A stretch of DNA of 61,052 nucleotides from IMG/VR virus record IMGVR_UViG_3300046780_000585, positions 1 to 61,052 of that record. One strand, written 5' to 3'. Numbering within the stretch: position 1 is the stretch's first letter; every line of letters begins with the position of its first letter. The stretch is from a virus. The notes beneath the pieces are model-generated. The model saw only the letters and a list, made by a program, of their open reading frames with translations. It was not told where the DNA came from and made no database searches. A program made the translations under genes and the position numbers. Positions 1 to 61,052 of this stretch are shown here, piece after piece.

Positions 1-74
1 CAGAGCCTCCATTCATCGTCACCCATGATACGATAACGCTCACGTTTGGTCGACCATGGCTCTCCCCATTGCAT
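1..74 (-). CDS. 5' part of a coiled-coil protein gene spanning the window ends
   Basis: Reads leftwards off base 1. The ATG at 74 has a GGAG ribosome binding site and the frame begins MQWGEPWSTKRERYRIMG. If base 1 is joined to base 61052, the frame continues without a break into the partial gene at 60725-61052, giving 133 residues. That agreement is the best evidence for circularity. It overlaps the other minus-strand frame at 1-514. Function unknown; probably a small coiled-coil accessory protein. Confidence 0.55.
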   Translation of the reverse strand, partial: MQWGEPWSTKRERYRIMGDDEWRL

Positions 75-514
75 TTCACAACTCCCATCCGCAACTTGTT
101 GAACGCCCCCTTAAGCGCCGCTCGCAGCCGTTTGATCTCAGCTTCTTGCTGCTCAATGAGGCTGGCGTAGCTCATGAGCACCGCCCGCAGCCGCTCGATT
201 TCGGCCGCCAGCGCAGCAATATCGCGTTCGTAGGTGGCATTGCGCTCCTGCGAGCGGATCACGTCCTTGTCGGCGCGCAGCCGCTCGATCTCAGCCCGCG
301 CGTCGTCACGCTCATTGTGAAGTTGATCGTGGCCCCGGCAAATGCGTTGGTAATCGGCGCGCAGCCGCTCGATCTCGGCCTCGCGGTTGCCGATCAGCGC
401 GTGCAACAGCGCGTTGGCCTTCATCAGGTCATCGCGTTCGGCCGCCAAGCAGATTGGGCACATTCCATCTGCGACCGCGGCCTCGGATTCCCAATGCGCG
501 TGCCTGCATGGCAT
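1..514 (-). CDS. Coiled-coil protein with repeated EIERLRA heptads, partial at window edge
   Basis: The 171 visible codons start at 514, eight bases after the stop of the upstream gene. The N-terminus has a CPIC zinc-knuckle-like pair. A long helix follows, with the motif AEIERLRA/AEIKRLRA repeated about four times, typical of a coiled coil. There is no catalytic motif. Nearly the same sequence recurs in shortened form at 60535-60686, so the gene is one of a recombining family. The last ~25 codons overlap the frame starting at 74, and this frame may be damaged there. Confidence 0.6.
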   Translation of the reverse strand, partial: MPCRHAHWESEAAVADGMCPICLAAERDDLMKANALLHALIGNREAEIERLRADYQRICRGHDQLHNERDDARAEIERLRADKDVIRSQERNATYERDIAALAAEIERLRAVLMSYASLIEQQEAEIKRLRAALKGAFNKLRMGVVKCNGESHGRPNVSVIVSWVTMNGGS

Positions 515-522
515 TTTGGAAT

Positions 523-732
523 TCAACCCAAATGAACTCTGGCGCGCGGCGCCCAGCACCGATCGACGATCTTTCCGGTCGGGTCGAGCAACCTCACTTC
601 GCCCTGTCGCAAGTCGCGCTTGATCTTATCGAAGACGGGCCGGACTGACGATTCGTCCGGTCCTGTGGCGCGGACCTTGCGGGTATCGGAATAGCGCCCG
701 CCGTGACGATCAACGATCCATGGATTAGACAT
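523..732 (-). CDS. Small hypothetical protein (69 aa)
   Basis: Starts MSNPWIVDRHGG and ends with a charged tail. It lies 12 bases after the preceding gene in the same operon and 8 bases before the next. Basic, soluble, without membrane segment or known motif. Kept because it fits tightly between two credible neighbours. Function unknown. Confidence 0.6.
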   Translation of the reverse strand: MSNPWIVDRHGGRYSDTRKVRATGPDESSVRPVFDKIKRDLRQGEVRLLDPTGKIVDRCWAPRARVHLG

Positions 733-744
733 TCACCGTTACCC

Positions 745-945
745 TCAAGCAAACATCTTGAACAGGATTGCGCTTGTCATCGCCATATTGGTGCCGACCA
801 TCCATTTCAAGACCGTCAAATCGGTTTCGATCTTGCCGGCCCGGTTTTCATAGCCGGCGGCCTCTTCGGCAGCGGCGCGTGCTATCTCGTCCGGCACGTC
901 GCCGGCCCGCAATGCAGCGTAGAGTTTTGCCATCATGACGGTCAT
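745..945 (-). CDS. Small helical membrane-anchored protein (DUF1640-like tail)
   Basis: 66 aa from the ATG at 945, chosen because AAGGAG lies about 12 bases upstream; a longer frame to 1011 lacks this. An amphipathic helix is followed by KIETDLTVLKWMVGTNMA and a short hydrophobic C-terminus. This resembles the C-terminal membrane anchor of the DUF1640/CCDC90 coiled-coil family. Probably an inner-membrane accessory protein; role in infection unknown. Confidence 0.65.
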   Translation of the reverse strand: MTVMMAKLYAALRAGDVPDEIARAAAEEAAGYENRAGKIETDLTVLKWMVGTNMAMTSAILFKMFA

Positions 946-1011
946 TCGAGGTGGTGCTCCTTGGCGCTTCGTGCTGCGCGCCCCGAAGGACGCGCAGAGG
1001 CGAAACGTCAA

Positions 1012-1131
1012 TCAGCGGCAGATTTGCTGCCAGCCATTGCCGTTCCATTCCCAGCGGCAATCGGCGTGCGCCGGGGCCGTAGCCACGGCAAGACCAGCAA
1101 TGATTGACAGCACGGTAAGGATAGTTTTCAT
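1012..1131 (-). CDS. Tiny secreted protein with signal peptide (39 aa)
   Basis: MKTILTVLSIIAGLAVATAP followed by AHA is a textbook Sec signal peptide, with predicted cleavage after AHA. The mature part is only about 16 residues and contains two cysteines and a WEWNGNGWQQ stretch. The start has a GAGGA site and a hairpin leader (1138-1167). Hammerhead ribozyme 1 lies just upstream in the transcript. Probably periplasmic; function unknown. Confidence 0.7.
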   Translation of the reverse strand: MKTILTVLSIIAGLAVATAPAHADCRWEWNGNGWQQICR

Positions 1132-1137
1132 GGTTTA

Positions 1138-1167
1138 GTCCTCGCTTGTGCGCCGCGCCATGCGGCG
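1138..1167 (-). promoter_or_regulatory. Leader hairpin (AUGGC loop) plus GCGAGGAC ribosome binding site
   Basis: On the minus strand CGCCGC-ATGGC-GCGGCG forms a 6-bp hairpin (1151-1167). GCGAGGAC follows at 1145-1138, six bases before the ATG at 1131. One of seven leaders built this way in the operon. Confidence 0.7.
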
Positions 1168-1185
1168 TTCGTTAGAGTCGAAACT

Positions 1186-1247
1186 GGACTCATCAGGCAC
1201 CGCGTCACGGTGCGACCGGCAAGGCCTAGTAGCCGCCGGTTTCGTCC
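1186..1247 (-). ncRNA. Type II hammerhead ribozyme 1
   Basis: 5' to 3' on the minus strand: GGAC (stem II), GAAA, stem III ACCGGC...GCCGGU, cleavage base C, stem I GCACCG-TGACG-CGGTGC, the core CTGATGA, then GTCC closing stem II. All invariant core bases of a hammerhead are present. The order, open at stem II, defines a type II hammerhead. It starts two bases after the stop codon of the gene at 1249-1485 and lies in the leader of the secreted protein at 1012-1131. Predicted to cut the polycistronic mRNA between the two genes. Confidence 0.9.
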
Positions 1248-1248
1248 T

Positions 1249-1485
1249 TCAAGGCGCCGTCGCCGTCTCCAAGCGCGCGAGCCGGTTGTCCAGGCGGCCC
1301 AGTATGTCCTTCACCTGCACCATGTCGCGGGCGAGCCGCAACACCATCTCGGTCAGCACCGTCTGTCCATAGGAAAGCTCGCGCACATTGTGTTCGATGC
1401 TGTCCATCCGTTTTTCAATGTCGTCGAATCGCCTATCCACACGCGCAAATCGTTCACGCAAGAAGTCCAGGACATCATCAGTCAT
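1249..1485 (-). CDS. Small coiled-coil protein (78 aa)
   Basis: Starts MTDDVLDFLRERFARVDRRF and continues as one amphipathic helix with regular I/L/V spacing. It resembles short phage coiled-coil proteins but has no enzymatic motif. The start at 1485 was chosen over an upstream in-frame ATG because GCGAGGAC precedes it. Its stop directly abuts hammerhead ribozyme 1. Function unknown. Confidence 0.65.
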   Translation of the reverse strand: MTDDVLDFLRERFARVDRRFDDIEKRMDSIEHNVRELSYGQTVLTEMVLRLARDMVQVKDILGRLDNRLARLETATAP

Positions 1486-1494
1486 TGTTTTATC

Positions 1495-1528
1495 GTCCTC
1501 GCTTTGTGGGCGCCCGCCAAGGCCGCCC
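1495..1528 (-). promoter_or_regulatory. Leader hairpin (UUGGC loop) plus GCGAGGAC ribosome binding site
   Basis: Minus strand GGGCGGCC-TTGGC-GGGCGCCC (1528-1508) forms a stem with one bulge. GCGAGGAC follows at 1502-1495 and then the ATG at 1485. Same design as the other leaders of the operon. Confidence 0.65.
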
Positions 1529-1601
1529 GGTTCCGGTAATATTGCCCAGAGCGCCATATGGCGCAAGAGCGGCGGCCTCTGTTAAAGTTTAATCATTCCG
1601 T

Positions 1602-1666
1602 CCGCCGGGCCGGCTGCTTCGGTCCTCGCGGCAGCCAAGGGACCTTTAGTCCCGGATGCCCGGCGG
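1602..1666 (-). ncRNA. Possible three-way-junction RNA, unassigned
   Basis: CCGCCGGGC (1602-1610) pairs with GCCCGGCGG (1658-1666). Inside, GGCTGC (1612-1617) pairs with GCAGCC (1631-1636) and GGGAC (1639-1643) with GTCCC (1649-1653), a compact three-helix junction. It lies in a 193-base gap between two small genes. The hammerhead core (CUGANGA and GAAA) is absent on both strands, so its class is unknown. Confidence 0.4.
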
Positions 1667-1673
1667 AAGGATA

Positions 1674-1704
1674 GGGCCGGCCGGGACGCCAATCCCGCCG
1701 GCCC
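1674..1704 (-). promoter_or_regulatory. Strong hairpin with UUGGCG loop
   Basis: GGGCCGGCGGGA-TTGGCG and the matching right arm form 12 pairs with one bulged G, 18 bases after the stop of the gene at 1722-1892. The loop equals that of the leader hairpins. No U-run follows on the minus strand, so it is not a standard intrinsic terminator. Confidence 0.5.
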
Positions 1705-1721
1705 GCCTTGTGTCGCGTCAA

Positions 1722-1892
1722 TTAGTCATCAGTTGCGGCTGGCAGACGTTCTGCTCGCTGGATCAGCCAGATCAGCAAGACAATATAGGCCAGCACGAAT
1801 GGACCTCCGATAGCGGCTGTTAAAAACAAGCCGGCCATTGCCGCGATCGTATACGTCACAATGCGTGCGCTCTTGCCTGAATCATCCGACAT
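1722..1892 (-). CDS. Small two-helix membrane protein (56 aa)
   Basis: From MSDDSGKSARIVTYTIAA the chain runs into two hydrophobic segments separated by GGP, then a basic RAER tail. The start at 1892 follows GCGAGGAAC and leader hairpin 1915-1929. Hammerhead ribozyme 2 lies upstream in the leader. Likely an inner-membrane accessory protein of the early operon; function unknown. Confidence 0.65.
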   Translation of the reverse strand: MSDDSGKSARIVTYTIAAMAGLFLTAAIGGPFVLAYIVLLIWLIQRAERLPAATDD

Positions 1893-1900
1893 TTTGGTTG

Positions 1901-1929
1901 GTTCCTCGCTATATGCCGCGCCATGCGGC
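1901..1929 (-). promoter_or_regulatory. Leader hairpin (AUGGC loop) plus GCGAGGAAC ribosome binding site
   Basis: Minus strand GCCGC-ATGGC-GCGGC (1929-1915) followed by GCGAGGAAC (1909-1901) and the ATG at 1892. Same design as the leader at 1138-1167. Confidence 0.65.
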
Positions 1930-1941
1930 GTTGGGTTTACT

Positions 1942-1996
1942 GGACTCATCAGGCGCCGCGTCACGGCGCGACGGGGGTTAGTTCCCCGTTTCGTCC
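1942..1996 (-). ncRNA. Type II hammerhead ribozyme 2
   Basis: Minus strand order GGAC, GAAA, stem III ACGGGG...CCCCGU, cleavage base C, stem I GCGCCG-TGACG-CGGCGC, core CTGATGA, GTCC. Relative to ribozyme 1 the stem I pair A-T is replaced by G-C and stem III is wholly different, yet both stems still pair. Such compensatory change is strong evidence for an RNA under selection. The 5' part overlaps the last codons and stop of the gene at 1978-2178. Confidence 0.9.
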
Positions 1997-2178
1997 TTGT
2001 GGCTGCGGGCCTCCAGCCACGCCCGCTCGAGTCGCGCGATCATGACGGCGGCACGCTGCAACAGGTCACGCCGCTCGCCCGCCATCGCCGCGCATTGCGT
2101 CTCGATCAGCTCGCGCGATAGCGCCTCAATCTCGGCCTGCGTCGGGGGCGGCGGCATGTTATCGTCGTCCGGTGACAT
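1978..2178 (-). CDS. Small hypothetical helical protein (66 aa)
   Basis: Starts MSPDDDNMPPPPTQAEIEAL and is helical and charged after a proline-rich start. Its last codons (KDETGN and stop) double as the 5' strand of hammerhead ribozyme 2, so cleavage would remove the coding 3' end cleanly. AAGGAC precedes the start. No recognised domain. Confidence 0.65.
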   Translation of the reverse strand: MSPDDDNMPPPPTQAEIEALSRELIETQCAAMAGERRDLLQRAAVMIARLERAWLEARSHKDETGN

Positions 2179-2248
2179 GGCATGGTCCTTCCGTTGGTCT
2201 TGCTGCAGCCAGTCCGGCTCGGTGGTTTTCTAGTGATCGTAGAGCACA

Positions 2249-2449
2249 TCATGCGATCTCGTCCTCGCGAATTAAAAAATTAAGGCTAACGTGCGCACCG
2301 GCCGCGCGGCGTTCCTTCGCCCATTTGATCGCTTGCGCGCGGTCCACAATCTTTGTGAGACCGAAAATGCGGACCTTGAGCTTTTGGCCGTGGCGCCCCA
2401 GCACGATAAACGGGGACGGCGGCGGCGGTGTCGATACATCCCACATCAT
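2249..2449 (-). CDS. Small hypothetical protein (66 aa)
   Basis: Begins MMWDVSTPPPPSP and has a compact C-terminal part with KIVDRAQAIKWAKERR. The start overlaps the stop of the upstream gene (ATGA) with GGAGG ten bases before, indicating translational coupling. No recognised family. Confidence 0.65.
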   Translation of the reverse strand: MMWDVSTPPPPSPFIVLGRHGQKLKVRIFGLTKIVDRAQAIKWAKERRAAGAHVSLNFLIREDEIA

Positions 2450-2673
2450 GCCACACCTCCCGGCGTCACGATGCGCACAAGCTCGCGGCTGTTGGCGCCG
2501 GCAACCGTGAAATTGCGGATGACATAGAGTGGCGAGCAGGGATTGAGATTGAATATCAGTAGCGTATTGCCGGTGCGGTCCGCGTCCTGCTGCGCCAGGG
2601 CGATGATTCGATCGAGCTTGGTTACTTTGTCGTGCGCGCGGTCTATGTGCTTCAATTCAGATTTGCTAGGCAT
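2446..2673 (-). CDS. Small hypothetical protein (75 aa)
   Basis: Start at 2673 (MPSKSELKHIDRAHDKVTKL) chosen for GTGAGGAC upstream. A coiled-coil-like first half is followed by a beta-rich second half. It is the first gene after the shared 37-bp motif at 2748-2784, so it probably heads a transcript. Function unknown. Confidence 0.65.
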   Translation of the reverse strand: MPSKSELKHIDRAHDKVTKLDRIIALAQQDADRTGNTLLIFNLNPCSPLYVIRNFTVAGANSRELVRIVTPGGVA

Positions 2674-2680
2674 TGTCTTG

Positions 2681-2711
2681 GTCCTCACTGTTTGCTGCCC
2701 GGCCATCGGGC
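2681..2711 (-). promoter_or_regulatory. Leader hairpin (AUGGC loop) plus GUGAGGAC ribosome binding site
   Basis: Minus strand GCCCG-ATGGC-CGGGC (2711-2697), then GTGAGGAC (2688-2681), then the ATG at 2673. Stem sequence differs from the other leaders while the loop is kept. Confidence 0.65.
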
Positions 2712-2747
2712 ATGGGTTGATAGTTGCAGAGAACGGAATGCGCGGAT

Positions 2748-2784
2748 ACCGGAAAGATCAGCAAATATCCGCACATTTCCGCAC
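2748..2784 (-). promoter_or_regulatory. 37-bp duplicated motif, candidate early promoter or operator (copy 2)
   Basis: Matches 32 of 37 bases of 4650-4686, including the whole TCCGCACATTTCCGCAC block. Both copies lie about 75 bases upstream of a gene start and read towards it. No clear -35/-10 pair was identified, so it could be an activator or repressor site. Confidence 0.55.
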
Positions 2785-2793
2785 ACGAGGGCG

Positions 2794-3711
2794 TCAGGCC
2801 GCAAGCGATACCGGGGCATTGCCGGCAAGCGCCAGGCCGCGCAGATGATCCGCCGCTGCTTGTGCCTTGCTGCACGCGGTAAAAAACGCGCGGCTGTCGG
2901 ACTTCAGGAGCGCGATCCAGTGCGCGATATAGCCGGCATGGCGTAGATCGCCGTCGAGATCGAATTCAGCGCAGAGGAAAGCCGCGCAGAGTTCCGCCAC
3001 CAGTTCTTCCGCCGCATAGGCCTGGTCACCAAAGCGCTTACCCCATGCCGATTGGCGATCAAGCCGGGACTTGTGCCCGGTCCAATGGCCAAGCTCATGG
3101 AACGCCGTCGAATAGAAGTTATGCGCGTCCTTGAAGGCACCGAATGCCGGCAGTGATATGTAGTCCGTTGACGGCGAGAAGAAAGCTTCGCCAGCACCTT
3201 CCCGGATATCGGCCTGCGTACATGCCATGAACTCGTCGATCGTCGCGTCCCGTTCGTCGCGGTTGCGCGGCGGCTTGCCCGTCGCCGGTGCAATGATCTT
3301 GTCCGGAAGATTCTCGCATTGCGCGACGTTGAAGACCGTATATTCTCGCATCATCGGGATAAGGCGCGGGCCCGCAGGCTCGCCATTGCCTTCGGCTGGT
3401 GTCGGTGCAGTCTTGTCCGTTACCGCCAATTGCTTGACGAAATAGACTTTCGTGCCATGCTCGCCCTTGCGCACGTTGCCGCCAGCGTCCAGTGCTTGTT
3501 TGAATGTCAGGTAGCGCGGGCTCGCATAGCCACGATTGGCCGCCAGCCAAAGCAGGATGACGTTGCAGCCGCTATAGGGGCGGTTTGTTGTGGCGTTGCA
3601 CGGTACGTTATGGCCTGCCGTCGCCGACCACGGCTTGATCCAAGGCGCCGCGCCACGCTCCAACTCTTGGACTATGCGTGCAGAGACTTCCGAATAGAGG
3701 TCGCGTTTCAT
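2794..3711 (-). CDS. ArdC-like anti-restriction / ssDNA-binding protein with zincin domain
   Basis: 305 aa from 3711 (MKRDLYSEVSARIVQELERG). The N-terminal region has the DUF1738/ArdC ssDNA-binding pattern (APWIKPW, then NRPYSGCN). The C-terminal half has HELGHWTGH, the metal-binding motif of the ArdC metallopeptidase-like domain. ArdC proteins protect incoming DNA from restriction on conjugative plasmids. An early-operon place in a phage fits anti-restriction on entry. GCGAGGAC and a leader hairpin precede the start. Confidence 0.85.
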   Translation of the reverse strand: MKRDLYSEVSARIVQELERGAAPWIKPWSATAGHNVPCNATTNRPYSGCNVILLWLAANRGYASPRYLTFKQALDAGGNVRKGEHGTKVYFVKQLAVTDKTAPTPAEGNGEPAGPRLIPMMREYTVFNVAQCENLPDKIIAPATGKPPRNRDERDATIDEFMACTQADIREGAGEAFFSPSTDYISLPAFGAFKDAHNFYSTAFHELGHWTGHKSRLDRQSAWGKRFGDQAYAAEELVAELCAAFLCAEFDLDGDLRHAGYIAHWIALLKSDSRAFFTACSKAQAAADHLRGLALAGNAPVSLAA

Positions 3712-3718
3712 TTTGATT

Positions 3719-3750
3719 GTCCTCGCTGTGTTGCCTCCCGCCAAGGAGGC
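3719..3750 (-). promoter_or_regulatory. Leader hairpin (UUGGCG loop) plus GCGAGGAC ribosome binding site
   Basis: Minus strand GCCTCC-TTGGCG-GGAGGC (3750-3733), ACACA spacer, GCGAGGAC (3726-3719), ATG at 3711. Confidence 0.7.
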
Positions 3751-3801
3751 CGGCTGGATCGCCGATCATGGGCACCGCAAAGGATGCCCATGGGCTGCAA
3801 T

Positions 3802-4026
3802 TCAGCTCACTAGTTCCTTGCATTCCCAGATATGCATTCCAGCATCATTCAGCCGTCGCGCATGATCGGCGCAGCACCAAAACCATGGCGACTCGTTAAA
3901 CTCAATCGCGCGGCCATGGAGCTGCTCAACTCGAGCTTTAGTGCGAATGATGCAAGTCGCTTCATTGGCGTCTGGTGTCGGATTGCCTTGCGCATCAATC
4001 CATTTGATCTGGCAAATCGCTTTCAT
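3802..4026 (-). CDS. Small hypothetical protein (74 aa)
   Basis: Start at 4026, MKAICQIKWIDAQGNPTPDA. Three cysteines and a histidine (CIIRTKA, WCCADH, IWEC) could bind a metal. The leader contains hammerhead ribozyme 3 and a leader hairpin. No recognised family. Confidence 0.65.
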   Translation of the reverse strand: MKAICQIKWIDAQGNPTPDANEATCIIRTKARVEQLHGRAIEFNESPWFWCCADHARRLNDAGMHIWECKELVS

Positions 4027-4029
4027 TTC

Positions 4030-4066
4030 GTCCTCGCTGTGTTGTCGGACACTCGCCAAAGCGCCC
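4030..4066 (-). promoter_or_regulatory. Leader hairpin (UUUGGCGA loop) plus GCGAGGAC ribosome binding site
   Basis: Minus strand GGGCGC...GTGTCC (4066-4047) pairs with two G-U pairs around TTTGGCGA. An ACACA spacer, GCGAGGAC (4037-4030) and the ATG at 4026 follow. Confidence 0.65.
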
Positions 4067-4080
4067 GGGTTGTTGTGTCT

Positions 4081-4133
4081 GGTCTCGTCAGTGGCGGCAT
4101 CACCGCCAGACGGGGCAAAGCCCCGTTTCGACC
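4081..4133 (-). ncRNA. Type II hammerhead ribozyme 3
   Basis: Minus strand order GGTC, GAAA, stem III ACGGGG-CTTTG-CCCCGU, cleavage base C, stem I TGGCGG-TGATG-CCGCCA, core CTGACGA (position 7 tolerates C), GACC closing stem II. All three stems are perfect and none repeats the stem I or II sequence of ribozymes 1 and 2. It begins three bases after the stop of the gene at 4136-4309 and leads the gene at 3802-4026. Confidence 0.9.
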
Positions 4134-4135
4134 TG

Positions 4136-4309
4136 TCACGCGCGATAATCAATCGCACGCGTATAGACGCTGTGTTGCTGCGACGCCCATTTGTCGAGAA
4201 TGATCACTTCGCGATCATATTCAGCCTGCGACAATCGGCCGGACATAAGCCGCGCGTCCAGCCTATCCATCGCACGCTCAACTTGCCGCTCAATCTGGTC
4301 CTCGGTCAT
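4136..4309 (-). CDS. Small SHOCT-like protein (57 aa)
   Basis: MTEDQIERQVERAMDRLDAR, then LMSGRLSQAEYDREV. The G-x-(I/L)-(S/T)-x-x-E/Y pattern resembles the short C-terminal SHOCT oligomerisation domain. Start at 4309 follows AAGGAACG. It sits between its neighbour's stop and hammerhead ribozyme 3. Function unknown. Confidence 0.65.
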   Translation of the reverse strand: MTEDQIERQVERAMDRLDARLMSGRLSQAEYDREVIILDKWASQQHSVYTRAIDYRA

Positions 4310-4321
4310 TTGTTCGTTCCT

Positions 4322-4573
4322 TCACGCCAAGCAATGAATGAGCTGCGAACCACGCGTTTGATTGGTCCCAGCCGGATCAAAGATCATCCCGCAACGGCCG
4401 TAACGATCCAGGACCTCAATCGAGAACCCAATCGCCATCACCTGCAGCAGAGTGTGGCGTGTGATCGTCTTGGTTCCCGCGATGGCGGCAAAAGCTTTTG
4501 CCTTGGCGCAAACGGGATAAGCCGTCTCCGTCCCGTACACCGACTTGATCTGTATCTGGATGCTCTCTGTCAT
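4322..4573 (-). CDS. Small hypothetical protein (83 aa), first gene of the early operon
   Basis: Start at 4573, MTESIQIQIKSVYGTETAYP. The compact fold with KSVYGTETAYP and AKAFAAIAGTKTITRHTL resembles small beta-beta-alpha phage proteins but no family is recognised. ACGAGGAC and leader hairpin 4594-4611 precede it. The 37-bp motif at 4650-4686 lies about 75 bases upstream. Confidence 0.65.
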   Translation of the reverse strand: MTESIQIQIKSVYGTETAYPVCAKAKAFAAIAGTKTITRHTLLQVMAIGFSIEVLDRYGRCGMIFDPAGTNQTRGSQLIHCLA

Positions 4574-4580
4574 TTGTTTG

Positions 4581-4611
4581 GTCCTCGTTTGTTGCCAGGC
4601 GCCAACCCGGC
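4581..4611 (-). promoter_or_regulatory. Leader hairpin (UUGGCG loop) plus ACGAGGAC ribosome binding site
   Basis: Minus strand GCCGGG-TTGGCG-CCTGGC (4611-4594, one G-U pair), AACAA spacer, ACGAGGAC (4588-4581), ATG at 4573. Confidence 0.65.
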
Positions 4612-4649
4612 TTGCAATCAACAATCTATCAAACAAATACAAATGCACA

Positions 4650-4686
4650 ACCGTAAAGATTGGCACAAATCCGCACATTTCCGCAC
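4650..4686 (-). promoter_or_regulatory. 37-bp duplicated motif, candidate early promoter or operator (copy 1)
   Basis: Partner of 2748-2784 (32/37 identical), placed at the same distance from the next gene start. It marks the upstream end of the minus-strand early gene block. Confidence 0.55.
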
Positions 4687-5381
4687 CAAGCAAACAAGAG
4701 CAGGAAAGATTGTTGCTGGGGGAGACAACCTCAATTCAAGCCAGATTAAAGTTAGCAGAGTCGCTCGCCGAGCCGGGAAAAGTTCATAGCATCTGGCAGT
4801 TTTAGTGCCATACGGCCTATTTAGTGCCACGATGGAGCGTTTCCAAAACGGCACAGCCGGCAGGACACTATTGGAATTGGAGCCCTGTTTTGCCGGTGCC
4901 CACAGCACGCGAGTGGGCCGTGAACTGCTAAGCCTCTGATTTTATTGAATTGAGGTAGTCAGGTAGGTTGCGAAGCTGCGGAAATGGCCTCGCAGACGGA
5001 GCAATGGATGTGGTGCGGTCGCCAATAGGATGGCCGCAGGACGCCCTAGGAAGGCCAAGGGTGCGTTTGAATGGACCGGCCGCTACCCTACCCTAGGTCA
5101 TACCGCAAGAACGCGCCCCGCAAGCCATCCCATCGATTTCCGCGAGCTGCGAGCTGCAGCTTTCCTCTAGCCTTGCCATGACGCCACCCCACCCCACCCC
5201 ACCCCAGGCCCCCCCCGGGGGGGACGCTGGCCAGGCCACCCCCATCGATCTTCTATCTCAGTGCCCCCCGCATATCTGTCCGCTGTTTTCCCATTACAAC
5301 CGTTAGTATAGAATTCGACCATGGTTCGCCTTGTTGGTTTTAGAATTTCGATTTTGGGTTTCCCCTATATAGGACTAGACC
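4687..5381 (+). other. Gene-free, GC-rich spacer with simple repeats
   Basis: No convincing coding frame on either strand. Contains four copies of ACCCC in tandem (5186-5205), followed by a C8-G7 run (5209-5223) that is its own inverted repeat. The rest shows no structure I can name. Confidence 0.5.
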
Positions 5382-5582
5382 TTGTCCCGTCCCGAAACCG
5401 CTCCCCTGCCGGGTATGGATTCCGGCGTGGGCGTCGGGACAGAAGTTGTCCCGGCTTTTTTTGTTGTGTTTGTGATGGTTAGTTTATTTTGGGACAATCG
5501 GGACAAAACGGCTGTCCCGATATAAAAAAAACGTAAAAAACCTGAAAAGTTTGCTTGGTATCGGGACACAACCTGTCCCGAT
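5382..5582 (+). repeat. Cluster of TCGGGACA/TGTCCCGA palindromes, candidate origin or initiator sites
   Basis: Three inverted repeats: CGGGACA-N5-TGTCCCG (5435-5453), TCGGGACA-N7-TGTCCCGA (5498-5520) and ATCGGGACA-N5-TGTCCCGAT (5560-5582). Single copies lie at 5382-5395 and 5491-5496. An A-rich stretch (5521-5550) lies between the last two. Repeated palindromes beside AT-rich DNA, next to a RepA-type helicase gene, suggest a replication origin. They could also be operators. Confidence 0.5.
5435..5461 (+). terminator. Possible intrinsic terminator, plus strand
   Basis: CGGGACA-GAAGT-TGTCCCG followed by GC and seven T. It has the right shape, but no plus-strand gene ends nearby, and the same palindrome recurs without T-runs. 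The T-run may be incidental to the repeat cluster. Confidence 0.35.
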
Positions 5583-5855
5583 TTGTGACAGCCAAGAAGG
5601 AGGTTGATTTTGAGGGTTTGGCGGGCCCGAGGCGAGGCGCCGGCGCTGCCGGGAGGTTAGGCATCTCCCGGCGCGAAAGCGGCCGTGCCGTGTCCGCCGA
5701 ATGGGGAGAAACCGCGATGGTATGGATCGCGATTTCTATAACCATCAGAAAGCACCGCGCACGACTGACCATCAAAGTGCGGTGGTTCTGACGCGAAGCC
5801 GGGGGGGCGGGTTAGGGCTCGCCCCTCCACCCCGAAATCTAGGGCGATCCGGGCC

Positions 5856-7286
5856 TTAGAACAAGTTCTTTTGGCCACCGGTATTCTGCTGCCGGTTGAA
5901 GCGGAGGACGGCTTGGCGGGCGGCGTCTTTGCCTTCGTCGGTGAGGTGCCACTTATTACGGAGCTTGGTTGTTAATTTAGGCTTCTTCTTTTCGAGGTCG
6001 GCGACGAGACGCTCGACCTTTTTCTTGTAGGCTTCGCCGCTTTCGGAGACCCAGCCGAGATCGCTTGCCCAGTTGGCGAAGGAGCCACCGTGGTCGGCGG
6101 GCATGTTGAGCATGGCGGTGAGGACGCGGTCTTCGTCCTCCTCGGCCTTGTCGGAGTGCTGTTCTTCCTCGCGTTGGGAGATGGGGACGGCGCGCACGGT
6201 GGTGATTTGGCGGCCTTTTTGGTCGACGAGGGCTGGTGACTTGATGGGCTCGAGCTTGAAGGACATGGCCTGGAAGCCGGGGCCGCGGATTTTGTTGTAG
6301 TGGAGTTCGACGATGTCGTCGGTGGTTCTGGCGAGGGTGAGGTTGCCGTCCATTTCGGCGAGGTATGCGCCGCCGCCGCGGGGGAGGAGTTGGGAAGGGT
6401 CGGTGACGTATTTGATGGGGTGGCACAGCACGAGGACGCAGGGTTGGCCCGGCAACGTTGTGAGCCTTCGGAGCGTCCTGGCGTAGGCGCCCATCTGGGT
6501 ATTACTGAGTTCCTCATTGCCCAAAAAATACGCCGCGCTGGTATCGACGATGATGAGGCTGAATTCGCCCACGACCTTGCCGTCGGCCTCGATTGTGGGC
6601 CACATCTGCTCGATGTCGAAGACGCCGGGGAGGAAGTAGATGGTGTCCTTGTCGGGGTTGTCGTTTCGGAAGCTGTTGGCGCCGATGACGCGCATGCGGA
6701 TATCGTCGGGGTTTTCGCCGACGAAGTAGAGCACGCGGCCTTTTTCGAGACGGTGGGAACCGAACATGGCGTTGCGGTCGAGGCAGGCGACGCGCTCGGC
6801 GAGGTGGAGGGCGACGGCGGTCTTGGCGTGGCCGGTCTGGCCGGTCAGGGCGTAGATGAAGCGGCGCTGCAGGATGCCTTCGACCAGGTAGTCGGGCGGG
6901 ATGAAGCCCAGGATGAATTCGGCCTGGCTGAGGACTTTGCGGGGCGCGGTGGCGGGCGCGGTCTTGGGGCCGGAGGGTTTGTGGCCCCCCTTGGCGGGTC
7001 CGTTGCTGCCTGGTGGGGGCGGCCGCTGGACCCCGGCGAAGGCGGCTGCGATGCGGGTCTGCAGCCCGTCCTCGCCCAACGCCGCGACCAGCCCGTGGGC
7101 CTGCGCCATCTCGTAGAGGGCATCGATTGCCGTGGCCATGGGGAGGCCGCCCGCGACGTAGCCGGCGGCGTCCTTGGCGGCCTCGTCGAAGGCCGTGGTG
7201 CGGGCCTCGAGGTCGCCCTCGCCCAGGCTGGCCAGCACCGCCCGCCAGTTCGCCAAACCCTCCCGGAAGCGGTCCTCGATGGTCAT
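5856..7286 (-). CDS. RepA-type hexameric replicative helicase (AAA_25 ATPase)
   Basis: 476 aa. Walker A is GQTGHAKTA (about residue 155); Walker B is FSLIIVDTSA; a later LVLCHPIK strand fits the sensor region of RepA/RecA-fold helicases. The C-terminal ~90 residues (VERLVADLEKKK, then LTDEGKD) look like a winged helix. An N-terminal ~130-residue helical part is family-variable. Likely unwinds DNA at the phage origin, for which the palindrome cluster 5382-5582, downstream of the gene, is a candidate. The start overlaps the stop of the upstream gene (ATGA). Confidence 0.85.
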   Translation of the reverse strand: MTIEDRFREGLANWRAVLASLGEGDLEARTTAFDEAAKDAAGYVAGGLPMATAIDALYEMAQAHGLVAALGEDGLQTRIAAAFAGVQRPPPPGSNGPAKGGHKPSGPKTAPATAPRKVLSQAEFILGFIPPDYLVEGILQRRFIYALTGQTGHAKTAVALHLAERVACLDRNAMFGSHRLEKGRVLYFVGENPDDIRMRVIGANSFRNDNPDKDTIYFLPGVFDIEQMWPTIEADGKVVGEFSLIIVDTSAAYFLGNEELSNTQMGAYARTLRRLTTLPGQPCVLVLCHPIKYVTDPSQLLPRGGGAYLAEMDGNLTLARTTDDIVELHYNKIRGPGFQAMSFKLEPIKSPALVDQKGRQITTVRAVPISQREEEQHSDKAEEDEDRVLTAMLNMPADHGGSFANWASDLGWVSESGEAYKKKVERLVADLEKKKPKLTTKLRNKWHLTDEGKDAARQAVLRFNRQQNTGGQKNLF

Positions 7287-7495
7287 GCGGTGAAATACCT
7301 GGCGAACGGATTGCAGATGATGGCCTCGCAGGCCGAGATGCCCAGTAGGTCGATGAGCCCGGCCCGCCAGGCGTAGTGCAGCAGCGGATCGGTCGCCGCG
7401 CCGTAGTCGAATTCATTGCAGCCGTAGAGCAAGGCCCGCGCCTCGGCGCGCGCGCGCAGGACCAGGATCGGTGCAATAAGAGTGGTATCCGACAT
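7283..7495 (-). CDS. Small hypothetical protein (70 aa) coupled to the helicase
   Basis: MSDTTLIAPILVLRARAEAR, then a mixed helical chain with one cysteine near each end. It overlaps the helicase start by four bases, so both are probably translated together. No known motif. Confidence 0.6.
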   Translation of the reverse strand: MSDTTLIAPILVLRARAEARALLYGCNEFDYGAATDPLLHYAWRAGLIDLLGISACEAIICNPFARYFTA

Positions 7496-7581
7496 TGCAT
7501 TTCCGATAAAAAAAATCAGGCGTCGCCGTCGAGCGCGGCGTTGATCAGGCTATGGCCGGTCACCAAGCGAACGGACCACGG

Positions 7582-7875
7582 TCAGTTGGCCTCGATCAGG
7601 GCAACCGCGCGATCCAGAACCTCGATCTGCGCATCGAGCGCGTTGACGACGTGCTGCACCTGCGCCCGCCGCTCGGTCAGGATGCCACGCTGCACCCGCA
7701 GCTTCTCCCCAAGCGACCGCAGTTCCTCGCCGCTCTGGTCCGCAATGATGTCGATGGCGTCGGGCGTGGCCCTTTGATCGAAGGCGATGTGGACCGCCTC
7801 ATTGACCGCGCTCGCCGCGGGACTTGTCCCCACATCCTTCCGGGTCGGTTTCTCGAGATTGGGTCTCTTCGACAC
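7582..7875 (-). CDS. Coiled-coil protein (97 aa)
   Basis: After a disordered basic start (MSKRPNLEKPTRKD), residues 35-97 form a long amphipathic helix (LRSLGEKLRVQRGILTERR and on). Probably self-associates. Lies in the repressor-to-helicase gene row; function unknown. Downstream, 7496-7581 holds a short GC hairpin and a T8 run but no clear gene. Confidence 0.6.
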   Translation of the reverse strand: MSKRPNLEKPTRKDVGTSPAASAVNEAVHIAFDQRATPDAIDIIADQSGEELRSLGEKLRVQRGILTERRAQVQHVVNALDAQIEVLDRAVALIEAN

Positions 7876-7905
7876 TGGTTGCTCCTCCTCTTTCTGCTCC
7901 GGGGC

Positions 7906-8124
7906 TCAAGTCCCTCTCGGCGGGAACAGCTTTTTCAACGCATCCACAGCTCGCTCGTCGTCCTCATCGACGGCGCGCGTCATCAGCGCGTAGACGAACG
8001 GCTTCATCGTGTCGCTCGGCTCCGGGTAGTCGTGGTCGAATATCCACCCGAGGCGGGCTTGGGCGCGGCGCCAATAGGCCAGCGCCTTTGCCTTGGCTTG
8101 CTCCAGCTCGAGGTCGTCGGTCAC
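7906..8124 (-). CDS. Small hypothetical protein (72 aa), paralogue tail of next gene
   Basis: GTG start at 8124 with GGAGG upstream. The C-terminal DDERAVDALKKLFPPRG matches SDERALETLKKLFRAG of the gene at 8162-8398. The two share a ~50-base similar segment (about 7908-7960 and 8165-8220), evidence of local duplication. Function unknown. Confidence 0.6.
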   Translation of the reverse strand: MTDDLELEQAKAKALAYWRRAQARLGWIFDHDYPEPSDTMKPFVYALMTRAVDEDDERAVDALKKLFPPRGT

Positions 8125-8161
8125 GCGCCCTCCACCTCGTCCGACAATGGAACAACGTGCT

Positions 8162-8398
8162 TCATATTAAGTCCCTCCCGGCGCGAAACAGCTTTTTCAA
8201 CGTTTCCAAAGCTCGCTCATCGGACAATGGAACAACAACAAAACCCTGGTCCCACAACCACGCCAACAGGTGCGTCACAGCATCATCGGTGTCTTCGGCC
8301 GTGTCAAAATGCGAGGCAAAATAGCGATGCAAGGCTTCCTTGGCGCCGTTGCCGTCCTGGGTGGCTTCTGGAGCCATCCGACCAGTGGCTTTCGTCAT
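8162..8398 (-). CDS. Small hypothetical protein (78 aa)
   Basis: MTKATGRMAPEATQDGNGAK leads into a helical region and the shared ERALETLKKLF tail described for 7906-8124. The stop of the nuclease gene upstream overlaps its start by four bases. Function unknown. Confidence 0.6.
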   Translation of the reverse strand: MTKATGRMAPEATQDGNGAKEALHRYFASHFDTAEDTDDAVTHLLAWLWDQGFVVVPLSDERALETLKKLFRAGRDLI

Positions 8399-8841
8399 TG
8401 TGCTTTAATCCCCGTTCTAACCGCGCCCCATTGCTGCAGTGTCGCAAGCGCAAGCTCGTAGGTGTCGGCAATTTGAAACGGATAGTGGTTGGCACGCGCC
8501 CAAAACTCGAACTCGACCTGCGCGTCCGACAAGCGGCCACCACGCCGTTTCAGCTCGAGGAAATGCGTCCGCAACTCAGGCCAATCCTGCGGCGGGAACA
8601 GCAGGAAATCGGGAATGCCGGCCCGCAGCCCCATCCGCTTGAGCCTCCCGCCCGCCGCCGCAGGCCGTTCCTCACCCGCTGGAAAATGCGTCGACACCCA
8701 GTTCGCCGATCGCCAACGCTCCAGCGTGTCCGCCACCTGGCAATGCAATTGAAATTCAGACGGGCCAACGTCGACGCGCTGGCCGCGCTGACGCTTGCCT
8801 TTGAACAGATGCAACTGGCGGGCAGCCCTGGCGTCGGTCAT
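8395..8841 (-). CDS. VRR-NUC domain nuclease
   Basis: 148 aa. GIPDFLLF followed by FLELKRRGGRLSDAQ gives the PD-(D/E)XK core (D, then E-L-K), and the trailing S-x-x-Q is typical of VRR-NUC proteins. This family includes Holliday-junction or flap-type nucleases in phages, often beside replication genes as here. Start and stop overlap both neighbours by four bases. Exact substrate unknown. Confidence 0.85.
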   Translation of the reverse strand: MTDARAARQLHLFKGKRQRGQRVDVGPSEFQLHCQVADTLERWRSANWVSTHFPAGEERPAAAGGRLKRMGLRAGIPDFLLFPPQDWPELRTHFLELKRRGGRLSDAQVEFEFWARANHYPFQIADTYELALATLQQWGAVRTGIKAQ

Positions 8842-9140
8842 GCCGCTGCCCTCTTGCTACGCGTGATGCAGTAATGCCCCGGCTGGTACCGGCAGCCCTC
8901 ACGGCGGATTCGCACGCCGCTGTCGGCGAGCAGTTCGTTCAGTTGCTGGATATGCGACTTGACGGTGTTGCGGTTGCTGCCGCCGGTGCCCCAGACGGTC
9001 GCGATCAGGTCGTCGACGCCGATCCCGATGTCGCCGGCCGCCGCAATCGCGTCGACGATGCGGCCCTTGAGCTCAGGCAGATAGACGCCGAACCGCTCAC
9101 GGCGGATCGGTTGGCGGCACCGCGGGCAGCGCATTTCCAT
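8838..9140 (-). CDS. Zinc-ribbon and winged-helix DNA-binding protein
   Basis: 100 aa. MEMRCPRCRQPI gives one CxxC pair. Then a winged-helix-like segment (GRIVDAIAAAGDIGIGVDDL, later NTVKSHIQQLNELL) resembles response-regulator type DNA-binding domains. Probably a transcription or replication regulator. Translationally coupled to the VRR-NUC gene. Confidence 0.7.
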   Translation of the reverse strand: MEMRCPRCRQPIRRERFGVYLPELKGRIVDAIAAAGDIGIGVDDLIATVWGTGGSNRNTVKSHIQQLNELLADSGVRIRREGCRYQPGHYCITRSKRAAA

Positions 9141-9168
9141 GGCGCGTCCTCATCGTCGATGCAGGCTG

Positions 9169-9534
9169 TCATCGTTTCCGAGCCAGGGGGCGATCACTAC
9201 GGCCCATGTCGCGCAGCGCCTCCCGAGTTTGATCAATAGTCGGGCGATGAAAGTCCGGGTCCGTCTGAATGAGTAGGGACTCGAGCCGGAGGAGCCGCGT
9301 GCGGAGTTCATGAAGTTCATTGCGGGCGTGCTCATCGGATTTGCGCTGGAGCGCGGCTGCGATGCGGGCGGCTTCGGCTGGCTCGATCCGGCGGGCCTTG
9401 CCGTACCAGATGTCGAACGCGCGCCAGTACGAGAGGCCGGCGGCGCGGGCGGCTCTGGCGATGGCAGCCTTGATCTTGTCGCCACGTTCCCATGGCCCCG
9501 ATAACTCGCGCAGAGATGCGGAAACGTCCGTCAA
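9169..9534 (-). CDS. Hypothetical helical protein downstream of the repressor (121 aa)
   Basis: TTG start at 9534 chosen because GGGAGG lies five bases upstream. The protein then begins (L)TDVSASLRELSGPWERG. Residues 12-50 (KAAIARAARAAGLSYWRAF) look like an HTH, similar to small phage proteins that bind DNA; the rest is helical and charged. The longer frame to 9612 has no good site. Function unknown. Confidence 0.6.
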   Translation of the reverse strand: MTDVSASLRELSGPWERGDKIKAAIARAARAAGLSYWRAFDIWYGKARRIEPAEAARIAAALQRKSDEHARNELHELRTRLLRLESLLIQTDPDFHRPTIDQTREALRDMGRSDRPLARKR

Positions 9535-9650
9535 TTGAGCCTCCCAAGCAAAATGGGATCGCCCAACGATTTTGGGCAACCGCTCCCAAGGTCGCGCTGC
9601 AATGCTCGGCACATGGAAAATCAGTGCCTCTTGTCTAAGAGTTTGTCGGC

Positions 9651-9887
9651 TCAGTTGATCGCTGCAGGGATGCGCAGCAATTCAGCCAAATCCGGTCGAA
9701 GCACGCTCGCCGGAATGCCTGTCTTTTTCACAATTCGCAGCAGAACTTCCTCGTCCGGCTTCCGCTCGCCTGCTTCCCATCTGGATACGGATGCAGTCGA
9801 TACGCCCAACAAGTCCGCAAGCTGACGGCGATTCAGCGGAGGGTCTTGCCGTTCCCGGTAAGCCCGAAGGGGATGTACTTGTTTCAT
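9651..9887 (-). CDS. CI-like repressor (HTH_3), 78 aa
   Basis: The Cro/CI-type HTH is clear: LNRRQLADLLGVSTASVSRW. The protein is DNA-binding domain only, with no cleavage/dimerisation domain. Transcribed away from a Cro-like gene across a region with paired operators, the arrangement of a lysogeny switch. The promoter at 9895-9923 places transcription start at the ATG itself, so the mRNA is probably leaderless, like lambda cI. Operator O1 covers its -10. Confidence 0.8.
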   Translation of the reverse strand: MKQVHPLRAYRERQDPPLNRRQLADLLGVSTASVSRWEAGERKPDEEVLLRIVKKTGIPASVLRPDLAELLRIPAAIN

Positions 9888-9894
9888 CGACACA

Positions 9895-9923
9895 AAATTA
9901 CCGAGTTGGTAATTGGCCGTCAA
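9895..9923 (-). promoter_or_regulatory. Repressor promoter, leaderless start
   Basis: Minus strand TTGACG (9923-9918), 17-base spacer, TAATTT (9900-9895). Seven bases separate the -10 from the A of the repressor ATG. Confidence 0.7.
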
Positions 9924-9946
9924 GCGTTTTCTTACCGAGTTGGTGA
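9898..9946. promoter_or_regulatory. Operators O1 and O2
   Basis: TTACCGAGTTGGTAA (9898-9912) is a perfect half-site palindrome, TTACC-N5-GGTAA. TTACCGAGTTGGTGA (9932-9946) differs by one base. Spaced 34 bp apart between the divergent repressor and Cro-like genes. Confidence 0.8.
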
Positions 9947-9982
9947 AAGCCGGCGATGGTCGTGGGAGGCATAATTGCCGGC

Positions 9983-10276
9983 ATGGCAAAGAAACGAAAA
10001 ACCCAATCGGCAGCTCGCTCTACGGGCCCACTATTTCTGGCCGAGTGGATGAAAGAACTAGACGTCGACGGCAATGAATTGGCTAGGCGGCTCGGGGTTT
10101 CATACACAACTGTGTGGCGATGGCAGGAATCACCGACCCGCCTCAATCCATTGAAACAAGCCCAGGTCGCTAAGGCGTTAGGAATATGGCCAGGATGCCT
10201 ATGGATGCATCCGGCAGACAAGGCTATGCGAATGATTCGATTGTTTCTTGAGGAAGAGACTACGCCTGAAAAATAA
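9983..10276 (+). CDS. Cro-like HTH regulator (97 aa)
   Basis: MAKKRKTQSAARSTGPLF, then the HTH core MDGNELARRLGVSYTTVWRW-type (written VDGNELARRLGVSYTTVWRW in this protein). Divergent from the CI-like repressor. The ATG at 9983 was chosen: CATAAT (9970-9975) ends seven bases before it, the same spacing as the repressor promoter, suggesting a second leaderless mRNA. An earlier in-frame ATG at 9956 is possible, though the only GGGAGG lies after it. Confidence 0.75.
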   Translation: MAKKRKTQSAARSTGPLFLAEWMKELDVDGNELARRLGVSYTTVWRWQESPTRLNPLKQAQVAKALGIWPGCLWMHPADKAMRMIRLFLEEETTPEK

Positions 10277-10279
10277 TCT

Positions 10280-10327
10280 TTACCGCATTGGTAAGATAAC
10301 AGTTGACGGCAATTACCGATTTGGTAA
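10280..10327. promoter_or_regulatory. Operators O3 and O4
   Basis: TTACCGCATTGGTAA (10280-10294) and TTACCGATTTGGTAA (10313-10327), perfect TTACC-N5-GGTAA palindromes 33 bp apart. They lie after the Cro-like gene and before the rightward gene block, so one regulator can control both switch and early genes. Confidence 0.8.
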
Positions 10328-10330
10328 TGT
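10303..10330 (+). promoter_or_regulatory. Candidate rightward early promoter
   Basis: TTGACG (10303-10308), 16-base spacer, TAATGT (10325-10330). Operator O4 covers the spacer and -10, so bound repressor would block it. Confidence 0.6.
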
Positions 10331-10353
10331 GATCCCCGAACAACGGGGATACA

Positions 10354-10773
10354 GTGCCAATGCCGATCCTGACCTGTCAGCGCTGCGGCAAGCCGTTCGA
10401 GGCTCGCACTCGCCGCGCCAAGATCTGCCCCGGCCGCTGCTACAGAGCGCACGAGGCTGAATCTTCCAAGCGTGCGAGAGCACTGTATAGCGAGGAGCGC
10501 CGTCGGGCTTCTGTGCTCACAGGATGCGCAATCGCGTCTGGCCTTCTCGTCCGCCAGCCTTGCGAAGTCTGCGGATGTGGGCGCCGAAAGGCAGACGCTC
10601 ATCACGATGATTATTCCCGCCCGCTTGAAGTCAGATGGTTGTGCCGCAGCCACCACCGGCAACATCACGTGCGCCTCAACCGCGAGCAGTGCTCCCCTGC
10701 CACACGGGGATCCCCGAACAACCGGGAGCACGCCGTGCCCATGCGCACTTTCCTTCATTCCGAAAACAGCTGA
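10354..10773 (+). CDS. HNH-like zinc-binding protein
   Basis: 139 aa. Two zinc-knuckle regions: CQRCGKPFEARTRRAKICPG, then CEVCGCG with HHDDYSRPLEVRWLC and HHRQHH. The second resembles the HNH-like zinc finger common in phages. GTG start at 10354 is preceded by GGGGATA; ATG at 10360 is an alternative. First gene after the O3/O4 promoter. Could be a nuclease or a DNA-binding regulator. The 106 bases after its stop hold no confident gene. Confidence 0.65.
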   Translation: MPMPILTCQRCGKPFEARTRRAKICPGRCYRAHEAESSKRARALYSEERRRASVLTGCAIASGLLVRQPCEVCGCGRRKADAHHDDYSRPLEVRWLCRSHHRQHHVRLNREQCSPATRGSPNNREHAVPMRTFLHSENS

Positions 10774-10879
10774 ATGCCGCGCCGCCTGTCCCGCGTGCGG
10801 GGCAGACGGGGCGACATGCCCGTAACGCGCACCGGACGCTGATCCGGCTTTTGAAAGCGGCCAAGGAGGGCCGCACTGC

Positions 10880-11911
10880 ATGACGACGATTGAAACGACA
10901 AGCGCTGAAGCCGCACCCATCTCGGTTGCCCGCCGCAACCGCATCGACGAGGTTCGGACCAAGATCGCGGCGGTTGCAGCCGCCGCGACCTTGAACGACC
11001 GATCCACGGTGAACGCCATCCTCGCCGATGCTGCCGTTGGTGAATACGGCTATGGCTCCAAGCTCTATGATATCACGCCCGGCGTCGGAGCCGTGATCTT
11101 TATCGAGCACAATCCTCATAACCGGGACTGGGATCCGGCATGGTCCCTGGAGCTTGCCCGCCGCCAGCGTATGCAAATCTGGCGCAAGAATAACGAAGTT
11201 CCGGGATTCTACCGGGACGGCAAACTCGCTGACGCACAGCATCGCTTTGCTGCCTGTGCCCTTTCGGGCATGACGTGGACGACGGTTATCGTCTTCGGCA
11301 TGGACCGCAACTCGATCACCACTGTCGACGCAGGTCGACGGCGTGATGCGGCATCCGCCCTGAAGATGGACGGCATCCGCGAAACCAAGCTCAAGCAGAC
11401 CGTCATCAAGACTGCGGCGAGCTATCTGGTCAAGCTCGGCAACGAGACTGCCGCCCTGCGTTCGGAGGTCGAAATTGCAGACTCGATCCAGAGCAATAAT
11501 GGCGTGCTGGAAATTGCAATCTCGATCGCGGAGGCCAGCGAGCAGAACCTCGTCAACCCGGTGCTCAAGACCACGATCGCGGCGACGGTGGGATATCTCG
11601 GCTTGACGCATGGTTGGCCGGAACAGCGGGTGCGTGAAAAACTCGCACTGTTCCAGACCGGCCAGTCCAGCGCCGGCGAGTCCGAGCCTTTCTTCCTGGC
11701 CGGCCAGATCATCGAGAAGGCCCGCGCCAAGTCGAACGCCCAGGACAAACTCTCAACCATCAAGGAGGTCGGGCTGGTGGTTCATGCCCTGCGTCTTACG
11801 ACGCAAGGTGTGCGCGCCACCACCAAGGCCAAAATGATGAGCGCGATCAAGTCCGAGCTGCCGAAGGTCGATTATCCGGGCGAGACCCCGGTGTCGGAGG
11901 CGGCGGAGTAG
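10880..11911 (+). CDS. ParB/Srx-fold phage protein
   Basis: 343 aa, start supported by AAGGAGG ten bases upstream. Residues ~95-140 (GFYRDGKLADAQHRFAAC, then VIVFGMD) carry the ParB/sulfiredoxin-like pattern in which a strand is followed by G-x-x-R/D-x-x-A. The C-terminal half is helical and unlike classic ParB HTH domains. Such proteins often sit near recombination genes in phages. A role in DNA binding or modification is likely but not shown. Confidence 0.65.
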   Translation: MTTIETTSAEAAPISVARRNRIDEVRTKIAAVAAAATLNDRSTVNAILADAAVGEYGYGSKLYDITPGVGAVIFIEHNPHNRDWDPAWSLELARRQRMQIWRKNNEVPGFYRDGKLADAQHRFAACALSGMTWTTVIVFGMDRNSITTVDAGRRRDAASALKMDGIRETKLKQTVIKTAASYLVKLGNETAALRSEVEIADSIQSNNGVLEIAISIAEASEQNLVNPVLKTTIAATVGYLGLTHGWPEQRVREKLALFQTGQSSAGESEPFFLAGQIIEKARAKSNAQDKLSTIKEVGLVVHALRLTTQGVRATTKAKMMSAIKSELPKVDYPGETPVSEAAE

Positions 11912-11962
11912 GTGCAATTTGCCGGGGCGCAAATGCCCCGGCCTTTTCGGAAATGGTGAATT

Positions 11963-13201
11963 ATGACTGAAGCCGCAGTAACCATTCTTGATGACGAGCG
12001 CTTGATCCGCGATGGCGAGGCTGCCGTTGATCTCTACAACAAAGACCTCAAGAACGCCCGGGCCCGCATCATGCCGATGGCGCGAGGGTTGCTTGCGGCC
12101 AAGCGCAAATATCCTGCGACACAGGACTTCGGTGACTGGCTGCACACGTCGAGCTATCGAGAGATCGGCGACACGGATCGCGCCGCGCTGATCAAGATCG
12201 GTGAGCAAGATGAATTCGCTAGCAAGTTCGTAAGAACTACCAATTTAATATCTCCCAGAGCGATCTGGGATGCCATTACTGAACTGCAATCGACTTCCCG
12301 ACTCGGGAACTCGACCGCTGCGGTTACCAGCATTGTCGAACAGCCGGAAATTGCCATCGATTCGACGGAGAAACCGCAATCGCCCCTGCACGCCGAGACA
12401 CCAGAGTTAGGTATAGCTCGCGTCGAGGTCAGCCACCGGAGCCCACTGCATGACGTGCCTCGCGTTAAGGAGGTTTATGCAATCTTCTCGCAGGCGAATA
12501 CCCGCGGCACGCTAAACGCGCTCAAAGGCAAACGCGCCTTTGCTCCAATTTGGCAACTTATTCTGACGGCGCTCGACGCCGGCATGTTGCAACCGACGCA
12601 TACAAAAATAACTGAACCAAATCTGCGATTCCTGTTCCCCTTGGGCAGCGGTCGCTATTGCGGAAAATTCGACCTGACTGACACGAAGACGCGTGAGCAC
12701 GTCCGAGACATCATGTTGCCGGCAATGATTGCTTGCCGAGACAACCTGCTGGCCGCGCCCGAACGCATGCGCGAAATTCTCAATGAGTACGAGAGGGGTC
12801 GCAGCACCCAGCAACAACAGGCCGTTATCGCCGAAAAGCGTTCCGTCGCAGTAAAGTCTCTTCCGGTAACGGAGCAAGAGTTGATGATGTTCGGGCAGAC
12901 CGTCTGGCCCAGGCTTGGCATCAATCAGGGTGAATACACCTACGACCAAGTGCGCGCCGCGATATGGACCTTCCGTGATTACGAATCATGGAACCAGATG
13001 GCGAAGGAAGACACCGGATCACATGCGCTCCGGATTCGGAACTCGCTGCGCTATCTCGGAGAGTATCTCCAGCGCACCGACCGTAACAACCCGATGGCCA
13101 AAATCTTCTCGCTCATCCTTTGGTTCTCTCATCTCATGGAGAAGAGCCCGAACGGCGAATGCAAGTGGCCGATGTATCCGCACGTCGAAGGGCAGTGGTG
13201 A
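11963..13201 (+). CDS. Hypothetical protein (412 aa), possible DNA-binding early protein
   Basis: MTEAAVTILDDERLIRDGEA. Residues 30-80 (ARGLLAAKRKYPATQDFGDW, then YREIGDTDRAALIKIGE) resemble DUF3102-like plasmid/phage replication-associated proteins. The middle is poorly conserved in composition. The C-terminal 110 residues are helical (YDQVRAAIWTFRDYESWNQM). It lies between the ParB-like gene and the exonuclease, so it is probably an early DNA-metabolism protein. Confidence 0.6.
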   Translation: MTEAAVTILDDERLIRDGEAAVDLYNKDLKNARARIMPMARGLLAAKRKYPATQDFGDWLHTSSYREIGDTDRAALIKIGEQDEFASKFVRTTNLISPRAIWDAITELQSTSRLGNSTAAVTSIVEQPEIAIDSTEKPQSPLHAETPELGIARVEVSHRSPLHDVPRVKEVYAIFSQANTRGTLNALKGKRAFAPIWQLILTALDAGMLQPTHTKITEPNLRFLFPLGSGRYCGKFDLTDTKTREHVRDIMLPAMIACRDNLLAAPERMREILNEYERGRSTQQQQAVIAEKRSVAVKSLPVTEQELMMFGQTVWPRLGINQGEYTYDQVRAAIWTFRDYESWNQMAKEDTGSHALRIRNSLRYLGEYLQRTDRNNPMAKIFSLILWFSHLMEKSPNGECKWPMYPHVEGQW

Positions 13202-13204
13202 TCT

Positions 13205-14125
13205 ATGAAGATCGAGCGCATCGAGATCACGGGCCGCGATCAATGGCTGAATCTGCGCAAGCCCGACGTGACCGCCAGCGTCGTTGCGGCCCTTTTCGGC
13301 GCTCACCCGTACACATCTGCACTCAAACTGTATCTCGCTCACTCGGGGGTCGAATTCGACCAGGCCGACGATCGCGTCTTGCGGCGTGGTCGTTTGATGG
13401 AACCGGCTGTCGCGCTGGCGGTGAGCGAGGAGCGGGCGGAATGGCAGATCGAGAAATGCGATTCTTACTATCGCGACCCCGACTTGCGGCTCGGCGCCAC
13501 TCCCGATTTCTTCATTCACGGCGATCCGCGCGGCCTCGGCGTTTTGCAAACCAAGACCGCCGCGCCACACATCTTTGAGCGCGACTGGGAAGGCGGCGCC
13601 ACGGTGCCGTTTTGGGTTCAACTGCAAGTGCTCACCGAAGCGATGCTGACCGAGGCCGCCTTCGGAGCCGTCGCCGTCCTGCGGGTCGATGCCTTCGATC
13701 TCGCATTGGCCATCGTCGAGGTGCCGCGCCACCCTGCCGCCGAGCAGCGCATCAAAGCGGCGGTCGCCCAATTCTGGGAAGACGTTGCCGCCGGCCGGGA
13801 GCCAGATCCCGATTACGGCAAGGATGCCGAATTGCTCAAGGTGATCGCGCCGCACGAGGTTGTCGGCACGACGGTCGACCTGAGCGGCGACAACGAACTG
13901 CCCGCGCTGCTCGAGCAGCGGGAGGAAATCATGACGGGGATCAAAGGCTTCGAGGCCCGCAAAGACGAGATCGAAACGATGCTGAAATTCAAAATGCGAG
14001 ACGCCGAGAGTGTCGTCGGCCTGCCCGAATGGGGCATCAGTTGGAAAAGCCAGCATCGCAAAGAGTTTGTCGTGCCGGCCAAAGACGTTCGCACGCTCCG
14101 CATTCACCACAAAGGACAACGCTGA
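13205..14125 (+). CDS. YqaJ-family exonuclease (lambda-exo fold)
   Basis: 306 aa. Begins with the family's R-x-x-W...R-x-x-x-V-T-A-S pattern (WLNLRKPDVTASVVAALFG). Later GATPDFFIHG and LQTKTA supply the D and the (E/Q)-x-K of the nuclease core. Digests one strand of double-stranded DNA ends to feed the annealing protein encoded directly downstream (TGATG overlap). YqaJ plus RecT is a standard phage recombination pair. Confidence 0.85.
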   Translation: MKIERIEITGRDQWLNLRKPDVTASVVAALFGAHPYTSALKLYLAHSGVEFDQADDRVLRRGRLMEPAVALAVSEERAEWQIEKCDSYYRDPDLRLGATPDFFIHGDPRGLGVLQTKTAAPHIFERDWEGGATVPFWVQLQVLTEAMLTEAAFGAVAVLRVDAFDLALAIVEVPRHPAAEQRIKAAVAQFWEDVAAGREPDPDYGKDAELLKVIAPHEVVGTTVDLSGDNELPALLEQREEIMTGIKGFEARKDEIETMLKFKMRDAESVVGLPEWGISWKSQHRKEFVVPAKDVRTLRIHHKGQR

Positions 14126-15153
14126 TGGCCGAAGCCGCGACAAAACAGAACCATCCGCTGGTCGTGCTCAATACCTATCTGCAGGAGCGCGTCGATTCCC
14201 TGCGCACGGCGTTGCCGCCGCATATGAAGCCCGAGCGGTTCATCTCGTCGGTGATGACCGCGGTGCAGCTCAACCCCGACTTGCTCGCATGCGAACGGCG
14301 CTCGTTGTGGCTCGCCTGTATGCGCGCGGCGCAGGATGGGCTGTTGCCGGACGGCAAGGACGCGGCGATCGTCGCCTACAAGCAGAAGGCCCAATACCTT
14401 CCCATGTATCAGGGATTGCTGCGCAAGTTCCGCAACAGCGGGCAATTCAAATGGATCACCGCCGGCGTCGTCTATGACGGTGAAGTGTTCGAACACTGGA
14501 TCGATGAAAACGGCGAGCACTTTAAGCACGTGCCGAGCAACGACAATCCAGATCGCAAGGTGCGGCGCGTCTATTCGCTGGCAACCACCAAGGACGGCGG
14601 GGTTTTCATTGCCGACCTGTCGCTGGCCGACATCAACAAGCGCCGCAACATGAGCCGCGCTGCGAGAGACGACGCGCCCTGGAAACAGTGGCCAGATGAG
14701 ATGATGAAGAAGACGGCGCTGCGCGTGCTCTCGAAGTTGCTGCCGCAATCGAGCGACATCGACGTGTTCTTGCAGCGCGACGAGGCGGAATCGCTCGGCG
14801 TTGAACCCGTCGAGACGATCAGCGATCAACGCGGCGCGGCCTTCGGCAACGTGCTTGATCATTTTGCCGGGACCGGCGAGCCCGAGACGCCGCCGCCCGC
14901 GGAGTCAGGACCGGAGGCGGCCGGCGAGGCGCAGGGCGAGGCCACACCCAATCCACCTCGCCCTGCGCCGACCTCCCGCGGTGACGTTGTCGAGGTTGCC
15001 TATAAGCGCGGCGTGACCTGGCGCGAGCTCGCCCGCCCGCGCAAAGGCATGCCGCCCGAATACCGCGACCCGGGGCATTCGCGCGAGGCAAGCGCTTGGG
15101 AAGCCGGTTTCGACGGCGCGCCAATGCCGACGTTCCCGGAGGAATCGAAATGA
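14125..15153 (+). CDS. recT: RecT single-strand annealing protein
   Basis: 342 aa. MKPERFISSVMTAVQLNPDL, followed by ACMRAAQDGLLPDGKDAAIV and YLPMYQGLLRKFRNSG, is the RecT core. A family-typical WKQWPDEMMKKTALRVLSK segment follows. The C-terminal ~90 residues are a disordered linker plus a short domain (YKRGVTWRELARPRKGMPPE) likely to bind partners. Binds ssDNA and anneals complementary strands with the upstream exonuclease. Confidence 0.9.
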   Translation: MAEAATKQNHPLVVLNTYLQERVDSLRTALPPHMKPERFISSVMTAVQLNPDLLACERRSLWLACMRAAQDGLLPDGKDAAIVAYKQKAQYLPMYQGLLRKFRNSGQFKWITAGVVYDGEVFEHWIDENGEHFKHVPSNDNPDRKVRRVYSLATTKDGGVFIADLSLADINKRRNMSRAARDDAPWKQWPDEMMKKTALRVLSKLLPQSSDIDVFLQRDEAESLGVEPVETISDQRGAAFGNVLDHFAGTGEPETPPPAESGPEAAGEAQGEATPNPPRPAPTSRGDVVEVAYKRGVTWRELARPRKGMPPEYRDPGHSREASAWEAGFDGAPMPTFPEESK

Positions 15154-15479
15154 CTGCGTTCAAGGACGCATTTGCGAAAGCCGGAATGGACACGAACCAG
15201 CTCGATCTACGCATGACGAACTACGATCATTGGAAGACGACCGAGCCAGAGCCACAGGGTGAGCCCATGCCGCGGAAAAAATCTGATGCTGACGATGAAC
15301 CGCGTTTCACCGACGAGGAAAAGGCCAAGTGCGCGCTGCGCGAGGCGGCCTGGCGGCGAAGGGTATACGGCAACGCCGTCGCCAAGGGCCGTATGACGCA
15401 GGAGCAGGCCGATCACGAGATCGCCATGATGGATGAGATAGCGGATGACTATTCGACTGCGGCGAGGTTGCCGCTATGA
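15150..15479 (+). CDS. Hypothetical charged protein (109 aa)
   Basis: Start at 15150 has GGAGGAATCGAA just upstream and overlaps the recT stop by four bases. MTAFKDAFAKAGMDTNQLDL, then a basic helix (REAAWRRRVYGNAVAKGRM). Soluble, no recognised motif. Confidence 0.65.
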   Translation: MTAFKDAFAKAGMDTNQLDLRMTNYDHWKTTEPEPQGEPMPRKKSDADDEPRFTDEEKAKCALREAAWRRRVYGNAVAKGRMTQEQADHEIAMMDEIADDYSTAARLPL

Positions 15480-15820
15480 GGGCGATCTATTCCGTGACGG
15501 TCGCCGCCATCGCGGTGTTGTTGGTGACGGTGTCGCTGCGCGGATATGCGGCAAAGCCATCCGCTGCCAAGCCGGCGTCGGTGTCGTTGCTCGTCGAGCC
15601 GCCGCCGGCGAAGGCGGATCGGCTATCGGTCCCGAAGCCGCCACCGCCTCCGCCGAAGCCGGTGCCCCCGCCGCCTCCGGTCGCCGAGCTGATCGAGCCG
15701 CCGGCCGTGGTTGCTGAGGCGCCGCCGCCCAAGCCACACGCCGATCCGGTCTGCGGGGCGCGCGGGCGGACTTGGTACACGCGCGAGAACGGATGGCGGT
15801 ACTGGAGATGTAATCGATGA
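15476..15820 (+). CDS. Membrane-anchored proline-rich protein (114 aa)
   Basis: An N-terminal hydrophobic helix (IYSVTVAAIAVLLVTVSL) is followed by a PPPPPKP-rich region able to span periplasm, and a small C-terminal segment with two cysteines (CGARGRTWYTRENGWRYWRC). The layout is TonB-like in shape but lacks a TonB domain. ATGA overlaps with both neighbours. Confidence 0.65.
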   Translation: MRAIYSVTVAAIAVLLVTVSLRGYAAKPSAAKPASVSLLVEPPPAKADRLSVPKPPPPPPKPVPPPPPVAELIEPPAVVAEAPPPKPHADPVCGARGRTWYTRENGWRYWRCNR

Positions 15821-16140
15821 GGACGATCTCGGCGGCGCGGATGAAGGGCAACGGCATGGGGCATACGAATCGCATTCCGCGTGAGGGCACCCATCTGCGC
15901 AAGATATGGGACCTGTTCCAGTCCACGCCAGGCGTCGTCATACCCATGGTCATTCTAGGCAAGAACAAGAACGCCTTGTTTCAGCTCCGCGATTTCTACG
16001 GATTGGACATCCGCTGCATCAGGTACGGCAAATGGTGCCTGTGCGGTGAATGGATTGCTGGCGGCGGCTACATCGATTACGTGGCCGCTCGGCATGGGAT
16101 GGATGGAGTAAAGGAGGGCGATGCAATCAACAAAAGCTGA
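15817..16140 (+). CDS. Hypothetical protein (107 aa)
   Basis: Starts with ATGA overlap. Contains GTHLRKIWDLFQSTPGVVIP and a C-terminal Cys pair (IRCIRYGKWCLCGEW). The first half resembles short winged-helix phage proteins. Function unknown. Confidence 0.6.
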   Translation: MRTISAARMKGNGMGHTNRIPREGTHLRKIWDLFQSTPGVVIPMVILGKNKNALFQLRDFYGLDIRCIRYGKWCLCGEWIAGGGYIDYVAARHGMDGVKEGDAINKS

Positions 16141-16176
16141 TCTGGGAATCAAACACTTTCACATGAGGTAACAGAA

Positions 16177-16836
16177 ATGAAGAAGCTTCTAGCTACGACC
16201 GCCATCCTGGCGGCGCTCACTCTACCGGCTTCGGCCACCATCCTCGACTGGAACTTCCAGGACCATCTCGGCGTGCTGCCCAACACGCAGACCTTCACGG
16301 CCGGCGGGTTTGGCCTCAGTGCTCGTGGCTTCACGGCCAGTGATGCTGGCACCGCCCTGTTCGGCAAGAACGGAGGCGGTGACGAGAACGGTCTCGGCCT
16401 CAACAATGACGCATCCGGCGATCACGAAATCACCGGGGGCAACTTCGTCCAGTTGAACCTGGACGGCCTATTGGGCCTCTTGGACATCAACTCCTTCACC
16501 TTCCAGATGGGCTCGACCACCCAGGGCGAGGGCTGGAAAGTGTTCGGTTCGAACGACGCCCATCCGTTCCAGTTCACGCTACTCGCCCAGAGCAGCGGCA
16601 CCGGCGACGAGGGCTTCCACACCCTCGCCGGTGGTTGGGACAACTACAACTTTTTCTACTTCGGTTCCGGCGTTGGCGCTTGCGGTTCCGGCTGCAACGC
16701 CAACGTGCTGCTGACCAACTTCGACGCCACCTTGGCGGCCACCCCGCTGCCTGGCGCTCTTGGCTTCTTTGCGGCCGGATTGCTTGGTTTGGGTGGCTTG
16801 GTGCGCAGCCTCCGCAAACAGTGTGGCGTTGCGTAG
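16177..16836 (+). CDS. Secreted protein with PEP-CTERM/VPLPA-type sorting signal
   Basis: 219 aa. Signal peptide MKKLLATTAILAALTLPASA, then a beta-rich body, then a C-terminus TPLPGALGFFAAGLLGLGG followed by basic RSLRKQ. PLPGA, a hydrophobic helix and a basic tail are the tripartite exosortase target of proteobacteria. The host would need an exosortase. GAGGT lies ahead of the start. The gene ends in a strong hairpin and looks like an independently acquired moron. Could change the surface of the lysogen or its matrix. Confidence 0.8.
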   Translation: MKKLLATTAILAALTLPASATILDWNFQDHLGVLPNTQTFTAGGFGLSARGFTASDAGTALFGKNGGGDENGLGLNNDASGDHEITGGNFVQLNLDGLLGLLDINSFTFQMGSTTQGEGWKVFGSNDAHPFQFTLLAQSSGTGDEGFHTLAGGWDNYNFFYFGSGVGACGSGCNANVLLTNFDATLAATPLPGALGFFAAGLLGLGGLVRSLRKQCGVA

Positions 16837-16880
16837 TGCAAGAGTAGGCTGACGTTGCTTCCCGCTCCGTCAGCGTACAG

Positions 16881-16927
16881 GCCCGCCGGGATGATACCGC
16901 CATCCATCGGCATCCCGCCCGGCGGGC
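16881..16927 (+). terminator. Strong hairpin after the PEP-CTERM gene
   Basis: GCCCGCCGGGATG pairs with CATCCCG...CGGCGGGC across a 17-base loop. No T-run follows, so either a Rho-assisted end or an attenuator. Confidence 0.5.
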
Positions 16928-16933
16928 CACTTT

Positions 16934-17059
16934 GTGACTAGGCATAGACCCAACCGAAAACGACGCCACAAGGTGGCCGCCCATTGGCGAGTCATCCGCC
17001 TCAAGAACGGTCGTAAGAAGCGTATCCAGGTCAAGAGCAGCGAACGTGGAGGAAAATGA
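16934..17059 (+). CDS. Tiny basic protein (41 aa)
   Basis: GTG start at 16934. MTRHRPNRKRRHKVAAHWRV then a Lys/Arg-rich tail ending GGK. The stop overlaps the ATG of the next gene (ATGA), supporting translation. Probably binds nucleic acid; function unknown. Confidence 0.55.
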   Translation: MTRHRPNRKRRHKVAAHWRVIRLKNGRKKRIQVKSSERGGK

Positions 17060-17298
17060 CCATGCAAATCCCGATACCGCTCGGGCTCGTGCGCCTGGTG
17101 GACCACATTCAGGACTGGGGCAGCCAGACGCTCTATGGCCCGTTCCGCCGTATGGACCCGGTCATCGCCGTGACGGCCGTTGCCGTAACCGGCTGGTCCT
17201 GGATCACTGGCGGCTGGTTTCCAGCCCTGCAGACCGCCGCCAGCTTCCTGTTCGGGGTCATGGCAGTCGTGCTGCTGATGCCGCCAGAAGAAAATTAA
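17056..17298 (+). CDS. Small membrane protein (80 aa)
   Basis: MTMQIPIPLGLVRLVDHIQD, then two hydrophobic segments (VIAVTAVAVTGWSWITG; LFGVMAVVLLMP). GGAGG precedes the start. Resembles small phage superinfection-exclusion or holin-like proteins in shape only. Confidence 0.6.
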   Translation: MTMQIPIPLGLVRLVDHIQDWGSQTLYGPFRRMDPVIAVTAVAVTGWSWITGGWFPALQTAASFLFGVMAVVLLMPPEEN

Positions 17299-17302
17299 CG
17301 CC

Positions 17303-17515
17303 ATGAGCCGTACCCAAATATCCGCCGACGAGATCGCTGCCACCGTGCCACTGCGGCGCATCGAGCGCCTGCGCGACGAGATGGACGTCATGGACCTCGC
17401 CGCGATGCTGGTCACCGTATTCGCCGTCGATCAGATCGAGATCGCCGACGCCCTAAAGCAGCGGCGCTTGGAACTGAAACTCAGAACGTGGAACCTCGAC
17501 GGAGAAGAGGCATGA
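17303..17515 (+). CDS. Small hypothetical protein (70 aa)
   Basis: MSRTQISADEIAATVPLRRI, amphipathic helices throughout, no known motif. Four bases after the previous stop and overlapping the next start. Confidence 0.55.
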   Translation: MSRTQISADEIAATVPLRRIERLRDEMDVMDLAAMLVTVFAVDQIEIADALKQRRLELKLRTWNLDGEEA

Positions 17516-17922
17516 ACTCAGACGACATCGTGAAGCTGGGCGAGGATCTGGCCAAGGCCATCGTGCAGGCCGCGCAGGATCAGTTGACCAAGGCGCAGGC
17601 CGAGCTCGACCGAGCCAAGTCGGTGGCCGACATCGTCCTGGGCCAGGCCAACGACGAGGCCCGCCGGATCGACGACGGTATCGCCAGCCGCAAGGCCGCT
17701 ACCGAGAAGATTCTGGAGGGTTACACCATTCTCGAAAGGCGGACGGCCGACGATCCCCGGCAGCCGGGGCCACCTCCCGGCGTCTACAACGACAGGGACG
17801 ACGACGCGACCGGCCAGGCCTATCGAGATGAACTGAAGCACAAGACCGAGGGCCAATTCTTTAGCGACGAACTCAGCAAGCTTAATTCCCGCTACCCGTC
17901 TTTGGTCGATGGCAAGCGGTGA
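17512..17922 (+). CDS. Coiled-coil protein (136 aa)
   Basis: Start at 17512 after GAAGAGG. Residues 5-80 form one long helix (AQDQLTKAQAELDRAKSVAD). A proline-rich break and charged tail follow. Function unknown. Confidence 0.6.
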   Translation: MNSDDIVKLGEDLAKAIVQAAQDQLTKAQAELDRAKSVADIVLGQANDEARRIDDGIASRKAATEKILEGYTILERRTADDPRQPGPPPGVYNDRDDDATGQAYRDELKHKTEGQFFSDELSKLNSRYPSLVDGKR

Positions 17923-17954
17923 TCCGTTACACCGGCACCAGAGGGGATGAAGGA

Positions 17955-18236
17955 ATGACAATACCTTTCACGCAGTACCTACGCCCCGATGGCCGGCCGC
18001 GGGATGTGGAAATTGATCGCCCGTCCGACATCGAAGCCTTGGCGCGTCAATTCATCGAAAGCGGCGGCCGTTATGAATGCGAGCACCTAACTACCGAGGA
18101 GGCGAGCCTGACGGCGGTCAAAGAGATCGATGGCGAGGAGCAAGATATCGCCATTGAGATTGTTCCAAACGGCCCGGAAGTTCCGGCCGCTGTTGACCGC
18201 TTGGTGCGGGCATCCGCCGCCCGGTGTGCAACATGA
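17955..18236 (+). CDS. Small phage protein of the 'MTIPFTQYLRPDGR' type (93 aa)
   Basis: Start at 17955 chosen because the conserved opening of this small family is MTIPFTQYLRPDGRPRDV; GGATGAAGGA directly precedes it. Ends with NGPEVPAAVDRLVRAS, also typical. Found in many alphaproteobacterial phages and prophages; function unknown. Confidence 0.65.
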   Translation: MTIPFTQYLRPDGRPRDVEIDRPSDIEALARQFIESGGRYECEHLTTEEASLTAVKEIDGEEQDIAIEIVPNGPEVPAAVDRLVRASAARCAT

Positions 18237-18252
18237 CAGATGAGCTAACCGG

Positions 18253-18489
18253 ATGACGGACGAGACCGGCGAGCGCGATACCCTGTACGTCACGGACGCG
18301 GAGCTGATCCGGCGCATGGGCGTGCCTGAGAAGATCGCGCGGGAGGCCATCCGGGCGCTCGACGCGAACCGGGCCAGCGGTTTTCCCCAGAAGCAAAAGC
18401 TATTCGGGGACCGGAGATATTGGCCGGCCTGCGTGGCTTGGTTCGACAAGACGAGCGGACTTATCCCCCATGAGCGCAAATCGGCTTGA
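18253..18489 (+). CDS. Excisionase-like winged-helix protein (78 aa)
   Basis: LYVTDAELIRRMGVPEKIAR, then GFPQKQKLFGDRRYWPACVA: the recognition helix followed by a wing with the basic FP-K-x-x-x-x-G-D-R-R-Y-W pattern seen in phage Xis-like proteins. Three genes upstream of the integrase. Likely bends DNA at attL/attR and steers excision. Confidence 0.7.
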   Translation: MTDETGERDTLYVTDAELIRRMGVPEKIAREAIRALDANRASGFPQKQKLFGDRRYWPACVAWFDKTSGLIPHERKSA

Positions 18490-18514
18490 CGTAAGCGTAT
18501 GCGCTGATTATATT
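18486..18514 (+). promoter_or_regulatory. Promoter for HTH regulator, leaderless start
   Basis: TTGACG (18486-18491), exactly 17 bases, TATATT (18509-18514), then seven bases to the A of the ATG at 18522. Best promoter match in the plus-strand block. Confidence 0.75.
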
Positions 18515-18521
18515 CGGCGGC

Positions 18522-18731
18522 ATGGCAATTTATATATCCGATGAAGAAATTGTTGCGGTCGTAAAGAAGCAGATCGGCCATAGCTCCCAAAAGGCGTGGG
18601 CTGAAAAGGCCGGGATATCGGCCGCCTACCTCTCTGACTTTCTGCTCGGCAGGCGCCGCCCCGGTCCGGCCATTCTTCGCGGCGCCGGGTTCTCGGTGAC
18701 CCCCTATTATCGGAAGCTTTCCCATGACTGA
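18522..18731 (+). CDS. Small HTH regulator (69 aa)
   Basis: HSSQKAWAEKAGISAAYLSD is a Cro/CI-type HTH, followed by LLGRRRPGPAILRGAGF, as in small phage regulators where the HTH is preceded by a short helix. Its own strong promoter starts at the ATG. It may regulate integrase/excisionase expression. Confidence 0.7.
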   Translation: MAIYISDEEIVAVVKKQIGHSSQKAWAEKAGISAAYLSDFLLGRRRPGPAILRGAGFSVTPYYRKLSHD

Positions 18732-18758
18732 TCACGCCAAAGGACATCGAGGCCACCC

Positions 18759-19085
18759 ATGAGCGATGACGATTTTCGCACCATCCTGCGGGCCATAGAC
18801 GGGCTGCAGGCCGAGCTCGCGCCCGTACGCGAGCAACTTAAGATAATCGAGATAAAAGTCAGCGGTATTCCGCTGATAGCTGAGTCAACCCACGACTTGC
18901 GTCGCGACCTGCGAATGGTGAAGGCCGCCATCAACGACATGGCGCGCGTTAACATCACCGCCGGAGAGGTTGAGGCGCTCCACGAAGAGATCGACAAGAT
19001 ACAGGCTGAGAATGCAGAGCTTGCGACGCGCCTCGCCACCGTCGAACGGCTTCTCGCCGATACCGGAGCTTCCGATGAGCGATAG
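18759..19085 (+). CDS. Coiled-coil protein (108 aa)
   Basis: MSDDDFRTILRAIDGLQAEL, then two long helices with heptad repeats ending ELATRLATVERLL. Overlaps the integrase start by 11 bases. Function unknown. Confidence 0.6.
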   Translation: MSDDDFRTILRAIDGLQAELAPVREQLKIIEIKVSGIPLIAESTHDLRRDLRMVKAAINDMARVNITAGEVEALHEEIDKIQAENAELATRLATVERLLADTGASDER

Positions 19086-20304
19086 ACCCAAAGTCGCAGA
19101 CTCTCCGGGGCTCGTTTGGGCACCCCGTAAATCCGGCTGGGTGGCCGAATGGCACGCCCGCACCGATCTGATCAAGCGCGGGTTCCTGCCCCAGCGCGCC
19201 CGCGTCTGGGCCGGGGAATGGCCCTCCGAGACGGACTGCGCCCTGATCTCCGACCAATGCACCCGCCTCCAGGCCGAGATGCTGGTCTGGGGCCGCGGCG
19301 GCATCCCGGTGATCGCAGACGCCTTCGACGGCACGCTGGGCAGCCTGATCCGGCTCTACCAGACCGACAAGGATTCCTCGTATCAGGAGCTTCGCTACGC
19401 GAGCCGGATGAACGACGACAGCCGGTGCAAGCTGATCGCCAGGGACTACGGCGACACGCTGCTTTCTGACATCGACGCCCGCATGATCAAGGATTGGTGG
19501 CGGGCGTGGACCTCGGACGGCCGGACCCCGTCAGCCCATGGCAAGGTCGGGCAGCTCCGCACACTCTTCGCGTTCGGCTCCACCTTGGTCGGAAAGCGCG
19601 GAGATCCCGAATGCCGGCGGTTGCGCGAGGATGCCGGACTGCTGCGCTTCAAGATGGGCAAGCCCCGGAAGGAATACATCACGGCGACCCAGGCACTCGC
19701 CATCATCGCCAAGGCCCACGAGCTCGGCCGCCACTCGATCGCGCTGGCCCAGGCGTTCCAGTTCGAATGCACCCTGCGGCAAAAGGATGTGATCGGGGAA
19801 TGGGTCCCGATGGGCGAGCCGGAACTGTCGGATGTCCACGACGGTCAATGGAAGTGGCTTCGGGGTCTCCGGGGCGAAGAGATCGACGCCAATTTGATCC
19901 TGCGCCACATGACCAGCAAACGGCAGAAGCCGGTCGAGGTCGATCTGCGCCTGGCCCCGATGGTCATGGCGGAACTGGATCTGGCCGGCAAGTTCCCCGA
20001 GAAGGGGCCGCTGATCATTTGCGAGGCAACCGGGGTGGCGTGGCAAGCCAAGAACTTCCGCGAGAAGTGGCGCAAGGTCGCGACTGCGGCCGGAGTCCCA
20101 AACCACGTTTGGAACATGGACAGCCGGGCCGGCGCGATCACGGAAGGGACGGACGTTGCCGCCATGGATGACGTTAGGCGCACCGCGACCCACAGCAACG
20201 TCAGCCAGACCCAAGCCTACTCGCGGGACGACACCAAGGCGATCGCCAGGGTCATGAAAGGCCGCGCCGCGAGCCGGAACAAGGCGGGAACGGATGCGTC
20301 GTAA
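19075..20304 (+). CDS. int: Tyrosine recombinase integrase
   Basis: 409 aa from MSDRPKVADSPGL, with GGAG before the start. The catalytic domain shows R in CTLRQKDVIGEW, R in DSRAGAITEG, and H and Y in ATHSNVSQTQAYSR, matching R...H-x-x-R...Y with some degeneracy. The N-terminal part is the arm/core DNA-binding region (SSYQELRYASRMNDDSRCKL). Last gene of the plus block, next to the presumed attP region. Inserts the phage genome in the host chromosome and, with the Xis-like protein, removes it. Confidence 0.85.
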   Translation: MSDRPKVADSPGLVWAPRKSGWVAEWHARTDLIKRGFLPQRARVWAGEWPSETDCALISDQCTRLQAEMLVWGRGGIPVIADAFDGTLGSLIRLYQTDKDSSYQELRYASRMNDDSRCKLIARDYGDTLLSDIDARMIKDWWRAWTSDGRTPSAHGKVGQLRTLFAFGSTLVGKRGDPECRRLREDAGLLRFKMGKPRKEYITATQALAIIAKAHELGRHSIALAQAFQFECTLRQKDVIGEWVPMGEPELSDVHDGQWKWLRGLRGEEIDANLILRHMTSKRQKPVEVDLRLAPMVMAELDLAGKFPEKGPLIICEATGVAWQAKNFREKWRKVATAAGVPNHVWNMDSRAGAITEGTDVAAMDDVRRTATHSNVSQTQAYSRDDTKAIARVMKGRAASRNKAGTDAS

Positions 20305-20631
20305 ACCACCGTAAACGCAACGCGAACATCGATGACTAGCATACACTACCAGGATCTTGTGAAATCAAAGGCTTAGGAGGCATATCCGCTCAGCGCCCAA
20401 AAGCGCGGGGCCATTGAAATCATTGAATGTCAGTAGCGACCGGGAAGGCAATAAGCCGCCACGTGGCGCAAGGAGAGGATTGTTGAGTTTCACGTGAAAC
20501 GCTTCCGAGTGCCACACTCCGCAGATCGGTCTGATGTCAACCAACGAGAGAGTTTGACCGTCATTGGCTTTCCCGGGCTATGTGATTCGGGACAGGAACC
20601 ATTCATCGTCCGTCGGCACTCGGAACTGGAT
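20305..20631 (+). other. Intergenic region, presumed attP neighbourhood
   Basis: 327 bases between the plus-strand integrase block and the minus-strand virion block, so both transcripts converge here. No coding frame. It holds a parS-like palindrome (20487-20500) and a second CACGTG palindrome, CGCCACGTGGCG (20457-20468). No tRNA-like sequence was seen, so the attachment core could not be fixed. Confidence 0.5.
20487..20500. promoter_or_regulatory. parS-like centromere site
   Basis: GTTTCACGTGAAAC, all 14 inner bases of the widely conserved chromosomal parS (TGTTTCACGTGAAACA). Only the two outermost bases differ (A and G). ParB of most bacteria binds this sequence. Confidence 0.7.
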
Positions 20632-20931
20632 TCAGGCGCGCGGTTTAATCGCGGGCAATGACTTATCCTTGGTGGTGTTCGACATCTCGCCAGTTTTGCC
20701 AGACTTAGGATAGCTTTGGCGTTCGATGTTTTCTCGGAATTGGTCGGGCGCCTTGAAGAAGCGGCTGCGCGATTGCTGGATCACCGGCCCCCCAGTGGCA
20801 TAGCTGGCGGGCATCGGGCCGGTGCCTTTGGTGAACTCGCGCCCGACCGATCGCGGGATACCGAGCGTGCTCTTGCCCTTGGCGGCCGCGAACATGGCCT
20901 TGCGCTGGGGGTCGCTGACTATTGGCGCCAT
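20632..20931 (-). CDS. Small virion-associated hypothetical protein (99 aa)
   Basis: [20 protein letters not shown], then [13 protein letters not shown]: the pattern Q-x-x-A-M-F-A-A-x-x-G-x-S-x-L-G-I-P is common in small proteins encoded within phage structural blocks. Preceded by GAGGAGATAG. Last gene of the minus-strand virion transcript. Function unknown. Confidence 0.65.
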
Positions 20932-20935
20932 AGCT

Positions 20936-21115
20936 CTATCTCCTCTTTGCTTCCCAATAAGTGCAAGTGTCCTGTGCCCGGATTGGGCCCTCGACCAGCG
21001 TGCAGCTCGGCGAGGTGCCGGTCCGGTACATGCTACAGGTCGCGCAGCGGCGCGGCGCCCCCGGCTTGGCAGGGCGATAGTTCGCGTCCTTGTGCGACAT
21101 CTTGGCGGGTGTCAT
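20936..21115 (-). CDS. Small cysteine-rich protein (59 aa)
   Basis: [20 protein letters not shown], with [15 protein letters not shown] and DTCTYWE: four cysteines spaced like an iron-sulfur (HiPIP-like) or zinc site. Similar short proteins occur near phage virion genes. The ATG overlaps the stop of the large upstream gene (ATGA). Metal ligand and role not established. Confidence 0.65.
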
Positions 21116-24100
21116 CGTGTCAGTTGCCCCAGCCCATATTCTATCAGCCCACGCGGATGCTGGGCGCGTGTCTTGGCTTCTTTCAGGCTCAGCTTCTGCC
21201 CATAACGCTGTCCCGCAACTTCTTTTTGCGTCGGGACCTTGGTGTCAGTGATCTGCGACAGAAATTCATGCAAAGTTGAACCGCGCGCAGAGCCTGGCTG
21301 AATCGTGGGCCCAAACGTGCTGTACGGCGACACGAGCGTCCCGGTGGCGAATTCGGCAGCTTGCCCGAATTTATCGTACCACGGCGAGCCCGGATCAACG
21401 ATCCGGCGCCCCGCAAAGTCGCGGTTGGACAACCCGGCTCTTATGGCATTGATAGCAGGCGAGAGCGTAAAGACGTTGCTCAGCACCATGCCAAGGTCTT
21501 TCTTGCCCGTCGCGACACCGTAAGCACCGGTCAACGGCGCCAACGGTCCGCGCGGTTTCACCTCGGCGTCCTTGTTGCCGGTGATGCTCTGGACGGCTTT
21601 GTCCAGCGCCGGTTTGACCACGAACGCAAGCGCCGCCAAGGCGAACACGTTGCCCAATGCTTCCTTGCGCTCGGCCATAGTAGCGTTCGGACCGAGTGTG
21701 TGGGTCATCATGGTGCTGAGCGAATTGAGCATGCCCATATGATAGCGGCCGAATACCGAGACATTCGGATCGGACATGAAGCGAACCATCTGACGGCGGC
21801 CAAAAATCTTGATCGGCAGCCGATAGTCCGGCATGTGGACACGGGCGCTGGCAATCGCATCCTCGCGCGACATGCCGTTCATCTCCAGCTCCCTGATCCG
21901 GGAAGCCATGAGCGCATCGCTGAAAGTCCACAGGGCTTTACCGGCATGCTCGTACCACAGCTTGACAGCGTCGATACCGTGGCCAAGTCCGTAGGTTCGC
22001 GCATACTGCTCCCATTTGCCGGGATTGTTCCGAAGGTCGGCATCGAACGCTTTGCCAAGATTGCGAACTATGTTCTGACTATCGATCTTGGACTGGATCA
22101 ACGATCCGCCGGCACGATTGATGTCCTGCAGCAGCTGGTCCTGGGTATAGGCGGACTTGAATCCCTCGATGACCGACTTGGCGAGCGTGCCGTATTTGCG
22201 CGGGTCGATCCAATCCGTACCGCGTCCTACCAAATAGTGCATGAATGCGTTCATGGCATGCGGCACCGGATTCCAGAAGATCGATCGGATGCCCAGCTGG
22301 TTGGCCACCCGCAGCCAGTTGATGTCCGGCAGCCCCATGCCGGGCTTGTAATTGTTGTGGAGGACCTGCTCTAGGTCAGGGTGCATGTAGAGCCCTTTGA
22401 GATCGGGCACATCGCTTTGCGGCCACCCGCGCTTCTTGGCGGTATCGGCATCGCGCGTCATCAACGACTTGAACGGCGATTTCTCCGGGTCCTTGAACCG
22501 ATCCAGCCAGTCATTGTAATCCTTCATCATCCTCAGTTCGCGGTTCTCGACGAACTTGGATACGAAAGCGTTCTTGTGATACTCGACCGGGGTGCCGCCC
22601 TCATGCACGGCATGCTGCTCGATCTCGTTCTCTCGGCCGCGATCGACCGTGTATTCCTTGCCGTTGTAGGTGAGCTTGTCGCCGGTCTGCGGCGATGTTT
22701 CTTTAGGGTTGGTGATGAACCCTTCCGGCTCGCGGTTCTTCATAACCGCAATCCTGTCGCCCTTGCCGGCAAGCACCAGCCGGTTGCCGTCCTTGTCCTG
22801 GGCACCGTAAAACGCCAGCTCCTTGGTGGAGCTTGGATCGTGCATGCCGGGCAGACGGCCGATGTGACCCTCGGTGATCGGGTCGTCGACCCGGACCGGG
22901 GCGCTCTTCATGACGCGCTTCATGTAGCGCGGATCGTCCGCCTCATTGTCTATGAGCCCACGGTCGACAAGCTCCTTGCGCAACGCGGCGTTCTCCTTGC
23001 TTATGTCGCCCGTCGCATGCTCGAAGCCAGCGCGCAGGTTGGCAGGGAGCTTGTCGTAGGTGCCGTTGACGATGGCGTTATAGATCGTCTCGCCGCCCTT
23101 CCCTTTGACCTCGGGGTGCATCTTGGAGGCTTCCTCGCCCAGACCCTTGTAGCGCAGCATGTCGGCAGCGGGGATCGTGGATAATTTATTCAGTTCGTCG
23201 TCGGCCTTGTTGGCAAGATTGAACGCCTTCTCATCGCCCAGCTTGCCTTGTTCGATCAGTTGCTCCTTGGGCACGCGAGGCGGCTCGGGCGGCGTCCCAG
23301 GTGGCCGGCCGCCAGGCGGTTGCCGCGGCGGCTGTTGCCGTTGTTGCTGCTGTTGCTGCTGCTGCTGACTGCGTTCGAAAGCGTCGGCCGCCTGTTCGAA
23401 CTGCCGGGCACGCCCTTCCTGGCCTTGCTCTCGGTACATGGCCGCGGTCTCGCGCAAGTGCGCGGCTGGGCTGGGCGCGGCTTCGGCTGCATCGAGCCGT
23501 TGCCGCATGAGTTCGTCGCGCCCGCCGGTAAACAGGTTTTCCTGCAGATGCGTGTCGCTGAAGAGTCCCTCGTCCGCCGGCCGTTGCGGGGCCGTTGGTC
23601 TCAGACGTTCGTCGGCCCGTCGTTGGGCGAGCTCGCCTTCGCCGATGCGCTCGGTCCCGGGGATAACGCCTTGAGGTTTTCCCTCAGCGCCCATTTCGAA
23701 AGCGCCGCGTGGTACCTCGCCAGCATCTGGCGGCGCTGGAGGTCCTGCGGGCTCAGGTCCGGCCCCGGCTTCGCGTACACCTCGGCCATCGCCGCGTGCT
23801 GCCGCGGCGTCATCAACATCCCACCCTTCAATGTGTCCAACGGTGACGTGCTGGTCTTGGGTGTCTTTTTCATACTGGTTGGCATGCTCCATTATGGCTC
23901 GTTCAAGAGCCATATCTGGGCTGGAAACGCCCTCCTTCTCCATGATCTCGACAGTACGATCATATAATTTTGGGTCTAGCGCGCCAAGTCCGGCATCATG
24001 AGAAAAACCGTCGACGGCACGTTGGATCGCAACGCGGTTAAGCTCGGCTGCGCGCCCACGCTCGCCTGCGGTCGTCGTGCCTTCGCTGCCTACCCGATAC

Positions 24101-25740
24101 TGCCTGGTTCCACGCGCTTCTTTGTCGATCAAATCCAGCAGATCAGAGGTGGTCGTCTTGGCCACTCGGCCTTCGAAGTCGCTGGCGTCGTTGAGGTATC
24201 TGCCTTCGCGTGTAGCCTTGAGCCACGCTTGATCGAGCGACATGCCGTCCTTACGCAGCAAGTTGCCAAATCCGGGGATCAGACGGTTTTTGCCCCCGAA
24301 TATGTCCTTCAGCTCCGGAATATCTTTTTGCAGACCGCCATTGTGCGCCAGATACTCGAGCAGGCTGTAGAGCTGCTCGTCCTTAGCGCGTGGCCCCCGG
24401 CCTATTTTCACGGAGGCGGATGGCGGCTGGGCCGGCGGCGCAGGCTCTTGTGTTGCAACAGGGGCTGGCGGCGGTTCTGGTGCAGCCATTGGGGATTTCA
24501 GAACATCCTGCGCCTGTGCCTTGAGCGCTTCTGGCGTCATGCCGCGCTTGGCGGCTTCCGTGTTGAGCACGCGCGGCTGGTTGAGCATCCGATTGGCGAG
24601 CGCGCGATCGATGGTGGCCGCGGTTGGCGTCGGCTCGGCGGGAGCCGTTGGCTGCGGTTCCTCCGGTTGCAATGGTCGCGCCTGCTCTTCGGCATCCGGC
24701 ACCCGAGGGAATTGTGCTTCCAGCTTCGCGCTGGTGGCCGGGGCTGCAGCCTCACCCCCGGGCTCCATCTTGGCGCGGATCGCTGCGTCCTGCGCCGGGT
24801 CGGTCTCGCCGACGTTCACACCCTGTCGCTCGGCAGGAGGCGGCGCCTCCTTGCCAAGATCCTCCGGACCGGTTCTGTCGCCGACCGGGGCCGTGGTCTC
24901 TGGCGTAGCTGCAGCGGCGCCACCCTCTCCCGGCGTTCCACCTGCAGGCGGCGGCTGCTCCTTGGCGGTGCCGGCGGCAGCGTCCGATCCCGGTGTGCCG
25001 TGCCACAGTTCAGGTCGGCCGATAGCAGCCGCCGCTCGCGTGCCCAGCGCCTCGCCAGCCCGGGTTGGCGTGGTCAAGAAGGCGCCACCAGCGCCCGCTA
25101 TGGCAAGTCGTGCTGGGTCGAAATCCTCGCCTGACTTCCACTGATTGAACGCCTCCATGCCCGCCCCGAACAGTGCGCCGCCCGCCCGCACGGCAGCGGG
25201 TGCAGCACCCGGACCAAGGAACGGCGCTGCACTCAGGATGTCGCCCACTACCGCCGACTTGGGGTTGGCGGCATCGTCGGCCGCCATTTGCAGGTCGTCA
25301 CCGAAACCCAGCAGCTTGGCGCCAGTGTCCTGAGCGGCGCGCGCCCCCATGTAAGCCAAGCTACCACCGATGAAGGCGCCCGGAATGGCACCTATACCCG
25401 CCTCTGGTAGGCCGATGGCGGCGCCCGCTGCGATGCCGCCGGGAATTGCCGCCAGACCGGCGGCAGACGGCAGCAGCCCGTGTGCGACATGGCGCAGCGT
25501 CGTCCAGAACGGGCTCTCGGCTTTCGGTTGCTGTTGCTGTTGCTGCGCCCCAGTTCGAAAAGCTGCCCAGTCATCGGCAGGCTGAGCGGTTTGCGAAGTA
25601 CGGAAGGCCGCCCAGTCATCGGTTGCGGTGGGAGCTTGCGGGGCACGAAAAGCCGCCCAGTCATCAGCTACAGCAGGTTGTCCGGCAACGTCAGGCTGTT
25701 GCTGTTCGTCAACATCCTCGTCATCATCGTCATCGGCCAT
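21112..25740 (-). CDS. Very large internal virion / DNA-ejection protein candidate (1542 aa)
   Basis: The N-terminus is acidic, then holds three DDWAAFR repeats separated by Gln/Ala/Thr linkers and a run of Q. A Gly/Ala-rich hydrophobic region follows (GGIAAGAAIGLPEAGIGAI), a long low-complexity P/A/E/T linker, and a C-terminal ~700 residues of mixed fold (GRRQMVRFMSDPNVSVFGRY near the end) resembling the large polyvalent-protein-associated regions of podophage ejection proteins. ATG at 25740 is used; TTG at 25743 is possible. It follows other putative internal proteins in the same transcript. Confidence 0.65.
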   Translation of the reverse strand: MADDDDDEDVDEQQQPDVAGQPAVADDWAAFRAPQAPTATDDWAAFRTSQTAQPADDWAAFRTGAQQQQQQPKAESPFWTTLRHVAHGLLPSAAGLAAIPGGIAAGAAIGLPEAGIGAIPGAFIGGSLAYMGARAAQDTGAKLLGFGDDLQMAADDAANPKSAVVGDILSAAPFLGPGAAPAAVRAGGALFGAGMEAFNQWKSGEDFDPARLAIAGAGGAFLTTPTRAGEALGTRAAAAIGRPELWHGTPGSDAAAGTAKEQPPPAGGTPGEGGAAAATPETTAPVGDRTGPEDLGKEAPPPAERQGVNVGETDPAQDAAIRAKMEPGGEAAAPATSAKLEAQFPRVPDAEEQARPLQPEEPQPTAPAEPTPTAATIDRALANRMLNQPRVLNTEAAKRGMTPEALKAQAQDVLKSPMAAPEPPPAPVATQEPAPPAQPPSASVKIGRGPRAKDEQLYSLLEYLAHNGGLQKDIPELKDIFGGKNRLIPGFGNLLRKDGMSLDQAWLKATREGRYLNDASDFEGRVAKTTTSDLLDLIDKEARGTRQYRVGSEGTTTAGERGRAAELNRVAIQRAVDGFSHDAGLGALDPKLYDRTVEIMEKEGVSSPDMALERAIMEHANQYEKDTQDQHVTVGHIEGWDVDDAAAARGDGRGVREAGAGPEPAGPPAPPDAGEVPRGAFEMGAEGKPQGVIPGTERIGEGELAQRRADERLRPTAPQRPADEGLFSDTHLQENLFTGGRDELMRQRLDAAEAAPSPAAHLRETAAMYREQGQEGRARQFEQAADAFERSQQQQQQQQQRQQPPRQPPGGRPPGTPPEPPRVPKEQLIEQGKLGDEKAFNLANKADDELNKLSTIPAADMLRYKGLGEEASKMHPEVKGKGGETIYNAIVNGTYDKLPANLRAGFEHATGDISKENAALRKELVDRGLIDNEADDPRYMKRVMKSAPVRVDDPITEGHIGRLPGMHDPSSTKELAFYGAQDKDGNRLVLAGKGDRIAVMKNREPEGFITNPKETSPQTGDKLTYNGKEYTVDRGRENEIEQHAVHEGGTPVEYHKNAFVSKFVENRELRMMKDYNDWLDRFKDPEKSPFKSLMTRDADTAKKRGWPQSDVPDLKGLYMHPDLEQVLHNNYKPGMGLPDINWLRVANQLGIRSIFWNPVPHAMNAFMHYLVGRGTDWIDPRKYGTLAKSVIEGFKSAYTQDQLLQDINRAGGSLIQSKIDSQNIVRNLGKAFDADLRNNPGKWEQYARTYGLGHGIDAVKLWYEHAGKALWTFSDALMASRIRELEMNGMSREDAIASARVHMPDYRLPIKIFGRRQMVRFMSDPNVSVFGRYHMGMLNSLSTMMTHTLGPNATMAERKEALGNVFALAALAFVVKPALDKAVQSITGNKDAEVKPRGPLAPLTGAYGVATGKKDLGMVLSNVFTLSPAINAIRAGLSNRDFAGRRIVDPGSPWYDKFGQAAEFATGTLVSPYSTFGPTIQPGSARGSTLHEFLSQITDTKVPTQKEVAGQRYGQKLSLKEAKTRAQHPRGLIEYGLGQLTR

Positions 25741-27938
25741 CAAGGTACAATCCCTGGAGACCCATCCGGTAGGATAATCCGTGTGCCTGATGGCAAGCTA
25801 CGAGCCTGCGCTGGCGAGCTTACTCTGACCGGCGCTCCAGTTGATTGAGCGGTTGGCGCTCGTGCTGCTGCTTGGCCACCGCCCTGCTGGCTACGCGAGT
25901 GCTGTTGGATGCGGGTGACGTAGTCATCCTTGAGCGCCTGCTCGGCTGGCGTCAGTGTGTTCCCGCCGTTCTCCTTGGTGTAGATGCTCTTAATTAAGTT
26001 TTGCTCCCCGGTGCTGAAGGTCTTCAAGGCGGCGTCAGCGGATTTCTGCTGGTTGACCCTTCGCGTTTCTTGAATTTTGTAGGCTTCGTTGGTGAACATC
26101 CTCTGCGCGTTGACGTCGCTGGTCTGGGCCGCCCGCCGCAGAAGGTCTTGGACCGGATCGTTGCTCTGCTGCCCCCCAGGTGCCGACCGGCCGCCGGCCG
26201 CTCTGGCCGCCAACTCGGCCTGCGCCGCCGCCTGCGATGCCGGGGTCGGCGCCTGCTCGGGCGGCAGTGGCTTGGACAGGTCCAGGCCGCCCTGGCCGGT
26301 TGCCCTGGCCTGCACGGCGGCCACGGCCACCGGATCACCTCGTTTCATGCGGGCGTCCAGCTCGCCGAGATTGTTGTTGAACAACGTGCCTGCCAGATCC
26401 TGCGTACTCGGCGGGGCGTCGCCCTTGCGTACGTAGCTGACGACCTTGCCGTCCGGTCCTACGACCGCGCGGTCGTAGGTGGTGTCGGACGTTGGCGCGA
26501 GCGTGTATCCTTGCGGATAGGCGGGAGCAGCGGCTGCAGGGGTGGCGGCTGCGGGAGCGCCCTGCCGGACCGGGATGGTGGTCACATTGTTGCCGGCAGT
26601 GCCGGAGAAGCCGCCGGCCGACGGGGCCTGGTTGGCGTACCCGGTGGCTTGCGGTGCTTGCGTTGCAGCAGCAACTGATCCTGCGGGCAAAGTGGACCTG
26701 ACGTCATTCGAGGCGTCCGACATCATCCCCGTGTCCGCTACCGCGTACTGCGGACCAGGCACGCTGGTATCGTCGCCGGCATCGCTCCTGCGGCCACGCG
26801 CTCCACCACGGCTACGGCTATTGGTGTTTTTGTTATTGCTGCTGCTGCCGCCGGCAGTTGCCGCAGTCCCACCACCTGACGGTATATCGTATTGCGGAAT
26901 TACGGTCCCTTCCCGGGACGGCGGGTTCTGCGAATCGTAACCGACTTGTGGGTTGTAATAAGGGTTGATACGAGGCGCTTGTCGTGCTTGCTCTTTTGCG
27001 ACAGCAGCACGATTATCGGCGCGGTTTATGAGTTTGGTGGCCAGACTTTCATAGATGCCGTCGTTGCCGCCAGGCATGAGGTAATCGTCTCGGCCTAATA
27101 CCGGGGCGTCGTCACGACCGCTCATAGGGGCGCCACGTTGCGTGGTAAATCGTGCCAAATTAGCTCTGTTGTAAGGGTCATCCAAAAACCCAGGCGGCAG
27201 GAAACGGCTTACTTTAGGGCCAATCGCAGCAACCATGGCGCCATTGTCTTCCAGCACTCTGGCTGCCTCTCCAGGCGACATTCCCGCGTTAATAAGGTCT
27301 TGCCGTGTCAATTCACGGGGAACTGCAGGAGCACCTGCGCCCAAGGCTTGCGCACGTCCTTCGCTCGTTGTCGGTTGAGTTGTTTGGTCGTAACCCGTTT
27401 TGGCAGGAGCCTGTCCTGCAGTCGATGATCTGCCAAGACCACCGAGAGCGTCCTGCCCGGCCTGGTCCATGTAGTTGGGCGACAGCGGATCGGCGGTGCC
27501 GGCGATCGTCTTCTGCACGACTTCGGCGGTGCTGGCGGTCGGATCGGCAGCTTGTGTAGCAGCCAGTGCAGCGTCTACCTCTTGTGGAGGCGCTGCGTTA
27601 TCACCACCGAGATAGCTCTTGATCGCGTCTGTGACTGTCCTGAGCAGCGGAGTACGCTTGCTTGAACTGTCTGCAGGTGGTGCCGCAGCAGGATCAGCAG
27701 CAGTGCCGAGATATTTATCCGACCACTGCTGGTACAACGGACGACTATCTGGAGGCAGCGGCTCGGTACCGGGATCAGGGGGTGGAGCGCCATAACCCAG
27801 CTGCTCGCGCGCAAACCGCTTCCACAGAGGCTCCGGGCCGGTATCCTCTTCAGGCGGTGGCGGTGGCGCCGGCGGGTTGTCGCGTTCGTCTTGAGCAGTC
27901 CAAGACTGGTCGTCGTCGGCGCTGTCGGTGTAAGTCAT
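25740..27938 (-). CDS. Low-complexity internal virion protein candidate (732 aa)
   Basis: Start at 27938 with AGGAGG six bases upstream; the frame's extension to 28136 overlaps the previous gene and was rejected. MTYTDSADDDQSWTAQ, then long Ala/Pro/Gln/Gly-rich stretches and a helical, Gln-rich C-terminus (FTNEAYKIQETRRVNQQKSA). No enzymatic motif. Composition and place between two other virion candidates suggest an internal core or ejection protein. Confidence 0.6.
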   Translation of the reverse strand: MTYTDSADDDQSWTAQDERDNPPAPPPPPEEDTGPEPLWKRFAREQLGYGAPPPDPGTEPLPPDSRPLYQQWSDKYLGTAADPAAAPPADSSSKRTPLLRTVTDAIKSYLGGDNAAPPQEVDAALAATQAADPTASTAEVVQKTIAGTADPLSPNYMDQAGQDALGGLGRSSTAGQAPAKTGYDQTTQPTTSEGRAQALGAGAPAVPRELTRQDLINAGMSPGEAARVLEDNGAMVAAIGPKVSRFLPPGFLDDPYNRANLARFTTQRGAPMSGRDDAPVLGRDDYLMPGGNDGIYESLATKLINRADNRAAVAKEQARQAPRINPYYNPQVGYDSQNPPSREGTVIPQYDIPSGGGTAATAGGSSSNNKNTNSRSRGGARGRRSDAGDDTSVPGPQYAVADTGMMSDASNDVRSTLPAGSVAAATQAPQATGYANQAPSAGGFSGTAGNNVTTIPVRQGAPAAATPAAAAPAYPQGYTLAPTSDTTYDRAVVGPDGKVVSYVRKGDAPPSTQDLAGTLFNNNLGELDARMKRGDPVAVAAVQARATGQGGLDLSKPLPPEQAPTPASQAAAQAELAARAAGGRSAPGGQQSNDPVQDLLRRAAQTSDVNAQRMFTNEAYKIQETRRVNQQKSADAALKTFSTGEQNLIKSIYTKENGGNTLTPAEQALKDDYVTRIQQHSRSQQGGGQAAARAPTAQSTGAPVRVSSPAQARSLPSGTRIILPDGSPGIVP

Positions 27939-27939
27939 G

Positions 27940-28500
27940 TCAACCTCCTGCGCCGTAGCCGGTAGGTGGCGCCTGCTGTTGGCCGATCCGATGCAACCCG
28001 TGCATCTGCCGCGTATGCTGCAGCACCTGCCGAACCCGGTGGATCGGGTCGTTGGGATGCTCCTGCACGCGCGGCTGCTGCCGGCCGGAAGCGATGTGGA
28101 GATTATGCCCCACGCCGTTGTCGATGACGTGGTCAAAGCTGGTCGCTGGCCCCACCAGGTAGTGATGGAACTGCTGCGAGGTCATCGGATGCGTGGATTC
28201 CACACCGCCGCGCCCATGCACGACCGACAGGATGTGGCCGTCGGGCGTCACGTTGTGCGTCAGGTTCTTGCCGTCTGGCACCATGTCATGGGCCTTGCTG
28301 GCAAGGTGCGCGGCGGTCTTGATGTCGCCGTGGGCGTGAGCACCCTGCGCCATGCCGATCATGGCGTCGTAACGCTTGCGCAAGCCAGCCAGGAGTGCGG
28401 CACGATGGTTCATGTCGTTGCCAGGCTGCGGCGGTGCCGCTGACGGCCCTGCATCGCCGCCGTTCGCATAGCCTACGCGCTGTGCTGCTGCCTGGGCCAT
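27940..28500 (-). CDS. Hypothetical virion-associated protein (186 aa)
   Basis: MAQAAAQRVGYANGG..., with helical KRYDAMIGMAQGAHAHGDIK and a His-rich middle, ending TGYGAGG. The gene upstream ends with a similar PQTGYGAN, hinting at a shared tail motif. Function unknown. Confidence 0.6.
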   Translation of the reverse strand: MAQAAAQRVGYANGGDAGPSAAPPQPGNDMNHRAALLAGLRKRYDAMIGMAQGAHAHGDIKTAAHLASKAHDMVPDGKNLTHNVTPDGHILSVVHGRGGVESTHPMTSQQFHHYLVGPATSFDHVIDNGVGHNLHIASGRQQPRVQEHPNDPIHRVRQVLQHTRQMHGLHRIGQQQAPPTGYGAGG

Positions 28501-29429
28501 CAGTTTGCTCCATAACCGGTTTGCGGGGCACCGCCGCTTCCCATCGTAGCGCGGTCCTTACGAGCTTTAGCCATTAATTTGTAGAAGTGTTCCTGGCCCT
28601 TAAAGGCCGCTACGTCGCGCGGAATCACGAACTCACCGACATTCAAATTGGCGTTCACGTCATCAACTTGTTGACCGCCCGACGGGCTATCGTCGGCGGG
28701 AACGTAGCCGCCGGGCTGATACCCGACGGGACCACCTGCCGCCATCATCGATCCAGGACCGACCGGCCCCTGCTGCCACATCGCAAGCCCGCCAGGACCA
28801 CCACTGCCGCCGCCGCTGCCGCCATCGCTAAAACTATGGCTCGATCCCGACGACTGCGACGTACCTTGTGACTGCTGCCCCAGCGGCGAGTATTTCAAAC
28901 TCATACCGGTGCCTAGAAGTTGGTTCGCCGCATTGGCGGCACCGTAGCCCGTTTGGACGTTTTGCAACCCAGCCGAGGTGGCCTGCTGCTGCATGGCGTT
29001 GCCGGTGGCAACGTCGGCCATGCGCTGCTGATTGCCCGCGCCCGCTACGCTCGCCGCCGACTGCACCCGATCAGCCCGATCTAACCCGGCATAACGTCCG
29101 GCTGATGGGTCGATGCCGTAGCTCTGCAGATCGGATATCGCCGACTGCCGCGCTGCTTCAGCACCTTGCGCCACGCCTGCCTCGGCCTGCCCCATGTCGA
29201 CCGCCTGGCGCTGCGGACTGGCGTAGGACAAGGCATTGCGCATCATGCTGTCGATGTTGCCCTGGTTGTTGGCGAATTGCTGCATGCCCCACTGGTAGAC
29301 CTGCGGGGCCATGTTCTCCGAATATTGGGCGATGCTCTCGAGGATCGGCGTTTCCGAGTAATTCGGAATGAACGACGTGCCCGATTGCTGGCTGCTAGAC
29401 TCTTGTGAGCTGCTGGATGTCGAAGCCAT
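28500..29429 (-). CDS. Internal virion / DNA-transfer protein candidate (309 aa)
   Basis: Ser/Gln-rich start (MASTSSSSQESSSQQSG), helical middle (QWGMQQFANNQGNIDSMM), glycine-rich linker, then NLNVGEFVIPRDVAAFKGQE. The NVGEFVIP-D-V-x-x-x-K-G-x-E tail is a recurring pattern in podophage proteins thought to act in DNA ejection. Adjacent genes fit that role. Confidence 0.65.
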   Translation of the reverse strand: MASTSSSSQESSSQQSGTSFIPNYSETPILESIAQYSENMAPQVYQWGMQQFANNQGNIDSMMRNALSYASPQRQAVDMGQAEAGVAQGAEAARQSAISDLQSYGIDPSAGRYAGLDRADRVQSAASVAGAGNQQRMADVATGNAMQQQATSAGLQNVQTGYGAANAANQLLGTGMSLKYSPLGQQSQGTSQSSGSSHSFSDGGSGGGSGGPGGLAMWQQGPVGPGSMMAAGGPVGYQPGGYVPADDSPSGGQQVDDVNANLNVGEFVIPRDVAAFKGQEHFYKLMAKARKDRATMGSGGAPQTGYGAN

Positions 29430-29458
29430 AACCGTGCCTCCAAGCTATTTTCGCCCGC

Positions 29459-30448
29459 CTACTGCAACGGAGCAGCGATCATAGTCGTTACGCCCGTCGA
29501 CGTACCGGCAAAAAATGACCAAGTGGCGCCGCCGTCTACAGACAATGCCACAGCACCGGGGCCTTCTCCGCTGTCGTTCGTATAGCCGCCAGCCATGAAA
29601 ATCCCGTTATATCCCGCTACGCAAGTGACCCGTCCGATGCCTGGCATAGACACGGTCGATGAAAATCCCACGGTTATCTGTCCTCCTGGAGGATGTTTTG
29701 TAACGATAACATCACCCGATCCAGGATCGTAGCTGACTGCACCACTGTCATAAAATATCGTCGGTGGTAAATCTGGTTTTGCCGTAGTCTGCGTTTTCAG
29801 ATCATATTGCATGACGCCATCCGGCACATGCTGGCCGAGTGAGTCAAAACAATCGTTATTGACACATTGGTCGACAAAGCCAGCGCCGCTGCGCCCCCAG
29901 CCTGTACCGTCCGATGAACTGAACACTTCTTCTCCGCTCCCACCTACGCCACCGGAAAATTGGTCGTAATAAAACGACGACTTGTCCGGATTCCAGACAA
30001 GAGCAAGAGACTCAATGGATTTTTCATCATGAAAGCTTGTCACTATCGCTGCTTCTTCGTGAACTATGCCCCAGTTGAGCCCATCATTGGACGCATAAAT
30101 CACCGTGTGCCGGTCAATGGCTCCAGTCGTATTTCCAACATCGTCCGTTATCTCGTGAAAATTAGACGCCGTACCGCAAACCAGAAGCACGTCCACACCC
30201 TTTATTTTGGCGTAAGAGCTTCCAATAACGCCAAACAAAGCCTTAGCTCCATAATCAATGATGGTTGCTGGTTCCGGCAAGACGATGCTATGCCGTTTCG
30301 AACTGCCGTCCTTCCCGGTTAGTTTTACGTAATGCAATTCATTCCCGAGCTGCGTGCCGTAAATGAAAACCGGACCGACACTCCAGTTCACGTTGACGAT
30401 GCGCTGGAAAAAATCCTCGTGATAGGGCGGCGCATCCGTCAAGACCAT
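29459..30448 (-). CDS. Beta-propeller/sialidase-like virion protein (329 aa)
   Basis: Repeated S-x-D-G-x-x-W-type turns (YASNDGLNWGIV, FSSSDGTGWGRS, SVDGGATWSFFAG) mark BNR/Asp-box-like blades. No catalytic residues could be assigned. Probably a receptor-binding or tail-spike accessory protein. The AGGAG is unusually close to the start at 30448. Confidence 0.65.
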   Translation of the reverse strand: MVLTDAPPYHEDFFQRIVNVNWSVGPVFIYGTQLGNELHYVKLTGKDGSSKRHSIVLPEPATIIDYGAKALFGVIGSSYAKIKGVDVLLVCGTASNFHEITDDVGNTTGAIDRHTVIYASNDGLNWGIVHEEAAIVTSFHDEKSIESLALVWNPDKSSFYYDQFSGGVGGSGEEVFSSSDGTGWGRSGAGFVDQCVNNDCFDSLGQHVPDGVMQYDLKTQTTAKPDLPPTIFYDSGAVSYDPGSGDVIVTKHPPGGQITVGFSSTVSMPGIGRVTCVAGYNGIFMAGGYTNDSGEGPGAVALSVDGGATWSFFAGTSTGVTTMIAAPLQ

Positions 30449-30451
30449 CTC

Positions 30452-30835
30452 CTAACGTTTATATTGCCAATCAAATGTTTCGCCGTAAGGATCGTCATAC
30501 AGATACTGAAACACGATCTTGTCGATACGCACGACATCGATATACATACTCTTGTCTTGCTTGCCGTCGGCATCTTTATGATAAACACGCAGGTTTCTTG
30601 TATCGCGATCAGTTTCGAACCAGTTTGGTCTATCCGCGACGATCGGCGGTCCCATGTTTGGCGACGTAAATCCTCCAGCCAACCCCGGACCAATCGTGTC
30701 CTGCAACACCCGCTTGAGTGAGTTGACCGCCTGCAGCAGCGAAGGCAGATCCATGGCTCGTGGGACCGCCGGCTGCTTGGCACCAGGCATCCACACGACT
30801 TGATTGCGAGTGACGGGACAGACAGGTGCGGTCAT
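30452..30835 (-). CDS. CPVTR-type virion paralogue 3 (127 aa)
   Basis: MTAPVCPVTRNQVVWMPGAK, then MDLPSLLQAVNSLKRVLQ and a C-terminal beta region (VRIDKIVFQYLY). Third of three tandem paralogues sharing AP-x-C-P-V-(S/T)-R and DLPS-x-(I/L)-x-A-x-N. ATGA overlap with the previous copy. Function unknown. Confidence 0.7.
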   Translation of the reverse strand: MTAPVCPVTRNQVVWMPGAKQPAVPRAMDLPSLLQAVNSLKRVLQDTIGPGLAGGFTSPNMGPPIVADRPNWFETDRDTRNLRVYHKDADGKQDKSMYIDVVRIDKIVFQYLYDDPYGETFDWQYKR

Positions 30836-31344
30836 TGTACTTCAATCCCTGGTACACCAGTGAACGTGCGCGGATCAGTCGGGTTGACGTCTCCCCCATC
30901 GATCTTCATTAGCTTTTTCCCTGGCTCTGGCCGAAAAACCCACTCAGCGATAAGATCTATCTTCTGAACTTTGTCATGCCACTTGATGTAAACAATACGA
31001 TCAACCTCTAGCCATTGGGCAAAATCGTAGTCGCCTGTAGTGGCATTCTTGGCGTAATATCTTATCGTCGCCGTGTGCCGCTCCTTCTCTCTCCAGCGCA
31101 CCGTCTGCGGTCTTACGCCGTAATAACCGCCAGCCGGATTGCCGCCTCCACCCCCTATGTTGTTGCCCACCGGTCCAGCGAGCGTTTGCAGCAGTTGGGC
31201 AGCTTGGTTGGCTGCGGCTATAGCCGAAGGAAGATCGACCGCCTTGGGCACATACGGCAACATGATGCCAGGCATACCCGGCAACACTTCGTTGCGGCTG
31301 ACCGGACAAACCGGAGCTGTATTGCCGTTAGCTCGGGGTGCCAT
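30832..31344 (-). CDS. CPVSR-type virion paralogue 2 (170 aa)
   Basis: NGNTAPVCPVSRNEVLPG, VDLPSAIAAANQAAQLLQTL, a glycine linker, then TVRWREKERHTATIRYY and WLEVDRIVYIKW. Same plan as its neighbours with a longer C-terminus. Confidence 0.7.
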   Translation of the reverse strand: MAPRANGNTAPVCPVSRNEVLPGMPGIMLPYVPKAVDLPSAIAAANQAAQLLQTLAGPVGNNIGGGGGNPAGGYYGVRPQTVRWREKERHTATIRYYAKNATTGDYDFAQWLEVDRIVYIKWHDKVQKIDLIAEWVFRPEPGKKLMKIDGGDVNPTDPRTFTGVPGIEVQ

Positions 31345-31720
31345 AGGCCAGGTTCCACTCCAGTGTTACTTGTGTTTTCTGCTCGCGATAAAGCAAATAG
31401 GTTATGCGTTCCATCTCGACATAGACCTGATCGTCACCAGGATTGTATATTCTGACAGTGTCTATGACCTGACGCTCGCGTACCCAAAGCGGAAAGCGCC
31501 GCCCGACAGCACTTGCGGGCGACGAACCGGCCCCCGGCATACCATTGCCGCCGGGGAGCGCCTTGAGTTGCTGCGCAACGAGATTAATCTGGTTAAGCGC
31601 TGCGATAGCTGACGGAAGATCGGTCGCCGGCACGATCGCCTGCTGCGCAGGCGGCGTGCTGATGACGCCTTCGCTGCGGCTGACCGGGCAGATTGGTGCG
31701 GTGCCGTTCCCGTTGCTCAT
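31328..31720 (-). CDS. CPVSR-type virion paralogue 1 (130 aa)
   Basis: Start at 31720 overlaps the stop of the upstream gene (ATGA). MSNGNGTAPICPVSRSEGVI, DLPSAIAALNQINLVAQQL, then RQVIDTVRIYNPGDDQVY and MERITYLLY. The C-terminal half looks like a small beta-sandwich, the N-terminal helix like an oligomerisation segment. Confidence 0.7.
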   Translation of the reverse strand: MSNGNGTAPICPVSRSEGVISTPPAQQAIVPATDLPSAIAALNQINLVAQQLKALPGGNGMPGAGSSPASAVGRRFPLWVRERQVIDTVRIYNPGDDQVYVEMERITYLLYREQKTQVTLEWNLAYGTPS

Positions 31721-34017
31721 ATGAGCCCGAGCTCCTTGACGCTTGTCGCCACCTGGACGTTTGACACCACGACCCTGCCTTCCACTTCGAACTGCCACGA
31801 CTCATATTTACTCCTGGAATAAATTCGCAACAGTTCACCAGAATATCGTAGCTCTCTAGTCTGATAGAGCTGGTCATCAGCATAGACACGTAAAATACCA
31901 TACTGCTGTGGACCTAGCACTGGCTGCGGATCATCCGTATCTCGATCAACTTGCGCCGGCGTCGTGCCCGGCACCGTGAACCACAGCTTCATAGCCGCGA
32001 AGTTCTTACGCGACAGCTGCTGGTAGATTTTAGACCGCCATTTGTATGGCACAATCACCGGATTGGCGTCGGTGAAGTCGTAATAGTAAATCGATCCATT
32101 TTGAACCAACATCGCAATGCCGGTCCACGGATCAAGCTGTATGTTGTCGATGTCGAAATCATTCGGGCTGGATAGTTGCCCAAACCCCAGCCTGTGGCCA
32201 CCTGGCTGTGGCCAGACTGTGAAGCTGGTCTGGTCCTGCGGCGACAGTTCGACCGTGAACCCCTGCCGGATGATGTTAGGACTGTCTTGGATAGAGCCGA
32301 AGGCAAAATAACTCGTCGCGTGTTTGATTGCCCGCACGTGTTTCTGCGGTGTCAACGCCTGCCATCGCTCGCGCGTGATCCAGCCCTCGGTGACGTTGGA
32401 ACCGGCACCTGACTGGCTGATCTGGATAAGACCATTCTGCGAGACGTATAAAACAGTAGTGTCCGTGCTGATTATGCTCCCTCTGTGCAGACACGGTTCC
32501 GGCAGGTTGATCTTGGTGAGCGCCATGGCGGACGGGTTCACGCCGCTGGCCACGTAGGGCGAACCTTGCGTGCATATGACGATGGATTGCCCGCACACGC
32601 CAATACCGACGATCGGAAACTCGGTCGTGAGCACGTAGCCAGACGGCCAAGCATGCGGCCGATAGGCTTCCGAGAACCACAGCTCGTTCGACCGCCAGCC
32701 CACCGCGATCCCGTTGGGGAACGATACGATGCCCTGCATGTCCGTCGGCGGACCGAACCAGTAATACGACAGCAGCTGACTGTTCAACGCCACGACATCG
32801 TCGCCGATCGTGTCGACATAGACCGCCTGCGTGACCGGGATTTCGGCTACGAAGAAATACGTCCCCTGTCCGGATTGATTGGTAATGGACCGGTAGATGC
32901 GCGTGGTCTTGATGTTGCGATCCGGCGGCCACACAGTCCCGCTACCGTCAGTGCCGCCGCCCATGTTGTTGAGCGTCGGCATGAACAATTCGATCCGCCA
33001 GGTTCCGTTCGACCAACCGTTGACCACCGTCGGCAAGGACGGTGGACCCTCCTCGCCGTACTCCGTCACCCATGTGTAGACGTAGGCCCGTGCCACGAAC
33101 ACCGAAGCACCGAACAAATCAGCCCACACCTGGAACGTCGCTGTAGTAGCCACGCTAGGGATATTGAGAAAATCCGGAGCGCCGTTGCTGAACACAGCAG
33201 TGTATGCCGCACCACTGTTGGTGTTATCGGCAGTCAACAAGTAGTACGGAGCGTCGGTCTGGATACCGACCCAATATGTGAGATTGGCAACAACGGATAC
33301 GCTGTTGGAGAATGAGCCAACCTGTGTTCCACCTGACAAATTCGCAATCGTGTCGTTGCCGACACCTAGAAGCTGATACGGCTTGCCGTTGAGATCGTCA
33401 TATACGACAGCCCGAAACATTAGCTGGTTGCCGCTTCCATCCGGGATCAACGCAAAACTGACGTCGTTTATGAGCATGGTGCCGCCAGGGACGATCGGCA
33501 CCAGCACGATCTCGTTGCCGGGGATGTAAGTCTGCGCTCCGCCGGTGGGCCCGATGTTCTGGAAGCCCAGCTGGGACGTATCGCCGCCGCCTGTGATGGT
33601 CACACCCGGAGCGCAGCCCGACGCCGGCACGCCCAGCATCCACCAGGATTGGTCTTGCATGATCCGGTCGTAAGTATTGTACCTCGGCACGTCCGACGGA
33701 GATGCTGCGTAGTACCTTTGAAAACTGTCATCAACAACCGGCGTGCGAATGACATTCGTATCGGGATCCGGGAATTCGAGCCACTTGGAGTCGCTGGCCG
33801 TGATCAATGTGTCGTTGGTGCGCCTATCTGGAATTCTATATACATACTTTGCTGCAGTATTATTTAGTTGGCGTAGCAGCTTGGGCTGCCGCCAGCCGAT
33901 GAGTGCGCCGCTGAACAGGTAGCAATTAAGAGAGTAGTCCGACTGACCATCCGGAAGTAATCTTGAATCCCACGAGGGAAGCATCCCGCCAAAACGGTCT
34001 AGTTTTATCGCTGTCAT
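31717..34017 (-). CDS. Nozzle/tail-tube-like virion protein (766 aa)
   Basis: Start at 34017 behind TTGAGG. The N-terminus (FGGMLPSWDSRLLPDGQSDY, then NCYLFSGALIGWRQP) has the pattern F-x-G-M-x-P...LP-x-x-x-A/S-x-x-x-x-N-C...G-x-L of podophage tail tubular B/nozzle-type proteins. The body is beta-rich with repeated W/Y-containing strands. The original 5' end is overlapped by an endonuclease gene (33926-34447). Confidence 0.65.
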   Translation of the reverse strand: MTAIKLDRFGGMLPSWDSRLLPDGQSDYSLNCYLFSGALIGWRQPKLLRQLNNTAAKYVYRIPDRRTNDTLITASDSKWLEFPDPDTNVIRTPVVDDSFQRYYAASPSDVPRYNTYDRIMQDQSWWMLGVPASGCAPGVTITGGGDTSQLGFQNIGPTGGAQTYIPGNEIVLVPIVPGGTMLINDVSFALIPDGSGNQLMFRAVVYDDLNGKPYQLLGVGNDTIANLSGGTQVGSFSNSVSVVANLTYWVGIQTDAPYYLLTADNTNSGAAYTAVFSNGAPDFLNIPSVATTATFQVWADLFGASVFVARAYVYTWVTEYGEEGPPSLPTVVNGWSNGTWRIELFMPTLNNMGGGTDGSGTVWPPDRNIKTTRIYRSITNQSGQGTYFFVAEIPVTQAVYVDTIGDDVVALNSQLLSYYWFGPPTDMQGIVSFPNGIAVGWRSNELWFSEAYRPHAWPSGYVLTTEFPIVGIGVCGQSIVICTQGSPYVASGVNPSAMALTKINLPEPCLHRGSIISTDTTVLYVSQNGLIQISQSGAGSNVTEGWITRERWQALTPQKHVRAIKHATSYFAFGSIQDSPNIIRQGFTVELSPQDQTSFTVWPQPGGHRLGFGQLSSPNDFDIDNIQLDPWTGIAMLVQNGSIYYYDFTDANPVIVPYKWRSKIYQQLSRKNFAAMKLWFTVPGTTPAQVDRDTDDPQPVLGPQQYGILRVYADDQLYQTRELRYSGELLRIYSRSKYESWQFEVEGRVVVSNVQVATSVKELGLI

Positions 34018-34447
34018 GATGTGCCTCAAGATATTCTATCAGTTGCTGCAACCGCTCGACACTGTCTTTGACATGACCCAAAGCTAAATTGCAGCCGTTA
34101 CAAACAATCTCGCGCACCTTCTTTGTGCCGTGACAGTGATCAAGACTCCATTGTCCGTTCTTCCGCCCCGGATTAGTGCTCCCACATGCCGCGCACTTCA
34201 TCCCTTGAGCGGCCCACATAGCTTCGTACTGTTCAGGTGTAAGACCATAGTGGCGCTTAAGATCGTGCTTCTTCATAGAAGCAAGCCATTTCTCCCGGTT
34301 TTCTTTCCGCCAACGAATCCCTTGAGCACGATTCTTAACCTTCCCTTTTTCAGACTGGTTGTATTTGCGGACGGATGCTTTGCGTTTTTCCGTCCGCGCA
34401 TACTCACGTTGATACGTGCGCTTTCTTTCGGGATCGCTATAAGTCAT
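33926..34447 (-). CDS. Endonuclease VII-type homing endonuclease
   Basis: 173 aa. A basic N-terminus (KRKASVRKYNQSEKGKVKNR) is followed by YGLTPEQYEAMWAAQG, then CAACGS, LDHCHGT and VCNGCNLALG: the four cysteines and D-H-x-H of the recombination endonuclease VII/HNH family. It starts on the last bases of the upstream gene and runs 92 bases into the next, a tight graft between two virion genes. Free-standing homing endonucleases spread by cutting phages that lack them. Confidence 0.8.
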   Translation of the reverse strand: MTYSDPERKRTYQREYARTEKRKASVRKYNQSEKGKVKNRAQGIRWRKENREKWLASMKKHDLKRHYGLTPEQYEAMWAAQGMKCAACGSTNPGRKNGQWSLDHCHGTKKVREIVCNGCNLALGHVKDSVERLQQLIEYLEAHHDSDKTRPFWRDASLVGFKITSGWSVGLLS

Positions 34448-34944
34448 TTCGGCTTGCCGAATGTTGCGCCACTGGCCGGAAACACCTCCTGTTGCGTCGG
34501 GTTTGGGTGATAGACTGGCGTCATGGTTCCTTCCCTGGCCGCCTCATCCGCCTTGATCTTCCGCTGGACTTCGCGGTTGCGCTCGATTTCCGCCTCGGCC
34601 TTTGCCACCATGGCTCGCCCCATCGCGACCTCGGCCTCGTATTCCGCCTGCTGCCGCGGCGTGCGATGCGGCACCGGGGCGATCTCGACCGGCTTCTCCT
34701 CGCGCATTTGCCGGATACGCTCGAGCAACTGATCGCGCGTTGCAGGCTCGAGGTTCACGTTCGAGCTCGCCTGCTTGAGATCGTCCTCCTCGATCCGGCG
34801 AGCCTCGGCATCCTGCGAGGCGCGATGGGCCGTTTGCCTTGCTTCGGCTTCGGCGCGCTCGAGCGCGATGCGCGCGGATTCGTCGCGAATTTTGGCGACC
34901 CGTTCTTCCGCCTTGATGATCGAGTCGGTTTTTTGCTGAGCCAT
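34444..34944 (-). CDS. Coiled-coil virion-module protein (166 aa)
   Basis: MAQQKTDSIIKAEERVAKIR, then nearly continuous helix rich in A/E/R/K to residue ~140, and a loose C-terminus with PVYHPNPTQQEVFPAS. No enzyme motif. Conserved position among adaptor and fibre genes suggests a structural or assembly role. Confidence 0.65.
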   Translation of the reverse strand: MAQQKTDSIIKAEERVAKIRDESARIALERAEAEARQTAHRASQDAEARRIEEDDLKQASSNVNLEPATRDQLLERIRQMREEKPVEIAPVPHRTPRQQAEYEAEVAMGRAMVAKAEAEIERNREVQRKIKADEAAREGTMTPVYHPNPTQQEVFPASGATFGKPK

Positions 34945-34945
34945 C

Positions 34946-35152
34946 TTATGCAGCTCCGGTAGCTAGCGCAGCGCAAACCCCGCCAGCCGCACGTTGATCG
35001 AGTGTCGGAGAGCCACAGACGACGCGCAGCTGCTCCCACGCACCGCCATTGGCATACTGATTGTACGTAGTGCCGGGGCCCTGCGCATCAGCATCCGATA
35101 TTTGCTTGAAAACGCCACCTGCATTGTACTGGTTGAACACGATACTAGCCAT
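34946..35152 (-). CDS. Small repeat protein (68 aa)
   Basis: Two copies of the unit (F/Y)NQY-x-x-GG (VFNQYNAGGVFKQI; TYNQYANGGAWEQL). GGAGGA precedes the start. Probably a small virion or fibre accessory protein. Confidence 0.6.
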   Translation of the reverse strand: MASIVFNQYNAGGVFKQISDADAQGPGTTYNQYANGGAWEQLRVVCGSPTLDQRAAGGVCAALATGAA

Positions 35153-35161
35153 GTTGTCCTC

Positions 35162-35440
35162 CTATGGTGCCACCACAACGAAAGAAACCGTATCATTTTT
35201 GACGTTCTCGAGACTGTCAGTCATCGTCAGCGACAACGTTACCTGCTCATTGACGACGCCGCCGGACAAGAAAAACACGATCTCGCGCCCCAAGATAGAA
35301 ATATTGCCGACAGTGCAAGTCGCGGAATTGGACTCGACATCGATCTGTTCAATCGTAGCGGCGTTGTCCAGCCAGTCGTCGTAATCCACACGCCATCGTA
35401 TGACATCCCCTGCTGTATGTGTCCTACTGTCCAAAATCAT
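35162..35440 (-). CDS. Ig-like beta-sandwich phage protein (92 aa)
   Basis: [55 protein letters not shown], ending VSFVVVAP. The strand pattern and LSGG-x-x-N-x-x-x-x-L fit a small Ig-like fold seen often in podophage structural blocks. Confidence 0.7.
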   Translation of the reverse strand: MILDSRTHTAGDVIRWRVDYDDWLDNAATIEQIDVESNSATCTVGNISILGREIVFFLSGGVVNEQVTLSLTMTDSLENVKNDTVSFVVVAP

Positions 35441-35552
35441 CGCCGTATGCCTCTATGACCCTATGCTCTCCCGGCACCACGATCACACGTTCTTCCGCAG
35501 GAACAACGCTGATCCTGATCTGCTCCGGCACGATGATCGTATCCTCGCTCAT
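35424..35552 (-). CDS. Tiny VPAE-repeat protein (42 aa)
   Basis: [20 protein letters not shown] followed by [11 protein letters not shown]: three copies of V-P-(A/G/-)-E-x-R. Short proteins with repeated VPAE-R units sit next to fibre genes in many phages. ATG overlaps the stop of the collagen-like gene. Confidence 0.65.
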
Positions 35553-36850
35553 AGCAACGCCCCATAGAACGTCGTGACGAAATTGACCGCAGCCACCGTC
35601 GTCGTGGTGGCGGAAGGTGAGAAGCAATAGCACTCGTAGTAGTCGGTACCGTTGGCCTGGTCGACGGTATCCACCTGAGTATACGCCGAATTCGACGTAG
35701 ACTGCGCGCCATTTTGCACGATGCAGGCGCCGTTCTTGAATATCATGACCTGCGGAAACACGTTGTTGCGGACGCCTGCCGAAAAAAACAGCCCGGCCCC
35801 GAGATGCACGATCCCGGCCGACGGCGTCCAACGAAAATTGGTGGCGTCGTACTTGTTATTGACGTCGAATACCTTGGTGGCGAACTTGAGTTTGGTGTTC
35901 GTGCTGTCGACAATGCCGGTCTGGTTGGTTGCCAGCTTGGCCCGGAATGCATCCTTGATGCCGGGTGGCGATCCCGTGGGGCCTGTCGTACCGGTCGAGC
36001 CGGTCAAGCCGAGTGGCCCGGTCAATCCGGTGGGTCCCGTAGGGCCGATCGCGCCCGCAGGACCCGTGTTGCCGGCTGGGCCCGTAACGCCGATGCCCGT
36101 GGGGCCGACACCAAACGGACCCGTATTGCCGGTTGGCCCGGTCAAGCCTAGAGGGCCAGTCGGACCCGTCAACCCGCGCGGGCCGGTATATCCGGTCGGC
36201 CCGTCGACGCCGTTGTAGCCGTCGACACCGCGAGGGCCGGTGGCGCCGACGCCAGGACCTGTGGGCCCCGTGGCGCCTGTAGTCGAAGCAAACCCCGCCG
36301 GACCTGTTGCGCCAAGTCCCGTCGGCCCGGTGGCCCCTGTCGATCCCAACGCACCCGTTAGTCCAGTCGGTCCTGTAAAACCCGCGACACCCTGTGGTCC
36401 CGCAAATCCTATGACGCCCTGCGGCCCCTGCGGGCCCACCACGCCCTGCACCCCGGCCACCCCCGACGAGCCAGTTGGTCCCGTAAAACTCGACCCGGTA
36501 GCCCCAGGGGGACCGTTGGCGCCCACGAACCCCACCGGACCCTGCGGTCCCGTCGATCCGGTGGCACCCTGAAGAGCCGCCTGACCAGGCGCGCCCGTCG
36601 GCCCGGTCTGTCCGATACCAGCCGGGCCCGTAGCCCCGGTCGACGATGCTGCACCAGGAGAACCGGTCGGCCCGATTGGCCCAACATTACCCAAGGCGCC
36701 GGGTGCCCCAGTAGCGCCAGGCGCACCCGTCGGACCGCCAGCAGGACCGGTCGGGCCAGGACCACCCGCAGGACCGGACGGGCCCGCAGGCCCCGACACC
36801 ACCACAACCGGGCGGGTCGCGATCGGTGCTGCGGGCGCCGGGTTGGCCAT
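35549..36850 (-). CDS. Collagen-like fibre with C1q/TNF-like head (433 aa)
   Basis: After [18 protein letters not shown] come about 85 G-x-y triplets, mostly GPTGPTG/GATGPTG with rare interruptions. The C-terminal ~135 residues ([40 protein letters not shown]) form a beta-rich head like C1q/TNF trimerisation domains. The GXY part should wind as a collagen triple helix. Expected to be a trimeric tail fibre or surface fibre. Confidence 0.85.
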
Positions 36851-36851
36851 A

Positions 36852-37319
36852 TCAGCCTATTCTCCAAGCCGTTCCATCGGCAAACACCGGCACCTTGTTG
36901 CTGCCACCTCCAGCTACGACACTGTTGAACGTCGCAACAGTCGCATCCGTGACGAAATTGCGGCCACCCACCGTACTCGCTGCTGGCAAACTAGACACCG
37001 TATTAGGTCCACCTATCGTTCCGGTCGGACCAGTCGCTCCGATGGCTCCAGTCGGCCCAGCGACAACCGACGGCGAGCCGATCCCCGGCGGCCCCGTGTT
37101 TCCCGTCGGTCCCGTGAACGCGCCGGCACCGGGCGAGCCTGTCGGACCCGTGTAGCCGACAACGCCGGTAGCGCCCTGCGGACCAGTGGCGCCGGTGACG
37201 GAAGCAGACCCCTGCGCGCCCGTCGGGCCAGTCGGGCCGCCGCTTGGACCCGTTGGACCACCAACAACCGCGACTGGGCGCGCCATGATGGGAGCAGGAA
37301 CGGAAGGTTGCGTTGCCAT
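36852..37319 (-). CDS. Collagen-like virion protein (155 aa)
   Basis: [20 protein letters not shown], about 28 G-x-y triplets and a short non-collagenous C-terminus ([19 protein letters not shown]). The lead peptide ([13 protein letters not shown]) recurs in the genes at 35549 and 39714, showing duplication. Confidence 0.8.
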
Positions 37320-37323
37320 GGAG

Positions 37324-39132
37324 CTAACTCAGTGTGATTTGAGGATCGATGTAGTACGTGACGCTCGGCTTGGCGGCGCGGACACGGGCGTGCAGGTAGC
37401 CGACCATACCGGGCTGCGGCGAGGACAGCGTGGCGGTCAGCTTGAAGGGCGACCAACCCGCTCCTGATCCACCGCCGTTCCACGTCGAACCGTCCGACGC
37501 CACCGCAGCATTGGCCGCCAGCACATTGGCCTTGGTCGTGGTGACGATGGTGCCTTGGGGGGTTAAGGCGGAGCCGAGATACTCGACCTCCAGCCAGATG
37601 TCGTCGTTATTCGGCAGGGACGCAGAGTTGATCGTGCCGCACACCGTCACCGTGACGTTAGCGCCAGTCGTTGGGTTCCATTGTGCATAGGGCTCGGCCT
37701 TGAACGGCCGCAGCCATTGCGAGTTCGCGGTGGTGACTATCTTGCGGGACTGCGCTTGCCCGGTCGGGTCGGCTGCGCCGCCGACGCGCGTGACCGAGGT
37801 CTCGGTCGTCTCGGTACCTTCGTACTGATAACGCGCAGACTTGTAAGAGGTAGCGCCACTATCGGAACGCACCGCCTGAACCACCGAAGCCGTTGTCAAC
37901 GGTGTGCCAAATGTTGCCGCTGCATTCAACTTGCAGTCCTTGAACGTGAACGCGCCTGCCATCGCCTGAGAATAACTGATCAGAGTCCCCGCAATCGCGC
38001 TTAGATCGACCGCCTCGACCACAAGTTGCGGAGAGGCAGCAGCCGTATTCAAAGCGAAAAGAGTACTGGGGATAGATGAACCCGATGCCAGCGCAGACGC
38101 AGTATTTTGCCAGACAAACACACCAAAAAAGAGATTGATGGTTTGTCCAGTAGCCGAGAATTTGAGCGTAGTATTGTTGAGAATTATGGAAGTGTAAGCA
38201 CCTGCAGCCCCCCATTGTATGGTAGAAGCCGCACCTGTACTCAATAATTGCAAGGAGCAATTATCTAAATTAATTCCGCCGACACCGGTACCGACAACGA
38301 CATTAACCGTAGCGCTGCTCCCGCTCCCAGACTGAAACGTCACGCCATAAAAATACAGAGTTGAAGTGCTGCCAGAGAGCACCAAACCTGACGTACCGGT
38401 GGCCGCAACCGTCGCACCTGTCGTCAGATTGCCAGATGTCGGTGGATAACTGCCTGAATGATTATGACACAATATTTTGTTAAGCAACCCAGCGGAAGCT
38501 GGCGGAGAAATAGTAATCGCCGTCGCCTGCGACTCGGCGTGGTTGTCGCCGACATAGATCGTATTACCGGCAGCGAACCAGTTTAAGGTGGCGGCGTTGG
38601 GGATGCGCGCGTGCGGCGCTTGACCACCAGTGAAGTTACCAACCACACCCAGGCAGGTCCATGTGACCGTGCTGTCCACCTGTGTTGTGCCAGCGGTGTT
38701 GTTGGCCCATGCCGGCTCGGATGCACCTGTGCTCCCGGCCGTCGAGCATATCCAGTAGCTCGCGCCGTTGTTGCGCTGAATAATCGCACCGAGCGTGACG
38801 GCCGACGAAATCGCCTTTGCGGCTGCCCAGGTCGGCGTATTGGTCAGGTCGCCGTTGACAGCAGACGCGCCGGTGCATTCCTGCCACGTCGCGGTGCCGT
38901 CCGTCGTTCGCGCGCCTCTGGTGGTGACCCACGTCGCGTCGGTTACGTTCGCGGTCGTACCTGCAATGATGCAGACAAACACCCGCTCGCTACCGACCGC
39001 AGGAGCAGTAAATTGCCGAACCAATTGCCCAGCCGTGACCGCCGTGTTCTGGGGCCTTTTAGCAACTGCATAGTGACCGGTGGTGCTTTGATCCCCCGCG
39101 TTGCAGTACCAGGTCGTATCAAATAGAGCCAT
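37324..39132 (-). CDS. Beta-helix tail fibre / receptor-binding protein candidate (602 aa)
   Basis: The N-terminal part has repeated W-containing units ([41 protein letters not shown]). A Ser/Thr/Gly/Asn-rich middle has strands typical of a right-handed beta-helix ([29 protein letters not shown]). The C-terminal domain may bind ligand. Lies within the collagen-like fibre cluster. Confidence 0.7.
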
Positions 39133-39714
39133 CTAGAACAGCCCTCCCGCAATCAACATCGTCGAGTAAGGGCCGGTCATGCCGGTTGAACCGGTAGGGC
39201 CGGTCGCTCCGGCCGTGCCTGCGCCACCAGCAGCACCTGTCATGCCGGTTGGCCCCGTCGTTCCAGGCGCTCCAGCACCGCCAGCCGAACCAGCTTGACC
39301 TGTAGCACCAGTCGGCCCGGTCGCCCCCGCCGATCCGACGCCGCCGCCTGCACCTACAGCACCTGTCGAACCCGATGGGCCGGTCGCTCCCGTCGATCCA
39401 ACACCAGTCGGACCCGTCGGTCCCGAACCACCGCCACCCGCGCCTGTTCCAGTTGGCCCAATGGCTCCCGTCGGACCCGTCGCACCAAGTCCGGTCGGCC
39501 CGGTTGATCCTGTATTGCCAACCGGGCCCAATCCGCTCGGCCCGGTCGGTCCGATCGATCCCGTGAGCCCGGTTGCTCCTGTCGGTCCAGACGGTCCTGC
39601 CGGTCCTGTCGTAACTCCAACAACCCACACACCCCGCGACGTGTAGGTGTAGGTCACGCCGCCATACGTGTAAGTCTGTCCTACCGACGGAGAACTGGGG
39701 AAATCGATCGGCAT
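39133..39714 (-). CDS. Collagen-like fibre with tail-attachment N-terminus (193 aa)
   Basis: Start at 39714 overlaps the previous stop. [20 protein letters not shown], then GVWVVG is a common phage fibre N-terminus. About 45 G-x-y triplets follow, ending in a short hydrophobic tail. Confidence 0.8.
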
Positions 39715-40523
39715 CAGACCACCCACCCCGGAAGCAGCAGCGTCACCGCTCCACCACTACCACCTCCGCCAGGCCCGGTCGGTCCCGCCAGCGGCGGTGC
39801 CACCTGCACCCACTGCGTGGAATTGCCGTCGTCGATCCAGATCGACAGGATGCCGGTCGTCAGATCGTACCAGAGATATCCCGGTGTCGGAGAAGCCGGC
39901 GGCGTGCTCGAGCCCGTGTAACCACCGCCACCGCTCCCACCCCCGCTTCCCGCGGCTCCCGTCGGCCCGGTCGCACCCGTATTGGCAGCCGACCCGCCAG
40001 GGCCTGCAGGACCCACCACCCCCTGTGGACCAGGCGCTCCAGTAGGCCCAGCGGCTCCAGCTGCACCGGCACCCCCGGCTGTACCCGACGGACCGGTGGC
40101 GCCCGTGTTGACTGCGGTGCCCGGTGTTCCAGTCGGTCCGGTCTGCCCGACGCGCCCGGTCGGACCCGTGGCACCAGTCGCACCAGTCGCGGACGCCACG
40201 CCAGGGATGCCCGTAGGACCCGTAGAGCCCGTCGGCCCGAGCCCGCTGGCTCCCGTCGCGCCCGTTGGTCCAAGCGTCCCGACACCCACCGGGCCAGTCT
40301 GCCCGATCGATCCCGTCGGACCCGTGATTGCCAGGCCGGTTGGCCCGATTGATCCCGTCGGTCCAGTGAACGCGCCAAGTCCGGTTGGACCGGTAGCCGC
40401 CGCTCCGGTAGGACCCGTAGGACCGGTGCCACCCGTCGGACCGCCAGCCGGACCCGTATGCCCGCCGACAACCACGACCGGTCGCGTCGACACGATGGCA
40501 GGTTCGTTCTTTATGACCGCCAC
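39714..40523 (-). CDS. Collagen-like fibre with C-terminal beta domain (269 aa)
   Basis: GTG start at 40523. [20 protein letters not shown], about 60 G-x-y triplets, then [20 protein letters not shown], a motif seen at the ends of phage fibres. Fourth collagen-like gene of the cluster. Confidence 0.8.
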
Positions 40524-40535
40524 CGTGTCACCTCG

Positions 40536-40910
40536 TCAGGGGTAAGTTATTCCTTGTACGATTTTTACGGTTCCGTGCATGAACGGCCAACGGACCCCAT
40601 AAGAATCAATCATCACGAGATCGTAGACGTACGTACCAGGATCGAGACTAGCCTGGATGTCGGCAGCGGTTACGTTGAAGTGAATGACCCGCTGCACGAC
40701 GTCATCGGTGATTATGCGCCCGTTGGCGGTCGTGAGCGACAACAACGGTGTCTTGTCGTAGGCATTGAGCTGCACGTCCATCTCAAATGTGCAGCCAGTA
40801 AGTGTCCATGTCAGATCGGTGGGATCGTCGAACTGGTAGGCGTCGCTCCAGCTGCCGTTGTTGTCGACGACCATGGGCTCATATGCCGAAGTAACGCTAT
40901 GCTTGTTCAT
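40536..40910 (-). CDS. Small baseplate/fibre-type beta protein (124 aa)
   Basis: LTWTLTGCTFEMDVQLNAYD, LLSLTTANGRIITDDVVQRV, DIQASLDPGTYVYDLVMID: the strand order and P-G-x-Y-x-Y-D-L signature match BppU-N-like domains of phage baseplates and receptor complexes. Confidence 0.7.
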   Translation of the reverse strand: MNKHSVTSAYEPMVVDNNGSWSDAYQFDDPTDLTWTLTGCTFEMDVQLNAYDKTPLLSLTTANGRIITDDVVQRVIHFNVTAADIQASLDPGTYVYDLVMIDSYGVRWPFMHGTVKIVQGITYP

Positions 40911-40914
40911 GGCG

Positions 40915-41568
40915 CTATCTCAACGGCGTTGGTGTCGGATTGACGTTGTACGTGCTCATGCCGCGCTTTTGGCCCGTCACCCGGAACTGCTGCGGATAAG
41001 CCCACGCCTGCGAGCCGACGGTATTCGCCCGCATCATCGCCACCCGAGCACGCGCGATCTTATCGCGGAACCTGGTCAGATGGAATTGCGCCAACGTAGG
41101 GTTGGAATAGCTCTGCCCCGGCTGCAGCATCATGTTGCCGAGAATGCCGCTGAGAATCGCCTGGCCGTGCGCCGGCAGCACCCAATCCGGAATATGCGGC
41201 GGCACGCATTCCAGCGGATCGGTCACGTTCTTAACGACGATGGCCGTCATCGGCTGCGTGTTCGTATAGGGATAGAGAAAATGCACCGTCCCGATCACCG
41301 GCATGACCGCCGCCTGCGGCACGTTGTTCTGATCCAGTACACCGTACAGCCGCAATATCCGGCCAGTCGACGGATGCAGCGGATAGTCCAGCAACTCCGG
41401 TATCACCGTTATGCCGATGCTCTCCTGCCAGCAATTCGAGTCATTGAAAAATTCATCCAGCACATCAAACAGCTGTGCCTGCATGGCGGCCTGCGAGGCC
41501 CCCATCAACGCAGTGTCCGCCTGTCCGAGAATTTTAACCCAGTAGCCCGCAAGGTTGGATTTGCTCAT
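40915..41568 (-). CDS. Head-to-tail connector-type virion protein (217 aa)
   Basis: Start at 41568 overlaps the upstream stop (ATGA); the frame's N-terminal extension is rejected because it covers the upstream gene out of frame. AQLFDVLDEFFNDSNCWQES, VHFLYPYTNTQPMTAIVVKN, PGQSYSNPTLAQFHLTRFRD. This layout (helix, then beta domain) occurs in proteins encoded just after adaptor 1 in podophages. Confidence 0.6.
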   Translation of the reverse strand: MSKSNLAGYWVKILGQADTALMGASQAAMQAQLFDVLDEFFNDSNCWQESIGITVIPELLDYPLHPSTGRILRLYGVLDQNNVPQAAVMPVIGTVHFLYPYTNTQPMTAIVVKNVTDPLECVPPHIPDWVLPAHGQAILSGILGNMMLQPGQSYSNPTLAQFHLTRFRDKIARARVAMMRANTVGSQAWAYPQQFRVTGQKRGMSTYNVNPTPTPLR

Positions 41569-42017
41569 TGTCCTTGTTGTCCTCTGCCTGGCCCTGAACC
41601 ACCGGCCACGCCAGGCAACGCACGGCCGACCAGTCCGGCGCTGAACAGCGCGAAATACGAAGTCGCCCGGCTGTCCTGGACGTCCTCTTGATCGCGCTCC
41701 AGCGCGTGCGCGCATATCCCGTGCAGGATCGCCAACCGGAACTGCGGCTCCATGTCGACGTAGGTGTCATCCACCTCAGTGAACGCCTGCGTCTGCCCGC
41801 GCGTCCGCATGTTAAAGATGAACAGATCAGTGCGCAGCCGCCGTGCTTCCAGCAGAGTGACATTTAGAGACGTCAGCAAGGAAGCGTCGTCATACCGATA
41901 AGGCGGAACGACATCCTGCAACAGCGTGCGCGCGTCGGCAACGTAATCGGCGACAGTGGCAAGCGTAGGCTGATCGCGGTCGCTGAAATTCCCAAAAAAA
42001 CTTGCGCTAGTCGACAT
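41565..42017 (-). CDS. Head-tail adaptor (DUF6682-like, 150 aa)
   Basis: Start at 42017 after GGAG. ATVADYVADARTLLQDVVPP, then YRYDDASLLTSLNVTLLEAR and RLRTDLFIF: the pattern L-L-Q-D-x-x-x-x-Y-R-Y-x-D-x-x-L-x-x-x-L-N is the adaptor family seen next to podophage coat genes. First gene after the coat gene and a terminator. Confidence 0.7.
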   Translation of the reverse strand: MSTSASFFGNFSDRDQPTLATVADYVADARTLLQDVVPPYRYDDASLLTSLNVTLLEARRLRTDLFIFNMRTRGQTQAFTEVDDTYVDMEPQFRLAILHGICAHALERDQEDVQDSRATSYFALFSAGLVGRALPGVAGGSGPGRGQQGQ

Positions 42018-42060
42018 GGGGCTTCTCCAGAGACGGCCACACACATGGAACTAACATTTA

Positions 42061-42084
42061 TACAAAGGGGGCTGTAAACCCCCT
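42061..42084 (-). terminator. Intrinsic terminator after the coat gene
   Basis: Minus strand AGGGGG-TTTACAG-CCCCCT followed by TTTGTAT. Standard stem plus T-rich tail, placed between the coat gene and the adaptor. Would lower adaptor transcription relative to coat. Confidence 0.75.
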
Positions 42085-42151
42085 CTGTTAACAATGGGCG
42101 TACCTTATCCGCCCGAGATGACCTGCGCCTGACAGAGCGCAGTTCCGTCGA

Positions 42152-44805
42152 TTACCTGATCCTTTATCTTCATAACGAGACGCTACTCTCGCTACCGCCT
42201 TTCGGCTGCTGCATGTTCCCATGCAGAGGAGACTATATCATCACCCACTTGGGGTGCCGGGCGCTTCGGACCGCTTGGTCCTACGAGCTTGCGCTCTAGT
42301 CGTTGCACCTTCCGCTCACGCGGCTTGGCTCAGGATTGGCCGGTCTGGCGTTCCCCTGAATTCACCCGGTTGTTCGATGCCGATTACTCGGCAAAGGGAC
42401 TTCAAGATTGTTAATCCGTACACCTGCAGGCCGCGAAGGATCTGACCAAACGTTAGCTCAGAGCGCAGAGTCTCGAGTTTCGAAATTTGCGATGCGAACG
42501 TAATCCCGTGGGCGTGGCCAGCAAAGATCGGAAACTCGCCCGCTGAGAAGTTGGCTGAATCGCTCGCGTTGGTCGGCAGCAGGTTCGAGATATACAACGT
42601 GAATCGATCAATCATTCCGAGCCGGCCATTGCGCAGCATCGAGACCGGATCGCCCGACAGATAGGCCTGCCTGAGTTCCGACTGCTTGATCTGTCGTCCG
42701 GCCCACGCCGGCATCACCACCCAGCGGCCGACCTCCGGGATGTTCTGCTCGTCGAGGCACTCCCCCATGCGCAGAAGCAGATCAATCAGATTGGACTGAC
42801 CGGCCGTCGCACCCTGCCCGACCACCGTGATCGGCGTGCCCTTGATGCCGAGGTTGAGATTGGCGTACTTCCCGGCCGTCGCGCCGCGGTTGGTCGCCGC
42901 GCATTGCCCGACGATGCCGTCGAGCACTTCCGTGTCGACCGCGATCTTTAGCTGCTGTGCCGCATCCCTTATCTTCATAACGAGACGCTACTCTCGTTAC
43001 CGCCTTTTGGGCTGCTGCATGTTCCCATGCAGAGGAGACTATATCATCACCCCTTTCGGGGGCCGGGCGCTTCGGACCGCTTGGCCCTACGAGCTTTCGC
43101 TCTAGTCGTTGCACCTTCCGCTTGCGCGGCTTGGCTCAGGATTGGCCGGTCTGGCGTTCCCCTGAATTCACCCGGTTGTTCGATGCTAATTGCTCAAGCA
43201 AAGGGACTCTGACGAATCCGACCAAATAGACAGGACATTCAGATCGCTCTGCACCTCCATCACGTCGTCGAGGATCAGAGAGAAGTAAAAGCCGTTGCCG
43301 ATGTAGAGTTCGACCGAGCCTCCAGTCGGTCGATCAAGACCGAGCAAACCGTCCGCCTGATACTTGCGGATCGTGATCGTAGGCTTCGTCCGGATTTTCA
43401 CCCGGTCGCCTTGGTTCGCGATTTCGCCTTCGTAGTCGGTCGCTAGCGTCTCAGGCGCTTACCTGATCTGCTTCCCACTGTCGCTTACGCTGTTGCGCAC
43501 CAGGTCCCATGAACGACGGAATATCACGTACCGTCGCCAGAAGCCTGGCCACTTCAGCGCCCGGACCACTCAGTCTGTGCGGCTGGACTTGGAGTTGTTT
43601 CATCGCCAATTGGATACGCTCCGCGTCGCGGAAATGTCCCATCCTGGCGCAACCAATAAGAAAATACGCCTGATCGTTCTTGAGCACCATGTGCTTGGCC
43701 AATGCAGTTTTACCGCTCTCGAACATCGAGCGGACTTTGGCCGCGTCCATAGACAGCACCCAATTAACCATCGACGTACCATTCTCGGTTACAAACTCCT
43801 GAACGGATCCTCCGTAAGCCTTCTGCAACAGATCGATACCAACCCGTTCGAAGGCTTCATCGCATACCGAAAGCACCGGCTGTGCCGACATGCCCTTTGG
43901 AATGCGAATTGCAAACGATCCGTTCCCGTCGATATATCCGGCTGCCCATTTTCGTGTCGGATGTTTCGGCATTGGAGATGCGCCTCGCGCTGCATCAAAC
44001 CGCTGCTTCCCCACCTGCACGTCCATAACCTCGCCGTTCATATCGATGGCGCAGTCGGCAAGTGCTCTTTTCAAGACCAGGAACTTGCGAAGCCGCATCA
44101 GAACGCTGACAGCCTTGGTGCCCGCTGTATTCCAGTGAAAAGCACCACTCTTTTCATACATTCCAATATGCCCCCACACTTTATCGAGTGAAGGCGGCGT
44201 CAGACTGGACGCAATCAACTCCATGAAACTACGACCCGGTGCTTTCTGACAAAACGAAACTACAGCGTAAGCACGCTGCGGCCCTGTTCCGTCCCAGTTT
44301 TCGCGCCGCATCGGTGGATTCCACATCAACTGAATGCTTCCATCGCTATCCAACAGTCCTGCAAGGTACTTGTCGCTGAGCCGGTCCTTGCCTCTGGTTC
44401 CCTTCGGTTCCAGTTTTTCAGGTCCGGTATTGCTCGAACTACCGTTTAATTCGAGATCGCGCTCAACACGGTTGAGGCGTAGCTTTCCGACAAAAGCCGG
44501 ACCGACTATCGCTTCAGGGGCAACCCCTGCTGGATCACTTAGTCTGTGCGGGTGCGTGCTCATGCTTCCCTCGGGTTCCAGCCAACTATGAAGGTTCCCG
44601 TTTTTCAGATCCAGTTTAAAGAAGTCCTAGCGAACTTCTCGACCAGCTTAGCTGCATTCAGAACTGATCAAATTTGGCCAGCTTGGAACCAAATTTCCGG
44701 AATAAAGCCCGTTGATTGGAGTAGGTTTCCGGTAGACCCTACGGGGGTCAGGGGCGGGACTGAGCCTGACGTTGCGCCAGGAAAACCCGCACTCGGGATA
44801 GGCAT
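42152..44805 (-). CDS. Major coat protein, split by three group I introns
   Basis: Exons predicted 44805-44663, 43457-43202, 42967-42395, 42161-42152; spliced product about 326 aa of the P22/HK97-fold type. Landmarks: FIPEIW and SKLAKFDQ (exon 1), TDYEGEIANQGDRVKIRTKP and LILDDVMEVQSDLNVLSIWS (exon 2), LKIAVDTEVL, NGRLGMIDRFTLYISN and RSELTFGQILRGLQVYGL (exon 3). Exons 2 and 3 join in frame at the predicted sites. Exon 1 shows one extra T near 44688, between FIPEIW and SKLAKF, so it is either a sequence error or a programmed shift. Lies between scaffold and adaptor genes. Confidence 0.85.
42162..42394 (-). ncRNA. Group I intron 3 in the coat gene (IC3-like, 233 nt)
   Basis: Contains CAATCCTGAGCCAAGCC (Q), GGTGCAACGACTAGA (R) and GATATAGTC (S), with GACTA-TAGTC forming P7. 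The exon TCCCTT pairs with internal guide AGGGGA; the U-G pair sets the 5' site after GTCCCT. Three GNRA or compensated loops differ from intron 2 while stems are kept, so it is probably active. No ORF. The 3' site (after AAAG, giving a short last exon LIR-stop) is the least certain boundary. Confidence 0.85.
42395..42967 (-). CDS. Coat protein exon 3
   Basis: 191 codons from DAAQQLKIAVDTEVLDG to QVYGLTILKS. Without knowledge of the introns it reads as a separate 220-aa protein starting inside intron 2 (42978), which is an artefact of frame reading. Carries most of the coat P-domain. Confidence 0.8.
42968..43201 (-). ncRNA. Group I intron 2 in the coat gene (IC3-like, 234 nt)
   Basis: Near-twin of intron 3, with the same Q, R and S elements, and inserted after the same exon motif GTCCCT. 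Covarying loops: CCGC-GCAA-GCGG here, CCGC-GTGA-GCGG there; GAGC-GAAA-GCTC here, GAGC-GCAA-GCTC there; CCCC-GAAA-GGGG here, ACCC...GGGT there. Splicing restores the coat frame (…SESLDAAQQ…). No ORF. Confidence 0.9.
43202..43457 (-). CDS. Coat protein exon 2
   Basis: Encodes (S)PETLATDYEGEIANQGD through LNVLSIWSDSSES. 256 bases, two beyond a whole number of codons on each side, matching the phases of exons 1 and 3. Holds the conserved D-Y-E-G-E-I and the I-L-D-D spine motifs of P22-type coats. Confidence 0.8.
43451..44563 (-). CDS. LAGLIDADG homing endonuclease encoded in coat intron 1
   Basis: 370 aa with two motifs, LAGLLDSDGS (about residue 68) and AAGYIDGNGS (about residue 208), as in single-chain LAGLIDADG enzymes. 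The ATG lies inside the intron core, upstream of P7. Its first codons (HRLSDPAGVAPEAIVG) double as the R, P8 and S elements. The stop falls a few bases inside exon 2. The enzyme would cut intron-less coat genes and spread the intron. Confidence 0.9.
   Translation of the reverse strand: MSTHPHRLSDPAGVAPEAIVGPAFVGKLRLNRVERDLELNGSSSNTGPEKLEPKGTRGKDRLSDKYLAGLLDSDGSIQLMWNPPMRRENWDGTGPQRAYAVVSFCQKAPGRSFMELIASSLTPPSLDKVWGHIGMYEKSGAFHWNTAGTKAVSVLMRLRKFLVLKRALADCAIDMNGEVMDVQVGKQRFDAARGASPMPKHPTRKWAAGYIDGNGSFAIRIPKGMSAQPVLSVCDEAFERVGIDLLQKAYGGSVQEFVTENGTSMVNWVLSMDAAKVRSMFESGKTALAKHMVLKNDQAYFLIGCARMGHFRDAERIQLAMKQLQVQPHRLSGPGAEVARLLATVRDIPSFMGPGAQQRKRQWEADQVSA
43458..44662 (-). mobile_element. Group I intron 1 in the coat gene with homing endonuclease (1205 nt)
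   Basis: P1: exon GATCAGTT pairs with AAGCTGGTC-type guide across an 11-12 base loop, the U-G pair giving the 5' site after GATCAGT. P2 GAAGT...ACTTC. P3 CTGGATC...GATCCAG. P4 CGGG...CCCG. P7 GACTA...TAGTC. P8 AGGGG-TTG-CCCCT. These are the pairings expected of a group I core. Unlike introns 2 and 3 it hosts an ORF. Confidence 0.85.
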
Positions 44806-44808
44806 GAG

Positions 44809-44834
44809 GGTAGCTCCATCGCTTGGGAGCTACC
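44809..44834 (-). promoter_or_regulatory. Hairpin covering the coat gene ribosome binding site
   Basis: GGTAGCTCC-CAAGCGAT-GGAGCTACC, nine perfect pairs, ending three bases before the coat ATG at 44805. The only Shine-Dalgarno sequence (GGAG) lies in the 3' arm, so initiation should need the hairpin to open. Confidence 0.65.
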
Positions 44835-44864
44835 GGTCCTTATAGGATACGGGCGGCCCCCGGT

Positions 44865-45923
44865 TTATCGGTAGCGCCCCTCGCGCTGGGCTGCGAACAT
44901 ATCGGCCTCCAGCCGAGCCCACTCGGCTTCGCGACCGACATACGCACCTTTACGGTGCTGTTCGTACAGCTGCTTGACTTGGGCGCGTGAGTAGATGGGT
45001 TTGTCGGGCGGCACCGAGGCATCGCCTCCGGTTGCCGGCCTGGCCCTGCCAGGGGCTGCCAAGGAGCCTAGATCGACGGCCGGGGTTCGAGGAGGCGGGG
45101 CCTGCTGAACGGCGGGCGAAGGCTCGATGTGACCCGTGGCTTGCTCTTCCTGTAGGAATCCTCTGAAGAACGAGATGACTCTAGGGGCGTCGGCCGCTGA
45201 AATCGCTTCGTTCAACAATTGCTGTCTAACACGGCCCGAAAGCATGTCAAGCGAGAGCAGCCACCTGTGCCAGCGGGGATCGCGGTCGACGTCGCGGAAG
45301 TTCGGCACCGCGAGCTCGAGGCGCTGGTCCAGGTTCCGCCGCGCCTCGACCGCGAGGCGCCGCTGCATCTCGGCGTTCTGCTGCTTGATCTCCTGCAGCT
45401 CGGGGCTTAGCGCCTGCGCGGCGGCGCGCTGGGTGAAGTTGATCAGGTCGCTGCCGTAGTTCTGGACGTCCTGCTCCGTCACGTAAGCCGGTGGCGGCGG
45501 CAGCGAAGACGGTGCGGTGCGCCCATTGTGATAAACCGTCTGCTGGGTCTGTAACAGTTCGTTACCGAGCTGGGTCATCTGCTCCTGCATCTCGGCGAGC
45601 GTCTTCTGCGACGCGTCATAGCGCCCCTTCATCGCCAGATAGCGATGCTCCCAATTCTCAGGCTTGGGCTCGGAGGAAGGAGCGGGTTCCGCAGGCGCTG
45701 GCTCAGCCGGTGGTGTGGCTTGGGCGGCGGGAGCCGGCGCCTGCGGAGCCGGAGCTTCCGGCGGCGGGGCAGAGGGTTGCTCCGGCGCGGGCTCAGCAAG
45801 CTGGCCTTTCTTGTTGTAAAGCGCATCGACCGCCGCGGCACGCTTTTTCACGGCGTCGGGGATCGAGTCCGGATCGATCGGCAGTTTCGCCATCGGCTTT
45901 TCGTCGACGGTCACGTCAGCCAT
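44865..45923 (-). CDS. Scaffold protein (352 aa)
   Basis: Helical, acidic, with a Pro/Ala-rich linker (residues 45-85), a coiled-coil core (LAEMQEQMTQLGNELLQTQQ; IKQQNAEMQRRLAVEARRNL) and a C-terminal basic helix (YSRAQVKQLYEQHRKGAYVG) typical of coat-binding ends. Directly upstream of the coat gene, as in P22-like phages. Guides coat assembly and leaves before or during packaging. Confidence 0.8.
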   Translation of the reverse strand: MADVTVDEKPMAKLPIDPDSIPDAVKKRAAAVDALYNKKGQLAEPAPEQPSAPPPEAPAPQAPAPAAQATPPAEPAPAEPAPSSEPKPENWEHRYLAMKGRYDASQKTLAEMQEQMTQLGNELLQTQQTVYHNGRTAPSSLPPPPAYVTEQDVQNYGSDLINFTQRAAAQALSPELQEIKQQNAEMQRRLAVEARRNLDQRLELAVPNFRDVDRDPRWHRWLLSLDMLSGRVRQQLLNEAISAADAPRVISFFRGFLQEEQATGHIEPSPAVQQAPPPRTPAVDLGSLAAPGRARPATGGDASVPPDKPIYSRAQVKQLYEQHRKGAYVGREAEWARLEADMFAAQREGRYR

Positions 45924-46131
45924 GTCTTATCTCCTCCAGGATGCGCAGCAATTTCTTGCATTGCTGGGCGTGGCCCTGCATGACCGGCAGATCGCCAGTC
46001 GCTTGCACCATCAGGTCGGTGGTTTGGGCCGAATAATTAGCAAAAGCAGCGACGAATTTCTCGTACTGCTGCGGGGCCGCGTTCCGCAGGAACCGGGTCG
46101 CTTCAGAAATTTCCTTGGTCGATACGCTCAT
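45916..46131 (-). CDS. Small helical virion-module protein (71 aa)
   Basis: MSVSTKEISEATRFLRNAAP, then YEKFVAAFANYSAQTTDLMV. Overlaps both neighbours by a few bases. No recognised family; probably an assembly factor. Confidence 0.6.
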   Translation of the reverse strand: MSVSTKEISEATRFLRNAAPQQYEKFVAAFANYSAQTTDLMVQATGDLPVMQGHAQQCKKLLRILEEIRHG

Positions 46132-46349
46132 CTCGACAATGTGCGAGCCATCACCCGCTTCACCTCGATGTCGAGGAATTCCGGCAGCACACCAGAATCG
46201 TCGCGCAAACGACGGCGTATTTCGTCATGAAGAAACACGAGGTACCTGTAGAATGCAATGTCGTACCACTCTACCAGACAATCGATCGTCTGCGGTGACA
46301 CTGTCGTTGTCACCCCGGCGGAAAGAGTTTTTGCGCGTTTCGTGCTCAT
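46128..46349 (-). CDS. Small helical protein (73 aa)
   Basis: TIDCLVEWYDIAFYRYLVFL is amphipathic; the C-terminus is basic. ATGA overlaps on both sides. Function unknown. Confidence 0.6.
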   Translation of the reverse strand: MSTKRAKTLSAGVTTTVSPQTIDCLVEWYDIAFYRYLVFLHDEIRRRLRDDSGVLPEFLDIEVKRVMARTLSR

Positions 46350-46600
46350 TGCCCTGGGTCGGTAGGGTCAGGCACCCCGGGCGGGGTCCCGGCCATGGGC
46401 GGGCTCGAGCCGAGCGGTGGCCCGCCCAACGGCGGGGCCGGCATCTGCGACTGATCGCTGGTCGGCTGCGGATCCGCAGGAAAGCTACTCTGCGGCGGCG
46501 CCATCGGGTTCATAGGCCGCTGAGACGAACCCTTGCCGACATGCTTGACCACGCGGCCGTGCTTCGAAAGGGGGGTAAGATGCTTCTTAAATGGTGCCAT
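46346..46600 (-). CDS. Proline-rich small protein (84 aa)
   Basis: Start at 46600, MAPFKKHLTPLSKHGRVVKH, then a disordered P/G/S/Q-rich region. It overlaps the upstream stop by 14 bases. Basic N-terminus may bind DNA or coat. Confidence 0.6.
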   Translation of the reverse strand: MAPFKKHLTPLSKHGRVVKHVGKGSSQRPMNPMAPPQSSFPADPQPTSDQSQMPAPPLGGPPLGSSPPMAGTPPGVPDPTDPGQ

Positions 46601-46805
46601 AGGGTTTTGGCCCTCCGTAGCCGATGCCGGCGCCCTGGACGCCGAAGTTCGGCGCTCCCGAAAGCGGCGTGCCGCCCTTGCCGTAGTCACGGGTGGAGAT
46701 GGGCTTGAGCCGCGGGGGCACCGATACGGCCTTGGTGGGGTCGATCGGCTTGGGCGCCTTCGGCATCGGCACCTTGGGCATGCGCGGTCCCATTCCTCGT
46801 GCCAT
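46587..46805 (-). CDS. Basic proline/lysine-rich small protein (72 aa)
   Basis: PRMPKVPMPKAPKPIDPTKA, then glycine-rich tail. TGATG overlap with the upstream gene. Low complexity; function unknown. Confidence 0.6.
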   Translation of the reverse strand: MARGMGPRMPKVPMPKAPKPIDPTKAVSVPPRLKPISTRDYGKGGTPLSGAPNFGVQGAGIGYGGPKPYGTI

Positions 46806-47032
46806 CAGCGGGCACCTGTTTGCCCGGCCGTCGCCGGCACTGACGGATTGAATCCGAACATCTTGCCTGATCCGCCGCTGGCGAACTTGGCACCAGGAGC
46901 GCTGCTCTGATCCTTGCCGGTGTCGCCCGGCTTGTCCGGGCCCGCCGCCTGCGGTCCGAACATGTGATTGTCCGAACCCCCTTTAGCAAACTCGACATTC
47001 TTTTCGGATTCCACTTTCGACTTCTCGGCCAT
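46805..47032 (-). CDS. Small virion-associated protein (75 aa)
   Basis: Start at 47032 after AGGAGG. MAEKSKVESEKNVEFAKGGS, DNHMFGPQAAGPDKPG, SGKMFGFNPSVPATAGQTG. The repeated (H/K)MFG motif is characteristic of a small phage protein seen next to head genes. Confidence 0.65.
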   Translation of the reverse strand: MAEKSKVESEKNVEFAKGGSDNHMFGPQAAGPDKPGDTGKDQSSAPGAKFASGGSGKMFGFNPSVPATAGQTGAR

Positions 47033-47074
47033 GTTTGCCTCCTGCTGGTTTCCACGCATTCTACCGTAACCCCA

Positions 47075-47383
47075 TCAATCGAACAACAGATCGAGGATGA
47101 CCTCGTGTCTCGATCCGGCCGGCTGTACCGGCACGTTAACCGTGACAACCGGACTGTCGAGGGTCGCTGAATCAGCTCCAGCGATCGCCACGACACCTGT
47201 CGGAGGCGGAAACTTGCTACTGGAAGACGCCCCGCCGAACCAATTGACGATAGCACCTGCTACGCTAGTAGGACCGCTGGTCCCGACCCAATAAGGGCTG
47301 ATGTTCAAATTAAACGAAAACGACGTCGAGACCCCATCCGCCACTGCCCACGTCATGACCCGAACAGCTTTTTGAATCGCCAC
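47075..47383 (-). CDS. Small beta-rich virion protein (102 aa)
   Basis: GTG start at 47383 with GAGGGGGG upstream. (M)AIQKAVRVMTWAVADGVS, FNLNISPYWVG, then ATLDSPVVTVNVPVQPAGSR. A fibre- or decoration-type strand pattern; the frame's upstream extension is out-of-frame overlap. Confidence 0.6.
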   Translation of the reverse strand: MAIQKAVRVMTWAVADGVSTSFSFNLNISPYWVGTSGPTSVAGAIVNWFGGASSSSKFPPPTGVVAIAGADSATLDSPVVTVNVPVQPAGSRHEVILDLLFD

Positions 47384-47394
47384 CGCAACCCCCC

Positions 47395-48132
47395 TCAAGC
47401 CACGAACGTCATCATGCAGTCGCCCACCCCGGAGCCGAAGGCGTTCGTCGCTTGGCATCTGACGACCGCGTAATCGTCCGGATTGAGCCTGCCCGGCGTC
47501 GTCGAAGCCGGAATCAGGTTGCCGTACTGGTCGATAGTCCACCAACCGGATGTCGACGTGCCATTCAGCGTCTCGGAAAAGATCGTCCAAGTCGGGGGAG
47601 GCACCATCGTGGTGTAGTTACCGTTGCCTGCCTGCATCTGGACCACGGCACTGCCGGGAGGATTAGAAACCATATCGGCGATCGATGGGTTCATGACCGC
47701 CCCGGTGACGATCGGGGCGAACATCGCGCCCAAAGCAGCCATCAGATCCGACCCGCCGCCCGATGCCGCAGCATCCGCTACATCCACAATGATCTGAAAC
47801 ACCCGGTCAGCAGCCTGCACCACAGGCGCCGCGTGATTGCCGGATCGAAGCTTGACCCAGTTGAAGCTGTCGCCCGAACCAGTCGGCATGACCACCGCCG
47901 AATTCGGCGTCACGGCCGGTATGATGACTTCATTGGTCGCGTAAGTTTCGGCTATCGTATGATACAAGTCGTGAAAAGTCGTATTGTCCGGCGACGTGCA
48001 AAACGACAACGATGCCGCCCCGGTCCAACTCGGTGGCATGATGATGCGAACGACCCTGCCAGACGAACAATCAACCGCATTCGATACCGACTGCCCAGCC
48101 GGAATGGTCGCCAATAAGGACGTCAATGCCAT
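47395..48132 (-). CDS. Virion surface or fibre protein with Ig-like tail (245 aa)
   Basis: MALTSLLATIPAGQSVSNAV, RVVRIIMPPSWTGAASLSFC and DLYHTIAETYATNEVIIPAV form a beta domain also seen in phage decoration proteins. A Gly/Ala hinge and a C-terminal beta domain (DYAVVRCQATNAFGSGVGDC) follow. Confidence 0.65.
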   Translation of the reverse strand: MALTSLLATIPAGQSVSNAVDCSSGRVVRIIMPPSWTGAASLSFCTSPDNTTFHDLYHTIAETYATNEVIIPAVTPNSAVVMPTGSGDSFNWVKLRSGNHAAPVVQAADRVFQIIVDVADAAASGGGSDLMAALGAMFAPIVTGAVMNPSIADMVSNPPGSAVVQMQAGNGNYTTMVPPPTWTIFSETLNGTSTSGWWTIDQYGNLIPASTTPGRLNPDDYAVVRCQATNAFGSGVGDCMMTFVA

Positions 48133-48141
48133 AATCCCCTC

Positions 48142-48342
48142 CTATTGCAGCCTAGGTATGTGCAAAGCACCATTACCAGTAAACTGCAACAACAAACCGA
48201 TCAACACGATCACACCGATCGCCACCATCACGATCATCGCAATTTTCCGCAACGGCTCCGGCAAGGCGACTTGCTGCAACAGCCACCACAGGAAGATGCA
48301 GACGATGACGATGATGACGAGATAGACCAGCAATGCGACCAT
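48142..48342 (-). CDS. Small two-helix membrane protein (66 aa)
   Basis: MVALLVYLVIIVIVCIFLWW, then ALPEPLRKIAM and a second helix (IGVIVLIGLLLQF). The helix-LPEPxRK-helix layout is frequent in small phage membrane proteins. AGGAGG ahead of start. Candidate holin or lysis accessory. Confidence 0.65.
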   Translation of the reverse strand: MVALLVYLVIIVIVCIFLWWLLQQVALPEPLRKIAMIVMVAIGVIVLIGLLLQFTGNGALHIPRLQ

Positions 48343-48351
48343 ATCAGCCTC

Positions 48352-48462
48352 CTATTCGCCTATTGGCGGGGGCACGTCGCTGAAAAAATACAGCGCAAGC
48401 ACCACGATCACGAGGGCCACGAATATCGCAGCGGCACCGTACATCGAACGATCATACCGCAT
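48352..48462 (-). CDS. Single-pass membrane peptide (36 aa)
   Basis: MRYDRSMYGAAAIFVALVIV, then VLALYFFSDVPPPIGE. One membrane segment with a short polar tail. GAGGG precedes the start. Next to the endolysin, so a lysis role is plausible. Confidence 0.6.
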   Translation of the reverse strand: MRYDRSMYGAAAIFVALVIVVLALYFFSDVPPPIGE

Positions 48463-48464
48463 GG

Positions 48465-49022
48465 CTAACCCTCTGGATCATCGACCGCCTGCGGCATCGG
48501 CTCCGGGATCGGCCGAATGACCTTGTCCGGCTTGCCGTCGTAATCGTCATCGGTGATGTTCTGAAACAGCAGGGCCTCGCTGGCCCGCCGACGGGTCAAG
48601 CCAGACAGGACCTTCCCGCCGCCCTTGTTCCACTTCTGGAATTCCAGCGCAGCGCCTTCGAAATCCCCGGCGTTTACTTTTTTGAGGAGAGTGCTTTTGG
48701 CGAGATTTCCTTCTCCGCAGTTGTAGCAGAAGGAGACGAGGGCGTCGAACTGCCATGGCTCGAGAGGCACTTTGACAAGTTTACGTACAGCTCGCTCAAA
48801 CGTCCCCATGTCTTCCAGAAACGCTTGATTGCACTCTTCCATCGTCCATCGAGAGTCGGCATTGAACTCTCTCCCGTGATGATGAGTGTGGCCCCAACAA
48901 ATCGTGAGAACTCCAGCAGGGCAATGGTACGGTTGATAATAACCGCCAACTTTCTTCAAACAGCCTTCGTAGTGCTTGATTAGATTGGCACCAGCAACCG
49001 TAAGCACCCTGTCTTCGTTCAT
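48465..49022 (-). CDS. Endolysin, GH24 lysozyme
   Basis: 185 aa. Catalytic Glu in LIKHYEGC, followed by YHCPAGVLTICWGHT, which holds the Cys and Thr of the Glu-(Asp/Cys)-Thr triad used by phage GH24 lysozymes. Later LVSFCYNCGEGNLAKSTLLK and RRRASEALLF are standard family signatures. Cleaves peptidoglycan at lysis. No signal or SAR anchor, so it needs a holin. ATGA overlap with the membrane gene upstream. Confidence 0.9.
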   Translation of the reverse strand: MNEDRVLTVAGANLIKHYEGCLKKVGGYYQPYHCPAGVLTICWGHTHHHGREFNADSRWTMEECNQAFLEDMGTFERAVRKLVKVPLEPWQFDALVSFCYNCGEGNLAKSTLLKKVNAGDFEGAALEFQKWNKGGGKVLSGLTRRRASEALLFQNITDDDYDGKPDKVIRPIPEPMPQAVDDPEG

Positions 49023-49309
49023 GGCTTTGCCGACGGGTTGATGGATAATTGCCTGGTCATGATCTCAGTCACCCGATTGAGCGTGTCCTTGTTATCCCGC
49101 GTCGTGCTCTCCAACACCGTCAACCGGTTGTTGATCTCCTGGAGGTGCGGTGAACCACGCACCTCCAATGTATTCACCCGCGTTTCCAGTCGAACCATGT
49201 ACGCTACCGTGGAAATCGACACGGCGCCAATGGCAATCGCCTGCGCTATGAGGAAAACGACTAGCGCCTGATTGTCCTGAAACCACGATCTTACCTTGTC
49301 GATCACCAT
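49019..49309 (-). CDS. Holin or spanin-like membrane protein (96 aa)
   Basis: Start at 49309. One hydrophobic helix (ALVVFLIAQAIAIGAVSIST) near the N-terminus, then a coiled coil (RLTVLESTTRDNKDTLNRVT). The layout fits either a class III-type holin or an inner-membrane spanin. Its stop overlaps the endolysin start, typical of a lysis cassette. Confidence 0.65.
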   Translation of the reverse strand: MVIDKVRSWFQDNQALVVFLIAQAIAIGAVSISTVAYMVRLETRVNTLEVRGSPHLQEINNRLTVLESTTRDNKDTLNRVTEIMTRQLSINPSAKP

Positions 49310-49387
49310 CCACCCCACTAGGATGCGCAGCGGGTCGGTGCTTCCACACCGCCCGCTACTTGACCTCGAACCGTGTGGAGCGGATCG

Positions 49388-49945
49388 ATGCCCGACCACC
49401 ATATTACTAAAGTGCTGCCTCCTGTCGACTACTTACGTTCTCGCCTAGACTACGATCCGGAAACCGGAAAACTGTATTGGAAACATTGGCATCGAGAACA
49501 TTTTTCAACGAAAAATGCATGGGCAATATGGAACAGCAGATTTGCTACAAAACGAGCCGGTACAGCATTAGGCACCAAAGGTTACCATGTCATCACTATC
49601 GATAGAATTCCGCAATTAGTTCACAGAGTAATCTGGAAACTAACCACGGGTAATGACCCCTCTGTCAGCATCGACCACATCAACAACAAACGAACCGATA
49701 ACAGAATTACAAATTTACGACTCGCCACTCCTACAGAGCAACAATGGAACCGCCGTTTAGGTAAAAATAACACATCAGGATTAAAGGGCGCATTTTTTGT
49801 AAAGCGAACCGACAAATGGGAAGGACAAATAAAGATACGTAGAAAGCAGCATTATCTTGGCACATTCAATACTCGCGAGGAAGCAGCAGCGGCTTATGAA
49901 GCCGCCGCCCGCAAATTACACGGCAGATTTTATCGGCCCACCTAA
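49388..49945 (+). CDS. HNH-AP2 homing endonuclease, plus strand
   Basis: 185 aa from MPDHHITKVLPP with GGAG upstream. N-terminal HNH region with VSIDHINNKRTDNRITNLRL (D-H-x-N...N), then an AP2-like DNA-binding part (GQIKIRRKQHYLGTFNTREE, AAAAYEAAARKLHG). The only plus-strand gene in the 35-kb virion block, and more AT-rich than its neighbours, so probably a recent arrival. Confidence 0.85.
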   Translation: MPDHHITKVLPPVDYLRSRLDYDPETGKLYWKHWHREHFSTKNAWAIWNSRFATKRAGTALGTKGYHVITIDRIPQLVHRVIWKLTTGNDPSVSIDHINNKRTDNRITNLRLATPTEQQWNRRLGKNNTSGLKGAFFVKRTDKWEGQIKIRRKQHYLGTFNTREEAAAAYEAAARKLHGRFYRPT

Positions 49946-49986
49946 CGGTTGTCCGCGAACCAAGAGCGGACGCTCGTCATCATGGC

Positions 49987-50145
49987 TCACTTCTTGCGGC
50001 CCAGCTTGGCCTGGCCCTTGCGGTCCTCGGCCTTGTCCTGTGCGGAAGTCTCGTAGTCCTTGAGCGAGACGCCCTTGCGCTTGGCGCCTTTCTTGTCTTC
50101 GGCCAAATCAGCTTTAGACCCTTCGTACTTGCGCTTGAATACCAT
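49987..50145 (-). CDS. Small Lys-rich virion-module protein (52 aa)
   Basis: MVFKRKYEGSKADLAEDKKG, AKRKGVSLKDYETSAQDKA. This short, highly charged protein type is recurrent in phage head modules. GGAG before the start at 50145; overlaps the previous gene's end by 32 bases. Function unknown. Confidence 0.6.
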   Translation of the reverse strand: MVFKRKYEGSKADLAEDKKGAKRKGVSLKDYETSAQDKAEDRKGQAKLGRKK

Positions 50146-50815
50146 CGGCATGCTCCGTTGCCTGATAGTTTAAAAACATGGACGCATCATGATTGCAGGG
50201 ACCATACCACCGAATCGGCAACTGCGGGTAGCGTTCTTCGACACGGCAAAGGGTGTTGACCTCCCAACTCAGGTTACCGGTCTCCCGCAGATGGCGCTTG
50301 CACTCGTCCCTCATCACAGCGGCGAGCGCGGCGGCGTGCTCGTGCGGCACGACCATGAGGCCCCCGCAGAACCGCCAGCACGGGTAGCGATCGTCGTATT
50401 GGTAGTTCCTCTCCCAGCAGCCCGGGATGGCGATGGCTTCTTCGGCCGCAGCGCCGGCCATGAAGCCCTCGATCACGCCGGCGGTCATGCCCGGCAGGTG
50501 GAAGATGCCGAGATCGATCCAGACGATGACGTCGGCGCCGGGAACCAGATCGGCGGCGTCCGCGATGAGCTCGGACTTCTCCGCCTGTACGATGTGGTAG
50601 GCGAGCGAGTTCTTGGCCGGGTTGTCGGCGGTCGAGTGGGTCACCGGCCCGTGCCATTGCAGATGCCGGTAGAGCCAGCACGCCTCGAGCGCGGTGTCGA
50701 GGCGCAGCAACTTGATGTCGGCTGCGGCCAGTTGCGCGCCGAGCCTTTCGTAGTCCTGCGCCGGGCGGGGATGACCGGGGATTGGGATAAAGCCGGTGAC
50801 GGCCAGCACGCTCAT
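50114..50815 (-). CDS. HtrL/YibB-like glycosyltransferase candidate (233 aa)
   Basis: Start at 50815 overlaps the preceding stop. Opening LAVTGFIPIPGHPR, GADVIVWIDLGIFHLPG (a D-x-D-like region) and later VPHEHAAALAAVM resemble HtrL/YibB-type sugar-transfer proteins of outer-membrane polysaccharide loci. Coupled to a larger glycosyltransferase. Confidence 0.6.
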   Translation of the reverse strand: MSVLAVTGFIPIPGHPRPAQDYERLGAQLAAADIKLLRLDTALEACWLYRHLQWHGPVTHSTADNPAKNSLAYHIVQAEKSELIADAADLVPGADVIVWIDLGIFHLPGMTAGVIEGFMAGAAAEEAIAIPGCWERNYQYDDRYPCWRFCGGLMVVPHEHAAALAAVMRDECKRHLRETGNLSWEVNTLCRVEERYPQLPIRWYGPCNHDASMFLNYQATEHADGIQAQVRRV

Positions 50816-52812
50816 CGCGGCTCCTCGATGAACCGTAAAACCTCCTGTAGATCTAACACACAAACCCAGGCCTCGCGGTCCATGACGCCGAAACTTGCCA
50901 TCAACAATCCCTCCCCATCGGGTTCGTGATCGACGTACTCATCGGGGAAGTAGGCCAGGCCGGCTGCGAACTCGATCTGCTTGTCGTGGAACACGAACGG
51001 CGGCGAGAGCCGGATGCCTGCACCATGCACCATAAGGGCGAACCGGTGCTGGTAATAGCGGTTGGACCGGCCTGGGATCGTCCTCGCCTCATGCACCAGG
51101 CACAGGAGCCCTCCAGGAACTTCGATGACCTGTGACCCTCCGCTTATGTGGCTGACATCGAAGCCAGGATCATAGCTGTTGAACACGCTGCCATCGACCT
51201 TGAGCGCCGTCCCAAGCCGATAAATGAAATACAAATTGTCCCCGTCGACCAACGGCATCCAATTCTTTTCGTGTTTGCGTTCCTTGGGCAAAATCCGCGT
51301 CCAAGGCTGGCCGCGCGCGTTGAGCGGGACCATGACCTGCTCGCACCAGCCCTCGGGGTTCAGTTCGCGCACGTTCGAGATCGTCCACAAGCCGCCCTGC
51401 CATTCGAACAGCCGGCAATCCTCCAGGCCGCGCACCGGATGAAACTTCGGTTCCGGCCAATTCTCCGGCAATGGCAGTTCATTTACTGCGGTCAACTCCA
51501 GATCATCGGATAGATGCACCAGATAATTGCGGGTATTGATAGGATTGACAAACCAATCAGGACTGCAAGTGCCATCCTTACCCCGGATCGCATACACCCC
51601 CTCCGGCGTGATCGTGTAGTTGACGGCGCGCACGATCGCCATCGGCTTGCCTTGGTGGTTGATGATCGATGGATTGGTCGCGGCGTAGCCCTCGGCGATC
51701 TGGGGTTGAAGTCGGACGGATCGAGCGGAAGGAACATGGTCCACCAGCGGTTTGAGGTACCAATACAGATTGCTCATGGCCTGCTCGCTGCCCTCGAGTG
51801 CCAGATCGTTGCAGACCTGCGCGCCGCGGTCGCGGATTTTACCGCCTGCGTAGTAGGCGCAGATCGAGAACTCCTCCCGACAGCCCGATTTGTAGACGAA
51901 GTTGTTGACGAACAGCTGGTCGTCGGGCCGCTTTATCTGCATGCCGGCTTCCGAGAACAGCAGGCTCGAGTGGTTCTCGCCGCGCTCCCTGAAGAACCTA
52001 GCTGCGTCATACAGCACTTCGGCCCGCGACGGACGCATCTGATAGGCGTGCAGCATCTCCCAAAGGAACTCCGCATGCCGTCCTAAATTGCCAAGCGCGT
52101 GAGCGTAATGCAGCTGCGCGTTCCAGCGTTCTTCGGCGAAGCCACCGAGAGAGGCGCGGATCTTGTAGTGCTCCGCAGCCTTCGACCAATTTTTAGCGTC
52201 GAAATATGATTGGCCTAAATAAAAATGGGCGCGCTGTATGAGACCTTCATTCGTCTCGGTCTTCAGCATATCTTCGAGCAGCTTGATGTCCCGCTCGAAT
52301 TTCCCCGGCCTGTTGTGCCCGTCGGCGTGGTCCTTGAACCAGATGCCGTCGATATTGCCCGCCGTGGGCACGTCTAAAAATTCGTGCGTGGGGCACTTAT
52401 AGTCACCGGTAGCCTTGCGGCTCAGTATGCGCCGGTTCCAGTAGTTCAGTGTTCCGGCAACCTGCCGCACGTCGTAAGCGAGACCGCCGTTGAGCTGCCG
52501 CTTCCAGTCGGGATCGTCGACAACCAGGGCCATGTCGGCGTCCGATAAGACCAAGTAGTCCCACGGCAGATGGCTCGCACGCGCAAAGGCAAGCGCCTCG
52601 TTGCGCGCCTGGGCGAAGTCGTGAAACACCGTATGTTCGATCTCGACCGTTTTGCCGGCGTCGGCGAACGCTTTCTTGACGATATCAGGCGTGCCGTCGG
52701 TCGAACCGGTGTCGACCACGAGCCCGTAGTCGACATGCGGCAGAATGCCGTCGAGGCAGCGCGATATGATCGCTGCCTCGTTCTTGAGGATCGCGGACCA
52801 CCCCAGCTTCAC
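50812..52812 (-). CDS. Glycosyltransferase family 2 fused to TPR and beta-propeller (666 aa)
   Basis: GTG start at 52812 overlaps the upstream stop. The N-terminal GT-A domain shows AILKNEAAIISRCLDGIL, VVDTGSTDGT and the D-x-D-like YLVLSDADMAL. The middle has TPR-like helices (QRAHFYLGQSYFDAKNWSKA). The C-terminal half has repeated blade motifs (NPSIINHQGKPMAIVRAVNY; ISGGSQVIEVPGGLLCLVHE) like GH130-type propellers. Likely adds sugars to virion or host glycans. Confidence 0.8.
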   Translation of the reverse strand: MKLGWSAILKNEAAIISRCLDGILPHVDYGLVVDTGSTDGTPDIVKKAFADAGKTVEIEHTVFHDFAQARNEALAFARASHLPWDYLVLSDADMALVVDDPDWKRQLNGGLAYDVRQVAGTLNYWNRRILSRKATGDYKCPTHEFLDVPTAGNIDGIWFKDHADGHNRPGKFERDIKLLEDMLKTETNEGLIQRAHFYLGQSYFDAKNWSKAAEHYKIRASLGGFAEERWNAQLHYAHALGNLGRHAEFLWEMLHAYQMRPSRAEVLYDAARFFRERGENHSSLLFSEAGMQIKRPDDQLFVNNFVYKSGCREEFSICAYYAGGKIRDRGAQVCNDLALEGSEQAMSNLYWYLKPLVDHVPSARSVRLQPQIAEGYAATNPSIINHQGKPMAIVRAVNYTITPEGVYAIRGKDGTCSPDWFVNPINTRNYLVHLSDDLELTAVNELPLPENWPEPKFHPVRGLEDCRLFEWQGGLWTISNVRELNPEGWCEQVMVPLNARGQPWTRILPKERKHEKNWMPLVDGDNLYFIYRLGTALKVDGSVFNSYDPGFDVSHISGGSQVIEVPGGLLCLVHEARTIPGRSNRYYQHRFALMVHGAGIRLSPPFVFHDKQIEFAAGLAYFPDEYVDHEPDGEGLLMASFGVMDREAWVCVLDLQEVLRFIEEPR

Positions 52813-53171
52813 GCGTGCTTGCGATGCTTGACGATCGCGTCGATGATGTCGCCCTTGTTCCAATGCTCACTGACCTCGGCACCCTCGCTGGCAGCCACGC
52901 TCAGCAGTTCGTCCTTGGTCATGTCGTTGAGTTGCGCCTTGGTCGACCTGGTTTCACCCACACCGAACACGCCGCCGGTGGCGCCGGTGACGCCCTCGCC
53001 GCCGCCGGCGGTGCCGGGAAGCTCGGTGACGGTCAAAACGTCGATCTCGTCGCCCGGAGTAGCGGTGGCGTTGGCCACGACCTGATGAACCGCATCCTCG
53101 CGGTGCAGCGCCTCGATGGTCTCGACGGTGGCAGCGTGGGTAACGCGGGATTTAACCTCATAGGACGGCAT
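52809..53171 (-). CDS. Small protein with Rho-N/SAP-like C-terminus (120 aa)
   Basis: The N-terminal beta part MPSYEVKSRVTHAATVETIE is joined by a Gly-rich linker to KAQLNDMTKDELLSVAASEG, then WNKGDIIDAIVKH, a helix-extended-helix pattern of Rho-N/SAP domains that bind nucleic acid. Just after the portal gene; role unknown. Confidence 0.65.
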   Translation of the reverse strand: MPSYEVKSRVTHAATVETIEALHREDAVHQVVANATATPGDEIDVLTVTELPGTAGGGEGVTGATGGVFGVGETRSTKAQLNDMTKDELLSVAASEGAEVSEHWNKGDIIDAIVKHRKHA

Positions 53172-53219
53172 GGGACGTACTCCTCTCTGGTTAAGATCGA
53201 ATGGTTGCTTACGAGTTCT

Positions 53220-55538
53220 CTACCCTGGCGGCCCCCCTACAGGCACCGGCGGTCGCGCTCCTGGGCCCGGAGGCGCGGGCTGATTCCCAACCAGACTAGT
53301 CGGCATGGTATTGCCTTGCGACAATGGTGATGGCTGGTTGCCCTGCGTTTGGCGCGCCATCTGGTCCATGCCGCCGCCCGGAGCGCCAGACCCGGAAGCG
53401 CCGAGAGGACCCAACGGCGCCCCACCGGTCAGGGCTGGAAGGATGCCGCGCTGGCCGGACGGGACGCCGGCCTGGCTGGCCAGGAGTCCGGCGGTCAAGT
53501 CGCTTGTTATTTTTTGCGTTGCCAGCATCACTCCACTTTGGATCCCCTGTTCCACTTTTTGGCTGAGCGCCTGCTGCTCGCCGCCGCCTTGCTGCTGTTG
53601 CTGGAGTTTTTCGAGATCGTCGTCGGACGGTACGATTTCGTCGCCGTCGAGCCCGATGGTCTGAGCGACGCTGCGAAGCACCGCGCCACGGCCCTTGATT
53701 CCGATGATCCCCATGTCGATTGGATTCGCCGTGCTTTGAAGAAACTCTACCTGACGCTGTCGCTGGGTTTCACGCTGAATAGCGACGCTCACTCCTTGCA
53801 CCGAAACATTTTCCTCGCCAGTCAAAAGCCCGGTCGTATCACTGAGCAACACCAGATCGACGAGCTGCTGCAGTGCTCCTTCAAATATCTCGCGGTCTAC
53901 GTTAGAAGCAACGGTCTGGAGAATCTTTGCCGCGTTGTTCATCAGCATGGCCAAACCGGATGCGGTGCGTCCTGCGCCGCCACCGGGCTGGCCGCCGATG
54001 TATTTGGGGATTGCCGAGATGTCGTCCGCTAGATCGACAAAGGCCTTGAAGACGGTCAGCAGGTCTTGCGCGTTCGACTGCGGCTGGAAGAATTCAACCG
54101 GAGGTTTACTATTATTTCCAACCGGGTCGGAGGACGCGTGAAATCTCTTCCAAGGATACAGTTCCTCAACATTGTCCTCGGGCCGGACGCGATCGTCATT
54201 TATGACCACCATCGGGCCTGAGGAAATGGAGAGATTGTTGACCAGCGAGCGGAGCGTTGCGTTAGCAACGTCTTGTAGATCGGCGATCATGTCGACGAGG
54301 CCGTTGCCGACGGGGGTGCCGGGGACTTTCTCGAAGCTGGTCATGTAATAGGGGTGTCTCGCCCGCGGCGAGGGGGAGAGGTTGGCCTTGATGATGTGGC
54401 TGCCGATGACGTAGGCGTCGATGTGGTAGTCGCGCAATTCGTCGGCGATGCCGGGCATGCCGTAGTCCTGCAGGAGGCGGCCCTGGACGTTGCCGTGGAA
54501 CTCCATTTGGTTGATGAGGCCGGAGCGGTTCCAGGCGGGGTTCTCGCGGCTTTCCAGCACCGAGCGTTCGGCGTCGGTGGTGTCCCAGTTGTCGTAGAGG
54601 CCGCCGCGGCCGTATTCGTCGAGGACGGCGCGGACCTCGGCCTGGTCGAAGCCGGGCAGGTCGAGGAGGTCGTTGAGTTCGGCGCGGGTCAGGCGCGATT
54701 TCTCGATGACGTTGGCGTTGGCGATGTCCGCCACGCCCGGCGTAAACCAGATATCGAAGGGGGATATCCGGCTCCACACCATCTTCGGGATCTGGCGCAC
54801 CAGCGGCTGGCCGTTGTTCCACTTGACCTCGGGCGCGATGCGCACGGTGGGGCCCTTGATGCAGGCGAACGGGAAGATCGGAAGATCCACGATGAATTCG
54901 GCCAGGGCGTGATAAAATCCACCCTCGCGCAGGATCTCCTCGATCCTGTCCTCGGCGGTCTGGGCCTGGTCGGCGGCCTTCTTCTTGGCGGCGTCGGAGG
55001 CCGACGCCATGAGGGCGGCGCGACGCATCTGGACGTCCTGCGGGGACGGGGCCTGGCCGGTCGTCTGCATGATCATCTGCTGCTCGTGGGCCATGAGCGC
55101 ATCGATCTTCTGGACGATATCGGGCGGGACGTCGGGATCGGCCGGCGGGCGAATCGACCAAGGGCGGTCGGAGCCGAGATAGATATCGCGCAGGAGCGAG
55201 GAGGCGGCGCGGCACTTCTGGGCGGACAATCTTGCGAAAACCTCGGACCCCCCAAACTTCTTCACTTCCTGGAACTTGGTTGGCGAATACTGGCCGTTGA
55301 AGGTGCGCAGGGCCTCGAGCAAGCGATTTGACCAGCCGGCGGCGGTATTGCGGTGGTTACGGAATATTTCGAACTGTGAACGCACCCAACCAGCTAAAGC
55401 CGGTGGCGCTGGTTCTGGCGGTGCAGCGGCCTGAGAGCGAGCGAGTTGCTGAGCTTGCAGGTGAGCCTCTAAAGCGGCGGGCGGGACGACCTGAAGCACG
55501 CCTTGTTGTTGGCCTAGAGGATTAACCGCCATGGACAT
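53220..55538 (-). CDS. Portal protein (772 aa)
   Basis: Landmarks of P22-type portals: NRLLEALRTFNGQYSPTKFQ, CRAASSLLRDIYLGSDRPWS, FDIWFTPGVADI, then SKPPVEFFQPQSNAQDLLTV and GRTASGLAMLMNNAAKILQT. A Gln-rich helix and disordered Gly/Pro-rich tail end the chain. Forms the dodecameric ring at one vertex through which DNA enters and leaves. ATG 55538 or 55532; an HNH gene overlaps its 5' end. Confidence 0.85.
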   Translation of the reverse strand: MSMAVNPLGQQQGVLQVVPPAALEAHLQAQQLARSQAAAPPEPAPPALAGWVRSQFEIFRNHRNTAAGWSNRLLEALRTFNGQYSPTKFQEVKKFGGSEVFARLSAQKCRAASSLLRDIYLGSDRPWSIRPPADPDVPPDIVQKIDALMAHEQQMIMQTTGQAPSPQDVQMRRAALMASASDAAKKKAADQAQTAEDRIEEILREGGFYHALAEFIVDLPIFPFACIKGPTVRIAPEVKWNNGQPLVRQIPKMVWSRISPFDIWFTPGVADIANANVIEKSRLTRAELNDLLDLPGFDQAEVRAVLDEYGRGGLYDNWDTTDAERSVLESRENPAWNRSGLINQMEFHGNVQGRLLQDYGMPGIADELRDYHIDAYVIGSHIIKANLSPSPRARHPYYMTSFEKVPGTPVGNGLVDMIADLQDVANATLRSLVNNLSISSGPMVVINDDRVRPEDNVEELYPWKRFHASSDPVGNNSKPPVEFFQPQSNAQDLLTVFKAFVDLADDISAIPKYIGGQPGGGAGRTASGLAMLMNNAAKILQTVASNVDREIFEGALQQLVDLVLLSDTTGLLTGEENVSVQGVSVAIQRETQRQRQVEFLQSTANPIDMGIIGIKGRGAVLRSVAQTIGLDGDEIVPSDDDLEKLQQQQQGGGEQQALSQKVEQGIQSGVMLATQKITSDLTAGLLASQAGVPSGQRGILPALTGGAPLGPLGASGSGAPGGGMDQMARQTQGNQPSPLSQGNTMPTSLVGNQPAPPGPGARPPVPVGGPPG

Positions 55539-56301
55539 GGACCTGAGTACGGCGCGTTATACCGGCACAGGCGCGGCTACAAAATTTTGCCCGGCCGACC
55601 ATCGCTTGGTTGACATAACGTAGCTTACCACAAACGATGCACGCAATATCCACCCCAGATCGCGGCAGCCCTCGGGTGTGATCCGCTCGGCGGGACACGC
55701 CCGAGCATTCCAGGCTACAATATTTTGCCTTGGAAAAATGGACCGGCGGCACATACCGCAGTTTACCACATACAAGACAGGCAATTTCTTTACCGGAAGG
55801 TTCAATATGACGACCTTTGTTAGTGCATGCACGGCTGCAATATTTAGCTGCGGCCAATTCGAAAGGTTGCTTGTAGCGTATCTTGCCGCATACGGCACAG
55901 GGGATTGCCCGCCCGGACCGAAGTTGCGGTCTGGATACCAACCCTTTGATCTCCGGATGCTCAAGCGCATGACATGACGCGCAGAGAACCTCGATGTTGG
56001 AAGGATCTGTACGCCGTTCCGGCGCTTTGGCGTAATGCTCGATATGATGTCCGCACAAATTCTCCGTAGAACCGCACCGTTGACACCGTGCGATCTCCCG
56101 CACCTTCCTGCGCACGACGGCATTCTCAGCAGCGCTACGTTCGGCAATGCCACCTTTCCAACCAGGATGCTTAGAGCCGCCGCCTCGAAGGCGACCGGCC
56201 GTATAGCAATCCTGCGAGCAAAAAAGCATCTTATCATCGCGCCGCTTCCGGCGCTGAAACGTTTGTCCGCAATGCTCACAGGTGCCGGTTAAATCGACCA
56301 T
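55522..56301 (-). CDS. HNH homing endonuclease with zinc-knuckle repeats (259 aa)
   Basis: CEHCGQTFQRRKRRDDKMLF, CSQDC, then the catalytic region RCQRCGSTENLCGHHIEHYA and EVLCASCHALEH (H-H-x-x-H...C-x-x-C-H). After this come three copies of C-x-V-C-G-K-x-R-Y...AK-Y/F-C-S-x-(A/E)-C. Sits between portal and packaging genes, its end overlapping the portal start by 17 bases. AAGGA precedes its start. Confidence 0.8.
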   Translation of the reverse strand: MVDLTGTCEHCGQTFQRRKRRDDKMLFCSQDCYTAGRLRGGGSKHPGWKGGIAERSAAENAVVRRKVREIARCQRCGSTENLCGHHIEHYAKAPERRTDPSNIEVLCASCHALEHPEIKGLVSRPQLRSGRAIPCAVCGKIRYKQPFELAAAKYCSRACTNKGRHIEPSGKEIACLVCGKLRYVPPVHFSKAKYCSLECSGVSRRADHTRGLPRSGVDIACIVCGKLRYVNQAMVGRAKFCSRACAGITRRTQVHVHGG

Positions 56302-56365
56302 ACTGGCATCCTTAGCCGATAAATCTTGCTGACGCTTGTCATTTCAAGCCATAGAATGCTCTCCC

Positions 56366-56959
56366 ATGGCCCCCGATAGCAAACCACCAGACGCCGACAC
56401 TAGGACCTGCGCCCTGGATTCCATGGACGAAGTTGCCGTAGCGAAGCTCGCCCGCGAGATGGCGATGGCGATCCGCAGTTATAGGGTTATTTTCGCGGAT
56501 TTTGGCATCAGCGAGCAGGACTTCTACGAGATATCCAAGCTGCCGTTCTACAAGCGCGCGTTCGAGCAGTTCACGCTGGAATGGAATTCGGCGCTGTTGA
56601 CCAACGAGCGGATCAAGCTGACAAGCGCGGCTTATCTGGAGCAGGCGCTGCCGCGGCTGGGCGCGCGGATGATGAGCGACGAGTCGCTGTCGGCGGCGAC
56701 CGAGGTTGCCAAGCTGTTTTCGCGCAATGCGGGGCTGGGGGGCGACCCCAAGGAGGCCAAGAGCAACGAAAGATTCGTGATCACCATAAACCTGGGCGAG
56801 GACGGCGAGGGCAAGCCGGTGGTCGAGAAGTACGACAAGCCGATCGAGAGGATGGGCCCCAAGGACATCGACCTGATTGCCGCCGAGCCTGCCGCCGAGG
56901 TGGTGGTGAAGCGCGGGCCGGGGCGGCCGCGGAAAACCCCGAGGCAGGAGGAGGACTGA
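56366..56959 (+). CDS. Putative terminase small subunit (197 aa)
   Basis: Start at 56366 (MAPDSKPPDADTRTC); TTG 56336 is possible. Helical DNA-binding-like region (FADFGISEQDFYEISKLPFY), then a coiled coil (ERIKLTSAAYLEQALPRLGA), and a tail with the AT-hook-like KRGPGRPRK. Position upstream of the large terminase and size fit a small terminase, which recognises phage DNA and loads the motor. Confidence 0.7.
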   Translation: MAPDSKPPDADTRTCALDSMDEVAVAKLAREMAMAIRSYRVIFADFGISEQDFYEISKLPFYKRAFEQFTLEWNSALLTNERIKLTSAAYLEQALPRLGARMMSDESLSAATEVAKLFSRNAGLGGDPKEAKSNERFVITINLGEDGEGKPVVEKYDKPIERMGPKDIDLIAAEPAAEVVVKRGPGRPRKTPRQEED

Positions 56960-56962
56960 GCC

Positions 56963-57148
56963 ATGGCCAAGAAGTGGATACAGGGCGCGCGGGAGAAGAT
57001 GGAGAAGAAAGGCACGGTCGGCAGCTTGCACCGGGCGCTCGGGGTACCGGAGGGCGAGAAGATTCCGCAGGCAAAGCTGGCCGCGGCCAAGAAGAACCGA
57101 CCGGGGCTGCGCAAGAAGATCCAATTCGCTGAAAATGTAAGGAAATGA
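56963..57148 (+). CDS. Small basic phage protein (61 aa)
   Basis: MAKKWIQGAREKMEKKGTVG, SLHRALGVPEGEKIPQAKLA. The opening MAKKWIQ and L-G-V-x-x-G-x-K-I-P-x-x-K-L are shared by many short phage proteins near packaging genes. ATGA overlap downstream. Confidence 0.65.
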   Translation: MAKKWIQGAREKMEKKGTVGSLHRALGVPEGEKIPQAKLAAAKKNRPGLRKKIQFAENVRK

Positions 57149-57468
57149 GCCTCACCTACACGGCGCCGCCGCTGCCGCTACCTCGTGAGTTGATGCTTGA
57201 GGCGATAAGAGTGCTCGATCAAGCCCGGCTCGAAGTAAGACAGCATGGAAGGCTCAGCCGAGCAACTCGAACCAACTTCGACGAAATGCTGACGTGCTTG
57301 ACCTGCGTCCGGCGATCAATGGGAGGGAATGCCTTCGGCATGGCTGTGTTGGTCGAAACAAAGGCTATAGCGGAGCCCTACCGGACTTCCGAGATCGCCG
57401 TCAACAACATCGTCAGAATGGTGCTCGAACTCGTCGAACACTGCATCGGCGAAGAAAACACGCCATGA
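57145..57468 (+). CDS. Hypothetical protein with a borrowed terminase start (107 aa)
   Basis: The first nine residues, MSLTYTAPP, equal those of the large terminase start at 57465. The rest (LMLEAIRVLDQARLEVRQHG; LVETKAIAEPYRTSEIAVNN) is an unrelated helical protein similar in size to phage DUF-type proteins. The borrowed start suggests it was inserted at codon 9-10 of the terminase gene with duplication. Confidence 0.6.
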   Translation: MSLTYTAPPLPLPRELMLEAIRVLDQARLEVRQHGRLSRATRTNFDEMLTCLTCVRRSMGGNAFGMAVLVETKAIAEPYRTSEIAVNNIVRMVLELVEHCIGEENTP

Positions 57469-57584
57469 GCCTCACTTACACGGCGCCGCCGACGCTGTCC
57501 CGCTTCATGAAGTCGGAGGTAGACGCTCGCCAGCATTTCTGGCTGCAAAACTTTGCTTCTCCAACAAGGGAGGGCCGAACATAG
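57465..57584 (+). pseudogene. Severed 5' end of the large terminase gene
   Basis: MSLTYTAPPTLSRFMKSE aligns with MSIEYTAPPTLSKFMRSN at 58303. After residue 18 the frame enters antisense endonuclease sequence and stops at 57584. It looks like the original terminase start, cut off when the HNH gene arrived. Confidence 0.75.
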
Positions 57585-58273
57585 CGCAACTGGCCGCAAA
57601 AAGCGCAGGAAATCTCCTTGCCGGCTCGTGGAACAGGAGCGCGCGTGATACCCTGCCGCCGTGCTGTATCCCGGCACGCAAGGCTGCAAAATTTTGCAGT
57701 ATTAGCGGCATGTGGAGACACATATCGTGCAACACCGCAAATAATGCACGTAATGTTCTTGCCGGAGCGAACGTATGGCCTAAGCAGCACGTTCCGATAG
57801 TTCGGATGCTCGTTTCCATGACAGGTCATGCAAAGAACTTCGAGATTAGAAGGATCTGCTCTACGCTCCGGTGCAACGGCATAATGTTCGACATGATGTG
57901 CATGTAAATTTTCAAGCGCACCGCACCGTTCACACTTGCCAACTTCACGTACTTTGCGGCGCGCCACACTTTTCACAGCAGAGCTACGCTTGGAAATTCC
58001 ACCTTTCCAACGAAAATGGTTTTCGCCTCTTGGCGGCGCGCTTGCCCTCGTGCATTCAACCGAACAATAGCGCACGTTGTCTCTACTCTTTCTCCCCCGT
58101 TGAAATGACTGTCCGCAATGTCGGCAAACATGATTTATTTTTGGCCACCTGATATCGGCAGCACATCGTTTGGAGCAATAATGCGTCTTTGCTTGCCTGA
58201 TGTTACTATTCTGCCGAACGAACGGCTTATGACAACCAGGGCAAACCAATGTCGTTCGTTTCAGAATGCGCAT
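57476..58273 (-). CDS. HNH homing endonuclease inserted in the large terminase 5' end (265 aa)
   Basis: Start at 58273 (MRILKRTTLVCPGCHKPF) behind GAGTGAG. Zinc knuckles CPGC, CRHCG, the HNH core CERCGALENLHAHHVEHYA and VLCMTCHGNEH, then C-x-x-C-G...RYV repeats. The same architecture as 55522-56301, so the two are relatives. Antisense to terminase; its last codons (DFMKRDSVGGAV) are the reverse complement of the terminase start. Confidence 0.8.
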   Translation of the reverse strand: MRILKRTTLVCPGCHKPFVRQNSNIRQAKTHYCSKRCAADIRWPKINHVCRHCGQSFQRGRKSRDNVRYCSVECTRASAPPRGENHFRWKGGISKRSSAVKSVARRKVREVGKCERCGALENLHAHHVEHYAVAPERRADPSNLEVLCMTCHGNEHPNYRNVLLRPYVRSGKNITCIICGVARYVSPHAANTAKFCSLACRDTARRQGITRAPVPRAGKEISCAFCGQLRYVRPSLVGEAKFCSQKCWRASTSDFMKRDSVGGAV

Positions 58274-58302
58274 ACTCACTCTAATGTCAAATGCAGCATA
58301 GC

Positions 58303-59760
58303 ATGTCAATAGAATATACGGCTCCTCCAACACTATCTAAGTTTATGAGGTCAAACGCCTTTTTCCGACTTGCGGCTGGGCCGGTCGGCAGTGGAAAGAC
58401 GACCGCATGCATCATTGAACTCCTACGCCGGTGCATGACACAGGCGAAAGCGCCAGACGGCATCCGCTATACACGGGTCGCCATAGTGAGACAGACGCTC
58501 CGTCAGTTGCGGGACACAGTCTTACGCGACGCGCAAATGTGGCTCGCTGGCCTTGGGGAATGGAAGGTCAGTGAAAATACGTTTTATCTTGATTTCAGCG
58601 ACGTGCGAAGCGAGTGGGTCTTCATCCCGCTAGAAGACGCCGCAGATCAAGCACGGCTGCTCAGCATGCAACTCTCCATGTGTTGGATCAGCGAGGCTAT
58701 CGAGTGCAATTTTGATATCGTAGCCCCCATTTCCGGGCGCATCGGGCGCTATCCTTCCGGCAATCGCGGCACTCCGAGCTTCTATGGAATAATCGCGGAC
58801 ACCAACATGCCGCAGCTTCTGACTGATTGGCACAAGCTGATGGTTGATCCGCCGGCAGACTTCCAGATTTTCCAGCAGCCGTCGGGGATGGCGGACAATG
58901 CGGAAAACCTCAACTACTTGGTGCAAAACGTCACGACCAGCAAACTGCCGATCAATCATCCCGATCGCATTGCGGAGGGGCGCAAATACTACGAAAGGTT
59001 CGTGCAGTTATATGGCAGCTCGCATGCTTGGGTTAAGCGGTATGTTTTTGCAGAGTTCGGAGATGACCCCAGCGGGGAGGCGGTCTTCAAGGAAACATTC
59101 AAGCCCTCGTTCCACGTGGTGGACGATACATTTTGCATACCAGGTTACAGCCTCCTCGTAGGAATCGACTTCGGACGCAATCCTTGGAGCCTGGTCTGCC
59201 AGGTCGATCATCAGGGGCGGCTGCTGGTTCACGAGGAGATTCCGGCAGTCAACATCGGCCTGGAAAAACAGGTCGAGGAAAGAATACGGCCACGACTGTT
59301 CAGCAACAAGTTCGCCGGCGCGAAGGTGATGATTGTTGGCGATCCGGCGGGTGTGGCCAAGGGAACCATTGCGGAAGAAACCAGCTTTGATGCCTTGAAG
59401 CGCATGGGTTTGCCGGCTTTTCCGGCTCCCACCAATGACATTGACGCCCGGTTGCGCGCTGTGGAGACCATGCTTGGGCGGCAAACCAATGGCGGCCCAT
59501 CGCTGGTGATCAACGGGCGCGGATGCCCTATGCTGGTCCGCGCCATGAGCGGCGGCTATCGTTTCAAGCGCCACAAGGAAGGGAGCCTGCGGGCAATCCC
59601 GGAGAAGTTCGACGCCGAGGGCTACTCGCACGTGGTCGATTGCTTGCAATATGTGTGTTTGGTGGCCCAGAATAGAAACCTTGTGCAAGAATATGCCCGC
59701 CGATTGGTGCCGCGGAAGCGGCCAGTTGAGCGGCACGTCACGGCGGCGGGATGGACCTGA
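58303..59760 (+). CDS. Terminase large subunit (485 aa)
   Basis: ATPase motor: Walker A GPVGSGKTT at residues ~28-36; a Walker B-like MCWISEAIECN. Nuclease: GIDFGRNPWS (first Asp), VGDPAG and DCLQYVCLVAQ (C-terminal Asp). Pumps DNA into the head through the portal and cuts it to length. ATG 58303 (MSIEYTAPPTLSKF) is used since the severed copy begins in the same way. The first ~17 codons use AT-rich synonyms unlike the severed copy. Confidence 0.9.
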   Translation: MSIEYTAPPTLSKFMRSNAFFRLAAGPVGSGKTTACIIELLRRCMTQAKAPDGIRYTRVAIVRQTLRQLRDTVLRDAQMWLAGLGEWKVSENTFYLDFSDVRSEWVFIPLEDAADQARLLSMQLSMCWISEAIECNFDIVAPISGRIGRYPSGNRGTPSFYGIIADTNMPQLLTDWHKLMVDPPADFQIFQQPSGMADNAENLNYLVQNVTTSKLPINHPDRIAEGRKYYERFVQLYGSSHAWVKRYVFAEFGDDPSGEAVFKETFKPSFHVVDDTFCIPGYSLLVGIDFGRNPWSLVCQVDHQGRLLVHEEIPAVNIGLEKQVEERIRPRLFSNKFAGAKVMIVGDPAGVAKGTIAEETSFDALKRMGLPAFPAPTNDIDARLRAVETMLGRQTNGGPSLVINGRGCPMLVRAMSGGYRFKRHKEGSLRAIPEKFDAEGYSHVVDCLQYVCLVAQNRNLVQEYARRLVPRKRPVERHVTAAGWT

Positions 59761-59763
59761 GCC

Positions 59764-60534
59764 ATGAGCGATGCGCAGCAAGGCGACGACCTGGTCCCGA
59801 ACTTTCCGCTGTCCTGGCTGGAGCGGCTCGATTCCGAGAAGGTGCGGCTGGAGAACCGCAACGCCGACGTTTGGGTGCCGATCCTCGAGCGGGCCAAGGG
59901 CGTGGTCGATCATGACGGGATCGAGCGGGTCGCGGCGCAGTCGCTGCTCGACATCCTCAAGGTGCCGATGGGCAAGCGCAAGAACGAGCACTACCAGCGG
60001 CTGACCAAGGTCATGATCGATCTCGGGTGGTCGTCGCACCGCATCCACGGCATAACGGCGGGCGGCTACCGCGAGCAGGTGCATGGCTTCTGCCGCGACG
60101 CCCGGCACAAGAAGCCGCCGACCGCCGACGAGAAAAGACGGGCCGAGCTGGGGGTGCGGCAAGTGCGGCGGCCTAAAATCGGCTGGCCGGCATTCAAGCG
60201 GCAAGTCGTGGAACTGGTGCGCTGCGGGAAGCATCCGGCCGAGCTTGCGGATCAATTCGGGATACCGAAACAGACGATCCGCAATTGGGTCGACCGGCAT
60301 AACGAGCTCAACCCCGAGGCGCCGGTGGTCATGCCGCAACACAAGCGAGGCCTGCCGCCGCGTAATCCCAATCCGCTCGACATCCCGGTCACCCCGGCAT
60401 CCCCGGCAGCCATAGCGCCAGCCGAGAAGCCGAGGCCGCAACCGCCACCCGAGCCAGCCGCGAAGCCATCCAAGGCGGCTGCTGCGCCGTTCGAGCTGCC
60501 GGACATTCCGGCATTCCTGCGCCGGGAGAAGTAA
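59764..60534 (+). CDS. HTH (homeodomain-like) DNA-binding protein in the packaging block (256 aa)
   Basis: VVELVRCGKHPAELADQFGI, then PKQTIRNWVDRH is a transposase-type HTH. The N-terminal half contains LSWLERLDSEKVRLENRNAD and LDILKVPMGKRKNEHYQRLT. Proline-rich C-terminus. Four bases after terminase, so translated with it. Might be a packaging recognition protein or late regulator. Confidence 0.65.
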   Translation: MSDAQQGDDLVPNFPLSWLERLDSEKVRLENRNADVWVPILERAKGVVDHDGIERVAAQSLLDILKVPMGKRKNEHYQRLTKVMIDLGWSSHRIHGITAGGYREQVHGFCRDARHKKPPTADEKRRAELGVRQVRRPKIGWPAFKRQVVELVRCGKHPAELADQFGIPKQTIRNWVDRHNELNPEAPVVMPQHKRGLPPRNPNPLDIPVTPASPAAIAPAEKPRPQPPPEPAAKPSKAAAAPFELPDIPAFLRREK

Positions 60535-60686
60535 GTCCAGCGCGAGCGGATCACGTCCTTGTCGGCCCGCAGCCGTTCGATCTCGGCCTCGCGGTTGCCG
60601 ATCAGCGCGTGCAACAGCGCGTTGGCCTTCATCAGGTCATCGCGTTCGGCACGTAACGGCTCAATGAGGCTGTCGTAGTAGCTCAT
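60535..60686 (-). pseudogene. Truncated copy of the coiled-coil gene at 1-514
   Basis: MSYYDSLIEPLRAERDDLMK, then ALIGNREAEIERLRADKDVI. Compared with 1-514, one repeat unit is missing: the frame jumps from NREAEIERL to RADKDVIRS by recombination between RLRAD repeats. After residue ~49 it runs antisense into the HTH gene to a stop at 60252. No support for coding beyond the repeat part. Confidence 0.65.
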
Positions 60687-60744
60687 GGGGATTTCTGCTC
60701 AACCAATGAGGCTGTCGTAGTAGCTCATGGGGATTTCTGCTCAA
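60662..60744 (-). repeat. Tandem duplication of 42 bp across a start codon
   Basis: CAATGAGGCTGTCGTAGTAG and the next 21 bases occur twice, 60662-60702 and 60704-60744. Each copy holds an ATG with MSYYDSLI. The upstream copy overlaps the stop of the gene at 60725 (ATGA) and ends after nine codons. Confidence 0.85.
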
Positions 60745-61052
60745 GGGCGGCTTCTGCGTTCCGCAATACGCACTTGTCGGTATTACAGAACCCCCTATCT
60801 TCGGTGCAGGTTGGGCAATGTCCGTCAGTTACGAAGTCCTTAAGCGCCGCCCGCAGACGTTCGTTTTCCTCATAAAGACTGAACGCCCCATCCTCATTTC
60901 GTGATCTGTGGTCATCTCTCCCACTCACCTCCTGGCCGAGAGCGGCATCTATTATTTTGTCGAGAGCGTGCGGCCTGCCATATACGGACCTTCCTTCAAC
61001 ATACGGCCGCAGCCAATGGAGCGCGGCTCGCAGCCGTTCGATTTCGGCCGCC
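60725..61052 (-). CDS. 3' part of a coiled-coil protein gene entering from the window edge
   Basis: 109 codons visible: AAEIERLRAALHWLRPYVEG, a basic middle, then LYEENERLRAALKDFVTDGH and CPTCTEDRGFCNTDKC, a possible zinc site with four cysteines. The frame continues in phase into 1-74 when the ends are joined. Small coiled-coil accessory protein of unknown role. Confidence 0.6.
   Translation of the reverse strand, partial: AAEIERLRAALHWLRPYVEGRSVYGRPHALDKIIDAALGQEVSGRDDHRSRNEDGAFSLYEENERLRAALKDFVTDGHCPTCTEDRGFCNTDKCVLRNAEAALEQKSP

Follow-up and report, generated by a model that had tools for sequence, protein, structure and literature searches.

Type II hammerhead ribozymes at gene boundaries of a phage operon and their probable role in mRNA segmentation

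The stretch of viral DNA analysed here (61,052 nt, positions 1 to 61,052 of IMG/VR record IMGVR_UViG_3300046780_000585; hereafter the window) bears three complete type II hammerhead ribozymes on its minus strand (Table 1). Judging from their structure and placement, they probably cut the long mRNA of the operon into shorter gene units. We consider it likely that all three are active and punctuate the polycistronic phage mRNA, leaving segments with their own lifetime and translation context. Both the identity of the ribozymes and the processing role are well supported by the core, the covariation, the one-strand placement, the anchoring at stop codons and the published cleavage of analogous clusters. 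The present evidence narrows the possible purposes of phage and bacterial hammerheads. What is new here is that the placement of hundreds of phage ribozymes is tied to upstream stop codons.

Structure of the three ribozymes and their detection by covariance models

An earlier note on this DNA had placed three type II hammerheads at these positions, and core scan, folding and covariance model all agree with it. The order of core elements that it gave is exact in each of them: stem II, GAAA, stem III hairpin, UC, stem I hairpin, CUGA(U/C)GA and stem II'. C11.1-G10.1, A15.1-U16.1 and the GUC cleavage triplet are common to all three ribozymes, and the predicted cuts on the minus strand fall after C4109 (site 3), C1970 (site 2) and C1214 (site 1). 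Scanning of both strands of the window led to exactly three hammerheads (0.005 expected per shuffled strand), and a record-wide pattern search again gave three matches, with none in the controls. At each site the hammerhead secondary structure is the minimum-free-energy fold. Helices I and III are closed by loops and helix II is open, an arrangement kept by covariation and consistent with type II. The statement that the stems change and keep pairing was also borne out, with the window copies and their relatives retaining 100% of stem pairs across 73 double-change cells.

The covariance-model search suggested in the earlier note gave a divided answer. An independent model (R1), built from 50 ribozymes of other viral contigs with the window left out and the source loci checked by blastn, detected all three copies at 57-69 bits. 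Specifically, site 3 scored 68.6 bits (E-value = 2.4e-24), site 2 61.2 bits (E-value = 2.3e-21) and site 1 56.7 bits (E-value = 1.4e-19), while the next-best match reached 12.7 bits. With Rfam, by contrast, no hammerhead was returned from the window at the gathering and E-value thresholds. When RF02276 (Hammerhead_II) was searched alone, site 1 obtained 24.1 bits against a gathering cut-off of 37 and sites 2 and 3 were not matched; at E<=10 the same model also gave sub-cut-off matches in 10 of 14 control genomes. It exceeded its cut-off in only one of 20 virus contigs, each of which has 2-9 hammerhead copies. Since most clear viral members also score below the cut-off, the gathering score does not define the class, and the low values are a limitation of the model. 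RF02276 has the same secondary structure and conserved core as the window copies, which differ in their scores (<=24 bits, cut-off 37) and in the traits of a compact class, namely a 4-bp stem II with A on either flank and a loop I of the form U-N-A-N-G. Most of this compact viral class thus escapes Rfam's present model at its cut-off, and viral hammerheads are therefore undercounted where annotation relies on it.

The published type II consensus has a pseudoknot between loop I and the tail, found in the majority of type II motifs (PMC3088659). In each window copy the best Watson-Crick run for such a contact is 2, and across the set it occurs in 18 of 299 copies against 17.1 in shuffled sequence, and the pseudoknot was rejected for the compact class. 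It is not a strict requirement, because only about 40% of all hammerheads use it (PMC3088659). A contact between the A flanks and the UNANG loop may possibly substitute for it.

Table 1. Ribozymes, leader hairpins and neighbouring genes in the window, in minus-strand order
Feature	Position	Strand	Details
57-aa gene upstream of site 3	4136..4309	-	TGA 4138-4136 ends 2 nt ahead of stem II
Ribozyme site 3 (HHR3)	4081..4133	-	Stem II GGUC/GACC; exact core; folds as hammerhead
Leader hairpin, site 3 to Shine-Dalgarno GCGAGGAC of next gene	4046..4067	-	Hairpin block conserved in relatives
74-aa gene downstream of site 3, function unassigned	3802..4026	-	Sequence
ArdC-like antirestriction protein gene, HHR3-HHR2 segment	2794..3711	-	PF08401, PF18818, phrog_7245
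66-aa gene upstream of site 2	1978..2178	-	TAA 1980-1978 within the ribozyme's stem III loop
Ribozyme site 2 (HHR2)	1942..1996	-	Stem II GGAC/GUCC; exact core; folds as hammerhead
Leader hairpin GCCGCAUGGCGCGGC, site 2 to next Shine-Dalgarno	1915..1929	-	Sequence
56-aa gene downstream of site 2	1722..1892	-	Sequence
78-aa gene upstream of site 1	1249..1485	-	TGA 1251-1249 ends 1 nt ahead of stem II
Ribozyme site 1 (HHR1)	1186..1247	-	Stem II GGAC/GUCC; longer stem III; exact core; folds as hammerhead
Leader hairpin, site 1 to next Shine-Dalgarno	1151..1167	-	Sequence
37-aa gene downstream of site 1, signal-peptide-like start	1018..1131	-	No Pfam match

Gene context and anchoring at stop codons

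Mapping of the neighbouring ORFs confirmed that all three ribozymes lie at boundaries of small genes and that each precedes a small gene (74, 56 and 37 aa for sites 3, 2 and 1), as had been claimed. A start within a few bases of the upstream stop codon was found for site 1 (1-nt gap) and site 3 (2-nt gap) but not for site 2, where the stop is within the stem III loop; this gap of -19 is identical in the relatives L247, L262 and L270. The fixed position described earlier is accordingly true of two of the three window sites, and across viruses it is a strong tendency and not a rule. Folding at site 2 should face competition, because translation of the upstream gene runs through half of the ribozyme. 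All three downstream genes have the Shine-Dalgarno GCGAGGA, with the ATG 49-54 nt past the ribozyme. A second (leader) hairpin, absent from the earlier note, stands between each ribozyme and the downstream gene. The leader hairpin and GCGAGGAC stand ahead of nearly every gene in the block, including several genes with no ribozyme.

An exact hammerhead pattern search of IMG/VR gave 321 matches, 300 of which fold as hammerheads (none in shuffled sequence). The upstream stop is located at -1 to +4 nt of the ribozyme in 178 of 268 viral copies, and in the placement test 159 of 222 were observed against 47.9 expected if placement were uniform. Concerning the multi-copy loci, all copies were on one strand in 65/65, with a median spacing of 496 nt and a median length of 94 aa for the next protein. 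This multi-copy test was used instead of strand agreement by raw ORF coverage (140 vs 72), which is too noisy in GC-rich DNA. An association with one kind of gene was rejected, as 70 downstream proteins are spread over many families, mostly of unassigned function. A pattern search of bacterial genomes (257 Gb) gave 57 matches, only 29 of them valid structures when any stem II is counted, so much of the bacterial list is chance in 257 Gb; by these sequence searches the compact class looks mainly viral. A literature search for stop-codon placement of hammerheads, with subscription papers outside its reach, found no paper.

Related genomes have 2-4 hammerhead copies each. About 10 of them share the GGUC-type ribozyme and leader, with upstream genes of 5 protein clusters and downstream genes of 7; the ribozyme-leader block thus persists while the flanking genes differ. 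Copies within one locus are more alike than copies from different loci. Some relatives' copies have core changes (CCGAUGA in L275:4628-4679, GAGA in L256:2782-2840). Judged by the portal protein, the closest cultured phages are the group of Rhizobium phage RHph_TM27A (57% identity), and a hammerhead search found none there, so the ribozyme is dispensable. Annotated phage records gave only short DNA matches, either ArdC-like or primase-like.

Predicted processing of the mRNA and alternative explanations

Hundreds of viral copies next to upstream stop codons, on one strand per locus and typically about one small gene apart, together with a block that in the clade of this phage outlasts its neighbouring genes, point to segmentation of the mRNA with tailored ends. 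We infer cleavage in the window phage and an effect on mRNA stability and translation, and take the chemistry of the ends from hammerheads in general. Each ribozyme would cleave itself co-transcriptionally, 3' of the GUC that separates stem III from stem I. Hammerhead cleavage leaves a 5'-OH and a 2',3'-cyclic phosphate. The upstream mRNA would end shortly past its stop codon in the GC-rich stem III hairpin bearing the 2',3'-cyclic phosphate, and the downstream mRNA would open with a 5'-OH immediately at the stem I hairpin, with the second leader hairpin and then the ribosome-binding site behind it. Either new end should be protected against exonucleases and against decay that depends on a 5'-phosphate, so that each segment would have its own lifetime and translation context. 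Without any enzyme, the array would work in the manner of the synthetic RiboJ insulator or of the sites at which RNase III cuts T7 early mRNA.

Segmentation is favoured by the minus strand between 700 and 5860, where neither terminator-like sites nor sigma-70-like promoters were found between the genes, though phage promoters may differ from the type scanned; the "early operon" of the earlier note is putative. Against segmentation count the translation through half of the site 2 ribozyme, the core-altered copies of some relatives, the lack of hammerheads in the nearest cultured phage group and segments that are not all single genes: the single-gene units of the earlier note are only loosely true, with five or six genes in the HHR3-HHR2 segment and two in HHR2-HHR1. 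As to processing, the "dedicated mRNA-processing scheme" of that note is well supported by core, covariation, one-strand placement, stop anchoring and published analogues; the scheme is not special to this genome. Tentatively, stop-anchored type II hammerheads with leaders might be a general punctuation of phage gene cassettes, a self-cutting linker that would both divide operons into units expressed independently and remain in place as the genes beside it are swapped; we hold this wider idea to be possible and not probable. Segmentation itself becomes testable in cultured phage.

Ribozyme and leader could instead act mainly as an insulator, stripping upstream RNA and giving the downstream gene a standard 5' end and an exposed ribosome-binding site, with the fate of the upstream mRNA secondary. 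The order of parts is that of RiboJ (PMC6206723), the leader with GCGAGGAC recurs along the block, and the block is retained while flanking genes vary. However, tight anchoring at the upstream stop is needless for insulating a downstream gene, most other viral copies (median 23 nt to the next start) have no room for a second hairpin, and several block genes carry the leader alone; we regard insulation as unlikely. Less likely still is a block kept mainly as a recombination linker, in which short shared boundary sequences let phages exchange small genes and cleavage is tolerated or a minor by-product. Such exchange needs neither a perfect catalytic core nor compensatory stem changes, divergent stems weaken homology, and across viruses the variable parts of the copies are mostly dissimilar; the varied neighbours of the shared GGUC-type block and the likeness of same-locus copies speak for it.

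Joining of the segments between two ribozymes by an RNA ligase, into circular or spliced mRNA, would suit several ribozymes within one transcript, and the predicted 5'-OH and 2',3'-cyclic phosphate are the ends joined by RtcB-type ligases. It is nevertheless very improbable, given that none of 48 scanned window ORFs belongs to an RtcB or RNA-ligase family and that Perreault et al. detected no spliced or circular products when they looked for them (PMC3088659). We give a similarly slight chance to hammerhead-like sequences arisen by chance or decayed, without activity. Core mutations in some relatives and sub-cut-off Rfam scores would fit them, but the expected number by chance is 0 to 0.005, the window cores are intact in 3/3 copies with covarying stems, and Rfam misses the class generally.

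Comparison with known systems

In T7 early mRNA, host RNase III cuts intergenic structures and yields stable units with 5'-phosphate and 3'-OH ends. Like those sites, the window array consists of intergenic structures that would divide a polycistronic phage mRNA; T7 uses a host enzyme, whereas the window RNA would cut itself, with 5'-OH and cyclic phosphate predicted. RiboJ, composed of the sTRSV hammerhead and a 23-nt hairpin, increases both the transcript and the protein level of the gene that follows (PMC6206723). It shares with the window copies the order hammerhead, hairpin, ribosome-binding site and gene, but it is man-made from a viroid-like satellite RNA and sits after a promoter, while the window copies are inside an operon, near an upstream stop codon.

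Clustered phage hammerheads between operon genes were already known before the window array. A paper of 2011 described clusters cutting polycistronic RNA, one of them a triple around ardA (PMC3088659). In that work three clusters were cleaved in vitro as native polycistronic RNAs, and the Agrobacterium tumefaciens ardA triple was cleaved in E. coli (PMC3088659). The text of that paper has no mention of stop codons. Compared with the A. tumefaciens triple, the window gene is ArdC-like and not ardA, and compared with the published motifs the window copies are without the loop I-tail pseudoknot and are each followed by a leader hairpin. As in the published arrays, several hammerheads of the virus record lie at gene boundaries and share one strand, and the function proposed for the prophage clusters (A. 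tumefaciens ardA triple, Azorhizobium caulinodans cluster; Perreault et al., 2011, PMC3088659) is the same as that proposed here.

Identity and genomic setting of the three ribozymes

A pattern scan of both strands of the window, requiring the complete order of parts and their pairing, returned only three sites (0.005 expected per shuffled strand). All three run in the order stem II, GAAA, stem III hairpin, UC, stem I hairpin, CUGA(C/U)GA, stem II', with GGUC or GGAC as stem II and GACC or GUCC as stem II', and minimum-energy folding gave the hammerhead structure at 3/3 sites. Hammerhead_II was not reported at gathering or E<=5 when the window was scanned with the whole Rfam library, and its model RF02276, searched alone, scored 24.1 bits at site 1, under the cut-off of 37; therefore a covariance model, R1, was built on 50 hammerheads from IMG/VR contigs other than the window. 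The source loci of R1 have no match to the window or its relatives, with the sole exception of virus locus L167 (70-nt match around site 3). R1 recovered the three sites with strong scores, and its next-best window match reached 12.7 bits. Pattern, fold and R1 scores confirm the three type II hammerheads proposed in the earlier note, which had suggested a covariance search. The ribozymes are real.

Ribozymes and other features of the window
Feature	Coordinates	Strand	Remarks
Type II hammerhead, site 3	4133-4081	minus	R1 68.6 bits, E 2.4e-24
Type II hammerhead, site 2	1996-1942	minus	R1 61.2 bits, E 2.3e-21
Type II hammerhead, site 1	1247-1186	minus	R1 56.7 bits, E 1.4e-19
Small-gene block containing the ribozymes	4573 down to about 520	minus
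Replication-type gene	5856-7286		primase/helicase-like; upstream of small-gene block
Hairpin-rich noncoding element	1492-1708	minus	~180 nt
Group I intron	42209-42429	minus	83 bits
Group I intron	43015-43241	minus	78 bits
220-aa ORF	42316-42978		overlaps first group I intron
HNH-endonuclease-like ORF	43451-44563		near the two group I introns

The window, 61,052 bases long, is a virus record from IMG/VR. Its ends (61052 / 1) are bridged in close relatives L242, L260 and L319 by 187 extra bases, and the genome is therefore probably circular or circularly permuted and nearly complete at ~61.2 kb. By portal protein, the RHph_TM27A group of Rhizobium phages (60.9 kb) is nearest, at 57% identity. 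Upstream of the small-gene block lies, besides the replication-type gene, a ~1.1-kb stretch without obvious gene. The two group I introns have similar cores and are ~0.6 kb apart.

Conservation and a compact subclass

Every relative of 90-100% portal identity whose sequence spans the ribozyme region has 2-4 copies. When 26 copies of the window and its relatives are aligned, all cells of the 15 pairs are standard pairs and nine pairs vary on both sides (double changes in 73 cells), while slid controls were 27-46% paired. A wider viral set was 98% paired with 256 double-change cells; its rows were chosen by a structural rule, so more weight falls on the unselected test, based on exact IMG/VR matches to GGACGAAAC...CTGANGAGTCC and GGTCGAAAC...CTGANGAGACC. 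Both hairpins and a UH cleavage site were present in 300/321 of the exact matches listed (the true number is larger), and in none from shuffled sequence. Two relatives' copies keep all stems with a changed core, L275:4628-4679 (CCGAUGA) and L256:2782-2840 (GAGA for GAAA), suggestive of recent decay or altered activity. No hammerhead was found in RHph_TM27A, which, along with the core-changed copies, fits a useful but dispensable element.

Across 287 distinct copies among the matches listed, an A stands directly 5' of stem II in 280 and directly 3' of it in 219, and loops I of five bases are mostly U-N-A-N-G. The window copies have A on both sides of stem II and the loops UGACG, UGACG and UGAUG; we infer that one such A contacts loop I. 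A loop I-tail pseudoknot is present in the majority of type II hammerheads, and in ~40% across all hammerheads (Perreault et al., PMC3088659), whereas it was not found in the three window copies and was not enriched among the matches listed (18/299 vs 17.1 shuffled). RF02276 exceeded its cut-off in 1/20 contigs, in each of which R1 finds 2-9 copies. Only 29 of 57 pattern matches in bacterial genomes were valid structures, and the class therefore looks mainly viral. Virus contigs with 7-9 type II hammerheads each (those of L004, L015, L022-type loci, L053, L084, L117; G013, G015, G016, G017, G018, G022) are good leads toward cultured phage for testing.

Stop codons and gene leaders

The earlier note had each ribozyme starting within a few bases of an upstream stop. 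This holds for sites 1 and 3, where a TGA ends 1 and 2 nt ahead of stem II, respectively, but not for site 2, where a 66-aa upstream gene runs through stem II, GAAA and half of stem III, with its TAA in the stem III loop, a placement identical in relatives L247, L262 and L270. Across viruses, stop-codon anchoring is a strong tendency. Among the matches listed, the stop of the long upstream frame falls -1 to +4 nt from stem II in 178/268 viral copies, as compared with ~2% in a shifted-position control; 47 copies share the G of TAG with stem II, and where both flanking genes are given, the distance is <=4 nt in 159/222 (47.9 expected under uniform placement). Concerning multi-copy loci among the same matches, all copies share one strand in 65/65 loci, with a median spacing of 496 nt and a next protein of median 94 aa. 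The genes behind viral hammerheads are of many kinds, mostly of unknown type.

Nearly all genes in the block begin with a leader in the order hairpin, few bases, GCGAGGAC (or close), ATG. Specifically, a 5-9 bp hairpin stands a few bases ahead of GCGAGGAC, ACGAGGAC or GTGAGGAC at most genes in 1145-4588 (minus). A hammerhead precedes three of these leaders; the others have no ribozyme. The GGUC-type ribozyme and leader hairpin are kept in relatives while the genes on either side vary: across some ten genomes their proteins form 5 clusters upstream and 7 downstream, which are built from short sequences and are possibly over-split. The hairpin-rich element is near-invariant in ten relatives with varying flanks, one inner hairpin being variably present. 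It is single-copy per genome, occurs in 18 IMG/VR contigs (those checked are of the same clade) and had no match in an Rfam search.

Probable mRNA processing and known systems

Processing of a long phage mRNA is most likely, being the best-supported reading of the analysis. Cuts are predicted after C4109, C1970 and C1214; each upstream product would end in the stem III hairpin, some 25-35 nt past the stop codon (at site 2 this hairpin contains the stop), and each downstream product would carry a 5'-OH and open straight into stem I. From what holds for bacterial mRNA turnover in general, terminal hairpins and the missing 5' phosphate should make the products decay more slowly. Translation of the 66-aa gene would compete with ribozyme folding at site 2. 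The earlier interpretation is sound in outline, except for its division into single-gene units: the segment between sites 3 and 2 holds five or six genes, and there is therefore not one cut per gene.

Phage hammerhead arrays were already described in 2011 (Perreault et al., PMC3088659). The present array is a further instance, missed by Rfam; new within the literature searched are the measurement of stop-codon anchoring in hundreds of copies, a subclass with A flanks and a UNANG loop, and the persistence of a ribozyme-leader block while genes change. In the earlier study, ~2-kb polycistronic RNAs from three hammerhead clusters were cleaved in vitro, and a hammerhead triple of A. tumefaciens was cleaved in E. 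coli (PMC3088659). That triple surrounds ardA, and the segment between sites 3 and 2 contains an ArdC-like antirestriction gene. Finally, the order hammerhead, hairpin, ribosome-binding site in the window resembles that of RiboJ, a synthetic insulator that increases mRNA and protein (PMC6206723).
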